The notes: a model not told the origin generated them from the letters alone. Positions 1 through 64,000 are shown, numbered from the stretch's first letter. The stretch: 64,000 bases of DNA from Deltaproteobacteria bacterium (GCA_005879605.1 VBKE01000005.1:7311-71310); one strand, 5' to 3'. Program-made: numbers and translations.

Positions 1-710
1 AGACAGCGGAAAACGTCGCGGAGAAATATCAGATCAGCCGCCAAGACCAGGATGAGGTCGCTTTGGGTAGTCATCAAAAGGCACTGAAAGCGTACGAAGA
101 CGGCCGCCTCAAGGATGAAATCATTCCGTTCGAAATTCCCCAAAAGAAAGGCGCCCCGATCGTCCACAGCAAAGACGAAGGACCTCGGGCGGACACTTCT
201 TTGGAGAAGCTTGCCGCTCTGCAGCCTTCGTTCAAGAAGGGCGGAACCGTGACCGCCGGAAACTCTTCTCCGCTTTCAGACGGCGCGGCCGCACTGCTCG
301 TAACGACTCCGGAAAAAGCCGAAAAGCTCAAACTCAAGCCGATGGTTCGGATTGTCGCCTCGGCGGCGGCTGGCGTTCATCCCAATTACATGGGCATCGG
401 TCCGATTCCCGCGACGCAAAAGGCCCTCAAGAGAGCCGGTCTAACCATCGATCAGATTGATCTCATTGAGTTGAACGAAGCCTTCGCCTCGCAAGTACTG
501 GCGTGCGCACGTGAACTCGGCATCGATCTCAAGAAACTGAACGTCAACGGCGGCGCCATCGCGCTCGGTCATCCGCTGGGTTGCAGTGGCGCAAGAATCA
601 TGACGACGCTCGTTCACGAGATGCAGAAGCGCGGCAGCCGCTATGGTCTGGCGACCATGTGCATCGGCGTCGGCCAGGGCATCGCCACCGTCGTCGAGCG
701 ATTCCACTAG
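1..710 (+). CDS. Acetyl-CoA acetyltransferase (thiolase), 3' part
   Basis: The open frame enters from the left edge (frame beginning at base 3) and ends at the TAG at 708-710, so only about 235 C-terminal residues are present. Thiolases condense two acyl-CoA units or cleave 3-ketoacyl-CoA. The C-terminal domain is intact. It has the NEAFASQ motif, the GHPLGCSGAR motif with the catalytic histidine codon at 570-572, and CIGVGQG with the catalytic cysteine codon at 660-662. The nucleophilic cysteine of the N-terminal half lies outside the window. A biosynthetic acetoacetyl-CoA thiolase and a degradative 3-ketoacyl-CoA thiolase cannot be separated with the start missing. No operon partner is visible; the next gene begins 172 bp downstream. 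Confidence 0.93.
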   Translation, partial: TAENVAEKYQISRQDQDEVALGSHQKALKAYEDGRLKDEIIPFEIPQKKGAPIVHSKDEGPRADTSLEKLAALQPSFKKGGTVTAGNSSPLSDGAAALLVTTPEKAEKLKLKPMVRIVASAAAGVHPNYMGIGPIPATQKALKRAGLTIDQIDLIELNEAFASQVLACARELGIDLKKLNVNGGAIALGHPLGCSGARIMTTLVHEMQKRGSRYGLATMCIGVGQGIATVVERFH

Positions 711-882
711 GACATCACTCGCGGAACGGAGCCCGCCAGCATTTTTCGATGGCTGCCGGGGCGGCACCATTGAGAAATTACCAGCGATGCCGTTGATCTC
801 TCCTGTTGGTTAACTCATTTCTCCGATCAGGGCTGCCGCCCCCGTCCGGAGGGAAACGGTCTGTGACCCGCTTATCCGCTTC

Positions 883-3558
883 ATGAGAATCTTATACAAA
901 CGACTTTTGTTTGTTCTGATCGCCTTCACCGTTGGGATTTTTGCTTTCGTACAATCGTTAAGCATCATCGCGAGCAAGAATCGCGACCCGGTGTATCAAG
1001 AGCTTCAAAAACTGGTAGGGGCGAACGCGAGTTTTGATGGCCTCGAAGCCAGCCTGTGGGGTGGCTTTGGGTTCACCGCGAGAGAATTTCGTATTGCCGA
1101 CAATCCGCGTTTTGCCGCAACTCCCTTGCTCCACGCCACGGAGTTGAAGCTGGGAGTGAGCTTGCTAGAACTGTTGCTCGGCAAAGTTGTCATCGACTCG
1201 CTCACTTTTAAAAATCCGGAATTCCAGATCATCACGGATGAAGAAGGCCTTTTGAACCTTTCCGCCTTGGGGTTCAGTAAAAAAGAACTCGGTGTGATTC
1301 CTAAATTGCGAATGGCCTCGCCGGATAGAAGGCATCCGACGGTTAGTTTCTTGGTAACCAAGATACGATTGAAAAACGGCCGGGTGGATTTTTTTGATCG
1401 CTCCATCAAAGAGCCCGCGGAGATTCAAATTAAAAACATAAACATGGAGATCAACGGGCTCGATCCAGCGGGAAAAACGGCACTCAGACTCACCGCAGCG
1501 TTGACTGAAGGGCCGCGACGTGATGTCAAGATCGAAGGCCAACTGGGGCCGATGCAGCACGACCACGGTTGGTCGCAGCAACCGGTGGACCTAGAGATGC
1601 AATTCGATTCGCTCTATGTGCCGATGCTGGCCCGTGCGATGCCGTTTCTTCGAAACAATATACCGCGTGAGCTCGATGTCACCGGTCCCATGTCGCTCCA
1701 CGCGAAATTTGGCGGCACCCTCGCGCAACCTCGCATTACGGACGTAACACTCAAGGTGCCTCTCTTCGGCTCTTCGGACTACAACGCCGTCTTGCAGGGC
1801 ACGATGGAACTTCCCCAAAGCCGCTCCTGGGACCAAGCGCAGATCAAAGGACAGCTGACCCTCGATTCGGTCAACCTGACAAGTCTTCGCAATTTGCCTT
1901 TCTTGAAACCAATCCTGCCCGTTCCCCTCGTGACCGATGGATCGATGAGCATCTACAGCCAATTCGAAGGAAGTTGGGAGAGACTGCGCATCGGCGCGTT
2001 GATCAAAGCGGACAAGAGCGACTTGCGCTACAGCGATTGGCTCCGCAAACCCGCCGGTAGCTCGGCCCGGCTGCGGGCGAGAATCTCGCGTCAAAAAAAA
2101 GGCTTCGTTCTGCATGAGTCAGAACTCAGCTTCGGCAATTCCATAATGACCGTTTCCGGTCTTGTTGAAGACACCCCGGAATCTCGGCTGCAGCTTAAGC
2201 TGCATAATGGCCCAAGCAAGCTCGCGACTTGGGGTCATCTGATTTCTCCTCTATCGTTTTACGGTGTTGGCGGCAGTGCCAATTGGGACATCCTATTGGA
2301 AAAAAGCCTTGCCTTGACCGACGACGGCTGGAAGGTTCGCGGCAAGCTAAGACTCGCCGACGCTGAGTTAAGGCACAAGGAAAGCGGCAGAAAGATTGAC
2401 CAATTCAACGCCAGCATTTCATTCTTAGGCAAAGGAGCGCGCGTTGAAAACGCTTCTTTTCGCTTGGGCTCATCCCGCATATCCATGACAGCGGATATAG
2501 CGGATTTATTCCAGCCAAGCGCGCGCTATAAATTGTGGTCACCTGAATTGAACCCAACGGATCTGCCCGCTCTCCCCGTTGGCCAGGCAACTCGGATCAA
2601 AAACGTAACGGCCAGCGGAGAATTGCACATACAGGATGGCGCTCTTTCACTAGAGGGATCGCTCTTTTCCCCGGAGGGAACGCTGCAACAAACCCTGTAT
2701 CGCGATCTGCGAGGCGAAGTCTCCTGGTCGCCAGCACATATCGGCTTCAAAAATCTTTCACTTCAGACGTTGAACGGAAGCCTTCGCTTCGACGGTTCTT
2801 GGCTTGCAGGGGATGAGCCCTCTAAAAGTCTTAACCTCGTCTCGCAAATTGATTCAATTGACGTCCAGACCCTGATGAGCCAAATATTTCCGGAGCGAAG
2901 AAATCGGCTGGAAGGGCAACTCAATTTTCGCGGCCGTTTTAATGCGACGACTCAAAGCGGCCGAATTGTCCAAAGCGGCCTCAAGGGCTCGGGTGAGACC
3001 GAGATCAGCCATGGCACAATTAAGGATTTCAATCTGATCTCTCAGTTTCTCCTCAGAGGGAGCGACTCCTCGGCTTCATCCAAGATATCCTCCCTTCTTC
3101 CCACGAGTCTCATCGCTTTGTTGGATCAACGAGACACACCGTTTGACACTCTCAAGGCTAGTTTTACGGTCGAGCAGAAACGGGTTCGCACCGACAATTT
3201 TTCACTATCGACTCCCGACTACACGATCACGGCAGCCGGCTGGATGGGGTTCGATGGGGAGACGAAGTGGAATGGATCGCTCGTTCTGGCGCCGTGGGTC
3301 ACCCAAGCGCTGCAGCGCGACTACAGAATGATTCGTTACCTGCTGGATCGCCGGGGAAGGCTTTCCATCTCGTTCCGCGCAGAAGGCACGCTTCCGAACA
3401 TCACGGTACGGCCGGAAAATCGCGCGCTCGCGCAGGCCCTCCGCGGACGTTCTTCCCCGAAAGCCAACGTGCCCTCAGCGAGCAGTGAAAAAGACCAAAA
3501 TAAAGTTGAAAAAAGAGGCTGGCTTCCCGAGTCCCTCAATCAGCTGCTGCATCGATAG
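883..3558 (+). CDS. AsmA-like inner-membrane-anchored protein (AsmA/DUF748 type)
   Basis: This 891-residue protein has one N-terminal membrane segment (about residues 7-27), followed by a long periplasmic region of repeating beta-rich segments typical of the AsmA superfamily. The N-terminal block after the membrane anchor and the C-terminal part (about residues 650-860) fit AsmA N- and C-terminal domains. Members of this superfamily (AsmA, TamB, YhdP) act between the inner and outer membranes and several are linked to phospholipid transport. A lipid-transport role here is inference from the family. The charged C-terminal tail is low in complexity. It is followed after 11 bp by the DUF4911-like gene, so the two are probably co-transcribed. 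A GGAGGG at about 849 is too far upstream to set the start. Confidence 0.8.
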   Translation: MRILYKRLLFVLIAFTVGIFAFVQSLSIIASKNRDPVYQELQKLVGANASFDGLEASLWGGFGFTAREFRIADNPRFAATPLLHATELKLGVSLLELLLGKVVIDSLTFKNPEFQIITDEEGLLNLSALGFSKKELGVIPKLRMASPDRRHPTVSFLVTKIRLKNGRVDFFDRSIKEPAEIQIKNINMEINGLDPAGKTALRLTAALTEGPRRDVKIEGQLGPMQHDHGWSQQPVDLEMQFDSLYVPMLARAMPFLRNNIPRELDVTGPMSLHAKFGGTLAQPRITDVTLKVPLFGSSDYNAVLQGTMELPQSRSWDQAQIKGQLTLDSVNLTSLRNLPFLKPILPVPLVTDGSMSIYSQFEGSWERLRIGALIKADKSDLRYSDWLRKPAGSSARLRARISRQKKGFVLHESELSFGNSIMTVSGLVEDTPESRLQLKLHNGPSKLATWGHLISPLSFYGVGGSANWDILLEKSLALTDDGWKVRGKLRLADAELRHKESGRKIDQFNASISFLGKGARVENASFRLGSSRISMTADIADLFQPSARYKLWSPELNPTDLPALPVGQATRIKNVTASGELHIQDGALSLEGSLFSPEGTLQQTLYRDLRGEVSWSPAHIGFKNLSLQTLNGSLRFDGSWLAGDEPSKSLNLVSQIDSIDVQTLMSQIFPERRNRLEGQLNFRGRFNATTQSGRIVQSGLKGSGETEISHGTIKDFNLISQFLLRGSDSSASSKISSLLPTSLIALLDQRDTPFDTLKASFTVEQKRVRTDNFSLSTPDYTITAAGWMGFDGETKWNGSLVLAPWVTQALQRDYRMIRYLLDRRGRLSISFRAEGTLPNITVRPENRALAQALRGRSSPKANVPSASSEKDQNKVEKRGWLPESLNQLLHR

Positions 3559-3569
3559 CTTCTAATGCC

Positions 3570-3839
3570 GTGGAACTCCAAGATATCTACCTCGAAACTC
3601 GTCCTGAGCACATTGCTTACATCAAGTTTATCTTCGAGTCCTACGAGGAAGTGGGCATGATCCGGACCGTTGACCGGAAAAAAGCGATCATCGTGCTTCT
3701 AGCCGTGAAAGATTTTTTCCAGGTCGCGCGCGCCATCTTAGACTCGCTGAAAGACGAAGTGCCTCTTATCGAGATCGAACGGCCCGCGGACATAGCCGAC
3801 GACTGGTTCATGACTGAGCTCGCCGCGGAGTTACCCTAA
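3570..3839 (+). CDS. DUF4911-like small protein
   Basis: An 89-residue acidic protein with a GTG start, directly downstream of the AsmA-like gene and upstream of rnr. Its pattern resembles the DUF4911 family known mainly from deltaproteobacteria. The opening YLET and HIAYIKFIFESYE segment is followed by a strand-rich stretch, the AVKDFF segment and an acidic C terminus. No catalytic motif, signal peptide or membrane segment is visible, so it is probably cytoplasmic. Family members have no established function that I know of. The assignment rests on remembered sequence pattern, not on a search. Confidence 0.65.
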   Translation: MELQDIYLETRPEHIAYIKFIFESYEEVGMIRTVDRKKAIIVLLAVKDFFQVARAILDSLKDEVPLIEIERPADIADDWFMTELAAELP

Positions 3840-3847
3840 GTTCCGCA

Positions 3848-3934
3848 ACTGGAGTGTTGGAGTACTGGAGTGTTGGAACGTTGCGCCATAAAATCCCTTC
3901 TTTCCCTTTACTCCATCACTCCACCACTCCAACT
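3848..3934. repeat. Intergenic quasi-palindromic repeat, family A (GGAGTGTTGGAGTA)
   Basis: The left arm (3848-3876) is built from the word ggagtgttggagtactgg. The right arm (3910-3933) carries the complementary words actccatcactccaccactc. The reverse complement of the right arm matches the left arm at most positions, so the RNA could fold into an imperfect hairpin with a loop of about 30 nt. It lies just before rnr. One frame reads through it without a stop into rnr, which artificially lengthens that gene. Confidence 0.75.
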
Positions 3935-3982
3935 TTGAGCGATCGCAAACTGCGATCCAGCAGCAGGCGCATTGGTCCTCTC

Positions 3983-6145
3983 ATGAACAAGGATTCTCAA
4001 GACACGGCTTCGGGCCCAGAACGCACGCGCCAGAGAATTCTCGATTTATTCGCAAAAAGGCCGAGCACCCGACTCACCCCGCTGGAGATCCTGAGGCGAG
4101 CTGGATTTTCGCGCGATGAGCTGCAGCTTGTGGTGAACAGTCTTCGAGATCTCACCCGCGAAGGCCGGCTGGTTCGCCTGAAAAAAAATCACTACGCGCT
4201 CCCCGACAGCCAGAATTTACTAACGGGGAAAATCCAGGCGCACCCCGACGGCTTCGGTTTTCTCATTCCCGATTACAAGGACGCCGAAGATCTTTACTTG
4301 AGCCGACGCGAGATGCGTCGGGTGATGCATGGCGACCGAGTCATGGTCCGAGTCGATCGCAAAAAACGGGGTGGGGTGGAAGCTCACGTCGTGCAAATTA
4401 TAGAACGGGCGCAGAAACGGCTTATTGGAACCTACGATGAACTCGACGGCAAAGGCTATCTGATTCCGATGGATCCGAGAGTCGCCGCCGCCATTCCGCT
4501 TCGACAGAGCGGCGCCACGCCTGAAAAGGGGAAAGTCATCGCCGTGGAGATCTCCCGATATGGCACGGCACTGTCGGGACCACAGGGAGAACTCATGCAG
4601 GTCATGGGGGACCCCGATGACCCCGAGGTTCAAGTTCAATCCATCGTCTTCCGCTACGGTCTCACAGCGAGTTTTCCCGAGCCGGTTCACCGCGAAATTG
4701 CCAGCTGCTCGTTCGCCATCAGGGAAGAAGAGATGGCCGCGCGAACGGATCTGCGAGAGTTGCCCATCGTGACGATCGACGGCGAACGAGCACGGGATTT
4801 TGACGACGCTGTGTGCGTGCGAAAAACCAACGGCCACTACGAGCTTTTTGTCTCCATTGCCGATGTCGCCCATTATGTCAAGCCGGAAACGGCCCTAGAT
4901 CAGGAAGCCTACAGCCGCGGCACCAGCGTCTATTTTCCGGACCGAGCGATCCCCATGCTGCCCGAAGCTCTTTCCAATGGCATCTGCAGTTTAAATCCCA
5001 ACGAGGATCGGCTCACCAAAACAGCATGCATGGAAATCAACGACAAAGGCGAAGTCATTCGCAGCCGCTTCTTCGATTCCGTGATTCGCAGCCACGAGCG
5101 CATGACCTACACCGCGGTGCGGCGGATCTTGGTAGACAAAGATTCCGAGTGTTTAGAACGCTATCGAGATCTCGTGGATCAATTCAAGCTCATGGAAGAG
5201 CTGGCGTTGTTGATCAACGAGACCCGCAGAGCCCGCGGCAACCTGGACTTCGACCTCCCCGAAGCGGAAATCATCCTCGACCTCCAAGGCATGCCGGAGA
5301 ATATCGTCCGCGCCGAGCGCAACATCGCCCACCGTATCATCGAGGAATTCATGATCGCCGCGAACGAGGCGGTCGCCCGCCATTTAAAGCGGGAAGGCTT
5401 CCCATTGCTCTACCGAGTTCACGAAGGACCCGATGAAGATTCGTTTGAATCGATCGCGCCGTTTCTCTTAAGCCTGGGCTATCGCTTGCCGGCGAAACGA
5501 GAGAAAATCACTCCGTTGGAGGTTCAGCGCCTACTTGAAGCCGCCCACGGCAAGCCGGAGGAGAAAGTCATCAACCATGTTCTGCTCCGCGCCATGAAGC
5601 AGGCGCATTACCAGCCCGAAAATATCGGTCACTTCGGTTTGGCCTCCGCTTGCTACACCCATTTCACCTCGCCGATTCGACGCTATCCTGACTTGATCGT
5701 CCACCGAATTTTGGCGCGAGCCCTGCAGGGCAACAAACTCAAACCCAGCGAACGAGAAGACTTTCTGAGCTACTTGCAGGAAACGGGTAAGCACACTTCG
5801 GAACGAGAGAGAATCGCCATGGACGCCGAACGAGAAATGGTCGATCTCAAGAAAGCCCAGTTCATGATGGACAAGTTAGGCGAGGAGTTCTCGGGCGTCA
5901 TTACGAGCCTGGCGAATTTCGGCTTCTTCGTCGAATTGGACAGTTACTTCGTCGAGGGTCTCGTCCGCCTCTCCACCTTGACGGATGACGACTACAACTA
6001 CTATGAGAAGGAATACGTGATCAAAGGCCGCCGCCACGGCCGCAAATTTCGCCTCGGCGACGCCGTCCGCGTGAAAGTCGTGCGTGTCAACGCCTTCCGT
6101 TCCGAAATAGACTTTGAATTGCTGGCGGATTACAGTGCCTTGTAA
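3983..6145 (+). CDS. rnr: Ribonuclease R (3'-5' exoribonuclease)
   Basis: RNase R degrades structured RNA from the 3' end and takes part in mRNA decay and rRNA quality control in the cytoplasm. From the ATG at 3983 the protein is 720 residues, normal for the family. Domains in order are a winged-helix region (about 15-80), two cold-shock-like OB folds (about 80-235), the RNB catalytic domain (about 250-580) and an S1 domain (about 635-715). The RNB metal-binding motif IDGERARDFDDAVCV is intact. The frame is open further upstream to 3854, but that stretch only translates a family A repeat, so 3983 is preferred. No strong ribosome binding site is seen before it. A degenerate second copy of the last 20 codons occurs at 7773-7835. 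Confidence 0.96.
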   Translation: MNKDSQDTASGPERTRQRILDLFAKRPSTRLTPLEILRRAGFSRDELQLVVNSLRDLTREGRLVRLKKNHYALPDSQNLLTGKIQAHPDGFGFLIPDYKDAEDLYLSRREMRRVMHGDRVMVRVDRKKRGGVEAHVVQIIERAQKRLIGTYDELDGKGYLIPMDPRVAAAIPLRQSGATPEKGKVIAVEISRYGTALSGPQGELMQVMGDPDDPEVQVQSIVFRYGLTASFPEPVHREIASCSFAIREEEMAARTDLRELPIVTIDGERARDFDDAVCVRKTNGHYELFVSIADVAHYVKPETALDQEAYSRGTSVYFPDRAIPMLPEALSNGICSLNPNEDRLTKTACMEINDKGEVIRSRFFDSVIRSHERMTYTAVRRILVDKDSECLERYRDLVDQFKLMEELALLINETRRARGNLDFDLPEAEIILDLQGMPENIVRAERNIAHRIIEEFMIAANEAVARHLKREGFPLLYRVHEGPDEDSFESIAPFLLSLGYRLPAKREKITPLEVQRLLEAAHGKPEEKVINHVLLRAMKQAHYQPENIGHFGLASACYTHFTSPIRRYPDLIVHRILARALQGNKLKPSEREDFLSYLQETGKHTSERERIAMDAEREMVDLKKAQFMMDKLGEEFSGVITSLANFGFFVELDSYFVEGLVRLSTLTDDDYNYYEKEYVIKGRRHGRKFRLGDAVRVKVVRVNAFRSEIDFELLADYSAL

Positions 6146-6168
6146 TCCGGGGATAGTTTATGCGGTCG

Positions 6169-6486
6169 TTATTTGGGGGCCTTTTTCCCTTTGCTGGGAG
6201 AGTTTAAATTTTTACCGCCCTCCTCAAGGCCCCGGGTTAGTTGACCTTCTTCATCTTTCTTTTTTTGTAACCCTGATGGAAGCTCACCTTTTTTCTCCGT
6301 GTGACGCTCTAAACCGTACGGCAGTTCGCCCGCTTCACGACCATGTTTTCCCTTTGTCTCGATTTTTTTGTTGCCCTTTGCCTTGGCTTTTGCTTTTTCC
6401 TTTGAGAAAGCAGGAGAGGATGTCAGTCCTAACGCGCAGATGACCATGAATACGGGTAATTTTGTTAGTAATGTCGAAATCTTCAT
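6169..6486 (-). CDS. Small secreted lysine-rich protein with three GELPxGL-type repeats
   Basis: A 105-residue protein with a convincing Sec signal peptide (about residues 1-28, ending SSPAFS) and a very basic mature part. A GGAGAA ribosome binding site sits just before the ATG. After a Lys/Ala-rich stretch come three imperfect repeats, GELPYGLERH, GELPSGLQKK and GQLTRGLEEG, then a polar tail. Short repeats of the LPxGL type occur in small periplasmic proteins of other proteobacteria, but I know no function for them. The gene is convergent with rnr, with only 23 bp between them. Export is well supported; the role is unknown. Confidence 0.6.
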   Translation of the reverse strand: MKISTLLTKLPVFMVICALGLTSSPAFSKEKAKAKAKGNKKIETKGKHGREAGELPYGLERHTEKKGELPSGLQKKKDEEGQLTRGLEEGGKNLNSPSKGKKAPK

Positions 6487-7025
6487 AATTTCTCCTTTTT
6501 AATCTTTCGCCACAGCAGTGGCGTGTATGCGGCTACCAGAGCACGCAGCATGCCAAACTGTAACCACTAACAATACGACGAGTTAAAGCGACTGGACGTC
6601 GGAGCTAAACACCAAAATGTACGGACACTACGAAATTTTATCGCATAGTATTTTCCCATGTCATGTACAGACGTCCCTTAGACCAAGCAACTCTGACAGT
6701 TCCTGTCCTTTTTTAGGACGAACTTTACAAGACGGATCAACATCTACCGGTGGGACAATAGAAAAGGCAAGAACAACTATTGAACGTCCAACGAGCTAGC
6801 TTCCTCAGATGTTGAATTGAAGGCTGCGTTGCCGATTGCCCTTTCCTGTCATAGCGTCAAATCTTTGTCACCATTGGCAACCCCATTCCGCACGGCTGTC
6901 GAAAGCTAATAGAAAATCTTCCCGTTCTAAAGCTACTTCATGACAAGATAGCACGGTTGTTACCGGGCACCATCTTTGCTGACAAAGACCAGGGAGTTTT
7001 AAAAACCAAAAAAAGGGGTGATTTG
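6487..7025. other. 539-bp AT-richer gene-poor region inside the islet
   Basis: No convincing gene, tRNA or repeat is visible. The composition is noticeably more AT-rich than the flanking genes. It contains a short hairpin around gtccttttttaggac (near 6706) and probably the divergent promoters for the secreted protein gene (minus) and the coiled-coil gene (plus). No clear -35/-10 pair can be assigned. A 60-codon open frame at 6617-6799 lacks any supporting feature. Confidence 0.5.
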
Positions 7026-7334
7026 ATGCAGTCCTTCGTCACGGGAAAAGGCGGTCCGAGCAGTAAGGGGCTGATCCAGGAGGAATCGGGAGCACCGCTT
7101 GTAAGCGCAGCTGCCACAATCGGCTCGGAAGAAAACCTCAAGGCAAGGATCTCCGATTTGGAGTACCAACTGAGGCAGAACGAGGAAGAACTCATAAAGG
7201 TCAACGTACAGATGACAGAAGAGATTCAGCGACTAAAGTCGGAACTCCAGGCAATGAGACTCCTCCTCAATGCAAAGCCGGAGCAAACAAAGCAGTCCAA
7301 GCGGCGGAGCAAACTCCGGGTTTACCTCCCTTGA
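7026..7334 (+). CDS. Small coiled-coil protein of unknown function
   Basis: The preferred start is the ATG at 7026, preceded by an AAGGGGTG ribosome binding site. This gives 102 residues. The N-terminal third is Gly/Ser-rich and probably flexible. Residues about 38-80 form a strongly heptad-patterned, charged coiled coil (SEENLKARISDLEYQLRQ and onward). The tail is basic. The frame remains open upstream to 6957, but without a ribosome binding site. No signal peptide or known domain is seen. It lies 48 bp before the cysteine-rich gene and may be co-transcribed with it. Both belong to the islet between rnr and the rnr remnant. Confidence 0.45.
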   Translation: MQSFVTGKGGPSSKGLIQEESGAPLVSAAATIGSEENLKARISDLEYQLRQNEEELIKVNVQMTEEIQRLKSELQAMRLLLNAKPEQTKQSKRRSKLRVYLP

Positions 7335-7382
7335 TATCTCAGTAAAGCAGTCATTGAGACCGACAAACAAAAGGACCAGTGA

Positions 7383-7565
7383 ATGGCCAACCAGCGAGAC
7401 TGGCCCTTGCTCAGATCGAATTGTCCACTCTGTGGGCACCCAAATTGTCCGGATTGTCGAGAGGTATCGGTTTCTATCTTGGCATGTTGTAAATGCCGAG
7501 CGAGAGCCATTAAGCGTCTAGAGGATCTCCAGAAGCTTCAAGACAAAAAAGATGGAGGCAAATAG
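7383..7565 (+). CDS. Small cysteine-rich, probably zinc-binding protein
   Basis: A 60-residue protein with an AAAGGA ribosome binding site 7-8 nt before the ATG. It contains CPLCGHPNCPDC followed about 10 residues later by CCKCRARA, i.e. a CxxC, a second CxxC and a CxC cluster that could bind one or two zinc ions like a zinc ribbon or knuckle. The C-terminal third is a charged helix rich in Lys and Asp. No family is recognised. The gene follows the coiled-coil gene in the same direction within the rnr-flanked islet, so the two may act together, but nothing in the sequence shows how. Confidence 0.5.
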   Translation: MANQRDWPLLRSNCPLCGHPNCPDCREVSVSILACCKCRARAIKRLEDLQKLQDKKDGGK

Positions 7566-7772
7566 CGACCTCACTAATTCGCTCTAGAGATATTAAAGAA
7601 GCGCGGCGCCGGTTACGGAAATCGGAAGCTTCCTCCGGAGCTTCTTCCGTCCTCGTTGCACTGAATGAAGCTTCCATCCTCATTGAAGAGCGCTCGATAA
7701 TCCCCAAAGATTTCCTAGGCCCGACGAAGCAGGCGTGTCCGCCGAGACTCTAGCTAGCTGCGGTCGGCGCGC

Positions 7773-7835
7773 GCCAAAGTCACCCGCATCAACGCCTTCC
7801 GTAGCGGGATAGACTTCGCACTGATCTACTCGTAA
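7773..7835 (+). pseudogene. Degenerate duplicate of the 3' end of rnr
   Basis: Read on the plus strand in frame from 7773, this stretch encodes AKVTRINAFRSGIDFALIYS and then TAA. It aligns with the C terminus of RNase R at about 6072-6145 (VKVVRVNAFRSEIDFELLAD and onward). The identical 14-mer tcaacgccttccgt is shared (6087-6100 and 7789-7802). About 14 of 20 residues match. No upstream RNase R coding sequence is present apart from a few weakly similar codons from about 7758, so it is a tail fragment. Its last bases overlap the stop codon of the convergent ABC permease gene. Confidence 0.75.
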
Positions 7836-9046
7836 CGCAACGCTTCGATAGGATCTAACTGCGCCGCCTTCTTAGCCGGGTAGAAACCGAAGAAGACGCC
7901 GACGGCCGCGGAGAAAAGAAAAGCAATAGCGACCACGATGGGACTCACGAGGGTCGGCCACTGGGCCCAAAACTTCAGCACCTCGGAGCTGCCGATGCCG
8001 AGCAAGATACCGATGGAGCCGCCGGTGGCCGCCATTACAACCGCTTCCACCAGAAATTGCAGCATGATGTCCCGGCTCCGCGCGCCAACGGCCATGCGGA
8101 TGCCGATCTCGCGCGTGCGCTCCGTGACCGAAACCAGCATGATATTCATGATCCCGATGCCACCTACCAGAAGCGAAATGGAAGCGACACTACCAAGGAG
8201 AACCGCCATGACCCGCGCGCTGGTGGAAGCCGCTTCAGCGATGTCCGAGAGATTACGAATCATGAAATCGTCCTCGCGGTCGGGACCGATGCGGTGCCGC
8301 TGGCGAAGCAAAGCCGTAATTTGCTCCTGGGCTTCCTGCACGCGTTCCGCGCTGACCGCCGAAACCACGATGCTCTGCACGTAAGTGATCCGCATGAGCC
8401 GTTTCTGCATGGTGGTGTAGGGCATTAGGATGGTATCGTCTTGGTCGGTGCCCTGGCTGGTTTGCCCCTTCGGCGCTAGCACTCCAACCACGCGAAACGG
8501 AATGTTTCTGATCCTTATGATGGCATCGAGGGGGTCATCGTTGCCGAAAAGTTGATTGACTACGGTCTGTCCAATGACCGCGACTTTTGCGGCGCTCTCC
8601 ATATCCCCTTCATGCAGGAAGCGGCCCTTTGTCACTTGCCACTCGCGAATCTGCTGAAACTCGGGTGCCACGCCTTGGGTCAGAGTCGACCAGTTCAGAT
8701 TTCCCGCCACGATCTGATCCGGGCGCCGTATGACGGGGGACGCAAAAGCCGCGGCTCGTATTTCTTGTGTCATCGCTTTGGCGTCGCTGTCCACTAGCGT
8801 ATTGACGCCCCCGCTCCCGGTACGCACACCCCCTTGAGTTGCGGTGCCCGGAAGCACGATCAATACGTTGGTGCCCAAGCTCGCGATCTGAGATCGGATG
8901 GTCGCCTTGGCGCCCTCGCCGATGGCAACCATGGCGATCACCGCGCCGACCCCGATAATAATTCCGAGCATCGTCAGAAATGAGCGGAGTTTATTCCGTC
9001 CGAGCGCGCGAAGCGCGATTCTAAAAGTCATGAACCACATGGCCAA
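7826..9046 (-). CDS. ABC transporter permease, MacB/FtsX type
   Basis: A 406-residue membrane subunit. There is one transmembrane helix near residues 25-48 (the FLTMLGIIIGVGAVIAMVAI region), a large extracytoplasmic MacB-type core domain (about 50-275) and three helices in a C-terminal FtsX domain (about 280-395). It ends with the characteristic DPIEALRYE. With the ATPase gene immediately upstream and a MacA-type adaptor before that, it forms a tripartite, mechanotransmission-type efflux or export system. The substrate is unknown. The ATPase and permease are separate genes here, unlike fused E. coli MacB. A repeat element fills the 76-bp gap to the ATPase gene. Confidence 0.92.
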   Translation of the reverse strand: MAMWFMTFRIALRALGRNKLRSFLTMLGIIIGVGAVIAMVAIGEGAKATIRSQIASLGTNVLIVLPGTATQGGVRTGSGGVNTLVDSDAKAMTQEIRAAAFASPVIRRPDQIVAGNLNWSTLTQGVAPEFQQIREWQVTKGRFLHEGDMESAAKVAVIGQTVVNQLFGNDDPLDAIIRIRNIPFRVVGVLAPKGQTSQGTDQDDTILMPYTTMQKRLMRITYVQSIVVSAVSAERVQEAQEQITALLRQRHRIGPDREDDFMIRNLSDIAEAASTSARVMAVLLGSVASISLLVGGIGIMNIMLVSVTERTREIGIRMAVGARSRDIMLQFLVEAVVMAATGGSIGILLGIGSSEVLKFWAQWPTLVSPIVVAIAFLFSAAVGVFFGFYPAKKAAQLDPIEALRYE

Positions 9047-9055
9047 TTTGCGATT

Positions 9056-9102
9056 TTGGATTTTTGATTTTCGATTGCTTTTAGATCACTTGTTTAAATT
9101 CC
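9056..9102. repeat. Intergenic word-like repeat, family B (GATTTTGGATT/GATTTTCGATT)
   Basis: The sequence gcgattttggatttttgatt followed by ttcgattgcttttagatc fills most of the spacer between the ABC ATPase and permease genes. The same words recur at 30268-30340 before gspF, so this is a dispersed family and not chance AT-richness. Confidence 0.6.
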
Positions 9103-9122
9103 AGAACCCTTCATCTTTAGCT

Positions 9123-9812
9123 TCATGTTTTCTTCTGGTCGGAGACAACCGAGCCGTCGCGAAAGTGAACCTGCCTTTCGGCGTATGCCGCGATGTCGGA
9201 CTCATGAGTCACGAGGACAATGGTGATGTGCTGATCCGAGTTCAGTCGCCGAAACAGAGCCATGATCTCCGCGCTCGTCGTCGAATCTAGGTTGCCCGTA
9301 GGCTCGTCTGCGAGAATCAAAGAGGGCTGATTGACCAAAGCCCGCGCGATGGCGACGCGCTGTTGCTGCCCGCCCGAGAGCTGATTGGGCATATGGTCTA
9401 CACGCTCGTCGAGTCCAACCAACGAAAGAACTTCCAACGCGCGTTCGCGCCGCTGTTTGCCGGCGAATCCGTTATACATCATCGGCAACTCGACGTTTTC
9501 CAGCGCCGATGTACGAGATAAGAGATTGAATCCTTGAAAGACAAACCCGATTCGCTTATTGCGGATGTGAGCCCAGTCGTCACGCGACAAGGAGCCGACT
9601 TCTTGGCCTTCGAGAAAGTACCGGCCGCTGGTCGGGCGATCGAGACAACCCAGGATATTCATAAAGGTGGACTTGCCCGAGCCGGAAGATCCCATAACCG
9701 CAACGAACTCCGCCTGGTCGATGGTCAGATCGACGCCGCGTAAAGCCGGCACTTCCACGTCTCCCATGTGGTAGGTCTTGTAAAGATTTTCGGCACGAAT
9801 GACTTCGCTCAT
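9123..9812 (-). CDS. ABC transporter ATP-binding protein, MacB/LolD type
   Basis: A 229-residue nucleotide-binding subunit. All motifs are intact: Walker A GSSGSGKST near residues 40-48, the signature LSGGQQQRVAIARAL, Walker B LILADEPTGNLD, and a downstream switch histidine in VLVTHESD. The start ATG overlaps the stop of the MacA-like gene by 4 nt (ATGA), so the two are translationally coupled. It energises the permease encoded downstream. LolD and lipoprotein release is a related possibility, but the adjacent HlyD-type adaptor favours a MacAB-like exporter. Confidence 0.94.
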   Translation of the reverse strand: MSEVIRAENLYKTYHMGDVEVPALRGVDLTIDQAEFVAVMGSSGSGKSTFMNILGCLDRPTSGRYFLEGQEVGSLSRDDWAHIRNKRIGFVFQGFNLLSRTSALENVELPMMYNGFAGKQRRERALEVLSLVGLDERVDHMPNQLSGGQQQRVAIARALVNQPSLILADEPTGNLDSTTSAEIMALFRRLNSDQHITIVLVTHESDIAAYAERQVHFRDGSVVSDQKKT

Positions 9813-11101
9813 CGGAAGCCGAAGCCGCCCGGGCGGGCGGGTTGGAACGGATTCGCTATTCCGGTTTGGCCCTGCGCCGTCACACCGCTTGCCATTCCAA
9901 TGATGACGGAATCATTCTCTTTGAGATCACCGCTCATCACCTCGGTTTTAGACCCATCGGTGATGCCGAGCTGGACTTCCATGGGCTCAGCTTCGATGCC
10001 TCTCAGAACATAAATAGTAAGCCGTCGGCCGCCTCGGGCCCCCCCACCACCACTGCCGGGCCGGCTCGTCCGTCGCGCGCCGACTTTTGGGGCTGCCCGG
10101 CTTTGCTCCTGCCGCAATAACTCCTGGGCTTCGTTTTTTTGATCGGGCGGCTTAAACCGCATAGCCACATTGGGGACGGTTAAGACATTCTCTTTTCGAC
10201 TGACCAGAAACTGCACGTTAGCCGTCATACCGGGCTTGAGGAGCAACTCTTTATTATCGATCCTCACCACCGCGTCATAGGTAACGACGTTTTGCACAAT
10301 CGTGGGAGCGTTGCGGACCTGGTAGACCTTGCCCCTAAAGCGGCGCGACGGAAAAGCATCAACGGTAAAAGTCACCTCTTGCTCCTCATTCACGTTTCCC
10401 ACGTCGGCCTCGTCGACGCTGGTGTGCACTTCCATTTTTGAAAGGTCATTGGCAATCGTAAAGAACGTCGGCGCTTGCAGGGAGGCGGCCACTGTCTGGC
10501 CGACATCGACGTTGCGAGAGACCACGATGCCGTCCACCGGCGAGTGAATCACCGTATTGTTAAGATCAACCATAGACTGATTCAACGCCGCCTGCGCCTG
10601 GTTGACTTGCGCCCGGTTCACCTGGTATTGAGCCACGGCGGCATCGTAAGCAGTTTGAGCCGTGTCCATTTCGCTCTGCGCGATCAATTCCCGCTTCATC
10701 AATTCTTTGTTTCGCTCCAGGGTCCGTTGCGTGTCCTCGATGGCCACTTTCGCCTTTGCGACGTTGGCTTGCGCTGCGAGGAGGTTGGCACGCGCCTGAT
10801 CGACTGCGGCTTGGAATTTGTCTTGATTCAGCTGCGCGATCACCTGCTCCTTTTTCACTTTGCTGTTGAAGTCGACAAAAAGCTTGTCGATAGTTCCGGA
10901 GACTTGACTGCCGACTTGAACCGTGATGACAGCTTGCAATGTCCCGGTCGAGGACACTACCTGGGTAACGTCCTCTCGTTGTGCCGGCACGGTGACATAA
11001 GGAGACTCCTTGGCGCCAGTTCTAAATCGCCAAAAGCCATACCCCGCGCCCACGAGTAAAAGTAATGGAATAACGGTCAGGAGGGTTCGTTTCCGCATCA
11101 T
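9809..11101 (-). CDS. MacA-like periplasmic adaptor (HlyD/RND adaptor family)
   Basis: A 430-residue membrane fusion protein that bridges an inner-membrane transporter and an outer-membrane channel. It has an N-terminal anchor (about residues 7-25), a lipoyl half-motif, a long alpha-hairpin (about 95-190, rich in Ala, Gln and Lys with heptads), the second lipoyl half (VIHSPVDGIVVSRNVDVGQT), then barrel and membrane-proximal domains. A Gly/Arg-rich insertion near residue 350 is unusual. ATGA overlaps link it to the split-barrel gene upstream and the ATPase downstream. No TolC-like gene is in the window. Confidence 0.92.
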   Translation of the reverse strand: MMRKRTLLTVIPLLLLVGAGYGFWRFRTGAKESPYVTVPAQREDVTQVVSSTGTLQAVITVQVGSQVSGTIDKLFVDFNSKVKKEQVIAQLNQDKFQAAVDQARANLLAAQANVAKAKVAIEDTQRTLERNKELMKRELIAQSEMDTAQTAYDAAVAQYQVNRAQVNQAQAALNQSMVDLNNTVIHSPVDGIVVSRNVDVGQTVAASLQAPTFFTIANDLSKMEVHTSVDEADVGNVNEEQEVTFTVDAFPSRRFRGKVYQVRNAPTIVQNVVTYDAVVRIDNKELLLKPGMTANVQFLVSRKENVLTVPNVAMRFKPPDQKNEAQELLRQEQSRAAPKVGARRTSRPGSGGGGARGGRRLTIYVLRGIEAEPMEVQLGITDGSKTEVMSGDLKENDSVIIGMASGVTAQGQTGIANPFQPARPGGFGFR

Positions 11102-11574
11102 GACTTTTCGCGTAAAAGGCGCAAGACCTTCGCAGCGAAATCGGTGCCCTCGCGCTTCGTCAGTCGGCTATAGGTCATGCCGCTGGTAATTTCGGCGTTA
11201 GGTTCTTGATCTTCCAGTAACTGCTCCGTGGCGATCCGGAACCGCGATACTTGCGGTGCCCCCGCCATCTCTGCTTCCAGCTCTTTAACGCTACCCTTGA
11301 GGTAATAATTGATGCCCTTGTCCGTAATCATCAGGGTAACTTTACCGAGACGGCGGAGGTTATTCGCCGTCGAACTGTCCTTCCAAAGGGCGAGGTCGAC
11401 GGTAGAGGAGTTCTTCGCCACGACTTCGTAATACGACAGCAGTGCGGGATGCGGCCAACCAAGATCATCTAAGGTAAAGATGGGGATGATCTTGCTCTCA
11501 TGGGGCGTGACATCCTGGCCACTTAGCCGATCCAAAAGCAACTTCGTCAGTTCTTTTCCTACCAGTCGTGACAT
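11098..11574 (-). CDS. Pyridoxamine-5'-phosphate-oxidase-like split-barrel protein
   Basis: A 158-residue cytoplasmic protein whose pattern fits the FMN-binding split-barrel fold: HPALLSYYEVVAKNSSTVDL, then LALWKDSSTANNLRRLGKVTLMI in strand-helix-strand order. Family members bind FMN, F420 or heme; which one is used here cannot be told. No signal peptide is present. Its stop overlaps the start of the MacA-like gene (ATGA), so it is co-translated with the efflux system. This position suggests redox handling of the transported compound or of flavin, which is inference. Confidence 0.6.
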   Translation of the reverse strand: MSRLVGKELTKLLLDRLSGQDVTPHESKIIPIFTLDDLGWPHPALLSYYEVVAKNSSTVDLALWKDSSTANNLRRLGKVTLMITDKGINYYLKGSVKELEAEMAGAPQVSRFRIATEQLLEDQEPNAEITSGMTYSRLTKREGTDFAAKVLRLLREKS

Positions 11575-11594
11575 GGGTTAATCCTTCACAGCAG

Positions 11595-12116
11595 TTAGAC
11601 GCGAGAGCTTACTCTTTTGGTCTGTTCAGCCATGACCAGCTCTTGCCTTTTACCGAAGCCCTGCGCATTGTCGATATAAAAGACCTTCTCCGGGGCGACA
11701 CAGTAGAATTTCACCTTCAGGAAGGCTTTGTAAAACACTCCGCTCGACGGGTTGGTGAAAAGTTTGATGACTTCCGGATATTTGCGCGCATAGACCGCCA
11801 TCGCCTTGGCCTTCTCCGCGAGCGAATCCACCAGAATGACCCGTCCCTCGAGCTGAATTCCCTTTATCTGTTGCCAGTTTTTGTAGTCCTCTTGAATCGT
11901 CGCCGCAACCCGCGGATTGGCGGCTAAATTCTGACAGTGGCGCGAATCAGGAGCAGAAAAGAAATAGAGCTTAAGGCCGTCGCTGGCATAAAAGACTGTC
12001 GCGGCCCATGGAACGTCTTGGAAACAGGTCCCTAGAGTCATGGTATTATGCGATTCCAAGTAACTGAGAACCTGCTTTTTCAATTCGTCGGACATACAAG
12101 CAATTGAATTTTCCAA
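11595..12116 (-). CDS. Pyridoxamine-5'-phosphate-oxidase-family flavin-binding protein
   Basis: A 173-residue split-barrel protein resembling the YhbP/general stress FMN-binding group. Typical elements are the LGTCFQDVPWAATVFYA segment, LYFFSAPDSRHCQNLAANPRVAATI and IQLEGRVILVDS. The start may instead be the ATG at 12095 (MSDELKK); neither has a perfect ribosome binding site, though GGAAA precedes the inner one. It lies 20 bp upstream of the second split-barrel gene and heads the flavoprotein/efflux run. FMN binding is expected from the family. The substrate is unknown. Confidence 0.75.
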   Translation of the reverse strand: MENSIACMSDELKKQVLSYLESHNTMTLGTCFQDVPWAATVFYASDGLKLYFFSAPDSRHCQNLAANPRVAATIQEDYKNWQQIKGIQLEGRVILVDSLAEKAKAMAVYARKYPEVIKLFTNPSSGVFYKAFLKVKFYCVAPEKVFYIDNAQGFGKRQELVMAEQTKRVSSRV

Positions 12117-12152
12117 TATACCGACTAAGGTTTTGAATTAAGTCCCAAAGCT

Positions 12153-13220
12153 TTAGAGCGGATAGCCCGAGGGGTCTCGCCGCACGAGGGGGATTTTCTT
12201 GAGAACAGCCAAATTGGGCGCTCCCACACAAAGCATGGCAACTCTGATCTCCTCAATGATGCCGCCGAGGAACTCTACCACCTTAGCCGTGGACTCTAAA
12301 GCCGAAGCCAGTAGGGGTTGCCCCAGGGCCGCGATATCGGCGCCTAAGGCGATGCATTTGGCGATATCCAACCCAGTTCGGATTCCACCCGAAGCAACCA
12401 GTTGTAGATCAGGGACCGCTTGGCGTACGGTGACGAGCGCCTCCTCAGTTGGAATACCCCAATCCAAAAAAGTCGTCTCAGCGGGTTTCCCTTTACTCGT
12501 GGCCCGCTTGGCCTCCACCGCGTACCAAGAGGTTCCGCCTCGACCCGCAATATCGATGGCCTTCACGCCCGCATCTCTCAGTCGGATCGCCACATCCGTA
12601 GAAATTCCGCTGCCCACTTCCTTCGCTAGCACGGGGAATTCCAATTCACGGCAAACCTCAGAGATTTTTTTGGTGAGCCCCTTGAAGTTGCGGTTCCCCT
12701 CCGGCTGCACGGCTTCCTGCAATACGTTGAGGTGAAGGATCAAACCGTCCGCGCTGATCATCTGCACCGCACGCCGGCAATGCTGAACCGTATAGCCGTA
12801 ATTGAGCTGGACGGCGCCCAGGTTCCCCAACAATAAAATATCCGGCGCCACATCTCTGACCTGAAAGGACTCAGCTACGGACGGTTCTTCGATGGCCACC
12901 CGCTGCGAGCCGACGCCCATGGCGAGGCCCAGCTGTTGCGCTGCCGCCGCCAAGTTGCGATTCACTTTCCGGGCGAGGTCAAATCCTCCGGTCATCGATG
13001 AAATTAGAATGGGCGCCTTGAGCCGCTTGCCGAGAAAAGTCGCGCTCAAGTCAATTTGGTCCATGTCCAGTTCAGGCAGCGCGTTGTGGACGAAGTGGTA
13101 TCGGTCGAGTCCTGTACCCGACGAGTTTGTGACGCTCTTAGTATCGAGACAAAGCTCGAGGTGCTCTCTCTTGCGCTGCTGGGTTGGGGTGAGGGCTTTT
13201 CTAACCCTTCGGCGAGGCAT
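12153..13220 (-). CDS. fni: Isopentenyl-diphosphate delta-isomerase, type 2
   Basis: Type 2 IPP isomerase interconverts isopentenyl and dimethylallyl diphosphate using reduced FMN and Mg2+ in a TIM-barrel fold. The 355-residue length is normal. Recognisable parts are RKREHLELCLDT near the N terminus, ILISSMTGGF, the GVGSQRVAIEEP loop, VLAKEVGSGIS, and the FMN phosphate-binding GGIRTGLDIAKCIALGAD. It follows ubiX by 21 bp on the same strand. UbiX uses a dimethylallyl phosphate derived from the isoprenoid route, so the pair may be functionally connected as well as both being flavin-dependent. Confidence 0.95.
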   Translation of the reverse strand: MPRRRVRKALTPTQQRKREHLELCLDTKSVTNSSGTGLDRYHFVHNALPELDMDQIDLSATFLGKRLKAPILISSMTGGFDLARKVNRNLAAAAQQLGLAMGVGSQRVAIEEPSVAESFQVRDVAPDILLLGNLGAVQLNYGYTVQHCRRAVQMISADGLILHLNVLQEAVQPEGNRNFKGLTKKISEVCRELEFPVLAKEVGSGISTDVAIRLRDAGVKAIDIAGRGGTSWYAVEAKRATSKGKPAETTFLDWGIPTEEALVTVRQAVPDLQLVASGGIRTGLDIAKCIALGADIAALGQPLLASALESTAKVVEFLGGIIEEIRVAMLCVGAPNLAVLKKIPLVRRDPSGYPL

Positions 13221-13241
13221 GATATTAGAGCGGAGGGGATC

Positions 13242-13895
13242 TCAGCGTTGCTTCTTGGCGACCTGACGCACCTTTGCGGCAGCAAGCGGCGTCGCCTTCA
13301 CCGCCTCGGGGTGTCGGCTCATCCCTTCGTCGTCCCAGCGGTGGAAGAGGCCAACGTCGATGTCGAACTGATCGAGAATGCGTGTGCAGGTCTGGTTAAT
13401 GACTTCTTCCAAAGTCTTGGGCCGGTGGTAAAAGGCCGGGACGGGCGGGAAGATAATCGCGCCCATGCGGGCAAGCGACGCCATCGCCTCTAAGTGACCC
13501 AAGTGAAGCGGCGTCTCTCGGACGACCAAAACCAGTTTTTTTCTCTCCTTGAGTACGACATCTGCCGCGCGCACCAAAAGGTCGCCGCCCAGAGAATGAG
13601 CGATGCCGCCCATCGATTTCATCGAACAAGGCGCGATCACCATGCCTTCCGTGCGAAAGGAACCGCTGGAGATACTCGCCCCGACGTTACTGATATCATG
13701 CACGACGTCCGCCATCGCTTCCACGTCTTTTACGGCGTACGGAGTCTCCACCTGAATGGTCATTCTACCTGCCTTGGTCAAGACCAGATGGGTTTCGATG
13801 TCTTCGAGTTTTCCGAGAATCTCAAGAATCCGAACACCGTATATCGCGCCGGTGGCTCCGGAAATGCCAATGATCAATCTTTTTTTCTTACTCAA
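13242..13895 (-). CDS. ubiX: Flavin prenyltransferase UbiX
   Basis: UbiX attaches a dimethylallyl group to FMNH2, giving prenylated FMN, the cofactor of UbiD-type decarboxylases. The 217-residue protein has the N-terminal FMN-binding GISGATGAIYGVRIL, the serine-containing APCSMKSMGGIAHSL and the RETPLHLGHLEAM segment near residues 140-152. The C terminus is extended by about 20 residues. The start is a TTG preceded by GGAG and overlaps the stop of the riboflavin kinase-like gene by 4 nt, indicating tight coupling to FMN synthesis. No ubiD is in the window. Confidence 0.95.
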   Translation of the reverse strand: MSKKKRLIIGISGATGAIYGVRILEILGKLEDIETHLVLTKAGRMTIQVETPYAVKDVEAMADVVHDISNVGASISSGSFRTEGMVIAPCSMKSMGGIAHSLGGDLLVRAADVVLKERKKLVLVVRETPLHLGHLEAMASLARMGAIIFPPVPAFYHRPKTLEEVINQTCTRILDQFDIDVGLFHRWDDEGMSRHPEAVKATPLAAAKVRQVAKKQR

Positions 13896-14305
13896 TTGAC
13901 AAACTCCAATGTTATTTGATCACCGTCTTGCACGCCGAATGCTTCTTTTAATCGGACCGGCGCAACGATTTCTATTTTATCCTTGGGATAATTCGTCACA
14001 TCGGGAAGCAAAACCGCTCCGTTGATCTTGCGTTGACGGGAATTCCCAAGTCCGTGAATTTCAATTCGATAGAGCCGGGCGCTACAAAACCCATCATCCG
14101 CCGACCGGAGCGCAATCTCGTTAGACTCATTCTGAACGTTCTGCCAAACTTGCGCGTCTTCGGGCGTCTTGGGTCGGACGTTGAGCGTGGCTGGGAAGGC
14201 AGCGAAGCCGAGGCTTTTCGCCAACGCTCGTTGAACCCAATCTAGCTTCATGAAAGACGAGGCCTGGCCCAAGTCGGAGAAGATGACCCCGGTTATTTTG
14301 CGCAT
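13892..14305 (-). CDS. CTP-dependent riboflavin kinase, archaeal type (DUF120)
   Basis: The DUF120 family (archaeal RibK) phosphorylates riboflavin to FMN using CTP in place of ATP. From the ATG at 14305 the protein has 137 residues. It begins with MRKITGVIFSDLGQASSF, then LGFAAFPATLNVRP, a central IEIHG region, GAVLLPDVTNYPKDKIEIVA and the closing VRLKEAFGVQDGDQITLEF. The order and spacing match the small archaeal kinases. A longer upstream frame to 14443 overlaps xdhC and is Arg-rich, so it was rejected. It sits 19 nt after the XdhC-like gene and its stop overlaps the ubiX start. FMN supply to UbiX is a natural inference. Confidence 0.85.
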   Translation of the reverse strand: MRKITGVIFSDLGQASSFMKLDWVQRALAKSLGFAAFPATLNVRPKTPEDAQVWQNVQNESNEIALRSADDGFCSARLYRIEIHGLGNSRQRKINGAVLLPDVTNYPKDKIEIVAPVRLKEAFGVQDGDQITLEFVN

Positions 14306-14324
14306 TGCCGCCACGGCCGTGACC

Positions 14325-15098
14325 CTAACGGTCGGAAAGAGAAGCCGCCTTGCCGCCTCGTCGCACCTTGATGACCTCGCCGAGAATCGACAGCGCGATC
14401 TCCGCCGGCGTTTCGGTCGCAATATCGAGACCGATGGGAGCATACACTCTTTCGATCATTTCCTCGGCGATCTTCTCTTCGTCGCGGAACCTTTGAAAAC
14501 AGGCCTTGATGCGCCGCCTGCTGCCGATCATGCCGATATATTTCGCCTGGCTGTGGATAATTTCGCGCAAGCACGGCTCATCGTACTTGTGTCCCCGCGT
14601 GATCAGCACGATATAGCAGGACGGAGTGATGGTCATCTCCTTCAACATCTGCGCCATATCGCCGACCAAGACTTCGTCCGCATCCGGGAAGCGCTCACGA
14701 TTGGCGTACAGTAAGCGGTCATCGATCACGGTCACGTGAAAATCTAAAACCTTGGCTATCTTCGCTAGCGGCACGGCGATATGCCCCGCGCCGACAACGA
14801 TCAGCTTGGGCGGGGCGGGCATCACTTCGAAAAAGATTTGCAGCCTACCCCCGGCATCGGGAATGTCGAGCGATACCAGTTTGGACTTTTCGTCTCGCAG
14901 ATGGGTGCCGCTTTCCTGGAGGATCGCTTGAACTACCCTGGCGTCACCCACGGTTTCCGCTGTTATCTTGCCGTCACGAATCAGGCACTTGGCACCGGGC
15001 TCTACGCGGTCGTTTCCCTCTACCTCGATCACGGTGGCGAGCACCGCGGCAGCTTCTTGCTCGCTGATCCGGACCAGTTCTTCAGACAGCGAACTCAT
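14325..15098 (-). CDS. XdhC-family protein with C-terminal Rossmann domain
   Basis: XdhC proteins help insert sulfurated molybdenum cofactor into xanthine-dehydrogenase-like enzymes. This 257-residue protein carries a degenerate N-terminal region and a well-conserved XdhC C-terminal Rossmann domain (about 95-240): LIVVGAGHIAVPLAKIA, VTVIDDR, VLITRGHKYDE and YIGMIGSRRRIK. It ends with the typical YAPIGLDIATETPAEIALSI. Its start overlaps the stop of the short XdhC-like gene by 4 nt. The two genes together correspond to one full-length XdhC/CoxI protein plus a partly duplicated N-terminal domain. Confidence 0.92.
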   Translation of the reverse strand: MSSLSEELVRISEQEAAAVLATVIEVEGNDRVEPGAKCLIRDGKITAETVGDARVVQAILQESGTHLRDEKSKLVSLDIPDAGGRLQIFFEVMPAPPKLIVVGAGHIAVPLAKIAKVLDFHVTVIDDRLLYANRERFPDADEVLVGDMAQMLKEMTITPSCYIVLITRGHKYDEPCLREIIHSQAKYIGMIGSRRRIKACFQRFRDEEKIAEEMIERVYAPIGLDIATETPAEIALSILGEVIKVRRGGKAASLSDR

Positions 15099-15490
15099 TT
15101 CGGGCTGGCCACCTCCTCATCGCGCTCTTTCCACCATGGATCGATGAAGACGTTCATGATACCGCCGCAAACCGCGGGGCTATCCGACGAGATGTCGTCT
15201 AAAAGGTCGACTCTGACCATTCGGGGTTTGCGCGTGCGAATCACTTCAATCGCTTCGCGTTTCACATCCGCCTCACCACAGCCGCCACCGATGGTCCCGA
15301 GGATTTCTCCCCACGCCGTCACTACCATTTTGGCGCCCACTTCCCGCGGCGTCGAACCCTTCGCCGACACGATGGTCGCCACCGCCAGAGTCTCACCCTT
15401 ATCGAGGAACTCCTTCACCTGATGATAGACGGAGTCTTTCTTCTTTGTCTCCGAACGGGCGTCATCAAAACATGTTCCTTGACCTGCCAT
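15095..15490 (-). CDS. Short XdhC/CoxI-family protein
   Basis: The start at 15490 is fixed by a GGAGGT ribosome binding site just upstream and gives 131 residues. The frame is open further up to 15742, but that part translates an intergenic repeat. The protein is a stand-alone XdhC/CoxI domain with GETLAVATIVSAKGSTPREV, LGTIGGGCGEADVKREAI and SDSPAVCGGIMNVFIDP. The conserved Cys residues in GGGCGEA and PAVCGG fit the family. It probably works with the adjacent Rossmann-containing XdhC in molybdenum-hydroxylase maturation. Confidence 0.9.
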   Translation of the reverse strand: MAGQGTCFDDARSETKKKDSVYHQVKEFLDKGETLAVATIVSAKGSTPREVGAKMVVTAWGEILGTIGGGCGEADVKREAIEVIRTRKPRMVRVDLLDDISSDSPAVCGGIMNVFIDPWWKERDEEVASPK

Positions 15491-15507
15491 TTTCTTACCT
15501 CCAAGTC

Positions 15508-15620
15508 TTAGTACGATGATCGAAAATCGATGATCGACGATGGCGATCTTGAATCCTCCATTCTTGATCTTCGGTATTTCGGATAGCGATCCTCCATCCT
15601 CGATTCTCTTATCCTCGAGT
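15508..15620. repeat. Intergenic word-like repeat, family C (GATCGA/CCTCCAT words)
   Basis: The 133-bp gap between the CoxE-like and XdhC-like genes is almost entirely made of short recurring words: gatgatcgaaaatcgatgat at one end, then cctccattcttgatcttcgg, gatcctccatcctcgattct and cttatcctcgagtctcttat. The arms are partly complementary. Part of it reads through in the frame of the short xdhC gene. Confidence 0.65.
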
Positions 15621-15623
15621 CTC

Positions 15624-16835
15624 TTATGCCACCATTTTCTGCAGCGTGCGCCCCAACGCAATGAGGCTGTCGACGTTATGCACGGAAAGAAAAAGATCCA
15701 GATAAGGGAGCGCGGCCTGCATTCCCTTGCACAGCGGCTCATAGTTCTCGCTGGCCAAAAGCGGATTCAGCCAGATGATCTTTTTACAGCGGCGTTTTAA
15801 GCCCTGCATCTCCCGCTCCAGCAAACTGACGTCGCCGCGATCCCAACCGTCACTGATGATGACGACAACCGTTCGATGTGTGACCATGCTGGGCGCAAAG
15901 TTGCGATTGAAGGCATGAAGCGACCGGCCGATGTTCGTACCGCCCGACCAGCCTAGAATGCTGGCGGAAATTTTTTCCAAAGCATTGGTGATATCCTTGG
16001 TGCGGATCAAGTGGGTAATGCGGCTGAGCGACGTGCTGAAGACGAAGGTCTCTACGCCCCACAGCTCGTTCTGAAGCCCGTACATGAATTGGATCAAGAA
16101 GCGGCTGTAACAATCCATGGAACCGCTGACATCGCAGAGCAGGACCACTTTGGTTTTCTTGATTCGTCGCTTGCGGTTCACCAGGTCGATAATCTCGCCG
16201 CCGTATTTCATGTTGTTGCGCATGGTCCAGCGCGGATCGACGGCGTTGCCTTTGCGCGCGCGTTTCTTGCGCCGGCTGATCTGCGTCGCGATCTTGGTGG
16301 CGATCAGCAAGATCGCCCGCGCGATCGCGCGGCTCTCCTCGACGCCCATCTCGCTGAAGTCCTTATGATTGAGCAGCTCCTGCGGGCTGTAGGTTGGAAT
16401 CGAAAACTCCTCCAGATCTTCCAATGGGACGTCGTTATTAGCCATCGTCTCCGCGATCGCTTCTTCCAAGCCCTCTTCGTCTCCCCCCTCTTGCGCTCTC
16501 GATTCCGTCGGCGTCCCTTCGATTTCAAGGCTCTCCATCGGCACCCGCTCGTAGACTTGCTCGCGCCAGAAGCAGTCGAAGACCATGTCGAAAATCGGGA
16601 AATCTTCCTTCTGGGAAATCAAATTGGAGCGTAGCAGAGCGCGAAAGTCAGACTTGCGGGCGACGTCGACGAACTCTACCGACCGCGAAGCATCGATCAC
16701 TTGGCTCAAGCTGACCTTCACGCCAAGCTGTTTCAACGCGCGCGCGAAGGCCATCAAATTAGGCAGCGTCCCGTGACCCCGCACCGAGGAAAAGCGGTGG
16801 ACGGCAGCCGCAATGGCTTCAGGGGTGACTTCCAT
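15624..16835 (-). CDS. VWA-domain protein, CoxE-like
   Basis: A 403-residue protein of the CoxE family, which works with a MoxR-type AAA+ ATPase in maturation of Mo-containing CO dehydrogenase and related hydroxylases. The N-terminal half is helical with an acidic stretch (about 125-150). The C-terminal half (about 215-400) is a von Willebrand A domain whose metal-ion site begins DVSGSMDCYSRF. The gene lies 10 bp after moxR in the transcription direction and upstream of the two xdhC genes, matching the usual maturation gene order. Confidence 0.9.
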   Translation of the reverse strand: MEVTPEAIAAAVHRFSSVRGHGTLPNLMAFARALKQLGVKVSLSQVIDASRSVEFVDVARKSDFRALLRSNLISQKEDFPIFDMVFDCFWREQVYERVPMESLEIEGTPTESRAQEGGDEEGLEEAIAETMANNDVPLEDLEEFSIPTYSPQELLNHKDFSEMGVEESRAIARAILLIATKIATQISRRKKRARKGNAVDPRWTMRNNMKYGGEIIDLVNRKRRIKKTKVVLLCDVSGSMDCYSRFLIQFMYGLQNELWGVETFVFSTSLSRITHLIRTKDITNALEKISASILGWSGGTNIGRSLHAFNRNFAPSMVTHRTVVVIISDGWDRGDVSLLEREMQGLKRRCKKIIWLNPLLASENYEPLCKGMQAALPYLDLFLSVHNVDSLIALGRTLQKMVA

Positions 16836-16845
16836 TGGTTTCTCG

Positions 16846-17766
16846 CTAGCTCACCAATTCGGGCGACACTCTCAGCAAAGCCTCCAGATTCAGTTGTCTC
16901 CCTTCGATCTGTTCGCGCAAGTGGTGCAGATCTTCCCGATACTTAAACACGCATCCCATTGTCTCCACGACGGTCTTGTCGTCCAACCCCTTTCGGTTGA
17001 GAGCGATGAGAGCAGACGCCCAATCCAAAGTTTCGGCTACTCCGGGTCGTTTGTAAAAATTCATCTCGCGCACCCGCTGCATAAAAGCGCAGATTTGTCG
17101 GGCCATCGTCGCCTCGACCTCCGGGAACTTGGTGGTGATAATTTCATATTCCTTTTCAAAGCTCGGGTATTCGATCCAATGGTACAAACAGCGGCGCTTG
17201 AGCGCATCGTGAATCTCGCGCGTGCGATTGGAAGTGAGAAAAACGTACGGGCGATGTTTCGCCGCGACCGTGCCGATTTCGGGAATCGTGATTTGAAAAT
17301 CCGACAAAACCTCCAACAAAAACGCCTCGAACTCCATGTCCGCTCGATCGATTTCGTCGATCAACAGCACCGGCGGGTTGGCGCCGTCGCTTTGGATTGC
17401 CTCCAGCAAAGGCCGCTTGATCAAATACTCCTGGCTGAAGATCTCAGTCTCGACCGCCTCTTTATCGCCATGCTCGACCTCTTCGAGCTTGATCCGCAGC
17501 ATCTGCTTCGGATAGTTCCATTCGTAGAGGGCGGTGTTCGCATCCAGCCCTTCGTAGCACTGCAAACGGATCAGTTTCGCGCCGAGAACTTTGGCCAGGA
17601 CCTTGGCGACCTCCGTCTTGCCGACCCCCGCCTCTCCTTCCAGAAGCACCGGCTTGCCCATGAGCAGGGAAAGATAGACGATCGTCGCCAATGACCGATC
17701 GCAGATGTATCGCTCCTCCCTCAGGACTTCCTGGACTCTTTCAATAGTAAGCTCTTTCGGATTCAC
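16846..17766 (-). CDS. MoxR-family AAA+ ATPase (CoxD-like)
   Basis: A 306-residue AAA+ ATPase with Walker A GEAGVGKTEVAK (about 42-53), Walker B PVLLIDEIDRAD (about 130), sensor 1 FLTSNRTREI and an arginine-finger region DALKRRCLYHWIEYP. MoxR ATPases pair with VWA proteins as metal-enzyme maturation chaperones; CoxD with CoxE is the best-known case. The adjacent CoxE-like gene supports that pairing. The C-terminal lid domain is intact. It follows the YqeB-like gene by 37 bp on the same strand. Confidence 0.93.
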   Translation of the reverse strand: MNPKELTIERVQEVLREERYICDRSLATIVYLSLLMGKPVLLEGEAGVGKTEVAKVLAKVLGAKLIRLQCYEGLDANTALYEWNYPKQMLRIKLEEVEHGDKEAVETEIFSQEYLIKRPLLEAIQSDGANPPVLLIDEIDRADMEFEAFLLEVLSDFQITIPEIGTVAAKHRPYVFLTSNRTREIHDALKRRCLYHWIEYPSFEKEYEIITTKFPEVEATMARQICAFMQRVREMNFYKRPGVAETLDWASALIALNRKGLDDKTVVETMGCVFKYREDLHHLREQIEGRQLNLEALLRVSPELVS

Positions 17767-17803
17767 TTTCGCCTCACCATCCGAGATATTAAATAACGCG
17801 CTT

Positions 17804-18613
17804 TCACGCGGCAGGAACTTTTAGATTCTCGAAAGCATGGAGAATGGCCTCCAGAACGCCGCCGGCGATGGCTCTTGACTTGTCGGAAATCGCGTAACAG
17901 TACTCCCTTTCTCCACGGGGATCAATGTCGCCCGCCTTGATGCCCTGGGGCACTTCGATGCCGTCTTTTAGCATGCCACGAACGAGTCCGTGGATCCCCG
18001 CCTTGATCGGAACTTCCTTCACTTCGGCAATCGTATCACCCGCGTTGACCGAGTCCCCAATATTGCGCAATGCCGTGAAACGTCCTGCGCAGGGTACCCT
18101 GAACACGCGGGCATTCGTGAAACCTGTCACGCTTGATGGAATTCCGGTATCGGTCTCTGCCTCCCCGTTCCATATCACTCGGCCCAGGTGATAACCGCGA
18201 TTGCTTTCCACCACTGCATGGACGTTCACCCCCGCCACAAAACCGGGCCCGACGCCGATGACAAGCGGCGCGTCGGAAATCGTGGTACCGGTATTTTTTT
18301 TAGCCATAATCGCATCCACGACAACAGCAGGCATGATCTTTTCTCGGATCCAAGCGTCAGAATCCACCAGCAGCGGAATGTTCCGGCCTGCCCATTGCGC
18401 CCGGGCTTCCTCCGCATTGCTCACGCTAACCGCTTTCACGCCTTCAACAGTCTGATATCCTTGGTAAACCGCTTCGGCAAAAGCAACGGTCCGCCGCACC
18501 GCCGTCGGATGTTCGATCTCGGTGATCAGCACGTCCATGTGGCATTGATGCAGTCGATGGGCGATTCCACTCGCCATCTCGCCGCCGCCGCGAATCAGCA
18601 CTTTTAGACCCAT
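17804..18613 (-). CDS. yqeB: YqeB/EF2563-type molybdenum-hydroxylase system protein
   Basis: From the ATG at 18613 the protein has 269 residues. It starts with LKVLIRGGGEMASGIAHRLH, a nucleotide-binding-type opening seen in the EF2563/YqeB family. The family co-occurs with selenium-dependent molybdenum hydroxylases and XdhC. Later conserved pieces include PLVIGVGPGFVAGVNVHAVV, ESNRGYHLGRVIW and the IKAGDIDPRGEREYC segment. It heads the moxR/coxE/xdhC run. The biochemical role in the family is not settled. A selenium requirement here is only inferred from family context. The frame upstream of 18613 has no supporting start. Confidence 0.85.
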   Translation of the reverse strand: MGLKVLIRGGGEMASGIAHRLHQCHMDVLITEIEHPTAVRRTVAFAEAVYQGYQTVEGVKAVSVSNAEEARAQWAGRNIPLLVDSDAWIREKIMPAVVVDAIMAKKNTGTTISDAPLVIGVGPGFVAGVNVHAVVESNRGYHLGRVIWNGEAETDTGIPSSVTGFTNARVFRVPCAGRFTALRNIGDSVNAGDTIAEVKEVPIKAGIHGLVRGMLKDGIEVPQGIKAGDIDPRGEREYCYAISDKSRAIAGGVLEAILHAFENLKVPAA

Positions 18614-18931
18614 ATGACTCGGTATTATGAATAGCATAGCAGACAGGAGAGCGTTATTAAAACTTGGCAACAAACCCTTACGCGAGACGCAGTCAACTAC
18701 GATTCAGCGTCCGGAGAGTGTTAGCGCCATCAAATCTGACGTTCGGACAGCCGCGTGCAATTTAGATACGATGCAGCCGTCAGAAGTTATCAGCAGAAGA
18801 TCAGTTGTGATACTAAAAGCAAGAACTGGGCTGCGGCGGCACTTCGATTAGTCGCATTTGTCCGGGATTTCCGTAATGACCAACCTGCTACGCGTTGACT
18901 CACTTATAGCTTCCGTTTGTTCTACGTAAGC
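18614..18931. other. 318-bp intergenic region, no gene recognised
   Basis: This gap separates the molybdenum-hydroxylase block from the secreted protein after the T2SS operon. It is AT-richer than its neighbours. No tRNA, repeat family or credible small gene is visible. The promoter for the yqeB-moxR-coxE-xdhC-ribK-ubiX-fni run should lie in its left part, but no clear consensus pair can be named. Confidence 0.5.
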
Positions 18932-19348
18932 TCAGGAATCGCATTGTACGATTGATATCGAAAAATCGGCGGTTGTGGCAGTACCCTTTGCAACTACAAC
19001 AGCCGCTATAGTATCGCCGCTTTCTAACGAGATCCAGTTGCCGTCAAACAGCGACCCACCCACAACCCTGTTTATCGTGACGCCGCTAAGTTGGAATTCG
19101 ATAGTCGCGCTGCCGGAAGAAAAATAGGTCCGGCTAAAACTTACCGCTGAATGACCCACTGGCACTGTGTAGGAGAGTTTTGTTCCAGTTGTTGTAACAC
19201 TTACATTATTTGCTAAGGCGTTTATCCTTTTCCCGACCCCGGGGGAAGAACAGTCTTGTGCAGAAGCGATCCCAGAGCCTATATACGTAAAGAGAGCCAG
19301 GAGCAAAATCGAGAAGAAAAAGTGTTTCATATGTGCATTGATAATCAT
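18932..19348 (-). CDS. Secreted protein of unknown function
   Basis: A 138-residue protein. The ATG at 19348 has a strong AAAGGAGGAGAG ribosome binding site; an inner ATG at 19330 would give a more standard signal peptide start. The signal peptide (KHFFFSILLLALFTYIGSGI) is followed by an ASAQ cleavage region. The mature part of about 105 residues is rich in Ser, Thr, Val and Gly, probably all-beta, with one Cys at each end (DCSSPG and VQCDS) that could form a disulfide closing the domain. No family is recognised. It lies directly after the T2SS operon on the same strand, so it might be a T2SS substrate, but that is guesswork. Confidence 0.6.
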   Translation of the reverse strand: MIINAHMKHFFFSILLLALFTYIGSGIASAQDCSSPGVGKRINALANNVSVTTTGTKLSYTVPVGHSAVSFSRTYFSSGSATIEFQLSGVTINRVVGGSLFDGNWISLESGDTIAAVVVAKGTATTADFSISIVQCDS

Positions 19349-19453
19349 CTCTCCTCCTTTGCAAATAATCGTTACTGGTAATCGGGGAATCTTGACTGGG
19401 GAGGGACGCTATCACAATGGGGTCCGAAATGGAACTGACTGAGAGATTTGTGA

Positions 19454-21232
19454 CTATCGCGTTATAACATAAGCTGCTGCCAATTTTTCTGACATCTTGA
19501 GCGTTTTTTGCAGCTTTGAAGCATCGGCAAGGTTTGCCGACTGCCCTACACGAACGCGGTGCCAGGCCTTTCCATTAACGTCGGCGGTTACAACATAGGC
19601 ATCATAACCCTTCGCGCCCAGCACCTTGGCAAGCGCCTCGGCGTCTTGCTTTCGCTCCATAGAGGCGACTTGAACCGTCCATTGTTGAGCCGATTTCAGG
19701 TCCTCCTTTGCGCTAGCCGGTTTCGACATCGCAGAAGCCGAAGTTTTCTCTGGATGACGTGTAACCGATAGCGCATAAGCGTGCTGGGGGGCGACCTGTG
19801 GCACTTCCGCCGGCTGGGAATTTTCAACCTGTACTGAAAGAGTACTACCAGCCGGCGCCGGGGTTAGCACTTGCAAACCGGCGGCTGACGGAAGACCTTT
19901 TACTGCGTCGTTTGGAGACGTCTTTGACGATACGTTGATTTTTCTTACCGGCGCGGCCGACGCCCCGGGTCCGGCGGGCGCCGCGCTTGGCGCCGGTGCT
20001 GGTGGCGGGTTGGGCGCCGGCGCCACATCGCCAGAAGGCCCAGGCAGCGTCGGTTTTTGCTCTAATAATGGCCTTTGTTGTAACTTCTCTCGTTCTCTTG
20101 CCATTCGGTCAAGCTCGTTCCGCACGGTCGAAAGCGATTTCTTAAAATCCTCAGTGATTTGTTCGGCTTGATCTCGACTGCGAATCACGTGCGGCGTAAT
20201 CAGCATGATTAGTTCCGTGCGATCCAGTGTGTCAGCCGTTGACCCAAAGAACCGCCCGATCCATGGAAGGTCCATTAGATATGGAATTCCCGTACGAGAA
20301 CGAGATCTGTTATCCGCAATGATTCCGCCAATCGCAAGGGTGTCTCCGTCCTGGACCACAGCCGTGGTCTCTGCCTGCCGTGTGTCGAAAGCGGGGAAAG
20401 AATCCGTTCCTACCAGGACATTCGCCCCACGTTGGCTTACTTCAGCCAGAATCTGGAGATTCACCAGTCCTTGTGAATTAACCTGTGGGATGATGGTTAC
20501 GATCCTTCCCGTGTTACGGTACTGGATAGTTGTACTGGAAGATGGACTCGCAGCACCCACGACAGCAACGAGCTGACCTGTCGGTATCGGCTCCTCGCTA
20601 CCAACCTGGATTCGGGCGGGGCGATTGTCGGTGGCCAGTACGCTCGGAGAAGAGAGGATTTTGACGCGCGAATCCGTTGCTAACGCATTGATAAAGGCCC
20701 GAACAGCATTACTCCGGCCTATTATACCACTGATGCCGTTTCCAAAAGGCGTTATGGTCGCCATCCCCGGTAGTGCTGGCAATATGCCACTTCGCACCGC
20801 GCCGCCAGAACCGAACGTTTGTCCAAAAATCGAGGTATTGCCTTTAAATATTTCATACTCGATGCCGAAATTTTCAGAGTTCTTGAGTGTCACCTCCGCA
20901 ACGAGCACGTCTAACAGGACCTGGCGAGGGACTATATCCAAATCTTTGAGAATGTTTTTAACATTCTGAAACTCCTGAGCGGTGCCGTAGACAATCAAAG
21001 AATTGGTCGCCGGGTCTGCCACGATTCGCAGTTGTTCTTCTGGCTTCGCCGCTTGGGGTGCGCCGGTTGGCGGCCGGGGAGCCCCGGGCGGTTGAGGCGT
21101 AACAGGGGCCGGCGTGGGAACCGGCACTGGTGCTTGACCGGGCGCCGCTGCGGCTCTAGCGTAGTGTTTCTCAGTGATCAAACCAGAGGCAAACAAGAAG
21201 ACAAAAGTCGTAATCTGGAATGCACGCATCAT
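19454..21232 (-). CDS. gspD: T2SS secretin GspD, C-terminal half: N3 part 2, barrel and SPOR domain
   Basis: The second of two proteins that together make one GspD. The start ATG at 21232 follows an AAGGTGAG site and gives 592 residues. Order: signal peptide (about 1-28), Pro-rich linker, second half of the N3/NolW domain (LRIVADPATNSLIVYGT onward, about 65-120), the secretin barrel (about 125-360) with IPYLMDLPWIGRFFG and TELIMLITPHVI, a coiled segment, a Pro/Ala-rich linker and a C-terminal SPOR domain (about 520-590, QWTVQVASMERKQDAEALAK). SPOR domains bind denuded septal peptidoglycan. Canonical GspD instead ends in an S-domain for a pilotin. The split and the SPOR tail are both unusual. 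Confidence 0.88.
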   Translation of the reverse strand: MMRAFQITTFVFLFASGLITEKHYARAAAAPGQAPVPVPTPAPVTPQPPGAPRPPTGAPQAAKPEEQLRIVADPATNSLIVYGTAQEFQNVKNILKDLDIVPRQVLLDVLVAEVTLKNSENFGIEYEIFKGNTSIFGQTFGSGGAVRSGILPALPGMATITPFGNGISGIIGRSNAVRAFINALATDSRVKILSSPSVLATDNRPARIQVGSEEPIPTGQLVAVVGAASPSSSTTIQYRNTGRIVTIIPQVNSQGLVNLQILAEVSQRGANVLVGTDSFPAFDTRQAETTAVVQDGDTLAIGGIIADNRSRSRTGIPYLMDLPWIGRFFGSTADTLDRTELIMLITPHVIRSRDQAEQITEDFKKSLSTVRNELDRMAREREKLQQRPLLEQKPTLPGPSGDVAPAPNPPPAPAPSAAPAGPGASAAPVRKINVSSKTSPNDAVKGLPSAAGLQVLTPAPAGSTLSVQVENSQPAEVPQVAPQHAYALSVTRHPEKTSASAMSKPASAKEDLKSAQQWTVQVASMERKQDAEALAKVLGAKGYDAYVVTADVNGKAWHRVRVGQSANLADASKLQKTLKMSEKLAAAYVITR

Positions 21233-21345
21233 TTTCTCACCTTTGATTCTAGACAACCAATTTTAGCCTTGAGAATTACGTTCTCTGCTTTTCTAGGAAT
21301 TGACTCGCTGGCGTAAAACACCGCCTGCCGTCCGGTCCTGGAATT

Positions 21346-22656
21346 TCAATAGGGGGGATAGCTCCTTGAAGAAGTCGGTGGACCCCCCATTTGACCTCCA
21401 AACTGAGGACCTCCAAACTGACTTCCAGGCTGGCCTGTCCCCGAGCCTGTTCCCGAGGTGGTGGTGGAACGGTGCAGATTCTGCAACGTCTGGGTTGAAC
21501 TTCTAGTTGCCGTCGCTGGCTGGCCGAGAGCCTGGTTCAATACATTTGCCAGATCCTCCGCTTTGCCGTTCTCTACCGGATAGATAAAAATCCGCCGACC
21601 GGGTCCTTCCGTGATAACGTCGATCCGATCCAGCCAGCGTTTGGCGTAAGTCCAAGCCGCCTCGCTATGGCTGATAACCAATAGCTGATTGATTCTTGGG
21701 AGCGCGATGAATTCAGCGGTAAAGCTATCCGGTTGGGGCGCCGACGAGGCAAAGGACTGCATCACTTTCGTCATTTCCTGCGCTAGATCCTCGGCGCTGG
21801 CGATTTTGGGCTGATAGATTTCCATTCGCGTGCCGGCAAAAACCTGGACGTCGATGAGATCTGCTATCTCCATGAGGCGCTGAATGTTTGAAGGCAGATC
21901 CATGATGATGAGAAAATTTCCCCGCGGGTTCTCGATGATTTCACCGCCGGGCTGGAGAAACGGCGTAAGGACTCTTTTCATTTCCGCCACCGAAAAAAAA
22001 CGCACCGGCACGATTTGGAGCGCAAAGCTGTCCTCCTTGTCCTGTCCCATGGGACGTGCCAGACCCTTGCCCTCTTTGATCGGCATGATGTGATAGAGAT
22101 TCCCGGTCCTCACGGCAACGGCGCCGTTCATACGCAGTACCTGGTGAAAAATCGGCAGCAGATCTTCCGTCCTCAATGGTTCCGCGCTGTTAATTGTCAC
22201 CGTGCCCTTCACTTCGGGATCGATGGTGTAAGTGAGCCGCAGATGTTGGGCGATGATGTGAATGATCTCGACGAGATCAGCTCGATTAAAATTAAGCGAG
22301 ACCATTCCCCCGGAAGGAGCGGCGGGTGGGGGCAGCAGCCTGCGTTCCGGTGCAGCTTGCGGCGCTGGCACCTGACCGGCCGGCGGAACGGGTGTTCCCG
22401 GTTGCGGCGCACCCTGGGGAGTGGGGCCGGGTGCGGGTTGCTGCGTCGGCACAGAACCAGCCTCCGGCGTGCTCTGAGGTTGTGCTTGAGGTGTCGTTTG
22501 TGGAGGTGCTGGAGCGCGCGGTGCCGGTGGTTGCTGGCCTTGTGCCGGAGCCTCTTGGGATTGCGGCGCGCCCGTATTTTGCGCGAACAGAGATGGTGTC
22601 CTATCCGCGGCCAACAGCGCGATTACGAAAATGGTGCATCGATTCCGTAGCATCAT
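21346..22656 (-). CDS. gspD: T2SS secretin GspD, N-terminal half: N0-N1-N2 and N3 part 1
   Basis: 436 residues with its own signal peptide (about 1-25, ending SLFAQ) and a long Pro/Gln/Ala-rich linker. Then come N0 (about 113-185, SLNFNRADLVEIIHIIAQHL), N1 (about 195-260), N2 (about 270-345) and the first strand and helix of N3 (RIFIYPVENGKAEDLANVLN). The protein ends in a Gly/Ser/Gln low-complexity tail where GspD normally has the flexible N3 loop. The second half of N3 and the barrel are in the next gene, 113 bp downstream (start 21232). The start overlaps the gspC stop (ATGATG). N0 would contact GspC and pseudopilins in the periplasm. Confidence 0.88.
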   Translation of the reverse strand: MMLRNRCTIFVIALLAADRTPSLFAQNTGAPQSQEAPAQGQQPPAPRAPAPPQTTPQAQPQSTPEAGSVPTQQPAPGPTPQGAPQPGTPVPPAGQVPAPQAAPERRLLPPPAAPSGGMVSLNFNRADLVEIIHIIAQHLRLTYTIDPEVKGTVTINSAEPLRTEDLLPIFHQVLRMNGAVAVRTGNLYHIMPIKEGKGLARPMGQDKEDSFALQIVPVRFFSVAEMKRVLTPFLQPGGEIIENPRGNFLIIMDLPSNIQRLMEIADLIDVQVFAGTRMEIYQPKIASAEDLAQEMTKVMQSFASSAPQPDSFTAEFIALPRINQLLVISHSEAAWTYAKRWLDRIDVITEGPGRRIFIYPVENGKAEDLANVLNQALGQPATATRSSTQTLQNLHRSTTTSGTGSGTGQPGSQFGGPQFGGQMGGPPTSSRSYPPY

Positions 22657-23384
22657 TCCTCCGATTCGGACTGGTTCCGTTGCGGAACCGGTATCCTTTC
22701 CCGGCGCGGCAAATTTGGTACGACCCGTGGGGATACCGGTGTCGTCGGACCAACCTGCGCGGGTGCGGGAATTGGATTAACTCCCTGTCCCGGGGTCCCC
22801 ACTTGTCCTGGTATCGGCCCTGGAACTGGATTTGGCTGAACCCTCCTCGCTTGGCCTGGAACGGGTACCTTCGGAGCGGGTGTCTCGCCTTTTCGAAAAT
22901 AGTCCAACAAGACTTCCACGCGCGACGCTCCTTTCGTGAAAACAACTTGCTTCTCACCGATATCGCTCAACCTGAATCCCTCGACGTCATCGCCCAATTT
23001 TAGCCTCATCACGTTCGGTGGTTGTTGGCCTGGAACAACCTGCCCTGGGACCCCCGGGCCTTGATCACGCAAAACAGCATAGCGATTATTTCCCAGAATC
23101 GCGGTACCTAGGAGAACCATGCCACGAATTCTCTGAAAGGCCTTGGAGTTAGTCTCGGCTTCCCGGTTCCTTCCTTCGCCACGTTCAGGGTCGAAAAGAT
23201 TTTTGCTGATGATGATTTCAGTCCCCGCTAACGGAGGCTTTTTGTCTTCCAGTTTCTCTTCGCCCATCAGCGGCGAAACCTTAGCCTTTGCGCGAGTAGG
23301 CAGATCCCAGGGGCCGTTTTTCCAGAACCAATAAATCTCGGTTCCAACAAATCCTATGGCGACTAGAAGTACGGCGCCAAACAA
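22653..23384 (-). CDS. gspC: T2SS inner-membrane protein GspC
   Basis: GspC links the inner-membrane platform to the secretin N0 domain. The protein has an N-terminal membrane helix, then a HR-type domain (about 60-165: SKNLFDP, GMVLLGTAI, NNRYAVLRDQ, VEGFRLSDIGEKQVVF). It ends in a long Pro/Gly/Gln-rich tail in place of a PDZ domain. The start given is the TTG at 23384, which has no ribosome binding site and cuts into the membrane segment. An ATT at 23402, six codons upstream in frame, has GGAGGG at ideal spacing and would add MLTRSS. No ATG, GTG or TTG lies between it and the upstream stop. A 370-bp gap with a repeat separates it from gspM. Confidence 0.82.
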   Translation of the reverse strand: MFGAVLLVAIGFVGTEIYWFWKNGPWDLPTRAKAKVSPLMGEEKLEDKKPPLAGTEIIISKNLFDPERGEGRNREAETNSKAFQRIRGMVLLGTAILGNNRYAVLRDQGPGVPGQVVPGQQPPNVMRLKLGDDVEGFRLSDIGEKQVVFTKGASRVEVLLDYFRKGETPAPKVPVPGQARRVQPNPVPGPIPGQVGTPGQGVNPIPAPAQVGPTTPVSPRVVPNLPRRERIPVPQRNQSESEE

Positions 23385-23402
23385 TGAAGATCGCGTAAGA
23401 AT

Positions 23403-23772
23403 CTTTTTATCCCTCCGCCGGGAGATCCGCTGAGAAAGAGTCTGGCTTAGCCGATTGACTCAGATCACCCATGTTACTGAACCCTGATTATGAACACTTT
23501 GATTTAGCCCTGAAAACTCCAGAGATAATGGCCCAAACCACCCATACTTTTTGCGCGCCGAGCTAAACGCTCGCCGCCATCGCTGGTTCCTCTGCCAATA
23601 CAGATTCGATTCTTGTTCAACAAAACGACTTCAAAAAACTTTATCGCGCCAAGACGCCAAGAGCGCAAAGAAAAATATCTTCTTCGAACTTGGCGAGCTT
23701 TGCGTCTTCGCGCGAGTCATCGTTTTTCCCAATCCCTAACAAACTTCAACCGAAAATTTCAAATATTTTTGA
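23403..23772. other. 370-bp gap between gspM and gspC
   Basis: It contains one family D repeat (23643-23719) and otherwise no recognisable gene. Because gspC and the split gspD follow it, an internal promoter for C-D may lie here, but no clear consensus is visible. The part nearest gspC encodes basic residues in the gspC frame (SRRRDKK), but no normal start codon lies among them. Confidence 0.5.
23643..23719. repeat. Intergenic quasi-palindromic repeat, family D (CGCCAAGACGCCAAG)
   Basis: The left arm cgcgccaagacgccaagagc followed by gcaaag (23646-23670) and the right arm cttggcgagctttgcgtctt followed by cgcgcgag (23690-23716) are imperfect inverted copies separated by about 20 nt. The words are the same as in highly repeated intergenic elements of many environmental bacteria. 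Here it lies between gspM and gspC inside the T2SS operon. Confidence 0.75.
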
Positions 23773-24447
23773 CTACTCTTCGGTCTGTCTTTGGCCGCTA
23801 CCTCTCGCCTCGTCACCTGGATTTCCGCTCTTGGCGATTGGCGCCGGCTGAGTGCGGGCATAGCCGGCCACGGTGATGCTCACTCGAAGATTTTGCGCGG
23901 CCGTTTGGGGCACGCCCTGAGGTTGCGGAAAGCCGATGGGCCTGAAGAGCGATCGTACGTTGATCTCGTCGACGACGAGGAGTTTCGGAGAGGTTTCGAT
24001 TCCTCGAACGAGACTCGCGATCTGCTCGATTTGCCCGCCGATCTCCATCTGAATAGCAATTTTCGAAAACGATCCCGCAGGTTCCGGATTCAATACCCGT
24101 GTCGTAATGACTTGAGTCCCCTCTCGGGTCGCTAATCCCTGAACGGTGTCTTGCAGATCCGATGCGCTTACAGAAAGGGTATCGCCCGTCAGCAGTTTCG
24201 GTTCACGGGCCTTGATCTCGTTTTGCGTCGATTCTAAGGCGGTTGCCAGCGCTTCCTTCTGGGCTAGATAGCGAAGGTTTTTTTCCAGCAGCTGTGGCTG
24301 GCTGTCAAGTTGACTCTTGATCCACTCCCGTCGTTCGAGGAACGGGGCAACCACGATGTATTGGCCCAAAATCAGAAAGAGAATAACCAGCGTCAAAACC
24401 ACCAGTCCCCGCTCTCTGCGGGAGAGTCGCTGCCAAAAAAGCTTCAT
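23773..24447 (-). CDS. gspM: T2SS protein GspM
   Basis: A 224-residue inner-membrane protein of the T2SS platform. It has a short cytoplasmic start, one transmembrane helix (about 15-35, LVVLTLVILFLILGQYIVVA), a periplasmic coiled coil (about 40-90) and a ferredoxin-like domain (about 95-195), followed by a polar tail. The start overlaps the gspL stop by 4 nt, as expected for partners: GspM stabilises GspL. The downstream spacer before gspC is unusually long for this operon. Confidence 0.87.
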   Translation of the reverse strand: MKLFWQRLSRRERGLVVLTLVILFLILGQYIVVAPFLERREWIKSQLDSQPQLLEKNLRYLAQKEALATALESTQNEIKAREPKLLTGDTLSVSASDLQDTVQGLATREGTQVITTRVLNPEPAGSFSKIAIQMEIGGQIEQIASLVRGIETSPKLLVVDEINVRSLFRPIGFPQPQGVPQTAAQNLRVSITVAGYARTQPAPIAKSGNPGDEARGSGQRQTEE

Positions 24448-25961
24448 GGTTGTTTGGTTGGCGTCGCTTTGGGTTTTTCCAAATCGGCTTTCAGCGAGAA
24501 GGTTTCGCGATTGTCGCGGCCGCGATTGGACGGCGCATTGAAGTTGACGTTCTCGAACACGGGGGACCGCTCCAGGAGGGGAATCAAAGCAGAGGCGTTC
24601 TCGGCGTTTCCCTGAATCTCCAATACCCCTGCACGATAGCGCAGATTCGACAGATAGGCGTTCGTTGGGACGATTCTCGACAGTTCGTCAAGAACCCGAA
24701 GCACCTCGCCCCGGCGCCGACCGAGATCCGAGAGAAAGGTGGCTTCTTTTCGCGCTTTTTGCAGTTGCGTCTCTTCGCGGCGCAGGACCCCGACCGATGG
24801 CTCGAGTTTTTGATTTTCATTTTGCAGCTGCCGCAATCGTAACTCGTCCTTGATCGGATAGCTCACCCCCCAACCGATCAATCCGACAAACAGCAATCCT
24901 ACAAGCACGGCATTGACAATCGAGAGCGCCTTGCCGCGACTATGATCAGCCCCCTCATGCCGCAGGAAATTAGTCGTAAAGTAAGCCTCCCGCACGCCTC
25001 GGAGGGCCACTCCGATGGCCGGCAAAACGTTCGCATCAACGATCGGGTCGCTGCCCTTAAGCCGTTCGTTCCCAATTGCCAAGAGGTCTTGATATTCTAG
25101 GAATTTGCCGTTCACGGATCGAAACGACTCTCCCAATTCTCCCCAGTTATAATGTGTCGACGGCTGGCTGAGGCGTTCATAGAGCAATTCTCTGCCAGTG
25201 CCTTGAGCCCAGTCGGACGCGGGGAACCAGTGGGAGTAAAGCAAGTTGTGGCTTGGCTTCCATCCGTTGACGTTGGATTGGAGTCCAATCATCTCCCAGG
25301 TCTGATCATGGCTGCCAACGACGGTGGCGGTCTCCGAAACTTCTCCCTTACAGAACAGGAAATAATTGGCGAGCGCGGTAACGGTCGTCTCCACGCCGCT
25401 GGGCTTGATTCCAAAAGAACCCAGCAGATCGATCAAACCGGTGAGACTTTTCTTCGGAATGGCGAACAGATAGAGAGCTATCTTGTCGCCCTTCTTGCCG
25501 ATGGGAAGGTAATCGTAATAGATATCTTCGCGCCGAAACGGCAGTTGGCGCTCGATCTCGTATTCAAGCACCTGCTGTAAATTCGCCTCGGCTGCCTGAG
25601 GGAAAAAGAGCTGCTGGACGACGGCCTGTTCTTGGGGCACGCATATGAATACCGGGTCCCTGCCGGCCCTGAAGTGGGGCAAGAGTGAAAGAATCGCTTG
25701 GCGTATGGCGCGTTCATGGGAATCATTTTCGGCCTTCAAAGCAATTTCTCTCACGTCCTCGGCGATCCAGCCCGTCAGCTCGGAGATGGCCTGCTGATTC
25801 TCGCCCAACGGCAACTCCTCCGTTTGTTGCTCCAGCAACGAAACGTTGAGAACGTTTTTGCGCATACGCACGAAAACTAAGCGATCGCGCGTCACGTAAA
25901 GACCGACGCTTCTCAGGAAATCGGCACGTGAGAAATCTTTTAACCACTTTGGAGCCATCAT
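24444..25961 (-). CDS. gspL: T2SS protein GspL (PilM-like plus PilN-like)
   Basis: 505 residues. The N-terminal half (about 15-330) is a PilM/actin-like cytoplasmic domain with VGLYVTRDRLVFVRM and the QQVLEYEIERQLPF segment. It recruits the GspE ATPase. One membrane helix (about 345-367, IVNAVLVGLLFVGLIGWGV) is followed by a periplasmic coiled coil and a PilN/ferredoxin-like domain (about 425-490, LDELSRIVPTNAYLSNLRYR). Fusion of PilM- and PilN-like parts in one chain is the GspL architecture. It overlaps gspM by 4 nt and follows gspK by a 68-bp spacer holding a small hairpin. Confidence 0.9.
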   Translation of the reverse strand: MMAPKWLKDFSRADFLRSVGLYVTRDRLVFVRMRKNVLNVSLLEQQTEELPLGENQQAISELTGWIAEDVREIALKAENDSHERAIRQAILSLLPHFRAGRDPVFICVPQEQAVVQQLFFPQAAEANLQQVLEYEIERQLPFRREDIYYDYLPIGKKGDKIALYLFAIPKKSLTGLIDLLGSFGIKPSGVETTVTALANYFLFCKGEVSETATVVGSHDQTWEMIGLQSNVNGWKPSHNLLYSHWFPASDWAQGTGRELLYERLSQPSTHYNWGELGESFRSVNGKFLEYQDLLAIGNERLKGSDPIVDANVLPAIGVALRGVREAYFTTNFLRHEGADHSRGKALSIVNAVLVGLLFVGLIGWGVSYPIKDELRLRQLQNENQKLEPSVGVLRREETQLQKARKEATFLSDLGRRRGEVLRVLDELSRIVPTNAYLSNLRYRAGVLEIQGNAENASALIPLLERSPVFENVNFNAPSNRGRDNRETFSLKADLEKPKATPTKQP

Positions 25962-25987
25962 GGTCTTATGTCTTACGTTCGATTCTT

Positions 25988-26006
25988 GAGGGCGATAAAT
26001 ACCCTC
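25988..26006. other. Small hairpin between gspK and gspL
   Basis: A 5-bp GC-rich stem gaggg/ccctc with a 9-nt loop lies in the only sizeable spacer between gspK and gspL. It has no T-run and is not a convincing terminator. It might tune translation or RNA stability of the downstream half of the operon. Low information content, so chance cannot be excluded. Confidence 0.3.
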
Positions 26007-26029
26007 GACAACGAATGTCGCATTGTAGC

Positions 26030-27058
26030 CTATGATTCATTATTGCGGTAGCCCCCATCACGGTCGATCCAGCGTAGGAGTTCAAAACCTTGCTGGCCGC
26101 CGCCCATCCGCACTATGCCCTTGATCCTGTGAGAAACTCGGGAGTCGGTGGGCCGTCCCTCAGCTTCTACCGCGACGACCGAGGGATTAGCAAAGATGAA
26201 CATTTGCATGGCGGAATCCCCGGCACTGATTCCCAAAAGAGGCAGCAGATCCGCGAGGGTCTTTTCGGAAAGTTTTTTGCGCTCTTCGACGAACCCACGG
26301 CTCTTCTCGAGAGGAATCCCCATGAGCGCGTGGATGACCTCCGCCGAAGCGGTCCGAAGATTGACGCGGTCAATGGGGCTATTGACGGTAAATATTTTTT
26401 GCAATCCTATGGTCGAGGCATCGCTACCAGCCGCTTGATTGCCTTCTGCATAGCCATAGAAAAGATCGGAGGTCATCCCCCGCACCCAAAGCAGATCCTC
26501 GACGGTGTCGAAAAAGCCATTTTTAGCGGTGTAAGGCGGGTTCAACGAAAGATAATAGTCGTTCTCTGCGCCATTGACGCGATGGAGATCATCGGGGTCG
26601 CGCCAGTCCATAATGGAATCGACCAGGATCGACCGGCGCGGCTCCTCTATCCCCAGGTTTGTAAAGATGCGACGCAGTATGGCTTCGTCCACACGATTAA
26701 TATTGATCTTCCCTCCCTCATCAATTAAGCGAACCCGGTAGACGCCGCCGCCCAGATTTTGCTCACGCCAGCTCCCATCAAAGAGATCGTTGCTCTTTTG
26801 GCTTTGCTGCAATTCTCGACCGGAGGACTGGCTGAGAAAATCGTACAGCCCTTGTTCGAAACCGGCGATCGCCAGGTAGTAGCCCTGGGTTTCATCGCCG
26901 TATCGACCGGCCGCCGCGGCTTCCTCCCGGACGGAAGCGCTAAAGCCAAATGCAACAACGAATAGGAAAATAAAGATCCATAGCACCACGATTAACGCGA
27001 CGCCGCGCTCGCTAGCGAGTTTGGAAAAGTTCCGAATGCCGTGCCATTGAAACTTCAT
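26030..27058 (-). CDS. gspK: T2SS minor pseudopilin GspK
   Basis: From the ATG at 27058, which overlaps the gspJ stop by 4 nt, the protein has 342 residues. GspK caps the pseudopilus tip with GspI and GspJ. The prepilin segment is ERGVALIVVLWIFIFLFVVA, with cleavage expected after the Gly; the residue after Gly is Val, as is common in GspK. The large helical insertion domain (about 120-300) has the typical GKININRVDEAILRR and DSIMDWRDPDDLHRVNGAE pieces, the latter being the calcium-binding/acidic region. The longer upstream frame was rejected. Confidence 0.9.
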   Translation of the reverse strand: MKFQWHGIRNFSKLASERGVALIVVLWIFIFLFVVAFGFSASVREEAAAAGRYGDETQGYYLAIAGFEQGLYDFLSQSSGRELQQSQKSNDLFDGSWREQNLGGGVYRVRLIDEGGKININRVDEAILRRIFTNLGIEEPRRSILVDSIMDWRDPDDLHRVNGAENDYYLSLNPPYTAKNGFFDTVEDLLWVRGMTSDLFYGYAEGNQAAGSDASTIGLQKIFTVNSPIDRVNLRTASAEVIHALMGIPLEKSRGFVEERKKLSEKTLADLLPLLGISAGDSAMQMFIFANPSVVAVEAEGRPTDSRVSHRIKGIVRMGGGQQGFELLRWIDRDGGYRNNES

Positions 27059-27690
27059 TGCGCTAGCACGCTCATCATGACGGGAAAGACCCAACGAACT
27101 TCTTTGCCCGCGCCGTTCCGATAGCTAACCCGCACGGCACGGGGCAACGCTTTTTGCTCACTGCCGTTCCAACGCTCCTCCCACTTTTCTTCCTCCACCT
27201 GCGGATTGAGATACGCCAAACGAAATTCCCGCGCGCCTTCCTGCAGCACAACGCCATTGTGCTGGCCACTTTCCCCGTTTTCGTCACCGAGCCGCACGGG
27301 GACGTTCTCCTCCAGCCTTACGGTTTGCGCGCCGTTTTCTTTGTTCTCCAGTGAAATATGAACTTTGGCCATGCCTCTTCCCCCCATTGCCAGTGAGTGC
27401 GACGAGACAAAGGTCAAACCGTCTTCCTCTCCTTCAAAAAAGAACGTGGGATCTTGGGGCGAGGCGCGATAAGGATACGTCGACCGAATGTAGCTCCCCA
27501 ATAGATCGCCGAAGGAGCGAAGCTTTTGATTACTTTCGAAGCTTCCCTGAGATTTTTCCACCGCCCTGTGGCCGAGAAAGAAGGCTCCGTAAAGTATCGT
27601 TCCCATGAGGGCAAAGATCGTCAGAGCGAGCACGACTTCGATGAGAGTGAACCCGACCGTTGAGAAAACAGGCGAGCTTCCAGTCCTCAT
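27055..27690 (-). CDS. gspJ: T2SS minor pseudopilin GspJ
   Basis: 211 residues with an unusually relaxed 13-residue leader, then the prepilin peptidase site G/FTLIEVVLALTIFALMG. The conserved Glu at +5 needed for assembly is present. The globular part carries the long loop and strand-rich core expected of GspJ, including FFEGEEDGLTFVS and EFRLAYLNPQVEEEKWEERW. It overlaps gspI upstream and gspK downstream by 4 nt each, so I, J and K are translationally coupled and probably made in equal amounts for the tip complex. Confidence 0.88.
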   Translation of the reverse strand: MRTGSSPVFSTVGFTLIEVVLALTIFALMGTILYGAFFLGHRAVEKSQGSFESNQKLRSFGDLLGSYIRSTYPYRASPQDPTFFFEGEEDGLTFVSSHSLAMGGRGMAKVHISLENKENGAQTVRLEENVPVRLGDENGESGQHNGVVLQEGAREFRLAYLNPQVEEEKWEERWNGSEQKALPRAVRVSYRNGAGKEVRWVFPVMMSVLAQ

Positions 27691-28103
27691 GGGTTTTTCT
27701 TCCTCACCAAGCGCAGCGTGTTAAACTCGACATGCCTCTCTCGACCGGCGTCGGTCATCACCACATCGAGCGCAACTTCTTTGAGTTCCCAGGCATTCGA
27801 CAATGAAAGTTCCGTCGAGGCATTCTTCGTCCCCCGCACCTCCAGTTTCCAGCGGCTTTTCGGGTCGAGAGTTCCCCGTTCCGTGCCCTCCTGCAAGGTC
27901 CCTCGTGCCAGGAATTCGTCCATGACTTGACGGCCGTCGGTAACCACCTCGGTCCGAACCGTGCTCCTGGCTCCCAGGCGAAGTCCCAAGGAAAATATCT
28001 GCAATAACGTCACGATACCGAGACCTACTATAGTCATCGCAACGACGACTTCCAGCAAGGTGAACCCCTTGGCTGAATTACCGAGAGTTGGCAAAGACTT
28101 CAT
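27687..28103 (-). CDS. gspI: T2SS minor pseudopilin GspI
   Basis: 138 residues with leader MKSLPTLGNSAKG and cleavage site G/FTLLEVVVAMTIVGLGIV; Glu+5 is present. The small C-terminal strand-rich domain fits GspI, which nucleates the pseudopilus tip. ATGA-type overlaps with gspH and gspJ. GspI and GspV-type proteins are hard to separate by eye, but position between H and J makes GspI the best call. Confidence 0.85.
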   Translation of the reverse strand: MKSLPTLGNSAKGFTLLEVVVAMTIVGLGIVTLLQIFSLGLRLGARSTVRTEVVTDGRQVMDEFLARGTLQEGTERGTLDPKSRWKLEVRGTKNASTELSLSNAWELKEVALDVVMTDAGRERHVEFNTLRLVRKKNP

Positions 28104-28567
28104 GATCCGTCGCTGCGCGATACTGCGATTTTGCCGGTGAGGGGCTCCAGGCGAATGGAGTAGCGAAACAGATGTCGGCCATCCGACAGAGCGATTTCTC
28201 CACCGTGACTGCTGCCGTTGGGGAAAAATAGGAACTGCCGGGCACCGCCCTCAAGCATCTCTCCACCCTCTATCTCGACAAATTTTACACCGGGCGGAAA
28301 CTGCACTTCTCTATCGCGCTCGACCCGGTAACTGTTCTGCGGAATATTTAGCACAAGTTGCCGGGGAATCCCATCATAAAGTGCCCGACTGCGGAGGTCG
28401 CGGGCGACCGCGGCCAGAGCCAAAGCGGATCCTTTGACTTCCCGGTTCTGAATCCCCTTTTCGATATTGGGGATGACAATGAGGCTACAGACTCCCAGAA
28501 GCAGCAGAACCAATACGAGTTCCAGAAGGGTGAAGCCGTGGCTATCGTTCCCAACTGGTGATATCAC
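28100..28567 (-). CDS. gspH: T2SS pseudopilin GspH
   Basis: The chosen start is the GTG at 28567, preceded by GAAGGGG. It gives 155 residues with an 11-residue leader ISPVGNDSHG before G/FTLLELVLVLLLLGVCSL; Glu+5 is present. An in-frame ATG at 28630 would make a 32-residue leader and overlap gspG much more. With the GTG start the overlap with gspG is 26 nt. The remainder has the GspH/FimT-type beta domain (LRSRALYDGIPRQLVLNIP). A GspH minor pseudopilin joins the tip complex to the GspG shaft. Confidence 0.84.
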   Translation of the reverse strand: MISPVGNDSHGFTLLELVLVLLLLGVCSLIVIPNIEKGIQNREVKGSALALAAVARDLRSRALYDGIPRQLVLNIPQNSYRVERDREVQFPPGVKFVEIEGGEMLEGGARQFLFFPNGSSHGGEIALSDGRHLFRYSIRLEPLTGKIAVSRSDGS

Positions 28568-29057
28568 GGTTATCCCCTTCGCCTCCTGGGACGCCGTCGG
28601 CAGCATAGGAAATAATATCATAGGGCCCATGATCGCCCGGGCTCTTGTACACGTAAGGCTTACCCCAGGGATCCTCGGGCAGCTCTTTCTTTAAGTAAGG
28701 CCCGTCCCAGCGATCGAGAGTGGCCGGCTTTTGTCTCAGCGCCTGGAGACCTTCTTCCGTCGTTGGATACCGCCCAATATCGAGACGAAAGGTGTCCAGC
28801 GCGGTACCGAGAAGCTCGATCTGGGCCCGAGTCGCCTTGAGTTTTGCTTTCTCCTCTTGCCGAATAAATTGCGGCAGCACCAGCCCCGCGAGCAATCCAA
28901 TAATAACCACGACAACGATCAGCTCGATGAGCGTGAAGCCGGCGGATGCGGAGGTGTTTCGAGTTCCGAGTTTCGAGTTCCAATTCCGGATCTGAGTCCG
29001 GGGCCGAAACCCGAGACCCGAAACCCGAGACGCTTCTCGTTTAGAACGGTAAGTCAT
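28542..29057 (-). CDS. gspG: T2SS major pseudopilin GspG, with repeat-encoded leader
   Basis: GspG forms the pseudopilus shaft. The mature part begins at G/FTLIELIVVVVIIGLLAGLV and has the family's GRYPTTEEGLQALRQKP and the calcium-loop region through DPWGKPYVYKSPGDHGPYDIIS; ending near residue 171. The start is the ATG at 29057, overlapping the gspF stop, which gives a 40-residue leader. Most of that leader is encoded by a family E quasi-palindromic repeat and is rich in Arg, Ser, Gly and Asn. No ATG, GTG or TTG lies between the repeat and the cleavage site, so either the long leader is real or a rare start codon is used. Confidence 0.88.
   Translation of the reverse strand: MTYRSKREASRVSGLGFRPRTQIRNWNSKLGTRNTSASAGFTLIELIVVVVIIGLLAGLVLPQFIRQEEKAKLKATRAQIELLGTALDTFRLDIGRYPTTEEGLQALRQKPATLDRWDGPYLKKELPEDPWGKPYVYKSPGDHGPYDIISYAADGVPGGEGDNRDITSWER
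28955..29039. repeat. Quasi-palindromic repeat, family E (CGGGTTTCGGG / CGAAACTCGGAACTC), inside gspG
   Basis: The left arm is gtttcgagttccgagtttcg at 28957-28976. The right arm is gggccgaaacccgagacccg followed by aaacccgagac at about 29000-29031. They are inverted copies with a short ccaattccgga/tccgg centre. It occupies the whole interval between the gspF stop and the GspG cleavage site and is in frame with gspG. Confidence 0.75.
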
Positions 29058-30264
29058 TGATACTAAATATGGCCAGCAACATGGAGATGACGACGACACC
29101 GATCACTAACCCCATCCCCAAGATTAGTAATGGTTCAAGCAACGAAGTCAATCTTTTTGTGGTCCGCTTCACCTCTTGATCGTAAAATCCGGCCACCTCG
29201 GCCAGCATGCCCTCTAATTTGCCGGTCTCCTCTCCCACCGCAATCATATTCAGCGCAAGCGGTGGAAAGAGTCCGCTCTCGCCCAGCGGCCGCGCCATTC
29301 CTTTGCCTTCTCGCACTCGAACCTGGACCTGAGAGATGGCGCGCGCAAGCAACCGGTTCCCTACCACTCCTTGGACGGTGCCCAGAGCCTCGAGCAATGG
29401 CACCCCGCCTTTGAGTAAGGCCGAGAGGGTGCGCGCAAACCGAGCGGTCTCGAACTTGCGCAACAGGTCACCCACCAGCCAAAGGCGAAGGCTTACGCGG
29501 TCCCACTCATTCCTTCCCTCAGGAGTACGTATGTAGAACACTGCACCCGTCACGCCGACGATGAACAGTAGTAAAACGATCCAGCCATATTCGGCGAGCG
29601 CCTGGCTAAGACCAATAACAACTTTAGTGATCCAAGGCAGGGCCTTGCTTACGTCCTTGAATATCGCGGAAAAGCGAGGAATCACGTAAACGAAAAGCAC
29701 AATCAAGGAAACCCCGGCGGCGGTGGCCAAGATCATCGGATAAATCAACGCGGATTTGACGTCTTCTTTGAGAGCTAGCGTGCCCTCTAGATAATCCGTG
29801 AGATATCGCAGCACGCCTTCCAAGATACCGCCGGCCTCTCCGGCGCGTATCATGTTGACGTAAAGCTTGGGAAACACCTCGGGGTGTTCGCCCATCGAAG
29901 CCGCCAGCGATTTGCCGGCGCGCACGGCTTCCAGCAAAATTCCCAACACTTTGCCGAATTCTCCGCCTTCGATGAGATTGCCGAGAATCGAAAGGCTGCG
30001 GTCGATGGGCAGCCCTGCCCCCAATAGCGTGCTGAGCTCCTGCGTGAACTGAAGCAGCTGTTGTTGGCTGACCTTGCGCTTGGAAAAACCCGCCAACCCC
30101 TGTGTCGAACCGGCGACCGTTCGATCGCCCGGCACGGCGATTCGAAGGGGGATGCACCCCATCTCATGAAGCCGCGAGATGACGCTCTGTTCAGCCTCGG
30201 CTTCCATCACTCCCTCGACGATTTTACCGGCGTGATCGGCGGCCCGATATTGAAAAAATGCCAT
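29041..30264 (-). CDS. gspF: T2SS inner-membrane platform protein GspF
   Basis: From the ATG at 30264 the protein has 407 residues, standard for GspF. It starts FFQYRAADHAGKIVEGVMEA and contains two copies of the T2SSF domain (about 70-195 and 275-395), each followed by membrane helices; the polytopic pattern of three helices (about 170-190, 220-245, 375-397) fits. GspF couples the ATPase to pseudopilus assembly. The region upstream of 30264 is a repeat, so earlier starts were rejected. The end overlaps the gspG start codon region. Confidence 0.92.
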   Translation of the reverse strand: MAFFQYRAADHAGKIVEGVMEAEAEQSVISRLHEMGCIPLRIAVPGDRTVAGSTQGLAGFSKRKVSQQQLLQFTQELSTLLGAGLPIDRSLSILGNLIEGGEFGKVLGILLEAVRAGKSLAASMGEHPEVFPKLYVNMIRAGEAGGILEGVLRYLTDYLEGTLALKEDVKSALIYPMILATAAGVSLIVLFVYVIPRFSAIFKDVSKALPWITKVVIGLSQALAEYGWIVLLLFIVGVTGAVFYIRTPEGRNEWDRVSLRLWLVGDLLRKFETARFARTLSALLKGGVPLLEALGTVQGVVGNRLLARAISQVQVRVREGKGMARPLGESGLFPPLALNMIAVGEETGKLEGMLAEVAGFYDQEVKRTTKRLTSLLEPLLILGMGLVIGVVVISMLLAIFSINDLPF

Positions 30265-30267
30265 CTG

Positions 30268-30340
30268 CTTTTCGATTTGAGATTTTCGCTCTGGGATTTT
30301 AGATCGGACCGAATCGAAAATCGGCAATCCAAAATCTAGC
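30268..30340. repeat. Intergenic quasi-palindromic repeat, second family B copy
   Basis: Left arm cttttcgatttgagattttc, central gggattttagatcggaccg, right arm cgaatcgaaaatcggcaatc followed by caaaatc. The minus-strand reading has gattttggatt...gattttcgatt as at 9056-9102. It ends only a few bases from the gspF ATG and fills the gspE-gspF spacer, so the gspF ribosome binding site must lie within or beside it; none is obvious. Confidence 0.7.
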
Positions 30341-30347
30341 CAATCGC

Positions 30348-32048
30348 CTATCCTTCTTCTCTGGTCACGCGCAAGACCTCAGCCAGCGTCGTTACGCCGC
30401 CACGGACTTTGTCCCAGCCATCCTCCCTGAGCAACTTCATTCCGTGCTGCACCGCTAAGTTTCGAATTGTACCCGCGTCCGCGCGCTGGACGATGATCTT
30501 GCAAATCTCTGAAGTCGCCGGGAGAAGCTCGAAAATGCCGACACGTCCCCGATATCCCGTACCGCTGCATGCCTCGCAGCCCGCCGACTCCCATACGGTC
30601 TGGGGAACATCTCCGTTCCGTGGTTTCAGCTCGGGTTCGTCGGCCTCAAAAGCCGTGAACGGTACTTCCTTCCGGCAGCTCGTGCAAAGCCGACGAACGA
30701 GTCTTTGCGCCAATACGCCCAGGAGCGATGACGAAAGAAGATAATCTTGCACGCCCATTTCCAGCAGACGGGAAATAGCCCCCGCTGCATCGTTGGTATG
30801 CAACGTGGAAAACACCAAATGGCCGGTGAGCGCCGCCTGCACGGCGATCTCCGCGGTTTCCGCGTCACGGATTTCACCAACCATGATCACGTCCGGGTCC
30901 TGCCGCACGATGGAGCGCAAGCCGTTGGCGAACGTGAGCCCGATCTGCGGCTTGACCTGAATCTGGTTGACGCCGCCCAATTGGTATTCCACCGGATCTT
31001 CAATCGTGATGATTTTCTTTCCCGGATCGTTGATTTTCTGAAGCACACCGTAGAGGGTGGTCGTCTTGCCGCTGCCGGTGGGGCCGGTTACGAGGATCAT
31101 GCCATGAGGCTTCAAAATCATCTCGCTGAAGTATTCCAGAATACCGGAAGGAAAGCCGAGAGTATCGAGCTGCGTGAAAATTTGGCCCCGTTCCAAAAGG
31201 CGAATGACAACGCTTTCGCCGTAAAGCGTGGGGACGGTCGAAATCCGCAGATCGATATCCTTGCCCGCGAGCCTGACCTTGATTCTCCCATCCTGGGGAA
31301 GCCGTCGTTCGGCGATATTCAGCTGCGCGAGAATTTTTAGCCGCGAGATCACCGCTGCCTTCAGTTGACGGGGCGGCGCCTCCATCTCGTGCAAAATTCC
31401 ATCTATGCGATACCGGATTTTGAGTTGGTTCTCGAAAGGCTCGATATGAACGTCCGACGCCCGGCTCTCCAGCGCACGCACGAGCATCTGGTTTACCAGC
31501 CGAATGACTGGAACCTCCGACGCCATATCGCGCAGGTGAGCGACATCTTCCTCATCCACGGCTCCTTCGATTTCCCGCGCCACACCACCCTGGGGCGAGT
31601 CGCTCGAATAACCATTACCGAAGAGCGCCTCGATTCTAGCGGTAATTTCTTTTTCTTTCGCCAGTACCGGCTTGACCCGGAGTCCTGCCGCCAGTTCCAC
31701 CGCGTGCAGGCGCGAGAGATCCAACGGATCGGTCGTGGCCACCATCAGCTCCCGGCCTTCAATTTTGAGCGGCACTATACGAGCCAGTTTGAAAAAATCC
31801 GCGACGCCCGGGAAGAATTCAATGGGAAGCGGGGTTGTAGGAAAGTCTTTGAGAGAGACGAATGGAATGTTGAAATGATCCCGCAACACCGGCAAGAGAT
31901 CGTCTTCCGAGAGAAACCCCAGCTCGACGAGCAACCGAGTAAAGGGAGCCTGTTGTTCCTGCTGCAACTTCATGACCCGCTCCATCTCCTCCGGTGAAAG
32001 GAGACGTCGCTCGACCAGTTGCCCTGCCAAATTTTCTGATGTGTCCAT
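30348..32048 (-). CDS. gspE: T2SS ATPase GspE
   Basis: The 566-residue hexameric ATPase powers pseudopilus assembly. The N-terminal MshEN-type domain (about 1-150) is followed by ASDVHIEP, Walker A GPTGSGKTTTLYG (about 320), the Asp box, Walker B ending VIMVGEIRDAETAEIA and the His box LVFSTLHTNDA. A tetracysteine zinc motif (CTSCRKEV and CEACSGTGYRGR) is complete. It is the first T2SS gene in this operon; canonical operons begin with gspC. The cupin and lptD genes lie upstream on the same strand. Confidence 0.96.
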   Translation of the reverse strand: MDTSENLAGQLVERRLLSPEEMERVMKLQQEQQAPFTRLLVELGFLSEDDLLPVLRDHFNIPFVSLKDFPTTPLPIEFFPGVADFFKLARIVPLKIEGRELMVATTDPLDLSRLHAVELAAGLRVKPVLAKEKEITARIEALFGNGYSSDSPQGGVAREIEGAVDEEDVAHLRDMASEVPVIRLVNQMLVRALESRASDVHIEPFENQLKIRYRIDGILHEMEAPPRQLKAAVISRLKILAQLNIAERRLPQDGRIKVRLAGKDIDLRISTVPTLYGESVVIRLLERGQIFTQLDTLGFPSGILEYFSEMILKPHGMILVTGPTGSGKTTTLYGVLQKINDPGKKIITIEDPVEYQLGGVNQIQVKPQIGLTFANGLRSIVRQDPDVIMVGEIRDAETAEIAVQAALTGHLVFSTLHTNDAAGAISRLLEMGVQDYLLSSSLLGVLAQRLVRRLCTSCRKEVPFTAFEADEPELKPRNGDVPQTVWESAGCEACSGTGYRGRVGIFELLPATSEICKIIVQRADAGTIRNLAVQHGMKLLREDGWDKVRGGVTTLAEVLRVTREEG

Positions 32049-32071
32049 GAGCCGCCTTTGATACCTGCGCC

Positions 32072-32443
32072 CTAACTTTTAGGGTCTGTCCGTCCGTAAC
32101 GATCCTCCAGCCGCACCACGTCGTCAAGCTCCGGCGTGGAGACTTCGAGCACGTCGCAATCTTCCACGGCGATCATACGATGCTTCATGCCTGGAACGAT
32201 GTGGAGGCAATCCCCTGGTTTTAAATTGATTCTTGTTTTCACGCCGTCGGTCTCCAGATCCATCTCCATGGCGCCACTGAGCAGGCGAATCGTTTCATCC
32301 TTCACGCGATGGTACTGATAGCTCAGCGACTCTCCCTGTTTGATGTGGAGAACTTTACCCACGTAGCGGTCGGTGTGCGCCCAAATCAACTCATAGCCCC
32401 ATGGCTTATCGACAATTCTTCCGTTGTGAGTTTGATCAGCCAT
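32072..32443 (-). CDS. Cupin-domain protein (mannose-6-phosphate isomerase type II C-terminal-like)
   Basis: From the ATG at 32443 the protein has 123 residues, one cupin domain. It contains RIVDKPWGYELIWAHTDRYV, SLSYQYHRVKDETIRLLSG, and GDCLHIVPGMKHRMIAVEDC, resembling the C-terminal domain of bifunctional mannose-6-phosphate isomerase/GDP-mannose pyrophosphorylases. Metal ligands (His, Glu, His) are present in part. A sugar-phosphate isomerase role is possible but unproven. The longer upstream frame has no support. It sits between lptD and gspE, as part of an envelope-biogenesis stretch. Confidence 0.7.
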   Translation of the reverse strand: MADQTHNGRIVDKPWGYELIWAHTDRYVGKVLHIKQGESLSYQYHRVKDETIRLLSGAMEMDLETDGVKTRINLKPGDCLHIVPGMKHRMIAVEDCDVLEVSTPELDDVVRLEDRYGRTDPKS

Positions 32444-32562
32444 CTTGACGCCCGGTAATGATAACAGATTCTCTGCATTTGGAAAACCCAAAGATGGTCG
32501 GGTCGAGATGGAGCCACCCGTCGGACGAACCCGATAGGGGTCCCGCGAAAGTCACGGGCGGA

Positions 32563-34911
32563 TCATTTTACCGTACTCTTTTGCGTACCCAACCCCAAAA
32601 GGCTTAAATCGAAATTGAAGCTTGTCTTAGAAGGATTGATGCCGTGCCGCACGCTGAACGTCATCGCCCAGCACTCGCAAGTCGACAAAATCTTGGTGGC
32701 AGCGCGAACGCCGATCCAACGGGTGTCCCGCACACTGTAGGTCGAATTGAAAAAAAGCAGGATATTGTCAGTGGCGTGGTAGAACAAGTTGCCGCCTAAG
32801 TTGCCGACAACACTCTTGTTAAATTGGGCACACCGAGGATCGGGGGGGATGGATGAGCTGGGGCAAACGGGTTCAGTATCGACATTAAAGTTGGCATTGT
32901 CTGCCAAAAATCCATTAGGCCCTTGTCCCAGGAAGTAGTAGTTGAGGCTGAAGAAGTTGGGCCGATTAAAATCAGGGTCCAATACACGACGGGCCATCGG
33001 CCGCGGATCGGAAATCGCGAAAGTAGCTCGTCCCTGCGTTACCTGCCAAGGCCCAGGGTTGAATCCCCCGTCTAATCCTAGAGAAAGGTAAGTGGTTGGC
33101 GTCAGCCGTAGATTCACGTCGAGATCTGACAAGCTATCCCCACCGCGTCTCTCCTGATCGATATCATAGCTCAATGCCAGCTTTAACGATGCCAACTGCT
33201 GAACATCGGCAATAGCAGGATTCAACAACTCAACGTCTTTGTCTGCGCCAGAGCTTACGAGCGGGTTGGCAAACTTGCCCCAGAACCGGTTGGCAACGGC
33301 GAAGGTAAGAACGTTACGGCGGTTGAGCCGATCGATGCCGTCCATGATTGGAATTCGGCTTTGATTGGTGCCGGGCACGAACAGATAGCTTAGCTCCGGT
33401 TCGATGACGTGTTTCATTCCACTGAAACCCAGACTGTTGAACGCAAAGATTCGACTAAAGGACGTTCTCACGTTGCCGCGGATTTCCACCAACTCCCTGG
33501 AGACATTATGATCCGAAGGCGTCACGGAGGAATACAGGTGATACACCGTCTCCCGCGGCGCGACACTCAGGGAGCCAAAAAGGTACGAGGCGATCCTAAA
33601 GGGCAGCGCAACCTCCGGTCGCAAATCCAGCCGAAGCCCGTCGCCCCCATCGCGCCGGAGATAGTTCACACCCTCCGCGCGCCAGCGAAACTCCAGTGGA
33701 AAATTAGATAGAAGCCGCCGCCCCCAAAAAGCAATCTGCGGAGTCCGCTGCAGAGTCGTCCTGTCGAATTGAATGAAGTCCTGGTAGAAATTCCATTCCC
33801 CCTTGAAAAAAGTGTCGTCCCAATTTTTGAACAGACCAAAACGCGACTCACCAAATCGGCTCCTACGGATGTCGAATTCTTTGGTTCCAGGCAGATCGAA
33901 CCGTTCGATTAGCTGACGCGCGAACAAGTCGTCACTATACGCCGCTATGTCGCTATAGGTGAGCCAATCGGAGACGCTCGTGTAGCGATGCGTCCCTATG
34001 ATATTCCAACGGTTAATCGGGACATTTGGATCAGCAATCGTTTGGTCGATATCTTGTTCATCAATTCTTTGGCCTCCTAAACTCTCATTAAAATATGAAG
34101 CTCGTAATTGGAAATCGGAATTCCGATCGAACATTGTGCGAAATTCGCCTAAGAAACCGACGCGAGCCCGACTTTCAACGTTGAAAGTGACGGTTGCGTC
34201 GGTGCTCTTGGAGATCGCCCAGAAAAAAGGTTGCTGAAATCTGAATCCCTCTTTGGACGATGAACCGATGCTGGGAAAGAGAAGCCCGGTCTGCCGGTCG
34301 GTATTCAAGGGGAAAAGACCGTACGGTAAATAGAAAACGGGAATATCGAGGATATAGAAATAGCCTTTTTGGATGATTCCCATGCCATCCCGGTTGAGAT
34401 CCAGCTTATCCGCCGAGATTGTCCAGGAAGGCTTGCCGGAGTCGCATAGACAGGTAGTGAAAAACGCCTCGTCGACATGGTAGGTTTGCCCGGCGAACTT
34501 CTCAATTCGACCGCCGGTCATACTGAGGTGACCCTGCTCGATGAACAGATCGCCGTTTTGGATCTCGCCGGTCTCTTTCTCCATGTTAAACTTTAGAGCG
34601 TCCGCCGACTTTATCTTGTACTGCGGGTCGTCCACTGAGACGTGTCCCTTGGCGTCAATATCTTGCGTCTCGCGGTTGACGCGAACGTCGTCCGCTTTGA
34701 GTGTAGTTTGCTGGCGCTTAACCTCCACGCTTCCTGTGGCTTCGATCTGATTTCCGCCGTCTCCGCTCGACAGCTTATCGGCAGTCACATTGATCTCTGG
34801 ATTCTCGGTTGGACTGCCAGGCTGAGCAGTTTGGGCCCACGAAGGAGCGCCGCCGAAAAAGAGAGTCACTCCGACTAAAAGCTGGATGTAGAAGTTAGTT
34901 CTGAGTCTCAT
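32563..34911 (-). CDS. lptD: LPS-assembly protein LptD
   Basis: LptD is the outer-membrane beta-barrel that places lipopolysaccharide in the outer leaflet. The 782-residue protein has a signal peptide (about 1-26, PSWAQ), a periplasmic OstA/LptA-like jellyroll (about 35-190: INVTADKLSSGDGGNQIEAT) and a large C-terminal barrel (about 230-780). The paired cysteines CLCDSG in the N-terminal part are typical; a CEC is near the end (TCECWAMTFSV), as in the family. It lies 30 bp after folC. Its presence is the clearest sign of an LPS outer membrane. Confidence 0.93.
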   Translation of the reverse strand: MRLRTNFYIQLLVGVTLFFGGAPSWAQTAQPGSPTENPEINVTADKLSSGDGGNQIEATGSVEVKRQQTTLKADDVRVNRETQDIDAKGHVSVDDPQYKIKSADALKFNMEKETGEIQNGDLFIEQGHLSMTGGRIEKFAGQTYHVDEAFFTTCLCDSGKPSWTISADKLDLNRDGMGIIQKGYFYILDIPVFYLPYGLFPLNTDRQTGLLFPSIGSSSKEGFRFQQPFFWAISKSTDATVTFNVESRARVGFLGEFRTMFDRNSDFQLRASYFNESLGGQRIDEQDIDQTIADPNVPINRWNIIGTHRYTSVSDWLTYSDIAAYSDDLFARQLIERFDLPGTKEFDIRRSRFGESRFGLFKNWDDTFFKGEWNFYQDFIQFDRTTLQRTPQIAFWGRRLLSNFPLEFRWRAEGVNYLRRDGGDGLRLDLRPEVALPFRIASYLFGSLSVAPRETVYHLYSSVTPSDHNVSRELVEIRGNVRTSFSRIFAFNSLGFSGMKHVIEPELSYLFVPGTNQSRIPIMDGIDRLNRRNVLTFAVANRFWGKFANPLVSSGADKDVELLNPAIADVQQLASLKLALSYDIDQERRGGDSLSDLDVNLRLTPTTYLSLGLDGGFNPGPWQVTQGRATFAISDPRPMARRVLDPDFNRPNFFSLNYYFLGQGPNGFLADNANFNVDTEPVCPSSSIPPDPRCAQFNKSVVGNLGGNLFYHATDNILLFFNSTYSVRDTRWIGVRAATKILSTCECWAMTFSVRHGINPSKTSFNFDLSLLGLGTQKSTVK

Positions 34912-34941
34912 CGATGTCGCTTACAGTGCGGAACTGGTTTT

Positions 34942-36231
34942 TTATGCTGGGCGATTTTGGCTGGCAATTTCCTCAACGGCAGGTCGAATCTCCCCGAGCA
35001 GATAAAGGGAGCCGGCCACCAGTACGATCTCGTCGGGTCGGACGCCGTCGAGCAATGAACGGAGAGCAAAACGTGAATCTTCAATCACCCGATGGGGAAC
35101 ACCCCTATCCGTGAGATAACTTGCCAGCTGCCGTGGATCTGCGCTTCGTTCCATCTCCACCCGCGTCAAAACCGCCTCATTTGCCACTCCTGCCAACAGG
35201 CCCAGCATGAGGCGCCAGTCCTTATCTTCCATTGACGCGAATAGGAGCTTGACCTTTCTTGCCCCGTAATACTCCTGGACCGCTTCCACGAGCGCTTTAA
35301 CGCCTTCGCCGTTATGTGCACCATCCAAAATGACGGTCGGAGACTCAAGCATGATTTCGAAGCGTCCCGGCCACTTAACCGTCCTCAGCCCCTCCCTGAG
35401 AACCTCCTCGCTTACGGGAAATGTCTCGCGAGCCGTCTCCAGGGAAGCCAGCGCCACCGCAGCGTTACTTCTTTGATGCCGGCCCCGAAGCGCCACAGAA
35501 AGCATCTCAAAATTTTCTTTTACACCTGTATAGTCGAAAAGACCCGCGTTTTTCAAGAAAATTCTATAGTCTTGCCCCAGAAAATAGGCTGGCGCCCTTC
35601 GCTCTCGGGCCAGGTCATTAAATAGGTTGACTGCTTCTTTTGGCAAGGCACCGGCAACAAGCGGAACGCCCGGCTTGATAATTCCACCCTTTTCACGCGC
35701 GATAGACAGCAAGTCGGAGCCGAGATAAGCTTCGTGGTCTTTGGAGATGGTCGTAATCACAGATACCAGCGGCTTGACGAGATTCGTGGCGTCGAGCCTT
35801 CCTCCTAAGCCTACCTCCACCACGGCGACATCGACTTTCTGGCGCGCGAAATGGACGAATCCCATGACCGTGACAAACTCGAAAAACGTGAGCGGAACGG
35901 TGGCCGCTGCAGTGCGGTCCCTGACCTCTTCGGCCAACTCGACGACTTCCTCGGGAGAAATTTCCACATCGCCAACACGGATGCGCTCGGTAAAGCATAC
36001 TAGATGCGGGGATGTATAAAGCGCCGTCCGATAGCCCGCGAGTGAAAGAATGCGGTGTATCATCGCCGCAGTGGAGCCTTTACCATTGGTTCCCGCAATA
36101 TGAAACGACGGAAACTGCTTCTCAGGATGGCCAAACAACGCCAGCGCCAGATCCATCCGGTCCAAACGCAGATCGATGACTCCGCCCCGTAAGTTGTAGA
36201 TTCTATAGAGGGTTTCGGAATAGGCGTCCAT
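34942..36231 (-). CDS. folC: Dihydrofolate synthase / folylpolyglutamate synthase
   Basis: A 429-residue ligase that adds glutamate to dihydropteroate and folates using ATP. Motifs: HIAGTNGKGSTAAMIHRIL (P-loop, about 44-62), LYTSPHLVCFTERIRV, VEVGLGGRLDATNLV, SVITTISKDHEAYLG and VILDGAHNGEGVKALVEA. Length and order are normal. It follows trpA by about 62 bp. The usual accD gene between trpA and folC in many proteobacteria is missing here. Confidence 0.94.
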   Translation of the reverse strand: MDAYSETLYRIYNLRGGVIDLRLDRMDLALALFGHPEKQFPSFHIAGTNGKGSTAAMIHRILSLAGYRTALYTSPHLVCFTERIRVGDVEISPEEVVELAEEVRDRTAAATVPLTFFEFVTVMGFVHFARQKVDVAVVEVGLGGRLDATNLVKPLVSVITTISKDHEAYLGSDLLSIAREKGGIIKPGVPLVAGALPKEAVNLFNDLARERRAPAYFLGQDYRIFLKNAGLFDYTGVKENFEMLSVALRGRHQRSNAAVALASLETARETFPVSEEVLREGLRTVKWPGRFEIMLESPTVILDGAHNGEGVKALVEAVQEYYGARKVKLLFASMEDKDWRLMLGLLAGVANEAVLTRVEMERSADPRQLASYLTDRGVPHRVIEDSRFALRSLLDGVRPDEIVLVAGSLYLLGEIRPAVEEIASQNRPA

Positions 36232-36293
36232 GAGGATCAGCTACGAACGGGCAGCCAGCGGCGAGCCGAGGAAACCACACAGTCACGCCAGTC

Positions 36294-37109
36294 TTAATTT
36301 GGGACTCTGCGAATCTGTCTCATCGCTCGCTTGAGTTGGGCAACAAAGCGGCCGGCCCCTTGTGCTTTTTCCGTGCTTCCCTTAGCTTTCTCGATTTTTT
36401 CCACAAGGGCACTGCCCACCACTGCGGCGTCGGCCAATCCAGCAATCCAGCTCGCTTGTTGCGGTGTCGATATGCCGAAGCCTACGCCAATCGGCAGTGA
36501 CGTGGCCTTCCGCACGCGAGCCAATTGGGAACGCAGCTGACCGTCAAAGGAGCCGCGCGCGCCGGTTACCCCGGTCACGGAAACATAGTAAATGAAGCCA
36601 CGGCCTTTGCGCGCTACTTGTTGGATACGATCGCTGCCGCTCGTGGGAGAGAGGAGAAAAATGAGATCCAATCCTTCGTCGTCCGTCCAGCGCTTCAGCT
36701 CGCCGCTCTCTTCCGGGGGGAGATCAACACATAGCATGCCGTCGACGCCCGCTTCGGCCGCTTGCCGGCAAAACTTTCGCAAGCCATAGTGAAAAATGGG
36801 ATTGAAATAACCGAACAAAATCACTGGCAGCTCGGAGTTTCGCCGAAACTCTCGAACCAGCCGAAAAATTCGCGGCAAAGAAAGCCCGTTTTTCAAAGCG
36901 CGCTCGGACGATCGCTGGATTGTCGGCCCATCCGCTGTCGGGTCCGAGAAGGGAATCCCCAGCTCGATGCAATCCGCACCACCCTTTTCGAGGGCCCGCA
37001 GGATCTTGAGCGTGGTTTCGATATCCGGATCGCCAGCGGTAACGAACGGAATCAACGCCGCTTCACCTCGTTTCTTGAGCTCAGCAAATTTCGCTTCAAT
37101 ACGCCTCAT
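36294..37109 (-). CDS. trpA: Tryptophan synthase alpha chain
   Basis: Cleaves indole-3-glycerol phosphate to indole, which is channelled to TrpB. A 271-residue TIM barrel with GADCIELGIPFSDPTADGPT (catalytic Glu and Asp region), FGYFNPIFHYGL, DLPPEES, FIYYVSVTGVTGARG and GVGFGISTPQQA. It follows trpB after 84 bp and ends the trp gene run trpD-C-F-B-A. Confidence 0.95.
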   Translation of the reverse strand: MRRIEAKFAELKKRGEAALIPFVTAGDPDIETTLKILRALEKGGADCIELGIPFSDPTADGPTIQRSSERALKNGLSLPRIFRLVREFRRNSELPVILFGYFNPIFHYGLRKFCRQAAEAGVDGMLCVDLPPEESGELKRWTDDEGLDLIFLLSPTSGSDRIQQVARKGRGFIYYVSVTGVTGARGSFDGQLRSQLARVRKATSLPIGVGFGISTPQQASWIAGLADAAVVGSALVEKIEKAKGSTEKAQGAGRFVAQLKRAMRQIRRVPN

Positions 37110-37193
37110 GATCGAAAAGTTTCCACGGGCTCACAGGCTTCAGGTGCCGGTTTCGAGGTGAATTCTTGGACGCTTTGAGCTCTTTAACCTGAT

Positions 37194-38414
37194 TCAGAGT
37201 TTCACTCCCAGATAGTCTGCCACCGTGATCATATCCTTATCCCCCCGGCCGGAGAGATTGATGATGATCGTTCCATTTTTGGCCCAACGCGGCGCAAGCC
37301 GCATCACCGCCGCGATGGCATGAGCGCTTTCCAAGGCCGGGATGATCCCTTCGATTTCCGCCAGGAATTTTATCGCCTCAATCGCCTGCTTATCGGTCGC
37401 CGAGACAAACCGGACTCGGCCACGATCGCGCAGATAGCTCAGCTCCGGCCCGACGCCGGGATAGTCCAACCCCGCAGCGATGGAATGGGTTTCCCGGATT
37501 TGCCCGCCGTCGTCTTGAAGCACATAGCTCTTGCTTCCATGGAGTACACCGACATCGCCGCCCAGGATGGAAGCCGCATGCTTGCCGGTCCGAAGTCCGC
37601 CCCCGGCTGCCTCAACGCCGAGCATTCTTACTTTCGGATCTCGAACGAAGGGATAAAACAACCCCATGGAGTTGCTTCCGCCGCCGACGCAAGCGACGAG
37701 ATAATCCGGCAACCGCCCCTCTTGCTTGAGAATTTGCCGACGCGCTTCTTGTCCGATCACCGATTGAAAGTCACGCACCATCATCGGATAGGGATGCGGG
37801 CCGGCTACGGAACCGATCAGATAGTAAGTATCGCGAACGTTGGTCACCCAATCCCTCAGCGCCTCGTTCATGGCGTCTTTCAAGGTCTGACTGCCGGAAT
37901 CCACCACCCTCACCTTGGCGCCGAGAAGCTTCATGCGAAAGACGTTGAGCGATTGCCTTGCGACGTCCTCTTTGCCCATAAAAATTTCGCAGTCCAAGCC
38001 GAAGCGCGCCGCCACGGTAGCGGTGGCGACGCCATGCTGACCGGCGCCGGTTTCCGCGATGATTCGCCTTCTGCCCATGCGGCGCGCCAAGAGGATTTGC
38101 CCGATGGTATTATTGATCTTGTGCGCTCCGGTGTGGCAGAGATCCTCGCGCTTGAGATAAATTTTTGCGCCGCCGAGTTTCTGCGTCAGGCGCTCGGCAA
38201 AATACAGGGGGGTTTCCCTCCCCGCATACTGATGGAGATAGTGTTGGAATTCTTTTCGGAACGTCCGCTCACGACGCACTTGCGCATATGCCCGCTCTAA
38301 CTCGGTGAGCGCTGGCATGAGCGTTTCCGCAACGTACCGGCCGCCGTACGGCCCGAAATGACCGCGCCGGTCAGGCACCTTTGGCAGCGACAATAAATTC
38401 TTTGAGCTTCGCAT
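37194..38414 (-). CDS. trpB: Tryptophan synthase beta chain
   Basis: PLP enzyme condensing indole and serine. The core from [20 protein letters not shown] is a standard TrpB1 with the PLP lysine in [12 protein letters not shown] and the phosphate-binding [13 protein letters not shown]; about 395 residues. The start is uncertain: an ATG at 38414 overlaps the trpF end by 44 nt, and a GTG at about 38378 overlaps it by only 8 nt; neither has a strong ribosome binding site. The longer frame to 38441 is unlikely. It makes the alpha2-beta2 complex with TrpA encoded next. Confidence 0.94.
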
Positions 38415-38997
38415 GATCTTTAAGACCCGGACGTGCCTCAACGCCGCTACAGACGTCGACGGCGTAGGGATGAATCCGGCGCACCGCCTCGGCGACGTTT
38501 TCGATGCTCAAACCGCCCGACAAAATGAGTTTCCCGGTGTTGATCCCTTCGAGCCAATCCCAGGGAAACGCCGTGCCTGAGCCGCCGTATCCCGGCGACC
38601 ACGAATCCAATAAATAGAAGTCCGCGGGAAATGCCTCCATACCCTCCAATGATTTTTTTCCTTTGAGCCTAAACGCTCTAATCACCTTCATGGGCCAACC
38701 ACGGCAATAGTCCGCGCTCTCCTCGCCGTGGAACTGGAGACCGCTGAAAGCCTGCCGGCCGCCGGCAAACTCTCCACACGCCACGATCTCGCGGACCTTT
38801 TCCTTTGATTCGTTGACGAAGAGCGCGACATTGCAACATCGCTCGGGCAGCTCCTCGAGAATTTTCCGCGCCTTCTTGGGTGTGATGCAGCGAGCGCTCG
38901 GCGGATAAAAGTTGAAGCCCAGAGCATCCGCGCCGAACTCGAGCGCTTTCTCGGCATCCGCAAGATTGGTGATACCGCAAACCTTGATTTTAATCAT
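38371..38997 (-). CDS. trpF: Phosphoribosylanthranilate isomerase
   Basis: Third step of tryptophan synthesis from anthranilate, an Amadori rearrangement. A 208-residue TIM barrel starting [20 protein letters not shown] (catalytic Cys region), with [42 protein letters not shown] (catalytic Asp region), [16 protein letters not shown] and [16 protein letters not shown]. Its 3' end overlaps trpB. Confidence 0.95.
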
Positions 38998-39026
38998 CGC
39001 CGTGAAATTTCAACTCATATCCGGGT

Positions 39027-39812
39027 TTACACCGACCGCTCCAACAACTCGCCGAGCTTCTTTCCAGGCTGCGGTGCGCGCATGAGTGACTCGCCGATCA
39101 AAAACGCGTGGATACCTAATTTCTCAACCCGCCGAATCTGCTCCAGGTTATCGATGCCACTTTCGCAAACCGCCGGCGTGCCGGCGGGAACTAATGGCGC
39201 CAATCTCTCGGTTGTGGCCAAACTCACTTCAAAGGTCCTCAAGTCACGATTATTGATCCCCAGCACCAGCGCTTCGGCCTTCACCGCGGCATTTAATTCC
39301 GCTTCTGTATGGACCTCAATCAGGGAATCCAACGACAACGCCGTGGCCTGCTCGCACAGCTCGCATAAGAGATTCCGATCCAGCATGGCCGCGATCAACA
39401 AGACTGCATCCGCCCCGTAACTTTTCGCTTCCACCAGCTGGTAGGAATCGAGAATGAAATCCTTCTGCAGCAGCGGCACGTTGACCGCGTCTCTAACCCG
39501 CTCCAGGTAGAGCAGACTGCCTTGGAAGAAGCGCTCCTCCGTGAGCACTGAAATCGCGCTCGCGCCGTGACTGGCATAGTCGCGCGCAATGGCCACGGCA
39601 TCGAAGTCTGCTCGAATGAGCCCCCTAGACGGAGACGCGCGCTTGATCTCGGCGATGATGCGTCGAGAGTTTCCCGTTAAAGCCGCGGCAAAGCCTCGGG
39701 CAGGCGCGTGAAAGAACCGCCGATCGCGCAACGCCGACAACGGCGTCTCCCGCCGCCTCCGCTCCACCGCGTCGCGAACATGCCGGGCAAGGGTGGCCAG
39801 AAATTCAGCCAT
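39027..39812 (-). CDS. trpC: Indole-3-glycerol phosphate synthase
   Basis: Fourth step of tryptophan synthesis. A 261-residue protein with IIAEIKRASPSRGLI (catalytic Glu and Lys), AISVLTEERFFQGSL, PLLQKDFILDSYQLVEAKSY, LIEVHTEAEL, LGINNRDLRTFEV and the phosphate-binding CESGI and FLIGESLMRA. It starts 6 nt after the trpD stop. Not fused to trpF, unlike enterobacteria. Confidence 0.95.
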   Translation of the reverse strand: MAEFLATLARHVRDAVERRRRETPLSALRDRRFFHAPARGFAAALTGNSRRIIAEIKRASPSRGLIRADFDAVAIARDYASHGASAISVLTEERFFQGSLLYLERVRDAVNVPLLQKDFILDSYQLVEAKSYGADAVLLIAAMLDRNLLCELCEQATALSLDSLIEVHTEAELNAAVKAEALVLGINNRDLRTFEVSLATTERLAPLVPAGTPAVCESGIDNLEQIRRVEKLGIHAFLIGESLMRAPQPGKKLGELLERSV

Positions 39813-39818
39813 GGATAC

Positions 39819-40835
39819 CTAGGCGGCGTTCGTCATTTGAATCAACTGCTCGAGCTTCTGCCGCGCTTTGCCGGAATCGATGGATTCCGCGGCGAGGCGC
39901 AAGCCCTCGGCGATGGTTGCCGCGGTGCCACTCACATAGAGAGCAGCGCCGCTGTTGAGCAACACCACATCTCGCGCCGGCCCTTTATCGCCTCGCAACA
40001 CGCCCCTGACGATGGCCGCGCTCGCTTCCGCGTTGCCACCGCGTAGATCCTCAAGGCGGCACTTCTTGAGCCCCAGTGGCTCGGGCTCGATGGTGTACTC
40101 TTTGACCTGACCATCGCGTAGCTCCGCAACTTTCGTCGGACCACACAGCGAAATCTCATCCAAGCCTTCCAACCCATGAACCGCCATGGCGCGGACGCTG
40201 CCAAGGTTTTTGAGCACATGCGCAACCACGCCCACGAGTTCGCCGCTGTAAAGTCCAAGCAACTGGTGGCTCGCCATCGCCGGATTGGTAAGCGGACCCA
40301 ACAGGTTAAAGACGGTGCGTATGCCGATATCGCGGCGCGGCTGCACGGCGTATTTCATCGCCTCATGGAGCAGGGGCGCAAACAAGAAACCGATGCCGAC
40401 CTTATCGATGCAAGCCTCCACTCGTTCCTTGGGCGCATCTATCTTGACTCCCAGGGCCCCCAGCACATCGGCGCTCCCCGACTGACTCGACACCGAGCGG
40501 TTGCCATGCTTGGCAACGTTCACGCCCGCTCCTGCGACGACGAAAGCAGACGCGGTGGAGATATTGAAAGTCCCTTTTTGGTCACCTCCGGTACCGCAGG
40601 TATCCAAGACGGTTTTGGATCCGACGTTGACTCGATGGGCCTTCTCGCGCATTACGCGCGCCGCGCCGGTGATTTCTTCAACCGTTTCCCCTTTCACTCG
40701 TAAAGCCGTGAGAAAGGAGGCCACCTGCAAAGGCGTTGCTTCTCCGGTCATGATTTGGTTCATGACATCGATCGTTTCAGCTTCGGAAAGATTGACGCGA
40801 TTGACCAGCTTTTCAATAGCTTCGCGGATATTCAT
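39819..40835 (-). CDS. trpD: Anthranilate phosphoribosyltransferase
   Basis: Transfers phosphoribose from PRPP to anthranilate. From the ATG at 40835 the protein has 338 residues, with helical N-terminal domain, LDTCGTGGDQKGTFNISTA (PRPP loop), HGNRSVSSQSGSADVLGALG and NLLGPLTNPA. The upstream extension to 40871 overlaps the SPOR gene and was rejected. No fused glutamine amidotransferase is present; trpE and trpG are not in the window. Confidence 0.95.
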   Translation of the reverse strand: MNIREAIEKLVNRVNLSEAETIDVMNQIMTGEATPLQVASFLTALRVKGETVEEITGAARVMREKAHRVNVGSKTVLDTCGTGGDQKGTFNISTASAFVVAGAGVNVAKHGNRSVSSQSGSADVLGALGVKIDAPKERVEACIDKVGIGFLFAPLLHEAMKYAVQPRRDIGIRTVFNLLGPLTNPAMASHQLLGLYSGELVGVVAHVLKNLGSVRAMAVHGLEGLDEISLCGPTKVAELRDGQVKEYTIEPEPLGLKKCRLEDLRGGNAEASAAIVRGVLRGDKGPARDVVLLNSGAALYVSGTAATIAEGLRLAAESIDSGKARQKLEQLIQMTNAA

Positions 40836-40854
40836 GGTCGCCCGTTCCTTTGTC

Positions 40855-41571
40855 TCACCGATTGGTGGCAAACGCCTTGGTAAGATTCTCCTTGTTCTTC
40901 AAAGTCTCCAACATCTTGTCCGCCTCGTCACGAGTGCCGTACTTCCCGACGCGGACGCGGTACCAAAGCTTGTCTTGGTTGCGCACCTCCGTCACGTAGG
41001 CCCGGTAGCCTTTATTCTGGAGCCTATCAACCCAGATCTTGGCTGACCTTTCGTCCGGAAGGGCATTGACCTGCACGGTCCAACCCTTGTCATTCTCTTT
41101 TTGTTCAGCCGTCTCGGCTGCCTGTGCTTTCTGCGGCACTTCCGCGGGAGGCAGGGCCCTTTCGGCCTTTTCCTGAACGGCTTTCGACGACCGCGGCGTT
41201 TCTTCCTTAGGCTGCGCTTTACTGTTCTTGACGTCTACCTTAGCAACCTTCTCTGGCTGCTTGACCTCCGTCGGTTTCGCTTCCACAACCGGCTGTGCCG
41301 CGGGCGACTTCGTCAAGGTATCGTAGAAAGTGAGTTCTTCCTTAGATTGCGCTCCGGTCGCACCGTTGGACCCCTGAGTCGACGGCTTGACGGGAATCTT
41401 GATAGAAGGCTCTTCGTTTTTCACCATCCTTCTTTCCTCGATTCCCTTGCCGACGACGACCCCAAGGAAAAAGATGACGATCGATGCGACGATGAAAGTG
41501 CCGCCGAGCAGCACCAACTGGCCGCGGCTGAAGTAAAAGCGTTTGTCTTTTCCCCTGCGGTTCTCTGCCAT
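40855..41571 (-). CDS. SPOR-domain membrane protein
   Basis: A 238-residue protein with a short basic cytoplasmic start, one membrane helix (about 17-42, GQLVLLGGTFIVASIVIFFL), a charged Lys/Glu/Pro-rich periplasmic linker (about 50-165) and a C-terminal SPOR domain (about 165-235: WTVQVNALPDERSAKIWVDR, YRVRVGKYGTRDEADKMLE). SPOR domains bind peptidoglycan lacking stem peptides at division sites. DedD- or FtsN-like roles are possible. It follows argS after 29 bp, an arrangement also seen in deltaproteobacteria. A related SPOR domain ends the GspD half at 19454. Confidence 0.85.
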   Translation of the reverse strand: MAENRRGKDKRFYFSRGQLVLLGGTFIVASIVIFFLGVVVGKGIEERRMVKNEEPSIKIPVKPSTQGSNGATGAQSKEELTFYDTLTKSPAAQPVVEAKPTEVKQPEKVAKVDVKNSKAQPKEETPRSSKAVQEKAERALPPAEVPQKAQAAETAEQKENDKGWTVQVNALPDERSAKIWVDRLQNKGYRAYVTEVRNQDKLWYRVRVGKYGTRDEADKMLETLKNKENLTKAFATNR

Positions 41572-41600
41572 ACAAAATATCCCCTATTTTGCCATGCCGA

Positions 41601-43298
41601 TCATGGCTCCGTGGAATCGACCTCCGATCGCGAGGCCATTTTCATTGGCGCGTCAACGCCCAGGATGTCCAGGCCTTGCCGGATCGTCTTCTGAACATTT
41701 TCCACCAGCAACAAGCGCGCGCGGCTCAACGCTAGGTCGTCCGAGATGACGCGATGGCGATTATAGTAACGGTGAAACTCCCCGGCCAAATCCAACAAAT
41801 AAAAAACCATTCGATGGGGCTCCAACTCCCTAACGCTTTCTTCCAAGACGTCATTGAACTGAATCGTCTTGCGTATGAGCTCCGTCTCCTCCGCCAGCTC
41901 CAGCCGCTCCACCGAAGTATTCGACACCTCCGAAGAGCTCCACGTCACGCCCTGCCTGCGTGCCTGTTCGAAGATGCTCGCCACCCGCGCGTGAGCGTAC
42001 TGGACGTAGAAGACGGGGTTTTCGCTTGACTGTTGCTTGGCCAACTCCAGGTCGAAATCGAGGTGGCTGTCCGACTTTCGCATCAGGAAAAAGAAGCGCG
42101 CCGCGTCGCGACCAACTTCTGCCAAAATTTCCTCCAAGGAAACAAACTCGCCCGTCCGCTTGCCCATGCGCACCGGCTCACCCCCACGGGTGAGTTGAAC
42201 CATTTGGACCAGCACGACCTGCAGAACGTTAGGATCATAGCCAAGTCCCTGCATGGCTGCCTTCAAACGCGGCACATAGCCGTGGTGATCCGCGCCCCAG
42301 ACGTTAATCAGCTTGCCAAACCTGCGCTCGAACTTGTTTCGATGATAAGCGATGTCGCTGGCGAAGTAGGTCAGCTCACCGTCGCTTTTGATCACCGTCC
42401 GATCTTTGTCATCGCCAAACTGGGTCGATTTGAACCACTCCGCACCGTCCTGGGAATAGATCAAGCCGCGCGACCGTAAGAGCTCCATGGTTTGCACGAC
42501 TTCATTTCGTTCGCGGAGCCCTTTCTCACTGAAAAACGAATCGAACCGAATCCCAAAATCGCCGAGTTGACTCCGAATGGTGTTCAGGAGCGAGTCGCCG
42601 CCATATTGGCGAAAGAAGTCGATGGCCGTCTCTTTTGACTCGGTAAGAAACTTATCGCCTTTTTGCTCCTTGACCTCGGCTGCGATGTCTTTCACGTAAT
42701 CGCCTGGATAGCCGTCCTCCGGAAAATCGATCTTCTCCCCGAACAGCTCACGGTAGCGGGCATACAATGACCGTCCCAGGTTTTCCATCTGTTTGCCGGT
42801 GTCATTGACGTAGTACTCACGCTGCACGTCGAATCCGGCCGCCTCGTGCAACCGCGCTAAAACATCTCCGATCACGGCCACCCGTCCATGGCCTGCATGG
42901 AGCGGCCCGGTTGGATTGACGCTGGCAAATTCGACTTGCACTTTTTCGCCGTGGCCGAGATCAACCTTGACCTCTTTTCCTTCCGCGAGCTCTCGTAGAC
43001 GCCGGAAATAAAACTTGGGCGAGAATGCGAAATTCAGAAAGCCTGGTCCAGCGATCTCCTTGCGCGCGAGTATTCCTTCCGGGTCTTCGAGGTTTTTCAG
43101 TATCGCTTCCGCGATCACACGCGGCGGCTTCTTGGCATTTTTGGCCCAGAGCATCGCCACGTTCGTCGCCAGATCGCCGAACTCCCTCTGTTTCGGCGGC
43201 TCAAGAAACAAAGGGGGGAGTTCTGTCGAATCCAGCTCTCCCCCCTTCGCCGTTTTCTCGATGGCTTGAGTCAAAAGCTCCTTAAGGTGACTGCGCAT
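41601..43298 (-). CDS. argS: Arginyl-tRNA synthetase
   Basis: A class I synthetase of 565 residues. It has an additional N-terminal domain (Add-1, about 1-95), ASVNPTGPLHAGHGRVAVIG carrying the HIGH-type motif HAGH, ADHHGYVPRLKAAMQGLGYD, the KMSK-equivalent region RMGKRTGEFVSLEEIL and a C-terminal helical anticodon-binding domain ending in LLDLAGEFHRYYN. Length and order are standard. Confidence 0.97.
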   Translation of the reverse strand: MRSHLKELLTQAIEKTAKGGELDSTELPPLFLEPPKQREFGDLATNVAMLWAKNAKKPPRVIAEAILKNLEDPEGILARKEIAGPGFLNFAFSPKFYFRRLRELAEGKEVKVDLGHGEKVQVEFASVNPTGPLHAGHGRVAVIGDVLARLHEAAGFDVQREYYVNDTGKQMENLGRSLYARYRELFGEKIDFPEDGYPGDYVKDIAAEVKEQKGDKFLTESKETAIDFFRQYGGDSLLNTIRSQLGDFGIRFDSFFSEKGLRERNEVVQTMELLRSRGLIYSQDGAEWFKSTQFGDDKDRTVIKSDGELTYFASDIAYHRNKFERRFGKLINVWGADHHGYVPRLKAAMQGLGYDPNVLQVVLVQMVQLTRGGEPVRMGKRTGEFVSLEEILAEVGRDAARFFFLMRKSDSHLDFDLELAKQQSSENPVFYVQYAHARVASIFEQARRQGVTWSSSEVSNTSVERLELAEETELIRKTIQFNDVLEESVRELEPHRMVFYLLDLAGEFHRYYNRHRVISDDLALSRARLLLVENVQKTIRQGLDILGVDAPMKMASRSEVDSTEP

Positions 43299-43605
43299 CG
43301 TGTCCTTGTTTCATCCTTTTCTGCTCCACGCGCAGGTTCCGCCACCAGACAAGAAGTCTTGCCGTCCAATGTAAGGGAAATCGCTCGCACGAAGACACTC
43401 TAACGTAAGCATTTATAATGATTTTCCGCGCGCAAAGCAACAAGCGGAACGCCAACCGATGAGGGCGATTGACACTGAAGAACGCTCCCAGCCAATGAAC
43501 GGCTAGCCCGTCGCGGACAGATTGAACCCTGTGTTACGTGACGCACTCACCCCCGCGCAATTTTTCAGGACGCTCTCGCGACAGCGACTATCCGGCAACA
43601 CACGG
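43299..43605. other. 307-bp intergenic region, no gene recognised
   Basis: No tRNA, known RNA, repeat family or convincing small gene is visible. The region probably contains the argS promoter at its left end. A short open frame at 43503-43697 overlaps kptA out of frame and is not credible. Confidence 0.5.
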
Positions 43606-44139
43606 CTACCGCAGTGACAGGAATTCAGGCGGAACATTTTCGACAAGAAATAGAGGTCCGGACCGGTAAAAACGAACGCCTCCCGCGTGCGCGGCACGGC
43701 AATCGACGACCACGATGACCGCAGACGGATCGTGCCTTTGTCCCACCGCCCGAGCTTCCTGGAGGGAGGTGCTGAGGTGAACGTATCGCCGATCGCGCGG
43801 TTTGAGGCCGCCGCGTAAAATCGACTGAGCGAGATCGCGGGCGGTCCCGTGGTAAAGCTCCGACGGCGGCTCCACCGCTTCCAACCCGAGATCTACGGGA
43901 AAGGAATGGCCGTAGGTAGCGCGGACCTTTCCCTCTTTTAACTCGAAGCGTTGCTTATCCGAGTCCTCGATCACCTCACGAATTTCGTCCTCGGTAATAT
44001 CTGGAAAACGTTCTTGGACCACATCGACGATATCGTGCCACGAGACAAATCCCTGCCGGTCGAAGGACAACGGATACTCCTTGGGACAATGCCGCAGGAG
44101 ATAGCTCAGAAAACGGGAGATACGTTCCGGTGGAATCAA
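43606..44139 (-). CDS. kptA: RNA 2'-phosphotransferase (KptA/Tpt1)
   Basis: The Tpt1 family removes an internal 2'-phosphate from RNA using NAD+, releasing ADP-ribose 1'',2''-cyclic phosphate. Eukaryotes use it after tRNA splicing; its bacterial substrate is unsettled. The 177-residue protein is a normal length and has SRFLSYLLRHCPKEYPL with the key Arg-His, SELYHGTARD, RRYVHLSTSLQEARAVG and RSGPLFLVENVPPEFLS. The catalytic Arg/His set looks complete. It lies 9 bp after the HIBADH-family gene. No rtcB or tRNA ligase is nearby. Confidence 0.92.
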   Translation of the reverse strand: MIPPERISRFLSYLLRHCPKEYPLSFDRQGFVSWHDIVDVVQERFPDITEDEIREVIEDSDKQRFELKEGKVRATYGHSFPVDLGLEAVEPPSELYHGTARDLAQSILRGGLKPRDRRYVHLSTSLQEARAVGQRHDPSAVIVVVDCRAAHAGGVRFYRSGPLFLVENVPPEFLSLR

Positions 44140-44148
44140 TCGTGTCGC

Positions 44149-45033
44149 CTATAAGCCCTTTTTTTGTCCGGTGATCAAGTCGAAAACATTGCAGGCAATG
44201 CCGGTCGCTTCGTAGCCGTCCATGCCAGTGGCCTGAGCAATGGAAAACATCTGGTAAGCCAGCGCCGTGAAGGGCACCGGCACTTCCATCTCGCGCGCCA
44301 TATCCAATCCGAAACCCACGTCTTTGGGCATCCAGGATTTACGCGGTTTGTACTTCCGACTCACGACGATCTCGCAGATGCGCTCGATGGCTTCGGAGTT
44401 CTGTTGGGAATTCTTCAAAACGGTGTGAAACGTGTCTTCAGTCACACCGCCTTTTTTAAGCCAAGAAAAAATCTCCACCAGCCCCAGGTGTTGAATCGCC
44501 GCGAACATCGCCATAGCGTTCTTCACCAGCTTGGCGTTACCCAACTCTCCGACGTGAACGATTTTTTTACCCATGGCCTGAAACACAGGTTGATGTTGGT
44601 CAAATAGCTCCTTGGAGCCCGAGAGCCACAGCGCCAGGGTGCCCGCCGCCGCTGCCTCTTCCACGCCCCCGGCCGAGCCGTCAAGTACCTTCCAGCCGTT
44701 TTTCGCCAATTCCGCGTTGACACCCACGATAGTCTTTTTGTCAATGCTGCTGAAATCCACCCACAGTTTCGCGCCGCTGGACGCTTCGTGTAATCCGCTC
44801 TGGCCTAAACCAACGGTCCTGACCGCATCATTGTAGGGCAGCATTGAGAGCACCATCTCACAAGATTCTGCAACCGCCTTGGGAGATGCTTTAAACACTG
44901 CGCCCTGGCCTTCCAGGCCCCGCGCCTGCTCCCGCCGCAAATCATTGACGACCAAACTATAACCGGCTTTGATGAGATTCGCCGCCATAGCGCTGCCCAT
45001 GCCGCCCGTGCCGATAAAACCTAGGGTCTTCAT
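44149..45033 (-). CDS. NAD(P)-dependent oxidoreductase, 3-hydroxyisobutyrate dehydrogenase family
   Basis: A 294-residue beta-hydroxyacid dehydrogenase. The N-terminal Rossmann motif LGFIGTGGMGSAMAANLIKA, the substrate-binding DGSAGGVEEAAAAGTLALWL (a variant of the usual DAPVSGG motif), the catalytic lysine in NAKLVKNAMAMFA and the C-terminal helical domain are all present. Members reduce tartronate semialdehyde, succinic semialdehyde or oxidise hydroxyisobutyrate; the substrate cannot be told here. A small cupin precedes it and kptA follows it on the same strand. Confidence 0.88.
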   Translation of the reverse strand: MKTLGFIGTGGMGSAMAANLIKAGYSLVVNDLRREQARGLEGQGAVFKASPKAVAESCEMVLSMLPYNDAVRTVGLGQSGLHEASSGAKLWVDFSSIDKKTIVGVNAELAKNGWKVLDGSAGGVEEAAAAGTLALWLSGSKELFDQHQPVFQAMGKKIVHVGELGNAKLVKNAMAMFAAIQHLGLVEIFSWLKKGGVTEDTFHTVLKNSQQNSEAIERICEIVVSRKYKPRKSWMPKDVGFGLDMAREMEVPVPFTALAYQMFSIAQATGMDGYEATGIACNVFDLITGQKKGL

Positions 45034-45067
45034 GTCACCCTCCGTTTGTTTCGCTGATCAACCTGCG

Positions 45068-45433
45068 TCAATCGACGATGCGCACGCCTTCCGGCCACAG
45101 CACCAGAACCAGCGTGTCGCCGACGGCCCGCGGTGTGTGAATCGACTTTGGATCCAAGAAGACGATGTCCCCTTCTTCATACTCGCCGGTTTCGTCGATA
45201 ATCTTGCCTCTGAGCATCAAGTAAAATTCACCGCCGATATGTTCGTGTTTCAAAAAAGCATCTGTTGCCGCGTCGGCTCGGACGCGGTAGAAAACCAACT
45301 CCCGGCTGCCTTGCCGCGCCAGCCGGGCCATAGACAGCCCGTTGCCAAAATCCTTCCATTGAAGACGCTCCAGGGCGTCCATATCTAAGTCAACCCGCAT
45401 TAGATTGTTAATCGAGTACCGTAAGACGCTCAT
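45068..45433 (-). CDS. Cupin-domain protein
   Basis: A 121-residue single-domain cupin with FLKHEHIGGEFYLMLRGKII (metal-binding His, His, Glu) and FLDPKSIHTPRAVGDTLVLV (third His). This is like the ChrR/RmlC-like small cupins. It lies upstream of the HIBADH-family gene and is probably co-transcribed. Substrate unknown; a carbonyl- or acid-handling role alongside the reductase is a guess. Confidence 0.75.
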   Translation of the reverse strand: MSVLRYSINNLMRVDLDMDALERLQWKDFGNGLSMARLARQGSRELVFYRVRADAATDAFLKHEHIGGEFYLMLRGKIIDETGEYEEGDIVFLDPKSIHTPRAVGDTLVLVLWPEGVRIVD

Positions 45434-45602
45434 GGCACGTTCTGGAGCGTAAATATCACGGCGGCAGAGTTAACAAAAGAGGGCCGGACGGGACGGGTCA
45501 GCCGTTGATTGAGAAAATAACGATCCGATTTCTTGAGATCGGATGGTTGAAGCGATTTTCGATTTAGCTGGAAATGGCGCCGAAGTCTTCTTGGTGAAAT
45601 AA

Positions 45603-45647
45603 AAAAGCCGGAATCAGGTGGATCACCTCCACACGAGTCCGGCTTTT
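45603..45647 (-). terminator. Rho-independent terminator of the ribosomal supercluster
   Basis: On the minus strand AAAAGCCGGA pairs perfectly over 10 bp with TCCGGCTTTT, followed by TTATTT, 41 bp after the rplQ stop. The loop contains a second stem AGGTG-ATC-CACCT. The minus-strand run TGGAGGTGATCC lies in it and is complementary to the standard 3' end of 16S rRNA. Confidence 0.9.
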
Positions 45648-45688
45648 GGAGGTAGTCCTAAAACCAGTGCTCTGGCAGCTAAGAAATA

Positions 45689-46135
45689 CTAAGCGCTCGC
45701 CTTTTCCTCGGCTTTTTTCCGCCGGCTCCTTCTCCCTTTCTTCTCGCCGCTGGACGGTGCCTGACCGGCATGAGCGTCGCTCCCCGCTACGAGCTCGATC
45801 AAAGAGAGAGGTGCCGCGTCTCCACGCCGCCGACCGATTTTTATGATTCGTGTGTAGCCGCCGGGGCGGTCTTTGAATCGGGGTCCGATGGTATCAAACA
45901 GTTTGCGCACCACCGCCTTATCCTGAACCATACCGAGGGCCCGGCGACGGGCATGCAAGCTCCCTTGCTTGCCCAGCGTGATTACACGATCGGCCCACCG
46001 TCTAAGCTCCTTTGCCTTCGGATCGGTGGTTCGAATCTTCTCGTCGCGCAGCAAAGCGGTAACGAGGTTACGCATCAAAGCCCAGCGATGACTGGAGGTA
46101 CGGTTGAGTTTTCTGCCAGATTTGAGGTGGCGCAT
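45689..46135 (-). CDS. rplQ: 50S ribosomal protein L17
   Basis: L17 lies at the tunnel exit of the large subunit. The 148-residue protein has the standard core ([17 protein letters not shown] and [20 protein letters not shown]) and a 30-residue Lys/Arg/Glu/Ala-rich C-terminal tail beyond the usual end. It is the last gene of the alpha operon, 3 nt after rpoA, and is followed by the terminator at 45603-45647. Confidence 0.97.
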
Positions 46136-46138
46136 GGT

Positions 46139-47167
46139 CTACGCAGACTCCTTGTCGGTGGCGCGCTTGCGGGACTCGATTTCCTCACGCGAAGGGAAGC
46201 GCTCAATCTTCATGCCCAACTCGAGTCCCATTTCTCGGAGAATCTCTTTGATCTCGTTCAGCGATTTGTGGCCGAAGTTTTTGGTCTTCAGCATCTCCTG
46301 CTCGCTCTTCTGCACCAGCTCACCGATATACTTGATATCCGCGTTCTGCAGACAGTTTTGCGAGCGCACCGAAAACTCCAACTCGTCCACGCTGCGGAAG
46401 AGATTATCGTTCAACGGAACCGTCGGTCCGTCGTCGTTCTTTTCCGGCCGGGGTTCTTCCTGGAAATTCACAAAGATGCTGACTTGGTCCTGAAGGATCT
46501 TCGCGGCATAGGCCATGGCATCGTCAGGTTTAATGCTCCCGTCCGTATGAACCTCGAAAACCAAGCGATCGTAGTCCGTTCGGTGACCCACGCGAGCGTT
46601 AGTGACCGCGAAATTGACCTTCTGGACCGGCGCGAAAATCGCATCGATAAAAATCGTATCCACGGGCGCTCCTTCGTCCTTGTTTCTCTCCGCCGGCACG
46701 TAGCCGCGCCCTAGTTTGGCAATCATCTCCATCTCAAGCTTTGCGTCGCGGGCAAGCGTGGCGATTTTGTGTTCCGGATTTAAGATGTCTACCGCTGGAG
46801 GGGCGATGATGTCTTTGGCCTGAATCGTTCCGGGCCCTTTCCCTTCGATCTTGAGCGTTTGTTGCTCGCTGTCATTGAGTCGGAGGCGGACTTCCTTGAG
46901 ATTCAAGATGATATCGGCGACATCTTCGGTCACCCCCGTGATGGTTGAGAACTCATGCAAGATCCCTTTGATGCGAATGGCAACAATCGACGCTCCCATG
47001 AGAGAAGAAAGTAGGATTCTCCGCAAGCAATTGCCGATCGTTTGCCCAAAGCCTCGCTCAAACGGTTCGGCATAAAACTTCCCATACGTAGAGGTCAGCG
47101 TTTTTTCCTCCACCTCCAATTGCTTGGGTTTGGTCAAATCGGTCCAATGTCTGTACGTTGTAGACAT
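46139..47167 (-). CDS. rpoA: RNA polymerase alpha subunit
   Basis: 342 residues. N-terminal assembly domain (about 25-250; [20 protein letters not shown], the dimerisation and beta/beta' contact region) and a C-terminal domain (about 270-330; [20 protein letters not shown] and [13 protein letters not shown]) that binds UP elements and activators. Lies between rpsD and rplQ as in most bacteria. Confidence 0.98.
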
Positions 47168-47189
47168 AGCGTCTCCCAGGATTCGAAAA

Positions 47190-47816
47190 TTACTTCGAAT
47201 ACAACTCTACGATTAGTTTTTCGTTAATCGGCATCGTGATGTCACTGCGGGTAGGCAAAAGTTTGATTCTGCCACTGAAGGTGTCTCGGTCCACCTCCGC
47301 CCACTCCGGCACGCCCCGCCGTTGCGACCCTTCCATGGCCGACAGCACGCGCGTCATTTGACGGCTCTGCTCCTTCACCGACACCACGTCGCCCACGCGC
47401 ACGAAATAGGAAGGGATGTTCACTCTCTTACCATTTACCAAAATGTGACCATGCCGAACGAGTGATCTTGCTTCAGCCCGCGAACTGGCGAATCCAAGCC
47501 GATACGTCGTGCTATCGAGCCGCCGCTCTAATAGGATCAGCAGCGTCTCGCCGGTAATGCCTTTGATTCGGGCCGCTTCCGCGAAAGTGCGGCGGAATTG
47601 ATTTTCCAAAAGCCCGTAGATGCGCTTCACCTTTTGTTTCTCGCGCAGCTGGATACTATAGGCAGAAAATTTGGGCCTCGCTTGGCCGTGCTGCCCCGGC
47701 GGATAATTGCGTCTCTCAATGGCGCACTTGTCGGTATAACAGCGCTCGCCCTTGAGAAATAGCTTCAGGTTCTCTCGCCTGCACAGCCGGCAGACGGACT
47801 CTGTGTGTCTAGCCAA
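47190..47816 (-). CDS. rpsD: 30S ribosomal protein S4
   Basis: 208 residues, primary 16S-binding assembly protein and, in enterobacteria, autoregulator of the alpha operon. It keeps a zinc-type N terminus (CRLCRREN and [19 protein letters not shown]), so it is the C+ form. The S4 RNA-binding domain (about 100-160) includes [20 protein letters not shown] and [20 protein letters not shown]. Confidence 0.97.
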
Positions 47817-47829
47817 TCCTTCCTCCGTG

Positions 47830-48282
47830 TTAGACGCGTCTTCTTTTCGGCGGGCGACAGCCGTTATGCGGAATCGGGGTCACGTCCTTAATCAGACTGA
47901 TGTTGATTCCCGCCGATTGCAGGGCGCGAAGCGCCGATTCTCTTCCCGCCCCCGGACCCCGGACAAAAATCTGCACGCTGCGGAGTCCGTGATCCATCGC
48001 CTTCTTGGCCGCGCTATCCGCCGCCTGTTGCGCTGCGAAGGGAGTGCCTTTGCGCGAGCCCTTAAAACCCATCGCTCCCGCACTGGACCAGGAGATCACG
48101 TTTCCTTGATAGTCCGTAATCGTGACGATCGTGTTGTTGAAAGTCGAATGGATGTGAACCACGCCTTCGGCGATATTCTTTCGCCCTCGTTTTTTGCGCG
48201 CCGCGGCCTTGTCGCTGGGCTTTTGCTCCGGCGGGCCTTCGGCCTTCTGTTTTTCTTCTGTGGCTTCGTCGGCTTTCGCCAT
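47830..48282 (-). CDS. rpsK: 30S ribosomal protein S11
   Basis: S11 forms the platform of the small subunit. The 150-residue protein has an N-terminal extension of about 22 residues, rich in Ala, Glu, Lys and Pro, before the usual start region [20 protein letters not shown]. The core ([20 protein letters not shown] and [18 protein letters not shown]) is standard. Between rpsM and rpsD. Confidence 0.97.
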
Positions 48283-48301
48283 AATGTTCTCCTCGAAACG
48301 A

Positions 48302-48685
48302 CTAACCTTTGGATGGGGCCGCCTTCTTCCCGGCGACGGTCTTTCGCGGCCCCTTGCGGGTGCGCGCGTTGGTGTGGGTCCGCTGTCCGCGCACCGGCAA
48401 GTTCTTGCGATGACGCTGGCCGCGGTAGGACCCCATGTCGAGATGGCGCTTGATACTCATCGCCATTTCGCGGCGCAGATCCCCTTCGACTTTGTATCCC
48501 TGATCGATGATCTGGCGGATCTTGACTACATCATCATCACTGAGATCATCGCTCTTAAGATCCAGCGAAACCCCCGCCTGCTCGAGAATTTTCCTTGAAG
48601 CGCTGCGCCCAATCCCGTAAATATAGGTGAGAGCGACTTCCATTCTTTTGCTTCTCGGAAGATCTACACCTGCGATACGTGCCAT
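48302..48685 (-). CDS. rpsM: 30S ribosomal protein S13
   Basis: A 127-residue head protein contacting the P-site tRNA and forming inter-subunit bridges. Standard: [54 protein letters not shown]. The C-terminal tail is Lys/Ala-rich. Follows rpmJ by 44 bp. Confidence 0.97.
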
Positions 48686-48729
48686 AGCCTCACTCCTTGC
48701 CTCTTAACCCTTCAACCCGTGAACCTTCT

Positions 48730-48843
48730 CTAGCCCTGCCGTTGCTTGTGCTTGGTATTGACGCACAACACTCGCACCACTCCCTTGCGCCGAATGATTT
48801 TGCATTTGTTACAGATTTTTTTGACCGAGGCCCTAACCTTCAC
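48730..48843 (-). CDS. rpmJ: 50S ribosomal protein L36
   Basis: A 37-residue gene with a GTG start and TAG stop that is easy to miss. It encodes [20 protein letters not shown], then a segment ending [11 protein letters not shown]. The zinc ligands C11, C14, C27 and H32 are present, so this is the zinc-binding form. Correctly placed between infA and rpsM, where the alpha operon normally carries rpmJ. Confidence 0.95.
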
Positions 48844-48858
48844 GACGCTCTCCCGTTC

Positions 48859-49077
48859 TTACCGCTCCCGGAAAATGATTCGTCCCCGTGCCAAATCATA
48901 GGGAGACAGTTCAATTTTGACCTTGTCCCCGGGAAGTATCTTGATGTAGTGCATGCGCATCTTTCCGGAGATGTGAGCGAGTACTTTGTGTCCATTTTCC
49001 AACTGCACGCGAAACATCGCGTTAGGCAGCGTCTCCAATACGGTACCGGTGACTTCAATGGCATCTTCTTTTGGCAT
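48859..49077 (-). CDS. infA: Translation initiation factor IF-1
   Basis: The ATG at 49077 gives the standard 72 residues: [20 protein letters not shown], then [20 protein letters not shown] and [20 protein letters not shown]. It binds the A site in initiation. A longer upstream frame has no support. The gene follows the damaged map locus. Confidence 0.97.
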
Positions 49078-49114
49078 GTGACCCTTAGGCTCGCCGGATT
49101 CGGTATTTCTCAAA

Positions 49115-49210
49115 CTATAGTTGACTCAAGATGTACGGCCCGTTTTTCGTAATAGCGACCGAGTGCTCGAAATGGGCTGCCAAGCTGCCATCTTTGGTTA
49201 CCGCCGTCCA
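49115..49210 (-). pseudogene. Out-of-frame 3' end of map
   Basis: In a different frame from the annotated map gene, this stretch encodes [20 protein letters not shown], then [11 protein letters not shown] and TAG. This is the normal end of methionine aminopeptidase and includes the fifth metal ligand, the Glu of HFEH. Only two bases (GA) separate it from the ATG of EPM in the upstream frame, where about 14 residues should be. It therefore cannot be translated from the map start without a frameshift. Confidence 0.85.
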
Positions 49211-49833
49211 TCCATGGGTTCAATCGCCAAGACCATGCCTTCTTTCAAGCGCAGCCCGCGGTCAGGCTCGCCGTAGTTTGGCACCGGCGGTTCTTCGTGC
49301 AGCTTCTTGCCGATGCCGTGGCCGACAAATGCCCTCACCACCGAGTATCCGGCGCTTTCCGCTACCCCCTGCACAGCCGCACCTAAATCGCCTAATCGCT
49401 TTCCCACCTGCAGCTGCTCAATACCTTTGTGTAACGACAGTTCGGTCACAGCCATCAACCGTCGCGCTTGTTCACTCACGTTTCCGACGCCCACGGTGAC
49501 CGCCGAATCCCCATAAAATCCCTCATAGACCACTCCGAAATCCAACCCCACGATGTCACCTTCCCGTAGCGCCCGGGCGGAGGGGATTCCGTGCACGATC
49601 TCTTCGTTAATCGAAACACAGAGGCAGCACGGAAAAATTCGGCCCCCGACGGCATATCCCTTGAAAGCAGGTATGGCCTTTTTTTTTAGCGTGAGATCTT
49701 CGGCGACGGCGTCCAGTTCCAGCGTTGTGATGCCGGGGGCAACCCGCTGCTTCAGTTCTTGAAGAATCTCGGCAACGATGATATTCGCCCGCCTCATGAC
49801 CTCGATTTCTCGAGCCGATTTGAGCGAAATCAT
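49198..49833 (-). CDS. map: Methionine aminopeptidase, truncated by frameshift
   Basis: MetAP removes the initiator methionine from nascent proteins and is usually essential. The 211-residue frame contains metal ligands in [18 protein letters not shown], the His in [15 protein letters not shown] and the Glu in VLAIEPM. It then leaves the family pattern as DGRR and stops, about 40 residues short of normal. The missing C terminus with the last metal ligand is encoded in another frame at 49115-49210. Real inactivation with a second map copy elsewhere, or a sequence error, are the likely explanations. The start overlaps the adk stop by 4 nt. Confidence 0.85.
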
Positions 49834-50495
49834 GTTCCCCGATCTCCCAGAGCCTGGAGGACTCGGCTGCGAATCTCATTCACCTTGCCGACGCCATCAA
49901 TCTCCCTTAGCATGCCCCGTTCTCGATAATAGTTGACCAGGGGTGCCGTTTGAGCCTCGTAGACTTTGAGACGAGCGGTAATCGTCTCTTCCCGATCATC
50001 GTCCCTTTGGTAAAGCTCGCCGCCACACCGATCACAAACTCCCTCCTTGCTCGGAGGGTCAAGAGTCAAATGATAAAGGGCGCCACAACCTTTGCACGTG
50101 CGCCTTCCCGCCAACCTTTCAACGATCACGCGGTGGGGCACCTGGACAGACAAAACACAATCCAGCGCCAATCCCATCTTCTTCAGGATCTCTTCGAGGC
50201 TCTCGGCCTGAGAAATCGTCCTCGGAAAACCATCCAGGACAAAACCCTTGTCGCAATCTTTTTCCTTTAGCCGCTCAGCGACCAAGTCTACAATCAAGCT
50301 GTCAGGAACCAACGCCCCTCGGTTAATATAGGCCGCCGCTTGTTTACCCAACGGGGTCTGTTCGGCTACCGCTTTTCTCAGGATGTCGCCCGTCGATACC
50401 TGACAGGCTTCGAACCGTTCCTGGAGCCATTTCGCCTGAGTTCCTTTCCCTGCACCGGGAGGGCCCAGTAAAACAACGCGTACGCTGCCCGCCAA
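49830..50495 (-). CDS. adk: Adenylate kinase
   Basis: Interconverts ATP plus AMP and 2 ADP. 221 residues, long form with a lid domain holding a tetracysteine zinc site (CKGCGALYH and CDRCGGEL). P-loop GPPGAGKGTQAKWL near residue 10 and GFPRTISQAESL are standard. Lies between secY and map as in many bacteria. Confidence 0.97.
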   Translation of the reverse strand: MAGSVRVVLLGPPGAGKGTQAKWLQERFEACQVSTGDILRKAVAEQTPLGKQAAAYINRGALVPDSLIVDLVAERLKEKDCDKGFVLDGFPRTISQAESLEEILKKMGLALDCVLSVQVPHRVIVERLAGRRTCKGCGALYHLTLDPPSKEGVCDRCGGELYQRDDDREETITARLKVYEAQTAPLVNYYRERGMLREIDGVGKVNEIRSRVLQALGDRGT

Positions 50496-50498
50496 TCG

Positions 50499-51809
50499 TC
50501 AGCCCCTTCTTCCCCGCAACCGGCCCCGCTTCATGAATCCCTCATAGTTGCGGGTAATCAAATGAGTCTCCATCTGTGCTACGGTATCCAAAGCGACTCC
50601 CACCACGATCAAAAGCGCGGTTCCACCGAAATAAAAGGGCACATTCAGCTGCCTAACGAGAATCGTGGGCAAGAGGCAGACGATCGACAGGTAAATAGCC
50701 CCACTCAAAGTGACGCGCGAAAGCACTCGCTCAATAAACTCAGCGGTTTTCTGTCCGGGTCGAATGCCGGGAATGTAACCGCCGAATTTTTTCATATTTT
50801 CAGCCACATCCACTGGGTTAAACACCACCGCGGTGTAGAAGAACGCGAAAAAGATGATCAACGCTACATACACGACATCATGCAGCCACTGGCCCGGAGT
50901 GAGCATACTCGCCGCGGTCTGTAACCAAGGATGATTCGCGAATTGTGCCAAGGTCGCAGGGAAAATAAGAATGGAAGAAGCAAAAATTGGCGGTATGACA
51001 TTGGCCGTGTTGAGCTTGAGCGGCAGGTGCGAGCTTTGCCCGCCGTACATCTTTCGTCCGACGACCCGCTTGGCGTACTGTACCGGTATCCGGCGCTGAC
51101 CTTGTTCAACAAAAATGATCGCTCCCACAACGACCACGCTCAGGGCGAGAATGACCAAGGCGACCAATGGCCCCAGTTCTCCTTCCCGAATGAATTGCAT
51201 GGTCGTGGATACGGCCGAGGGTAGTCGCGCAACGATGCCCGCAAAGATAATTAGAGAAATACCATTGCCAATGCCGCGCTCGGTAATTTGTTCGCCCAGC
51301 CACATAATAAACGCCGTACCGGAGGTCAATGTGATAACGGTCATCAAGCGAAAGCTCCACCCCGGATTCAACACCAGGCTATAGCCGCCCGGCCCGTGCG
51401 TCCCTTCCAAGCCCATGCTGATCATCATCCCTTGAACAATGGACAGCACGACGGTTCCATAACGGGTGTACTGGGTGATTTTGCGTCGGCCCACCTCGCC
51501 CTCTTTTGAAAGCCGTTCCAAATAAGGAAAGACGACCGTAAGAAGCTGCAAAATAATGGAAGCGCTGATATAGGGCATGATGCCCAGCGAAAAAACCGAG
51601 AACTGCTCCAGGGCGCCACCGGAAAAAAGGTTAAGAAACCCGAAAAGAGTTCCTTTCTGTTGCTCAAAAAAGGCTGCCATGGCGTGGCGGTCGATACCCG
51701 GTGTGGGAACGTGGACACCGAGACGATAGACGGCTAGCATCGCCAGCGTGAAAAGCACACGGCGCCTAAGCTCGGGAATTCTTGATGCGTTCTGAAAACC
51801 GCTAAGCAT
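50499..51809 (-). CDS. secY: Protein translocase subunit SecY
   Basis: A 436-residue, ten-helix channel protein, with [20 protein letters not shown] at the start, [20 protein letters not shown], and a C-terminal [19 protein letters not shown] that contacts the ribosome and SecA. It overlaps rplO by 8 nt and is followed by adk. Confidence 0.97.
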
Positions 51810-52254
51810 GGACCCCTATCAATTCCGCCTTTCCCCCCAGGGCTTCGATCTTCTCTTTCGCTTTGGCGGAAAAGCCGTGTGCTTTGACAATCAAGGATTT
51901 GGATAACGAACCATCCCCCAAAATCTTGATCCGCTTGTCCTTCCCCCGAACCAGACCCTGCTGAACTAGTCGCTCAGGGGTCACTTCACTGCCCGAAGGA
52001 AAAACTTCCAGCCGCTCCAGATTGACCACTGACATCTCAATTCGTGATGGATTATGGAAGCCGCGCTTTGGCAGGCGTCGTTGGAGCGGCATCTGACCAC
52101 CCTCGAATCCGGGTTTGGTGCCCCCCCCGGACCGGGCCCCTTGCCCCTTGTGGCCTCGACAAGAAGTTTTACCGTGACCTGAACCATCGCCGCGACCGAC
52201 GCGTTTGCGATTTTTATTCGAACCGGCGGCCGGTTTTAGATCATCCAGTTTCAT
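51802..52254 (-). CDS. rplO: 50S ribosomal protein L15
   Basis: 150 residues. [20 protein letters not shown] with the long Gly/Arg-rich N-terminal arm and the C-terminal [20 protein letters not shown] domain. Starts only 2 nt after the rpsE stop, leaving no room for rpmD, which usually lies here. Confidence 0.97.
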
Positions 52255-52256
52255 AA

Positions 52257-52754
52257 TCAGCGAATCTCCGCCAACGTCTTTCCTCGCCGGTCGGCAATTT
52301 CCTCCGGAGCGCGAAGCTCCCGCAGCGCCTCAAACGTTGCCTTGACCATGTTGTGCGGATTGTTGGAGCCGATACACTTGGTCAAAACGTTTTGAATCCC
52401 GGAGGCCTCCACCACCGCGCGGACGCCGCCGCCCGCGATAACTCCAGTTCCATCGGAGGCGGGTTTGAGAATCACATAACCCGCTCCGAATCGTCCGCTT
52501 ACTTCGAAGGGAATCGTTCCGGCTATGACGGGAACCCGAATCAAACTCTTCTTCGCCTGCTCCAGACCTTTGCGGATCGCTTCCGGCACTTCATTGGCCT
52601 TTCCCATTCCATAGCCGACGACTGAACGATTGTCCCCAACAACCACCAGTGCGCTAAAGCTAAAACGGCGGCCGCCCTTGACAACTTTGGCCACACGGCT
52701 GATGTGAACCACCTTCTCTTTCAGTTCTAAACCCTGCGGATCAATGCGTTCCAA
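52257..52754 (-). CDS. rpsE: 30S ribosomal protein S5
   Basis: 165 residues. [20 protein letters not shown] (double-stranded RNA-binding domain) and [20 protein letters not shown] with [20 protein letters not shown] are standard. Mutations in this protein affect decoding fidelity. Follows rplR by 23 bp. Confidence 0.97.
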
Positions 52755-52777
52755 AGCGACCTCATGTTCTTATCCTA

Positions 52778-53143
52778 TTAAAATTCTAATCCGCCTTCAC
52801 GGACCCCATCTGCCACGGCCTTCACTTGCCCGTGGAACAAAAATCCGTTTCGATCAAAAATCACCCGAGTAATATTCTTTTCTTTGCAAATTTTGGCCAA
52901 TGCTAAGCCGACCTGCTTGGCCGTCTCAACGCCTTTGCTTTTTTTCACCGCCTCGGCAAGATCCCCACCGAGGGTCGATACCGAGGCCAGAGTCATTCCT
53001 CGATCGTCGGAAATCACCTGAGCATAAATATGCTTGTTGCTCCGATATACGCAGATCCTCGGACGTGCGTCCGTCCCCAGCACCTTCTTGCGAACTCGCT
53101 CCTGGCGTCGTGCCCGTGCGATACTTTTCTGATTCCGCGCCAT
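52778..53143 (-). CDS. rplR: 50S ribosomal protein L18
   Basis: A 121-residue 5S rRNA-binding protein. The central domain PRICVYRSNKHIYAQVISDD and C-terminal NGFLFHGQVKAVADGVREGG are typical. Between rplF and rpsE. Confidence 0.96.
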   Translation of the reverse strand: MARNQKSIARARRQERVRKKVLGTDARPRICVYRSNKHIYAQVISDDRGMTLASVSTLGGDLAEAVKKSKGVETAKQVGLALAKICKEKNITRVIFDRNGFLFHGQVKAVADGVREGGLEF

Positions 53144-53160
53144 TTTCTATCCCCGACCGC

Positions 53161-53712
53161 CTAAGCGCCTGCCGCAGAGCCAACGGCTTTTCCGGCTTTG
53201 CGCCGAATGACCTCTTCACGATACTTGATCCCTTTGCCTTTGTAAGGTTCAGGCGATCTGAGACTCCGAAGTTTGGCCGCCATCTCACCCAGCAACTGCC
53301 GATCGGCGCTGGTAAGAGTAATAACGACCTGCCTTTCCACCGAGGCCGTTACTCCCTGCGGCAAGAGGAAGACCACCGGATGGGAGTACCCCAACGTCAT
53401 ATGGATCTCTTGGCCTTTGACCTCGGCGCGATAACCTACACCGTTGATTTCCAACACCCGGCTAAAGCCTTGGCTCACTCCCTGGGCCATATTGGCAATG
53501 AGCTTCCGCGTCAATCCATGCAGCGCCCGCATCTTACGCTCATCGGTTTCGCGTTCGACCCGCACCGCGTTTCCGTCCACTTGAACCTTGATTCCCGCGG
53601 GAACCGAAGTTTGCAGTTTTCCCTTTGGCCCCTCAAGACGAACGGCGGCGCCATCGACAGCCACTTTGACACCCGCGGGGATCGTGATGGGCAACTTTCC
53701 GATACGCGACAC
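53161..53712 (-). CDS. rplF: 50S ribosomal protein L6
   Basis: 183 residues with two tandem alpha/beta domains; MSRIGKLPITIPAGVKVAVD start and PEPYKGKGIKYREEVIRRKA near the C terminus. Lies at the L7/L12 stalk base near the factor-binding site. 17 bp after rpsH. Confidence 0.97.
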   Translation of the reverse strand: MSRIGKLPITIPAGVKVAVDGAAVRLEGPKGKLQTSVPAGIKVQVDGNAVRVERETDERKMRALHGLTRKLIANMAQGVSQGFSRVLEINGVGYRAEVKGQEIHMTLGYSHPVVFLLPQGVTASVERQVVITLTSADRQLLGEMAAKLRSLRSPEPYKGKGIKYREEVIRRKAGKAVGSAAGA

Positions 53713-53729
53713 TTTACACCTCGAATGAG

Positions 53730-54134
53730 CTACCAGACCGAGCAGATCAGCTCGCCTCCGACCTTCGCCCTATGCGCCTCTCGATCCACTAGAAACCCCT
53801 TCGGAGTGGACAGAATGTGGATCCCCAATCCCTTGCGGATCGGCGGCACTTCATTGGCGCCGACGTAAACTCTTCGGCCCGGGCTACTGACGCGCGTCAT
53901 ACCAGAAATAATAGGCCGATTCTCCCGGTCGAACCGTAGTTGGATCAGCAGATCGTTGCCCCCCCCTTGGGCCGCTTTGACCTTTCTTGCTTCCTTCACG
54001 TAACCTTCATCAATTAGAATCTTTACAATATTTTCTTTTACCCGCGACCAAGGGACTGTGACTTTTTGATGCCGCGCCCGCGACGCGTTCCGAATTCGAG
54101 TCAGCATGTCCGCGATTGGATCCGTCATTCCCAT
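53730..54134 (-). CDS. rpsH: 30S ribosomal protein S8
   Basis: The ATG at 54134, with GGAGAG upstream, gives 134 residues: MGMTDPIADMLTRIRNASRA, PIISGMTRVSSPGRRVYVGA and KVGGELICSVW. A longer frame to 54260 runs through rpsN sequence and was rejected. S8 represses the spc operon in E. coli by binding the rplE leader; whether that holds here is unknown. Confidence 0.96.
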   Translation of the reverse strand: MGMTDPIADMLTRIRNASRARHQKVTVPWSRVKENIVKILIDEGYVKEARKVKAAQGGGNDLLIQLRFDRENRPIISGMTRVSSPGRRVYVGANEVPPIRKGLGIHILSTPKGFLVDREAHRAKVGGELICSVW

Positions 54135-54151
54135 TGTACTCTCTCCACAGC

Positions 54152-54337
54152 TTACCAACTGGCCTTGATCAGCCCCGGAATATGTCCCTTGCGCGCATGA
54201 TCCCGCAAACAGAGCCGGCACATGCGAAAGCGCCGGTAAAATGCCCGCGAGCGCCCGCATAGAGGACAGCGATTGTATTCTCGCACTTTGAATTTGTTGG
54301 GCCTTTCAGCCTTTATCCGGAGACATTTTTTGGCCAA
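54152..54337 (-). CDS. rpsN: 30S ribosomal protein S14, zinc-binding type Z
   Basis: With the TTG at 54337 (preceded by GAGGGGGAG) the protein has the standard 61 residues of short S14. Four zinc ligands are present in [10 protein letters not shown] and [12 protein letters not shown]. The ending IPGLIKASW is typical. Between rplE and rpsH. A longer frame to 54367 is not needed. Confidence 0.95.
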
Positions 54338-54356
54338 TGGAACTCCCCCTCGTTGA

Positions 54357-54896
54357 TTAACCGACAAACGGCATCCCTAACAGTTTAAGCAAGACTCTGC
54401 CCTCCTGATCCGTCTTGGCGGTGGTAATAAACGACACGGTCATGCCCCTGGTCTTTTCTACCTTATCGGCGTGAATCTCGGGAAAAATGATTTGCTCCCG
54501 CAGGCCCAAAGAATAATTGCCCCGCCCGTCGAAGGAACGATCCGAAATCCCCTTGAAATCGCGCACCCTGGGAAGCGCCACATGGATCAGCCGATCGAGA
54601 AATTCGTACATCCGATCCCGTCGCAGAGTTACCATGCACCCGATGGGAATGCCTTCGCGCAATTTGAAGTTTGCGATGGCTCTTTTGGCGCGCGTCACCA
54701 CCGGTTTTTGCCCCGCGACGGCGGTGATTTCGGCAACCGTCGTGTCGATAGCCTTGATATTTTGCGTCGCTTCGCCTACGCCAACGTTTATCGTGATCTT
54801 CTCCAACCGCGGTACCTGCATGGAGTTCTTGTAGTCGAACTCCTTCATCATAGCCGGGACTACCTCATCCTGATATTTGCTTTTCAGTCGTGCCAT
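54357..54896 (-). CDS. rplE: 50S ribosomal protein L5
   Basis: The ATG at 54896 gives 179 residues: [60 protein letters not shown] and the closing [12 protein letters not shown]. 5S rRNA-binding, contacts P-site tRNA. The upstream frame to 55001 lies in rplX and was rejected. Confidence 0.97.
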
Positions 54897-54906
54897 GCTG
54901 GTTCCA

Positions 54907-55215
54907 CTACTCCAACGCCTCGCCGCAGCGTCGGCAGATCCTAATTTTCTTTCCACCGAGAATCTTTCGTCCGATCCGCACGGGGGCGTTGCACTTGTCA
55001 CACATGATCATGACATTAGAAAGATGAATCGACGCTTCTTTTTCCAAGATGCCGCCGGGTTGCTGCGGCCCTTTCGGGCGCGTATGTCGCTTAACTAAAT
55101 TGACCCTTTCGATAATGACAGCCTCTTTATCAGGAACGACGCGCAGAACCTTCCCCGTCTTGCCCCGCTCCTTACCTGCGATCACCATGACGCTGTCGTT
55201 TCTTCGAATCTGCAC
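54907..55215 (-). CDS. rplX: 50S ribosomal protein L24
   Basis: 102 residues with an N-terminal KOW motif ([20 protein letters not shown]) and a C-terminal extension carrying a four-cysteine motif ([11 protein letters not shown] and CRRCGEALE), i.e. the zinc-binding form. Assembly initiator for the 50S subunit. Between rplN and rplE. Confidence 0.96.
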
Positions 55216-55238
55216 CGGGTCTTCTCCTCGACCGTCGA

Positions 55239-55607
55239 CTAGAGTACTTCAGGCGCGAGAGAAATAATTTTCATAAACTTCTTCGCCCGTAGTTCGCGCG
55301 CTACCGGACCGAAGATTCGGGTGCCGATGGGTTCTTTTTGATTGTCGATCAAAACAGCAGAGTTGTTGTCAAAGCGGATATAGGTTCCATCCGAACGTCC
55401 GATCTCCTTTGCCGTTCGAACCACGACGGCCTTCATCACTTCACCCTTTTTGACCTTGGCGTTTGGGATCGCCTCCTTAACGGAAACGACGATGATGTCG
55501 CCGATGGAGGCGTACTTCCGTTTGCTGCCCCCGAGGACCTTGATACATTGGACCTTGCGGGCTCCCGAATTATCCGCCACGTCCAACACGGTTCTCATCT
55601 GGATCAT
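55239..55607 (-). CDS. rplN: 50S ribosomal protein L14
   Basis: 122 residues, start [20 protein letters not shown] and end [19 protein letters not shown]. Inter-subunit bridge protein. Follows rpsQ by 37 bp. Confidence 0.97.
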
Positions 55608-55644
55608 GAATCAACCTTAACCCAGCTCTTCTCGTCACCGCCTG

Positions 55645-55938
55645 CTACGCGCTGGCCGCCTCGAATCCCTCTGCTTCCGTCGCTTTGGCACGCTCCAAGA
55701 TTTTGCTCACGCGCCAACGCTTGTCTCGACTGAGCGGACGGCACTCGACGATTATCACGCGATCCCCCACATGGCACTGGCCGCTTTCATCGTGAGCCTT
55801 CACTTTCGTTCGGCGCCGCAAGTATTTTTTATACCTGGGATGCATCACGGTTCGCTCCACGGAGACCACGACCGTCTTTTGCATGCGGTCATTCACGACC
55901 ACTCCGCTGCGCTCTTTTCTCAAACCTCTCGTGTTCAT
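55645..55938 (-). CDS. rpsQ: 30S ribosomal protein S17
   Basis: 97 residues. RGLRKERSGVVVNDRMQKTV and HPRYKKYLRRRTKVKAHDES are characteristic. The C-terminal tail is slightly longer than usual. It overlaps the rpmC stop by 4 nt. Confidence 0.96.
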   Translation of the reverse strand: MNTRGLRKERSGVVVNDRMQKTVVVSVERTVMHPRYKKYLRRRTKVKAHDESGQCHVGDRVIIVECRPLSRDKRWRVSKILERAKATEAEGFEAASA

Positions 55939-56144
55939 GCCGCCCCTTCCTGACCTTGGAGCGCTTTTTCTCTGAGTATCGTTTCCACCCGCGCCAAGTC
56001 CCGCTTCGTCTGACGCAACTTCATGGGGTTTTCCAAACGGCTCGTGGCTCGCTTCAGCTTCAAGTGACCGATCTCCTCACGAAGCTCCGAGCGCTTCTGG
56101 GTGAGATCGCCGATGCTCATATCGCGCAGCTCTTTAGCTTCCAT
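55935..56144 (-). CDS. rpmC: 50S ribosomal protein L29
   Basis: The ATG at 56144 gives 69 residues: [20 protein letters not shown], then [20 protein letters not shown] and [12 protein letters not shown]. Starts inside the last codons of rplP (11-nt overlap) and overlaps rpsQ by 4 nt. Located at the tunnel exit. Confidence 0.95.
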
Positions 56145-56559
56145 GGGCGAGTCCTCGCCGCTCGACAAACATCGTCGGGATGGATAGTTTGTGCCCCGCT
56201 AACCGAAATGCTTCTCGCGCCAGCGGTCCCTCAACCCCCTCCATTTCGAAGAGAATTCGCCCCGGCTGAATCACCGCAACCCACATTTCAGGGGATCCTT
56301 TACCTTTTCCCATTCGCGTCTCTGCTGGTTTCTTGGTTAAGGGCTTATCCGGGAAGATGCGAATCCAGACCTTGCCGCCTCGCTTGAGATAGCGAGTCAA
56401 CGCGACACGAGCTGCTTCGATTTCACGCGCGCTCATCCAACCCCGGTCCAGAGCTTTGAGGCCATATTCGCCAAAAGCCAGCGAAGATCCCCGGTGCGCC
56501 GTTCCGCGACGACGCCCCTTTTGTAGTTTGCGGTATTTTACTTTTTTTGGTTCAAGCAT
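56134..56559 (-). CDS. rplP: 50S ribosomal protein L16
   Basis: 141 residues, [20 protein letters not shown] and the [20 protein letters not shown] loop near the peptidyl-transferase centre, which includes the arginine hydroxylated in some bacteria. About 50 bp after rpsC. Confidence 0.97.
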
Positions 56560-56608
56560 TTTTAGTGCTTAATTCGATGACTCTGCTGAGAGGAGCTTTT
56601 CGCCATTC

Positions 56609-57271
56609 TCAGCCACCCAACATTGCCTTTTGCTGCTCCTCCTCTTCGGTTAGGACCTCGCCCCTGAAGATCCATACTTTAACGCCGATCATGCCGTAGG
56701 TCGTGCGCGCTTCGGCGAATCCATAGTTGATATCGGCCCGTAGAGTGTGAAGCGGCACACGCCCTTCACGATACCACTCGGTTCGAGCGATTTCGGAACC
56801 GCCTAATCGGCCGGCACACTGGATTCTCACCCCCTGAGCGCCCATGCGCATCGCCCGTGAAACGCTTTCCTTCATCGCCCGTCGAAAAGCCACACGCCGC
56901 TCCAATTGAAGCGCGACATTCTCCGAGACCAACTGAGCATCAAGATCCGGCCGGCGCACTTCATGAATGTTGATGTAGGTCTCCCGATGGGTCAACTTCG
57001 TAATCTCTTCCTTGAGCTTTTCAATCTCAGCGCCCTTTTTCCCGATGACAATTCCGGGACGGGCGGTGTAAATGTTGATCTTGGCCTTGTTGGCCGCTCT
57101 TTCGATTTCAATCTTCGAAATACCAGCATGGTACAGACGACTCTTCAAAAATTTTTTAACCCGGAAGTCCTCATGAAGTAACTTCGGGTAATCGTGGCGC
57201 GCGAACCATTTTGAATCCCAAGACTCGATCACCCCGAGACGAAAAATTTTGGGATGCGTTTTCTGACCCAT
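56609..57271 (-). CDS. rpsC: 30S ribosomal protein S3
   Basis: 220 residues. The N-terminal KH domain ([20 protein letters not shown]) and C-terminal domain ([20 protein letters not shown] and [20 protein letters not shown]) are standard. Sits at the mRNA entry channel and acts in helicase activity with S4 and S5. Confidence 0.97.
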
Positions 57272-57277
57272 CAGGCC

Positions 57278-57622
57278 TTAGCTCCTCTCATCGGCTTCGT
57301 CCAGGATGACGGTAATGTGACTGAGTCGCTTGCGGACCCGAGTCGCTCGGCCCTGCGCTCGAGGCATAAAGCGTTTCCACATACCTCCTTCATCCACCTT
57401 TACTTTTTTGACGAAGAGACGATCGACATCGACGCTTTGAGTGTTTTCCGCATTGGCCAGCGCTGCGCGTAAAGTCTTAGCCACGATCCCGGCCGATCGC
57501 TTGGGAACGAATTTGAGGATATTGAGGGCTTCCTCAACTCCCTTGCCACGAATTTGATCGACCACCAACCGCACCTTCCGCGGCGAGACGCGGACAAATT
57601 TTGTGATCGCGTATGCTTCCAT
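57278..57622 (-). CDS. rplV: 50S ribosomal protein L22
   Basis: 114 residues: AYAITKFVRVSPRKVRLVVD and the hairpin RFMPRAQGRATRVRKRLSHI that reaches the tunnel constriction. 72 bp after rpsS and 6 nt before rpsC. Confidence 0.97.
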   Translation of the reverse strand: MEAYAITKFVRVSPRKVRLVVDQIRGKGVEEALNILKFVPKRSAGIVAKTLRAALANAENTQSVDVDRLFVKKVKVDEGGMWKRFMPRAQGRATRVRKRLSHITVILDEADERS

Positions 57623-57694
57623 AATTTTGACGTTTTGCTCTTTACGTTCTCTTTTCCCGAGATTTCCTTAAACCATTTCGCGTCACCGGAATCG

Positions 57695-58069
57695 CTACCC
57701 TTTCGCTGCCGGCGCTGCTGGCGCTGCCGGGGCCGCTGGTCGTGGGGCTCCGGGTGCGGAAGCGCCCGCTGGTGCGGGTGCTCCGACAGTTTCCTTGGCC
57801 TCCGCTTTACGGTCTCCCGAATGGGCAAAGAAAGTTCTGGTCGGAGCAAACTCACCGAGTTTATGACCGACCATGTTTTCGCTAACAAAAACGGGAATGA
57901 ATTTTCGCCCGTTGTGCACGCCAATGGTATAACCCACCATCTCGGGCGTAATGGTTGAGCGCCGGGACCAGGTACGAATCACTTGTTTCTGACGTGACTC
58001 ATTCATGGCCGCGATTTTTTTCGCCAAATGCTCATCGATAAAGGGCCCTTTTTTGACCGAACGCGCCAT
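57695..58069 (-). CDS. rpsS: 30S ribosomal protein S19 with Ala/Pro-rich tail
   Basis: 124 residues. The first 92 are standard ([52 protein letters not shown]). After that comes an unusual 32-residue C-terminal tail of Ala, Pro and Gly. Starts 2 nt after the rplB stop. The tail would project from the head near the A/P sites, so it could affect subunit contacts. Confidence 0.97.
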
Positions 58070-58071
58070 CG

Positions 58072-58899
58072 TTACTTAGCCTTTCTGCCTTGTACGATAT
58101 ATTTGTCGGAGGCATGGTTCTTTCTAGTCTTGTAGCCCTTGGTCGGTTTGCCCCAAGGCGTCATCGGGTGATTGCCCTTGGAGCGCCCTTCACCGCCACC
58201 ATGCGGGTGGTCCACTGGATTTTTTGCGATACCTCGCGTTGTCGAGCGCCTACCCAACCAGCGCATTCGGCCAGCCTTCCCCCATGAAATATTTTCCTGA
58301 TCCAAATTTCCTATCTGGCCGACAGTTGCGCGGCAATCCGCCAACACATTTCTTAGCTCACCCGAGGGAAGCTTCAAAAGCGCATAAGTTCCTTCTTTAG
58401 CCATGAGCTGCGCCCCGGCGCCGGCACTCCGTACCAGCTGTCCGCCCTTGCCGATTTTTAGCTCGACGTTATGAACCACCGTGCCCACGGGAATGAATTT
58501 TAACGGCAATGAATTACCGGGTTGAATATCGATATTCTCATCCCCCGCAATCACCGAGTGCCCCACTTGTAACCGATCGGGCGCGAGAATATAGCGCCGC
58601 TCACCGTCTGCATAGCAGAGCAGTGCGATACGAGCAGAGCGATTAGGATCATATTCGAGCGCTTCAACTTTGCCTGGCACGTTCTTCTTGTCGCGCTTGA
58701 AATCAATCAGACGATAAAGGCGCTTATGCCCCCCGCCTCGATGATCGGCCGTAACCCGACCCATGTTGTTACGTCCACCACTGTGTTTGAGCGACTCGCG
58801 TAAGTCTTTCTCGGGCCTTTTCTTCACGATCTCGTCAAACATGAGACCCGTACGAAAGCGCATGCCCGCCGAGGTGGGCCGATATGTTTTGATCGCCAT
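58072..58899 (-). CDS. rplB: 50S ribosomal protein L2
   Basis: 275 residues. Start [20 protein letters not shown]. The key histidine region near the peptidyl-transferase centre, [20 protein letters not shown], is intact. Required for subunit association and peptide bond formation. Between rplW and rpsS. Confidence 0.98.
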
Positions 58900-58908
58900 T
58901 GTTTCTCT

Positions 58909-59199
58909 CTATGCTCCGCCAAAAAAATCGATCTTGTCACCTTCTCTGAGCGTTACGTACGCCTTCTTCCACTGGGGCCGGCGACCCATACTTCTGCCGA
59001 TGCGCCGGATCTTGCCTAGATAGCGAGCCATCCGGACTTTCACGACCTTAACTTTAAAGAGCACTTCAATCGCTTTCTTCACCTCTATCTTGTTGGCGTC
59101 GGGCCGAACTTTGAACAATACCTGTTGGGTACTCTCGGCCAAGAGCGAACCCTTTTCCGAAATCAAAGGTGCTTGGATGATATCGTGCGGCCCTCTCAT
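58909..59199 (-). CDS. rplW: 50S ribosomal protein L23
   Basis: 96 residues, [20 protein letters not shown] and FKVRPDANKIEVKKAIEVLF. Docking site at the tunnel exit for trigger factor and SRP. Overlaps rplD by 4 nt. Confidence 0.96.
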   Translation of the reverse strand: MRGPHDIIQAPLISEKGSLLAESTQQVLFKVRPDANKIEVKKAIEVLFKVKVVKVRMARYLGKIRRIGRSMGRRPQWKKAYVTLREGDKIDFFGGA

Positions 59200-59792
59200 G
59201 CAGCCAACCTCTCTTCGAGGAGCTTGAGCGCGCCTTCCGTTAGAATCAGATGCTCATGACGCATCAAATCATAAACGTTCAACCCTTCCACGCGCAGCAC
59301 TTTGACCTTCGGCAGATTCCGCGCCGAGCGCTCGATCTTCTCGTCCGCCTGCGCAATGGCAATGAGCGCGCTGCTCACATTGAGTTCGGCCAAGGCCTTA
59401 CACATGATTTTAGTCTTCGCTTCCTCAAGCTCGAACTTGTCCACGATAATTAATTTGCCGTCGCGGTTTTTGAGACTCAGAGCCGACAGAAGCGCCTCTC
59501 GGCGCGCTTTCCGAGGCATGCGGTAGGAGTAATCGCGCGGTTGAGGTCCGAAAGTGGTGCCTCCTCCGACCCAGATCGGGGACCGAATACTTCCCGCACG
59601 GGCTCGACCGGTGCCCTTCTGGCGCCACGGTTTTTTTCCACCGCCCCTGACGAACCCTTTGGATTTGGTTGCCGCGGTACCGGCTCGACGATTGGCGAGC
59701 TGCATGACGACGGCTTGATGCAACAGATGAGAACGAGTTCTTACACCGAATATTGCTTCTTTGAGAATGGGTTGAATAACGTGGACTTCCAT
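59196..59792 (-). CDS. rplD: 50S ribosomal protein L4
   Basis: 198 residues; the extended loop [20 protein letters not shown] lines the exit tunnel. [20 protein letters not shown]-type C terminus ([20 protein letters not shown]). In enterobacteria it autoregulates the S10 operon. Between rplC and rplW. Confidence 0.96.
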
Positions 59793-59798
59793 AATTGG

Positions 59799-60431
59799 CT
59801 ACCCCTTCACCGCACGGCGCACAATAATCACTCCGTGCTTCGCGCCGGGAACCGCGCCCTTGACCAGCATCAGGTTCTCGTCGGGTCTGATCTCCACGAC
59901 CTCAAGATTTTGAATCGAAACACGCTCATGACCCCACTGGCCCGCCATTTTTTTTCCTTTGCGAACTCGCCCTGGAAACGAACGATTGCCGATGGAACCG
60001 CCGTGTCGGAAGTATTCATGGGTGCCGTGCGATCCGGGAAATCCGCCGAAGGACCAACGCTTGATGACGCCCGTGAAGCCATGGCCTTTGGAAATTCCGG
60101 AGACATCAATTCTGTCGCCGACCTTAAACAGATCGGCAGCTTTGATCTCCTGTCCAACTTCGTATTGCGAGACGTCATCGAGACGGAACTCTTTTAGCAC
60201 TTCGAAAGCCCCTTTGCCGGCTTTCGCCATGTGGCCCTGCATCGGCTTATTGACCCGCTGGTTTTTTCTGCTACCAAAGCCAACCTGGAGCGCGCGGTAG
60301 CCGTCTTTATCTGTCTCTTTCTTTTGGACGACCACACACGGACCCGTCCGCACCACGGTCACCGGAATGACATTCCCTTCGGCATTGTAGAACTGGGTCA
60401 TGCCAACCTTTTTTCCAATAAGGCCCGTCAT
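59799..60431 (-). CDS. rplC: 50S ribosomal protein L3
   Basis: 210 residues: MTGLIGKKVGMTQFYNAEGN and the loop WSFGGFPGSHGTHEYFRHGG that approaches the peptidyl-transferase centre. Ends with a V-I-V-R-R pattern. 45 bp after rpsJ. Confidence 0.97.
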   Translation of the reverse strand: MTGLIGKKVGMTQFYNAEGNVIPVTVVRTGPCVVVQKKETDKDGYRALQVGFGSRKNQRVNKPMQGHMAKAGKGAFEVLKEFRLDDVSQYEVGQEIKAADLFKVGDRIDVSGISKGHGFTGVIKRWSFGGFPGSHGTHEYFRHGGSIGNRSFPGRVRKGKKMAGQWGHERVSIQNLEVVEIRPDENLMLVKGAVPGAKHGVIIVRRAVKG

Positions 60432-60476
60432 AAAAGCATTCCAAGCCGCAAAATCTTAACGCCTCTACCCTCTCAG

Positions 60477-60785
60477 TTATTGGAGCTTGATCTCAACATC
60501 CACTCCGGCGGCAATGTCGAGCTTTCCCAACGCATCGATTGTCTGTTGCGTCGGCTCCAAGATATCGAGAAGCCGCTTGTGGGTGCGAATCTCGAACTGA
60601 TCCCGGGATTTCTTATCCACATGTGGCGAGCGATTCACGGTGAAACGCTCGATACGAGTCGGAAGAGGAATGGGTCCCGCAACTCTTCCGCCGGTGCGTC
60701 TCACGGTTTCGACGATTTCCCCCACCGACTGATCCAGGACGCGGTGGTCATAGGCCTTCAGTCTGATCCTAATCTTCTCGTTCAT
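60477..60785 (-). CDS. rpsJ: 30S ribosomal protein S10
   Basis: 102 residues: [20 protein letters not shown], the loop [20 protein letters not shown] and [20 protein letters not shown]. Its ATG overlaps the fusA stop (ATGA), so S10 is translationally coupled to EF-G with no tuf gene between. Also NusE, the antitermination factor. Confidence 0.98.
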
Positions 60786-62878
60786 ACCGCACTATCCGAT
60801 TTGCCATCCAATTTGGCGATAATTCCCTCCGCAACCGCCGCCGGTACGGGTTCGTAGTGTGAAAACTGCATCGTATACGTGGCCCTTCCCTGAGTCATCG
60901 AGCGAACGTCCGTTGCATAACCGAACATCTCCGCCAAAGGCACCCGCGCATCAATCGCTTGCGCTGCGGGTCGCGTGTCCATCCCCAATACTTTGCCGCG
61001 CCGCGACCTGATGTCGCCGATGACGTCGCCCATAAACTCCTCCGGCACCACAACCTCCACCGACATAATCGGCTCGAGCAGAACCGGATGAGCCTTGCGG
61101 GCTGCTTCTTTGAACGCCATCGAGCCGGCGATTTTAAAAGCGATCTCGGAGGAGTCAACGTCGTGATAACTGCCGTCGAACAGCGTCACCTTGACATCCA
61201 CCATGGGATATCCCGCTAAGACGCCGTTTTCGGTCGCCTCCCGTACACCTTTTTCCACGGCCGGTATGTATTCGCGCGGAATCGAGCCGCCTTTGACAGC
61301 ATCGACAAACTCGAATCCAGTGCCGGGCACCTGCGGTTCGAGCTTGATCCAGACATCGCCATACTGCCCGCGACCGCCGGTCTGACGAATAAATCTTCCC
61401 TGTTGCTCGACCGCCTTGCGAACGGTTTCTTTGTAAGCCACCTGAGGCTTACCGACGTTCGCGCCAACATTGAATTCGCGGAGCAGTCGATCGACGATGA
61501 TTTCCAAGTGAAGCTCGCCCATGCCGGAAATAATGGTTTGCCCGGTTTCTTCGTCGGTGCGAACCTTAAACGAGGGATCTTCTGCGGCCAACTTCTGCAA
61601 AGATAGCCCCAGCTTCTCCTGATCCGCCTTGCTTTTGGGCTCGATGGCAATCGAGATCACGGGATCCGGAAAATCGATCGACTCCAACACAATCGGATGG
61701 TTTTCGTCGCACAATGTGTCTCCGGTCGTGGCGGTCTTGAGTCCCACCGCGGCGGCGATATCACCCGCGTAAACTTCTTTGATCTCCTCTCGCTTGTTGG
61801 CGTGCATCTTGAGAAGGCGGCCGATTCGCTCTCTTTTCCCCTTGGTCGAATTGTAAACGCTCGCCCCGGAGGTCAGCGACCCGGAATAGACTCTGAAGAA
61901 GCTCAACGTTCCGACAAAAGGATCGGTCATAATCTTAAAAGCAAGAGCCGAAAATGGCGCCTCATCCTTCGCCGGCCGTTCGCTCACGGTGTCCGAATTG
62001 GGCTCGAGCCCCTTGACGGGTGGAATATCCAGAGGCGAGGGTAGATAGTCAACGACGCCATCCAGCATCGGCTGCACGCCCTTATTACGGAATGCCGAGC
62101 CGCACAACGTTGGAACAATCTTTAACACAAGCGTGCCATGGCGAATCGCCTTACGAAGCTCCGCCTCGCCGATCTCTTTTCCCTCAAGATACTTCTCCAT
62201 GATCGCTTCATCACAGTCAGCCAACGTTTCCAGGAGCTTTTCGCGATATTCTTCCGCCTGGGTTTTCATATCAGCCGGAATAGGCTCCTCGTGGAACTTG
62301 GCCCCGAGGCTTTCCTCTTCCCAAACCACAGCTTTCATGGAAATCAAATCGACGATTCCAACAAACTTCTCCTCGGCGCCGATGGGAAGTTGGACAACCG
62401 CGGGACGGGCGCCCAAACGTTCCTGAATCATCCTAACCACACGGAAGAAATCGGCCCCCAGCCGGTCCATCTTATTGACGAAGGCCAGGCGCGGAACGCC
62501 GTACTTGTCCGCCTGACGCCAAACCGTCTCCGTTTGGGGCTCCACACCACCCACTGAACAAAAGACCGCGACGGCGCCATCGAGCACTCTCAAGGAACGT
62601 TCGACCTCGATGGTAAAGTCGACGTGGCCCGGGGTATCAATGATATTGACCCGGTGGTCTCGCCACAAACAGGTGGTGGCGGCCGAAGTAATCGTAATGC
62701 CTCGTTCCTGCTCCTGGACCATCCAGTCCATGGTCGCCGTCCCCTCGTGCACCTCGCCAATTTTATAGTTGATCCCAGTGTAGTACAGGATCCGCTCGGT
62801 GGTGGTGGTTTTACCGGCATCAATATGAGCCATGATGCCGATATTACGAGTTCTTTCTAGTGAAACGGTTCTAGCCAT
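60782..62878 (-). CDS. fusA: Elongation factor G
   Basis: The 698-residue translocase GTPase. G1 [15 protein letters not shown] (about 18-32), G3 [17 protein letters not shown]4 [10 protein letters not shown], and domains II-V with the domain IV tip [19 protein letters not shown] are all present. A perfect hairpin lies 22 bp upstream of the start, and a TTT tract follows it. It is coupled to rpsJ at the 3' end. Confidence 0.98.
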
Positions 62879-62899
62879 CTCGCTCTTTTTCGCTGGAAA

Positions 62900-62928
62900 A
62901 AAAGGAGGCGGTCACACCGCCTCCTTTT
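62900..62928 (-). terminator. Hairpin with T-run between rpsG and fusA
   Basis: On the minus strand, AAAAGGAGGCGGT pairs perfectly with ACCGCCTCCTTTT around a 3-nt loop, followed by further T residues: a 13-bp stem typical of an intrinsic terminator. It lies 23 nt after the rpsG stop and 22 nt before the fusA start, so it would attenuate fusA and downstream genes unless read through. The stem also buries a GGAGG sequence. Confidence 0.85.
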
Positions 62929-62950
62929 CAGCCAAACTTATCATCCTAAC

Positions 62951-63427
<477 letters not shown>

Positions 63428-63799
63428 CTACTTAGGTTTTTTCGCGCCATATTTGGAACGACCCTGTCGCCTTTCCTGAACTCCAATGGAATCCAGGGTC
63501 CCGCGAATGATGTGATAGCGGACGCCAGGAAGATCCTTGACGCGGCCCCCGCGAATCAGGACCACCGAATGCTCCTGTAAGTTGTGGCCGACACCCGGAA
63601 TATAAGAAGTCACCTCAATCCCGTTCGTCAGTCGCACGCGGGCAACCTTACGCAGCGCGGAGTTTGGTTTTTTCGGCGTGGACGTATAGACGCGCGTGCA
63701 AACACCCCGTTTCTGCGGGCAACCCTGCAGCGCCGGCGCCGTATTCTTGGGTCGCTGTTGTTCCCTGCTTTCCCGAATGAGCTGAGTAATCGTTGGCAT
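63428..63799 (-). CDS. rpsL: 30S ribosomal protein S12
   Basis: 123 residues, decoding-centre protein. [20 protein letters not shown] and [20 protein letters not shown] are intact, with Lys at the two positions whose mutation gives streptomycin resistance, and Asp at the methylthiolation site. Follows rpoC by 65 bp without an obvious terminator. Confidence 0.98.
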
Positions 63800-63864
63800 A
63801 GCAAAAAGTTTATCACCTGGGCAAAAATGTTAATAATGACAAATAAACCAACCCTTGTCAAAAA

Positions 63865-64000
63865 CTATGCTTCTACCGCTTCAGAAAATTCTCCGTCGCC
63901 TCCTTCAGGTTCTTCAATTTCAATCTCGGGCTTGGCGTATTTGGCCAATCCGGTTCCCGCAGGAATCAATCGCCCCATGATCACATTCTCTTTGAGACCG
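63865..64000 (-). CDS. rpoC: RNA polymerase beta' subunit, C-terminal end
   Basis: Only the last 44 codons are in the window; the gene continues past the right edge. The visible part begins [20 protein letters not shown], the conserved C-terminal motif of bacterial beta', then an acidic tail (Glu, Gly, Asp) and TAG at 63865-63867. Its position upstream of rpsL matches the usual rpoBC-str order. Confidence 0.95.

What the first reader, a model, noticed from the sequence alone, without database searches (positions are those of the whole stretch)
19454..22656. GspD secretin split into two exported proteins, cut inside the N3 domain, with a SPOR domain on the barrel half
Seen in sequence: the first gene encodes signal peptide, Pro-rich linker, N0, N1, N2 and only the first strand-helix of N3, ending in a Gly/Ser/Gln tail. 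The second has its own ribosome binding site and signal peptide, a Pro-rich linker, the second half of N3 (LRIVADPATNSLIVYGT), the barrel and a SPOR domain. The break falls where N3 normally has its flexible loop. Family knowledge: GspD is one chain, and its C-terminal S-domain binds a pilotin. Inference: N3 would have to be completed between two polypeptides, and SPOR may anchor the barrel to peptidoglycan at division sites in place of a pilotin.
Basis: partly seen in the sequence, partly recalled or inferred. Interest (0 to 1): 0.82.

Follow-up and report, generated by a model that had tools for sequence, protein, structure and literature searches.

The report
Two-chain type II secretion pore protein
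In one branch of the uncultured bacterial group Binatota, the gene for the outer-membrane pore of the type II protein secretion machine has been cut in two inside a folded domain, and each half has its own export signal, so the pore must be put together from two polypeptides instead of one.

Summary
The only T2SS secretin found in this Binatota (class Binatia) genome is encoded by two adjacent genes: 22656-21346(-) holds N0-N1-N2 and the first strand-helix of N3; 21232-19454(-) holds a new signal peptide, the rest of N3, the barrel and a SPOR domain. The products cover positions 1-287 and 301-600 of the GspD profile. It is neither assembly error nor decay: the same split occurs in four more genomes of two other genera. 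All split genomes form one RNA-polymerase clade, which fits a single fission. Both halves are under purifying selection, and both N3 halves are as conserved as in unsplit relatives. In unsplit relatives the site is a 79-105-residue disordered linker inside N3; a stop, a start and a signal peptide were added within it. In three relatives stop and start overlap as ATGA, which suggests translational coupling. The SPOR domain is older than the split and present in unsplit relatives, so the two features should be kept apart. Most likely N3 is completed in trans (inferred, not shown). I found no report of a bacterial T2SS secretin split this way; nearest precedents are rhizobial RhcC1/RhcC2 (a chimera) and mitochondrial GspD/GspDN.

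The parts
21346..22656 (-). gspD-N gene: N chain of the secretin (436 aa; signal peptide, Pro-rich stretch, N0, N1, N2, first strand-helix of N3, Gly/Ser/Gln tail)
   Evidence: PF21305 and PF03958; TIGR02517 positions 1-287
22087..22296 (-). N0 domain (residues 121-190 of the N chain)
   Evidence: PF21305, 6.8e-17
21517..21600 (-). N3a: first strand and helix of N3 (GRRIFIYPVENGKAEDLANVLNQALGQP)
   Evidence: alignment with unsplit relatives and with PDB GspD chains; strand-helix in the model of unsplit G001
21349..21516 (-). Gly/Ser/Gln tail of the N chain = upstream end of the ancestral intra-N3 linker
   Evidence: alignment with linkers of unsplit relatives
21233..21345 (-). intergenic gap (113 nt) with a Shine-Dalgarno-like GGTGAG at 21236-21241; no terminator-like site
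   Evidence: sequence; scan
19454..21232 (-). gspD-C gene: C chain of the secretin (592 aa; signal peptide, Pro-rich linker, rest of N3, barrel, helix, disordered linker, SPOR)
   Evidence: PF00263, PF03958 (part), PF05036; TIGR02517 positions 301-600
21143..21232 (-). second signal peptide (about residues 1-30 of the C chain), absent from unsplit relatives
   Evidence: hydropathy and alignment; no signal-peptide predictor was available
20933..21037 (-). N3b: strand, strand and helix of N3 (EQLRIVADPATNSLIVYGTAQEFQNVKNILKDL)
   Evidence: PF03958 profile 27-69; strands 69-73 and 78-82, helix 85-98 in the model
20180..20686 (-). secretin barrel domain
   Evidence: PF00263, 8.6e-44
20063..20176 (-). 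long helix after the barrel (residues 353-390 of the C chain)
   Evidence: model
19466..19687 (-). SPOR domain
   Evidence: PF05036, 1.6e-14; pLDDT about 90 and RlpA SPOR as fold match
22653..23384 (-). gene upstream of gspD-N, in the place of gspC by operon position (no Pfam match); overlaps gspD-N by 4 nt
   Evidence: ORF list and Pfam

Best explanation
A genuine gene fission of gspD in one Binatia clade. A stop, a start and a new signal peptide arose inside the long disordered linker that already interrupted the N3 domain of single-chain ancestors. The two products are exported separately by Sec and assemble in the periplasm into one T2SS secretin. The N chain supplies N0-N1-N2 and the first strand-helix of N3. 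The C chain supplies the remaining strand-strand-helix of N3, the barrel and a pre-existing SPOR domain. N3 is completed between two chains and is the clasp that joins the periplasmic rings to the barrel. The SPOR domain probably tethers the barrel chain to peptidoglycan, independently of the split. Shown by sequence: the fission, its conservation in a clade, constraint on both halves, and that SPOR is older than the split. Inferred: export of both chains, completion of N3 in trans, similar supply of both chains by coupled translation in the relatives, and SPOR binding.
For: Complementary profile matches; split in five genomes of three genera, uninterrupted in ten others; ATGA overlap in three and a 2-nt gap in one; one clade on the rpoB+rpoC tree, 94/92, one change; dN/dS 0.03-0.08 where measurable, and N3a and N3b as conserved in split as in unsplit genomes; the tail and the post-signal linker align with the two ends of the ancestral linker; the model of an unsplit relative places the linker between strand-helix and strand-strand-helix of N3; no other GspD found in the genome; same operon position in G023.
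Against: No direct evidence that the two chains meet: no co-fold, no biochemistry. Models have moderate confidence (mean pLDDT about 60). All genomes are MAGs; only the window and G023 have both genes complete on one contig, and two of the split relatives (G006, G020) have frame breaks in the barrel gene. The GspD tree alone does not recover the split forms as one clade. Export is judged from hydropathy only.
Confidence: 0.74

Rival explanations
1. Two-protein secretin without completion of N3: the barrel chain forms the pore with a partial N3, and the N chain is a separate adaptor that bridges the inner-membrane platform to the pore in another way, as has been suggested for rhizobial RhcC1.
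For: N0-N2 of XcpQ assembles on its own (PMC5646246); RhcC1 has been proposed as a linker between SctD and RhcC2 (PMC3459982).
Against: N3a is kept at the end of the N chain and is as conserved as in unsplit relatives, identity 0.85 against 0.80; with no role in N3 it should drift.
Confidence: 0.17
2. Two independent fissions, one in the window's genus (113-nt gap, own ribosome binding site) and one in the ancestor of g7 and g10 (ATGA overlap or 2-nt gap). This is a variant of the main explanation about history, not mechanism; its confidence is not exclusive of the others.
For: Different junction architecture; the GspD tree leaves the window's sequence among unsplit ones, with two changes of state.
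Against: The RNA-polymerase tree gives one clade and one change; GspD data do not reject one clade, p-AU 0.46; the second signal peptides resemble each other in a chain.
Confidence: 0.2
3. Decaying pseudogene: gspD is broken and the T2SS is being lost.
For: Frame breaks in the barrel gene of G006 and G020; some relatives in g10 gave no GspD match.
Against: dN/dS 0.03-0.08 on the N chain in all split pairs, 0.08 on the C chain in the one pair that can be measured; new signal peptide and overlapping start in several genera; the rest of the operon is present.
Confidence: 0.03
4. Sequencing or assembly artefact in the window.
For: MAG in 581 contigs.
Against: The same site is split, with different junction sequences, in four other genomes.
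Confidence: 0.01

Closest known systems
Canonical T2SS secretin GspD (PulD, XcpQ, ExeD, E. coli/Vibrio GspD)
   Same: Same domains in the same order (N0-N1-N2-N3-barrel), same place in a T2SS operon, full cover of the GspD profile.
   Different: Two genes and two signal peptides; cut inside N3; C-terminal SPOR domain; 79-105-residue linker inside N3 in unsplit relatives, against roughly 20-25 residues in E. coli/Vibrio by alignment.
Rhizobial T3SS secretin RhcC1/RhcC2 (and HrcIIC1/HrcIIC2 of P. syringae T3SS-2)
   Same: A secretin encoded by two genes, one with N-domains and one with the barrel.
   Different: T3SS; the genes are not adjacent; RhcC2 derives from a Tad secretin, so it is a replacement chimera and not fission of one gene (PMC3459982); no half-domain shared between the chains is described.
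Mitochondrial T2SS of some protists: GspD with GspDN1-GspDN3
   Same: A T2SS-derived secretin in several polypeptides, some of which correspond to halves of an N domain (PMC8134430).
   Different: Eukaryotic; N0 absent; the GspD part lacks N3 and part of the C domain; pieces cannot be assigned to particular N domains; not adjacent bacterial genes.
Legionella LspD, a secretin with a SPOR domain
   Same: A T2SS secretin carrying a SPOR-type peptidoglycan-binding domain (PMC9239104, PMC6617341).
   Different: In LspD the SPOR domain is at the N-terminus before N0 and the protein is one chain; here it is at the C-terminus of the barrel chain (and of the whole protein in unsplit Binatia).

Membership tests
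T2SS secretin GspD | N0-N1-N2-N3-barrel covering the GspD profile | tested here: met
   TIGR02517 1-287 and 301-600 on the two chains together; neither chain alone reaches the model's cut-off of 351 bits
T2SS secretin GspD | Single polypeptide | tested here: not met
   Two genes, different frames, 113-nt gap. It is therefore filed as a new variant, not a canonical GspD
T2SS secretin GspD | Lies in a T2SS operon | tested here: met
   Pfam matches for GspK, GspL/PilN and GspM next to it, with GspG-, GspF- and GspE-like ORFs beyond
T2SS secretin GspD | Oligomeric outer-membrane channel (about 15 subunits) | not testable with these tools
   needs biochemistry or cryo-EM
Pilotin-dependent secretin | Cognate pilotin of PulS/OutS or AspS type in the genome | tested here: not met
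   No match to PF09691 or PF16549 at E <= 1; other pilotin types were not searched
Rhizobial-type two-gene secretin (RhcC1/RhcC2) | Barrel chain derived from a Tad secretin | tested here: not met
   The C chain matches GspD (3e-75) far better than other secretin models and is 44-67% identical to the corresponding part of single-chain GspD of related genera
SPOR-domain protein | SPOR fold | tested here: met
   PF05036 1.6e-14; RlpA SPOR 6i09, rmsd 2.3 over 74 columns
SPOR-domain protein | Binds denuded peptidoglycan at division sites | not testable with these tools
   inference from the family only

The most novel reading that the evidence does not exclude
Splitting frees the periplasmic N0-N2 rings from the barrel, so that the two modules can take different symmetry or stoichiometry, or be joined and released at a split N3 clasp: a two-part secretin assembled, opened or repaired by exchange of its periplasmic half, with the barrel separately held on peptidoglycan by SPOR.
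Probability: 0.15. Interest if true: 0.82.

Novelty: new variant of a known kind. Interest (0 to 1): 0.63.

Why it matters
Secretins are treated as single chains, and how far the periplasmic rings and the barrel are independent modules is an open question (XcpQ N0-N2 forms a hexamer of dimers on its own, while the barrel has about 15 subunits; PMC5646246). A natural secretin made of two separately exported chains, cut inside the domain that joins the modules, makes that directly testable. It is also a clear example of gene fission in which a disordered insert inside a domain came first and a second signal peptide made the new piece viable.

Tried and rejected
(1) Assembly error or decay: rejected by independent genomes and dN/dS. 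(2) SPOR as part of the split: rejected, SPOR is in unsplit relatives and older. (3) Other apparent half-length GspD hits in class and phylum: those opened (G075, G079, G084, G361, G285, G257, G316) are cut at contig ends or, in G361, one chain with a missing middle. (4) Origin of the second signal peptide as a copy of the first: protein similarity in G006 (score 50, 0 of 1000 shuffles) but not in G013 or G023, and no DNA similarity in G006 (p 0.36); left open. (5) First scan of genome contigs with the C chain found nothing; a scan with an N-chain alignment gave organism names. (6) Two-chain co-fold: no tool for complexes, so an unsplit relative was modelled instead. (8) A first RNA-polymerase tree used a wrong-frame ORF for G004 and was redone.

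Full report
WHAT IS THERE. On the - strand, 22656-21346 encodes 436 aa and 21232-19454 encodes 592 aa. The first protein has N0 (PF21305) and Secretin_N repeats; the second has the C-terminal part of a Secretin_N domain (profile positions 27-69), the barrel (PF00263, 8.6e-44) and SPOR (PF05036, 1.6e-14). The GspD model TIGR02517 (600 positions) is matched at 1-287 by the first and 301-600 by the second. The genes are 113 nt apart, in different frames; a Shine-Dalgarno-like GGTGAG precedes two tandem ATGs. They are the last two genes of a T2SS operon in the order E-F-G-H-I-J-K-L-M-C-D-N-D-C; K, L and M are named by Pfam, the others by my reading of the ORFs. No other GspD was found in the 6.6-Mb genome: a search with the N chain returns only itself, and of the three other secretin matches one looks PilQ-like, one Tad-like and one is a short protein with a partial barrel match.

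WHOSE IT IS. Relatives returned with names are Binatota ('Candidatus Binatia', or deposited as Deltaproteobacteria MAGs); assigning the window to Binatota is an inference from these. The window's family holds 25 genomes in 13 genera.

CONSERVATION. Five genomes have the split: the window (genus g1), G006 and G013 (g7), G020 and G023 (g10). G024 (g10) begins at a contig end inside the barrel gene. Ten genomes (G001, G003, G004, G005, G007, G010, G011, G016, G017, G022) have one uninterrupted frame across the site, and so has G019 apart from a frame break further upstream. In three split genomes (G006, G020, G023) the stop of the first gene and the start of the second overlap as ATGA; in G013 they are 2 nt apart. 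Such overlaps commonly mean coupled translation (general knowledge), which would supply the halves in similar amounts. Gene order and the downstream neighbours match those of G023 by ORF order and size.

ONE EVENT, AND THE SPOR DOMAIN IS OLDER. A tree of rpoB+rpoC (2750 columns) puts the split genomes in one clade (ultrafast bootstrap 94, SH-aLRT 92), with one change of the split state and one of SPOR, deeper in the tree; joining the window's genome with unsplit G001 is disfavoured (p-AU 0.02). The shorter GspD alignment does not resolve this, but does not reject one clade of split forms (p-AU 0.46). SPOR domains are present in unsplit G001, G004, G010, G011 and G017, and absent from G005, G007 and G016. 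The window's contig itself carries rpoB and rpoC, so a contaminating contig does not explain the placement.

HOW THE CUT WAS MADE. In unsplit relatives of the family the two N3 halves are separated by a 79-105-residue Pro/Gly/Ser linker (64 and 87 in two genomes of another family), disordered in the model of G001 (residues 262-362) between a strand-helix (235-240, 246-257) and a strand-strand-helix (368-372, 377-382, 384-398). By alignment, E. coli/Vibrio GspD have only about 20-25 residues there. Unsplit G011 reads ...GPYPQQSQPFGGAFATVPVPGQ...; split G006 reads ...QGPYQ(stop)/MKTRAITLFFFLLALSGLVSAQFQAYGGAYAAVPVPGQ.... The N-chain tail and the linker after the second signal peptide are therefore the two ends of the ancestral linker, with a start and a signal peptide between them. 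The linker of unsplit relatives has no comparable hydrophobic stretch (peak hydropathy 0.3-1.5, against 2.2-3.0 in the five second signal peptides). Whether the new signal peptide was copied from the first is open.

CONSTRAINT. dN/dS is 0.03-0.08 on the N chain for all split pairs and 0.08 on the C chain for the only pair where dS could be estimated (G006-G013, dS about 2.5, so rough). Mean pairwise identity of N3a is 0.85 among split and 0.80 among unsplit SPOR-bearing genomes; of N3b 0.81 and 0.82; of the rest of the C chain 0.65 and 0.64. If N3 were no longer formed, N3a, a short end piece, should have drifted. This is the main argument for completion of N3 in trans, and it is indirect.

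MODELS. The window's C chain (mean pLDDT 60.5) shows N3b, barrel, a long helix 353-390, about 120 disordered residues and a confident SPOR domain 518-591, which matches RlpA SPOR (6i09, TM 0.77 over the target); the barrel part matches PulD, ExeD and GspD. The unsplit relative matches GspD structures by Foldseek (E down to 3e-26, but with poor global superposition, TM about 0.2-0.3, so domain arrangement is not to be read from it).

MECHANISM. Most likely both chains are exported by Sec, the C chain multimerises and reaches the outer membrane, and the N chain docks by adding its N3a strand-helix to the N3b sheet, rebuilding the N3 ring and hanging N0-N1-N2 below it, where N0 meets GspC. In XcpQ, N0-N2 assembles on its own and N3 belongs structurally to the C domain (PMC5646246), which makes a two-part secretin plausible; the cut here leaves a piece of N3 on the N chain, which would serve as the clasp. 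SPOR would hold the barrel chain on peptidoglycan, with or without the split. No PulS/OutS or AspS pilotin was found, which fits but does not show a pilotin-free route.

COMPARISON. Searches of open-access papers found no bacterial GspD divided in two; the library lacks most subscription papers. Rhizobial RhcC1/RhcC2 is a two-gene secretin of mixed origin. Mitochondrial T2SS has GspD and GspDN1-3, including half N-domains. Legionella LspD has an N-terminal SPOR domain and was described in 2022 as the only T2SS secretin known with one. In a sample of 395 genomes of the phylum, the listed N-chain matches lie mostly in long single frames; the short interior-looking ones that I opened were contig-end cuts or, in one case, one chain with a missing middle. 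The list was truncated, so rare further cases could be missed.

LIMITS. The relatives are MAGs. Only the window and G023 show both genes complete on one contig; G006 has a frame break and missing residues in the barrel gene, G020 has its SPOR part out of frame and its N gene cut by the contig end, and G013's N gene is on two contigs joined here by their overlap. Signal peptides were judged by hydropathy and charge, not by a dedicated predictor.

Noticed in passing
window 18932-19348 (-): A 138-aa ORF with a signal-peptide-like start and no Pfam match lies directly downstream of the split gspD; function unknown, could be T2SS-related or a substrate.
   Followed up: no
window 24444-25961 (-): The gspL-position gene encodes one 505-aa protein with a strong PilN match at its C-terminus and weak GspL/PilM matches before it, as if GspL and PilN-like parts were one chain.
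   Followed up: no
window 14325-18673 (-): Downstream of the T2SS operon lies a run that looks like molybdenum-enzyme maturation genes (XdhC/CoxI-like, CoxE-like, MoxR-type AAA, YqeB-like); the same run follows the T2SS in G023 by ORF order and size.
   Followed up: partly
L064 (G006) 1078-2737 and L068 (G020) 798-2607: The barrel gene is out of frame in two split relatives: G006 lacks about 35 residues with a frame change in the barrel, G020 has SPOR in another frame. Assembly error or decay cannot be told apart.
   Followed up: partly
L069 (G019), about 7600-8500: The single-chain gspD of G019 has a frame break in the N1/N2 region.
   Followed up: no
L162 and L172: Binatia-like gspD genes sit on contigs labelled 'Syntrophobacter sp. 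SbD2' (L162) and 'Acidobacteria bacterium' (L172): labels or bins are doubtful.
   Followed up: no
G009, G015, G021, G002, G012, G024: Several genomes of the family gave no match to the N chain, including G009 and G015 (98-99% complete), close to the split clade: the T2SS may be patchily lost.
   Followed up: no
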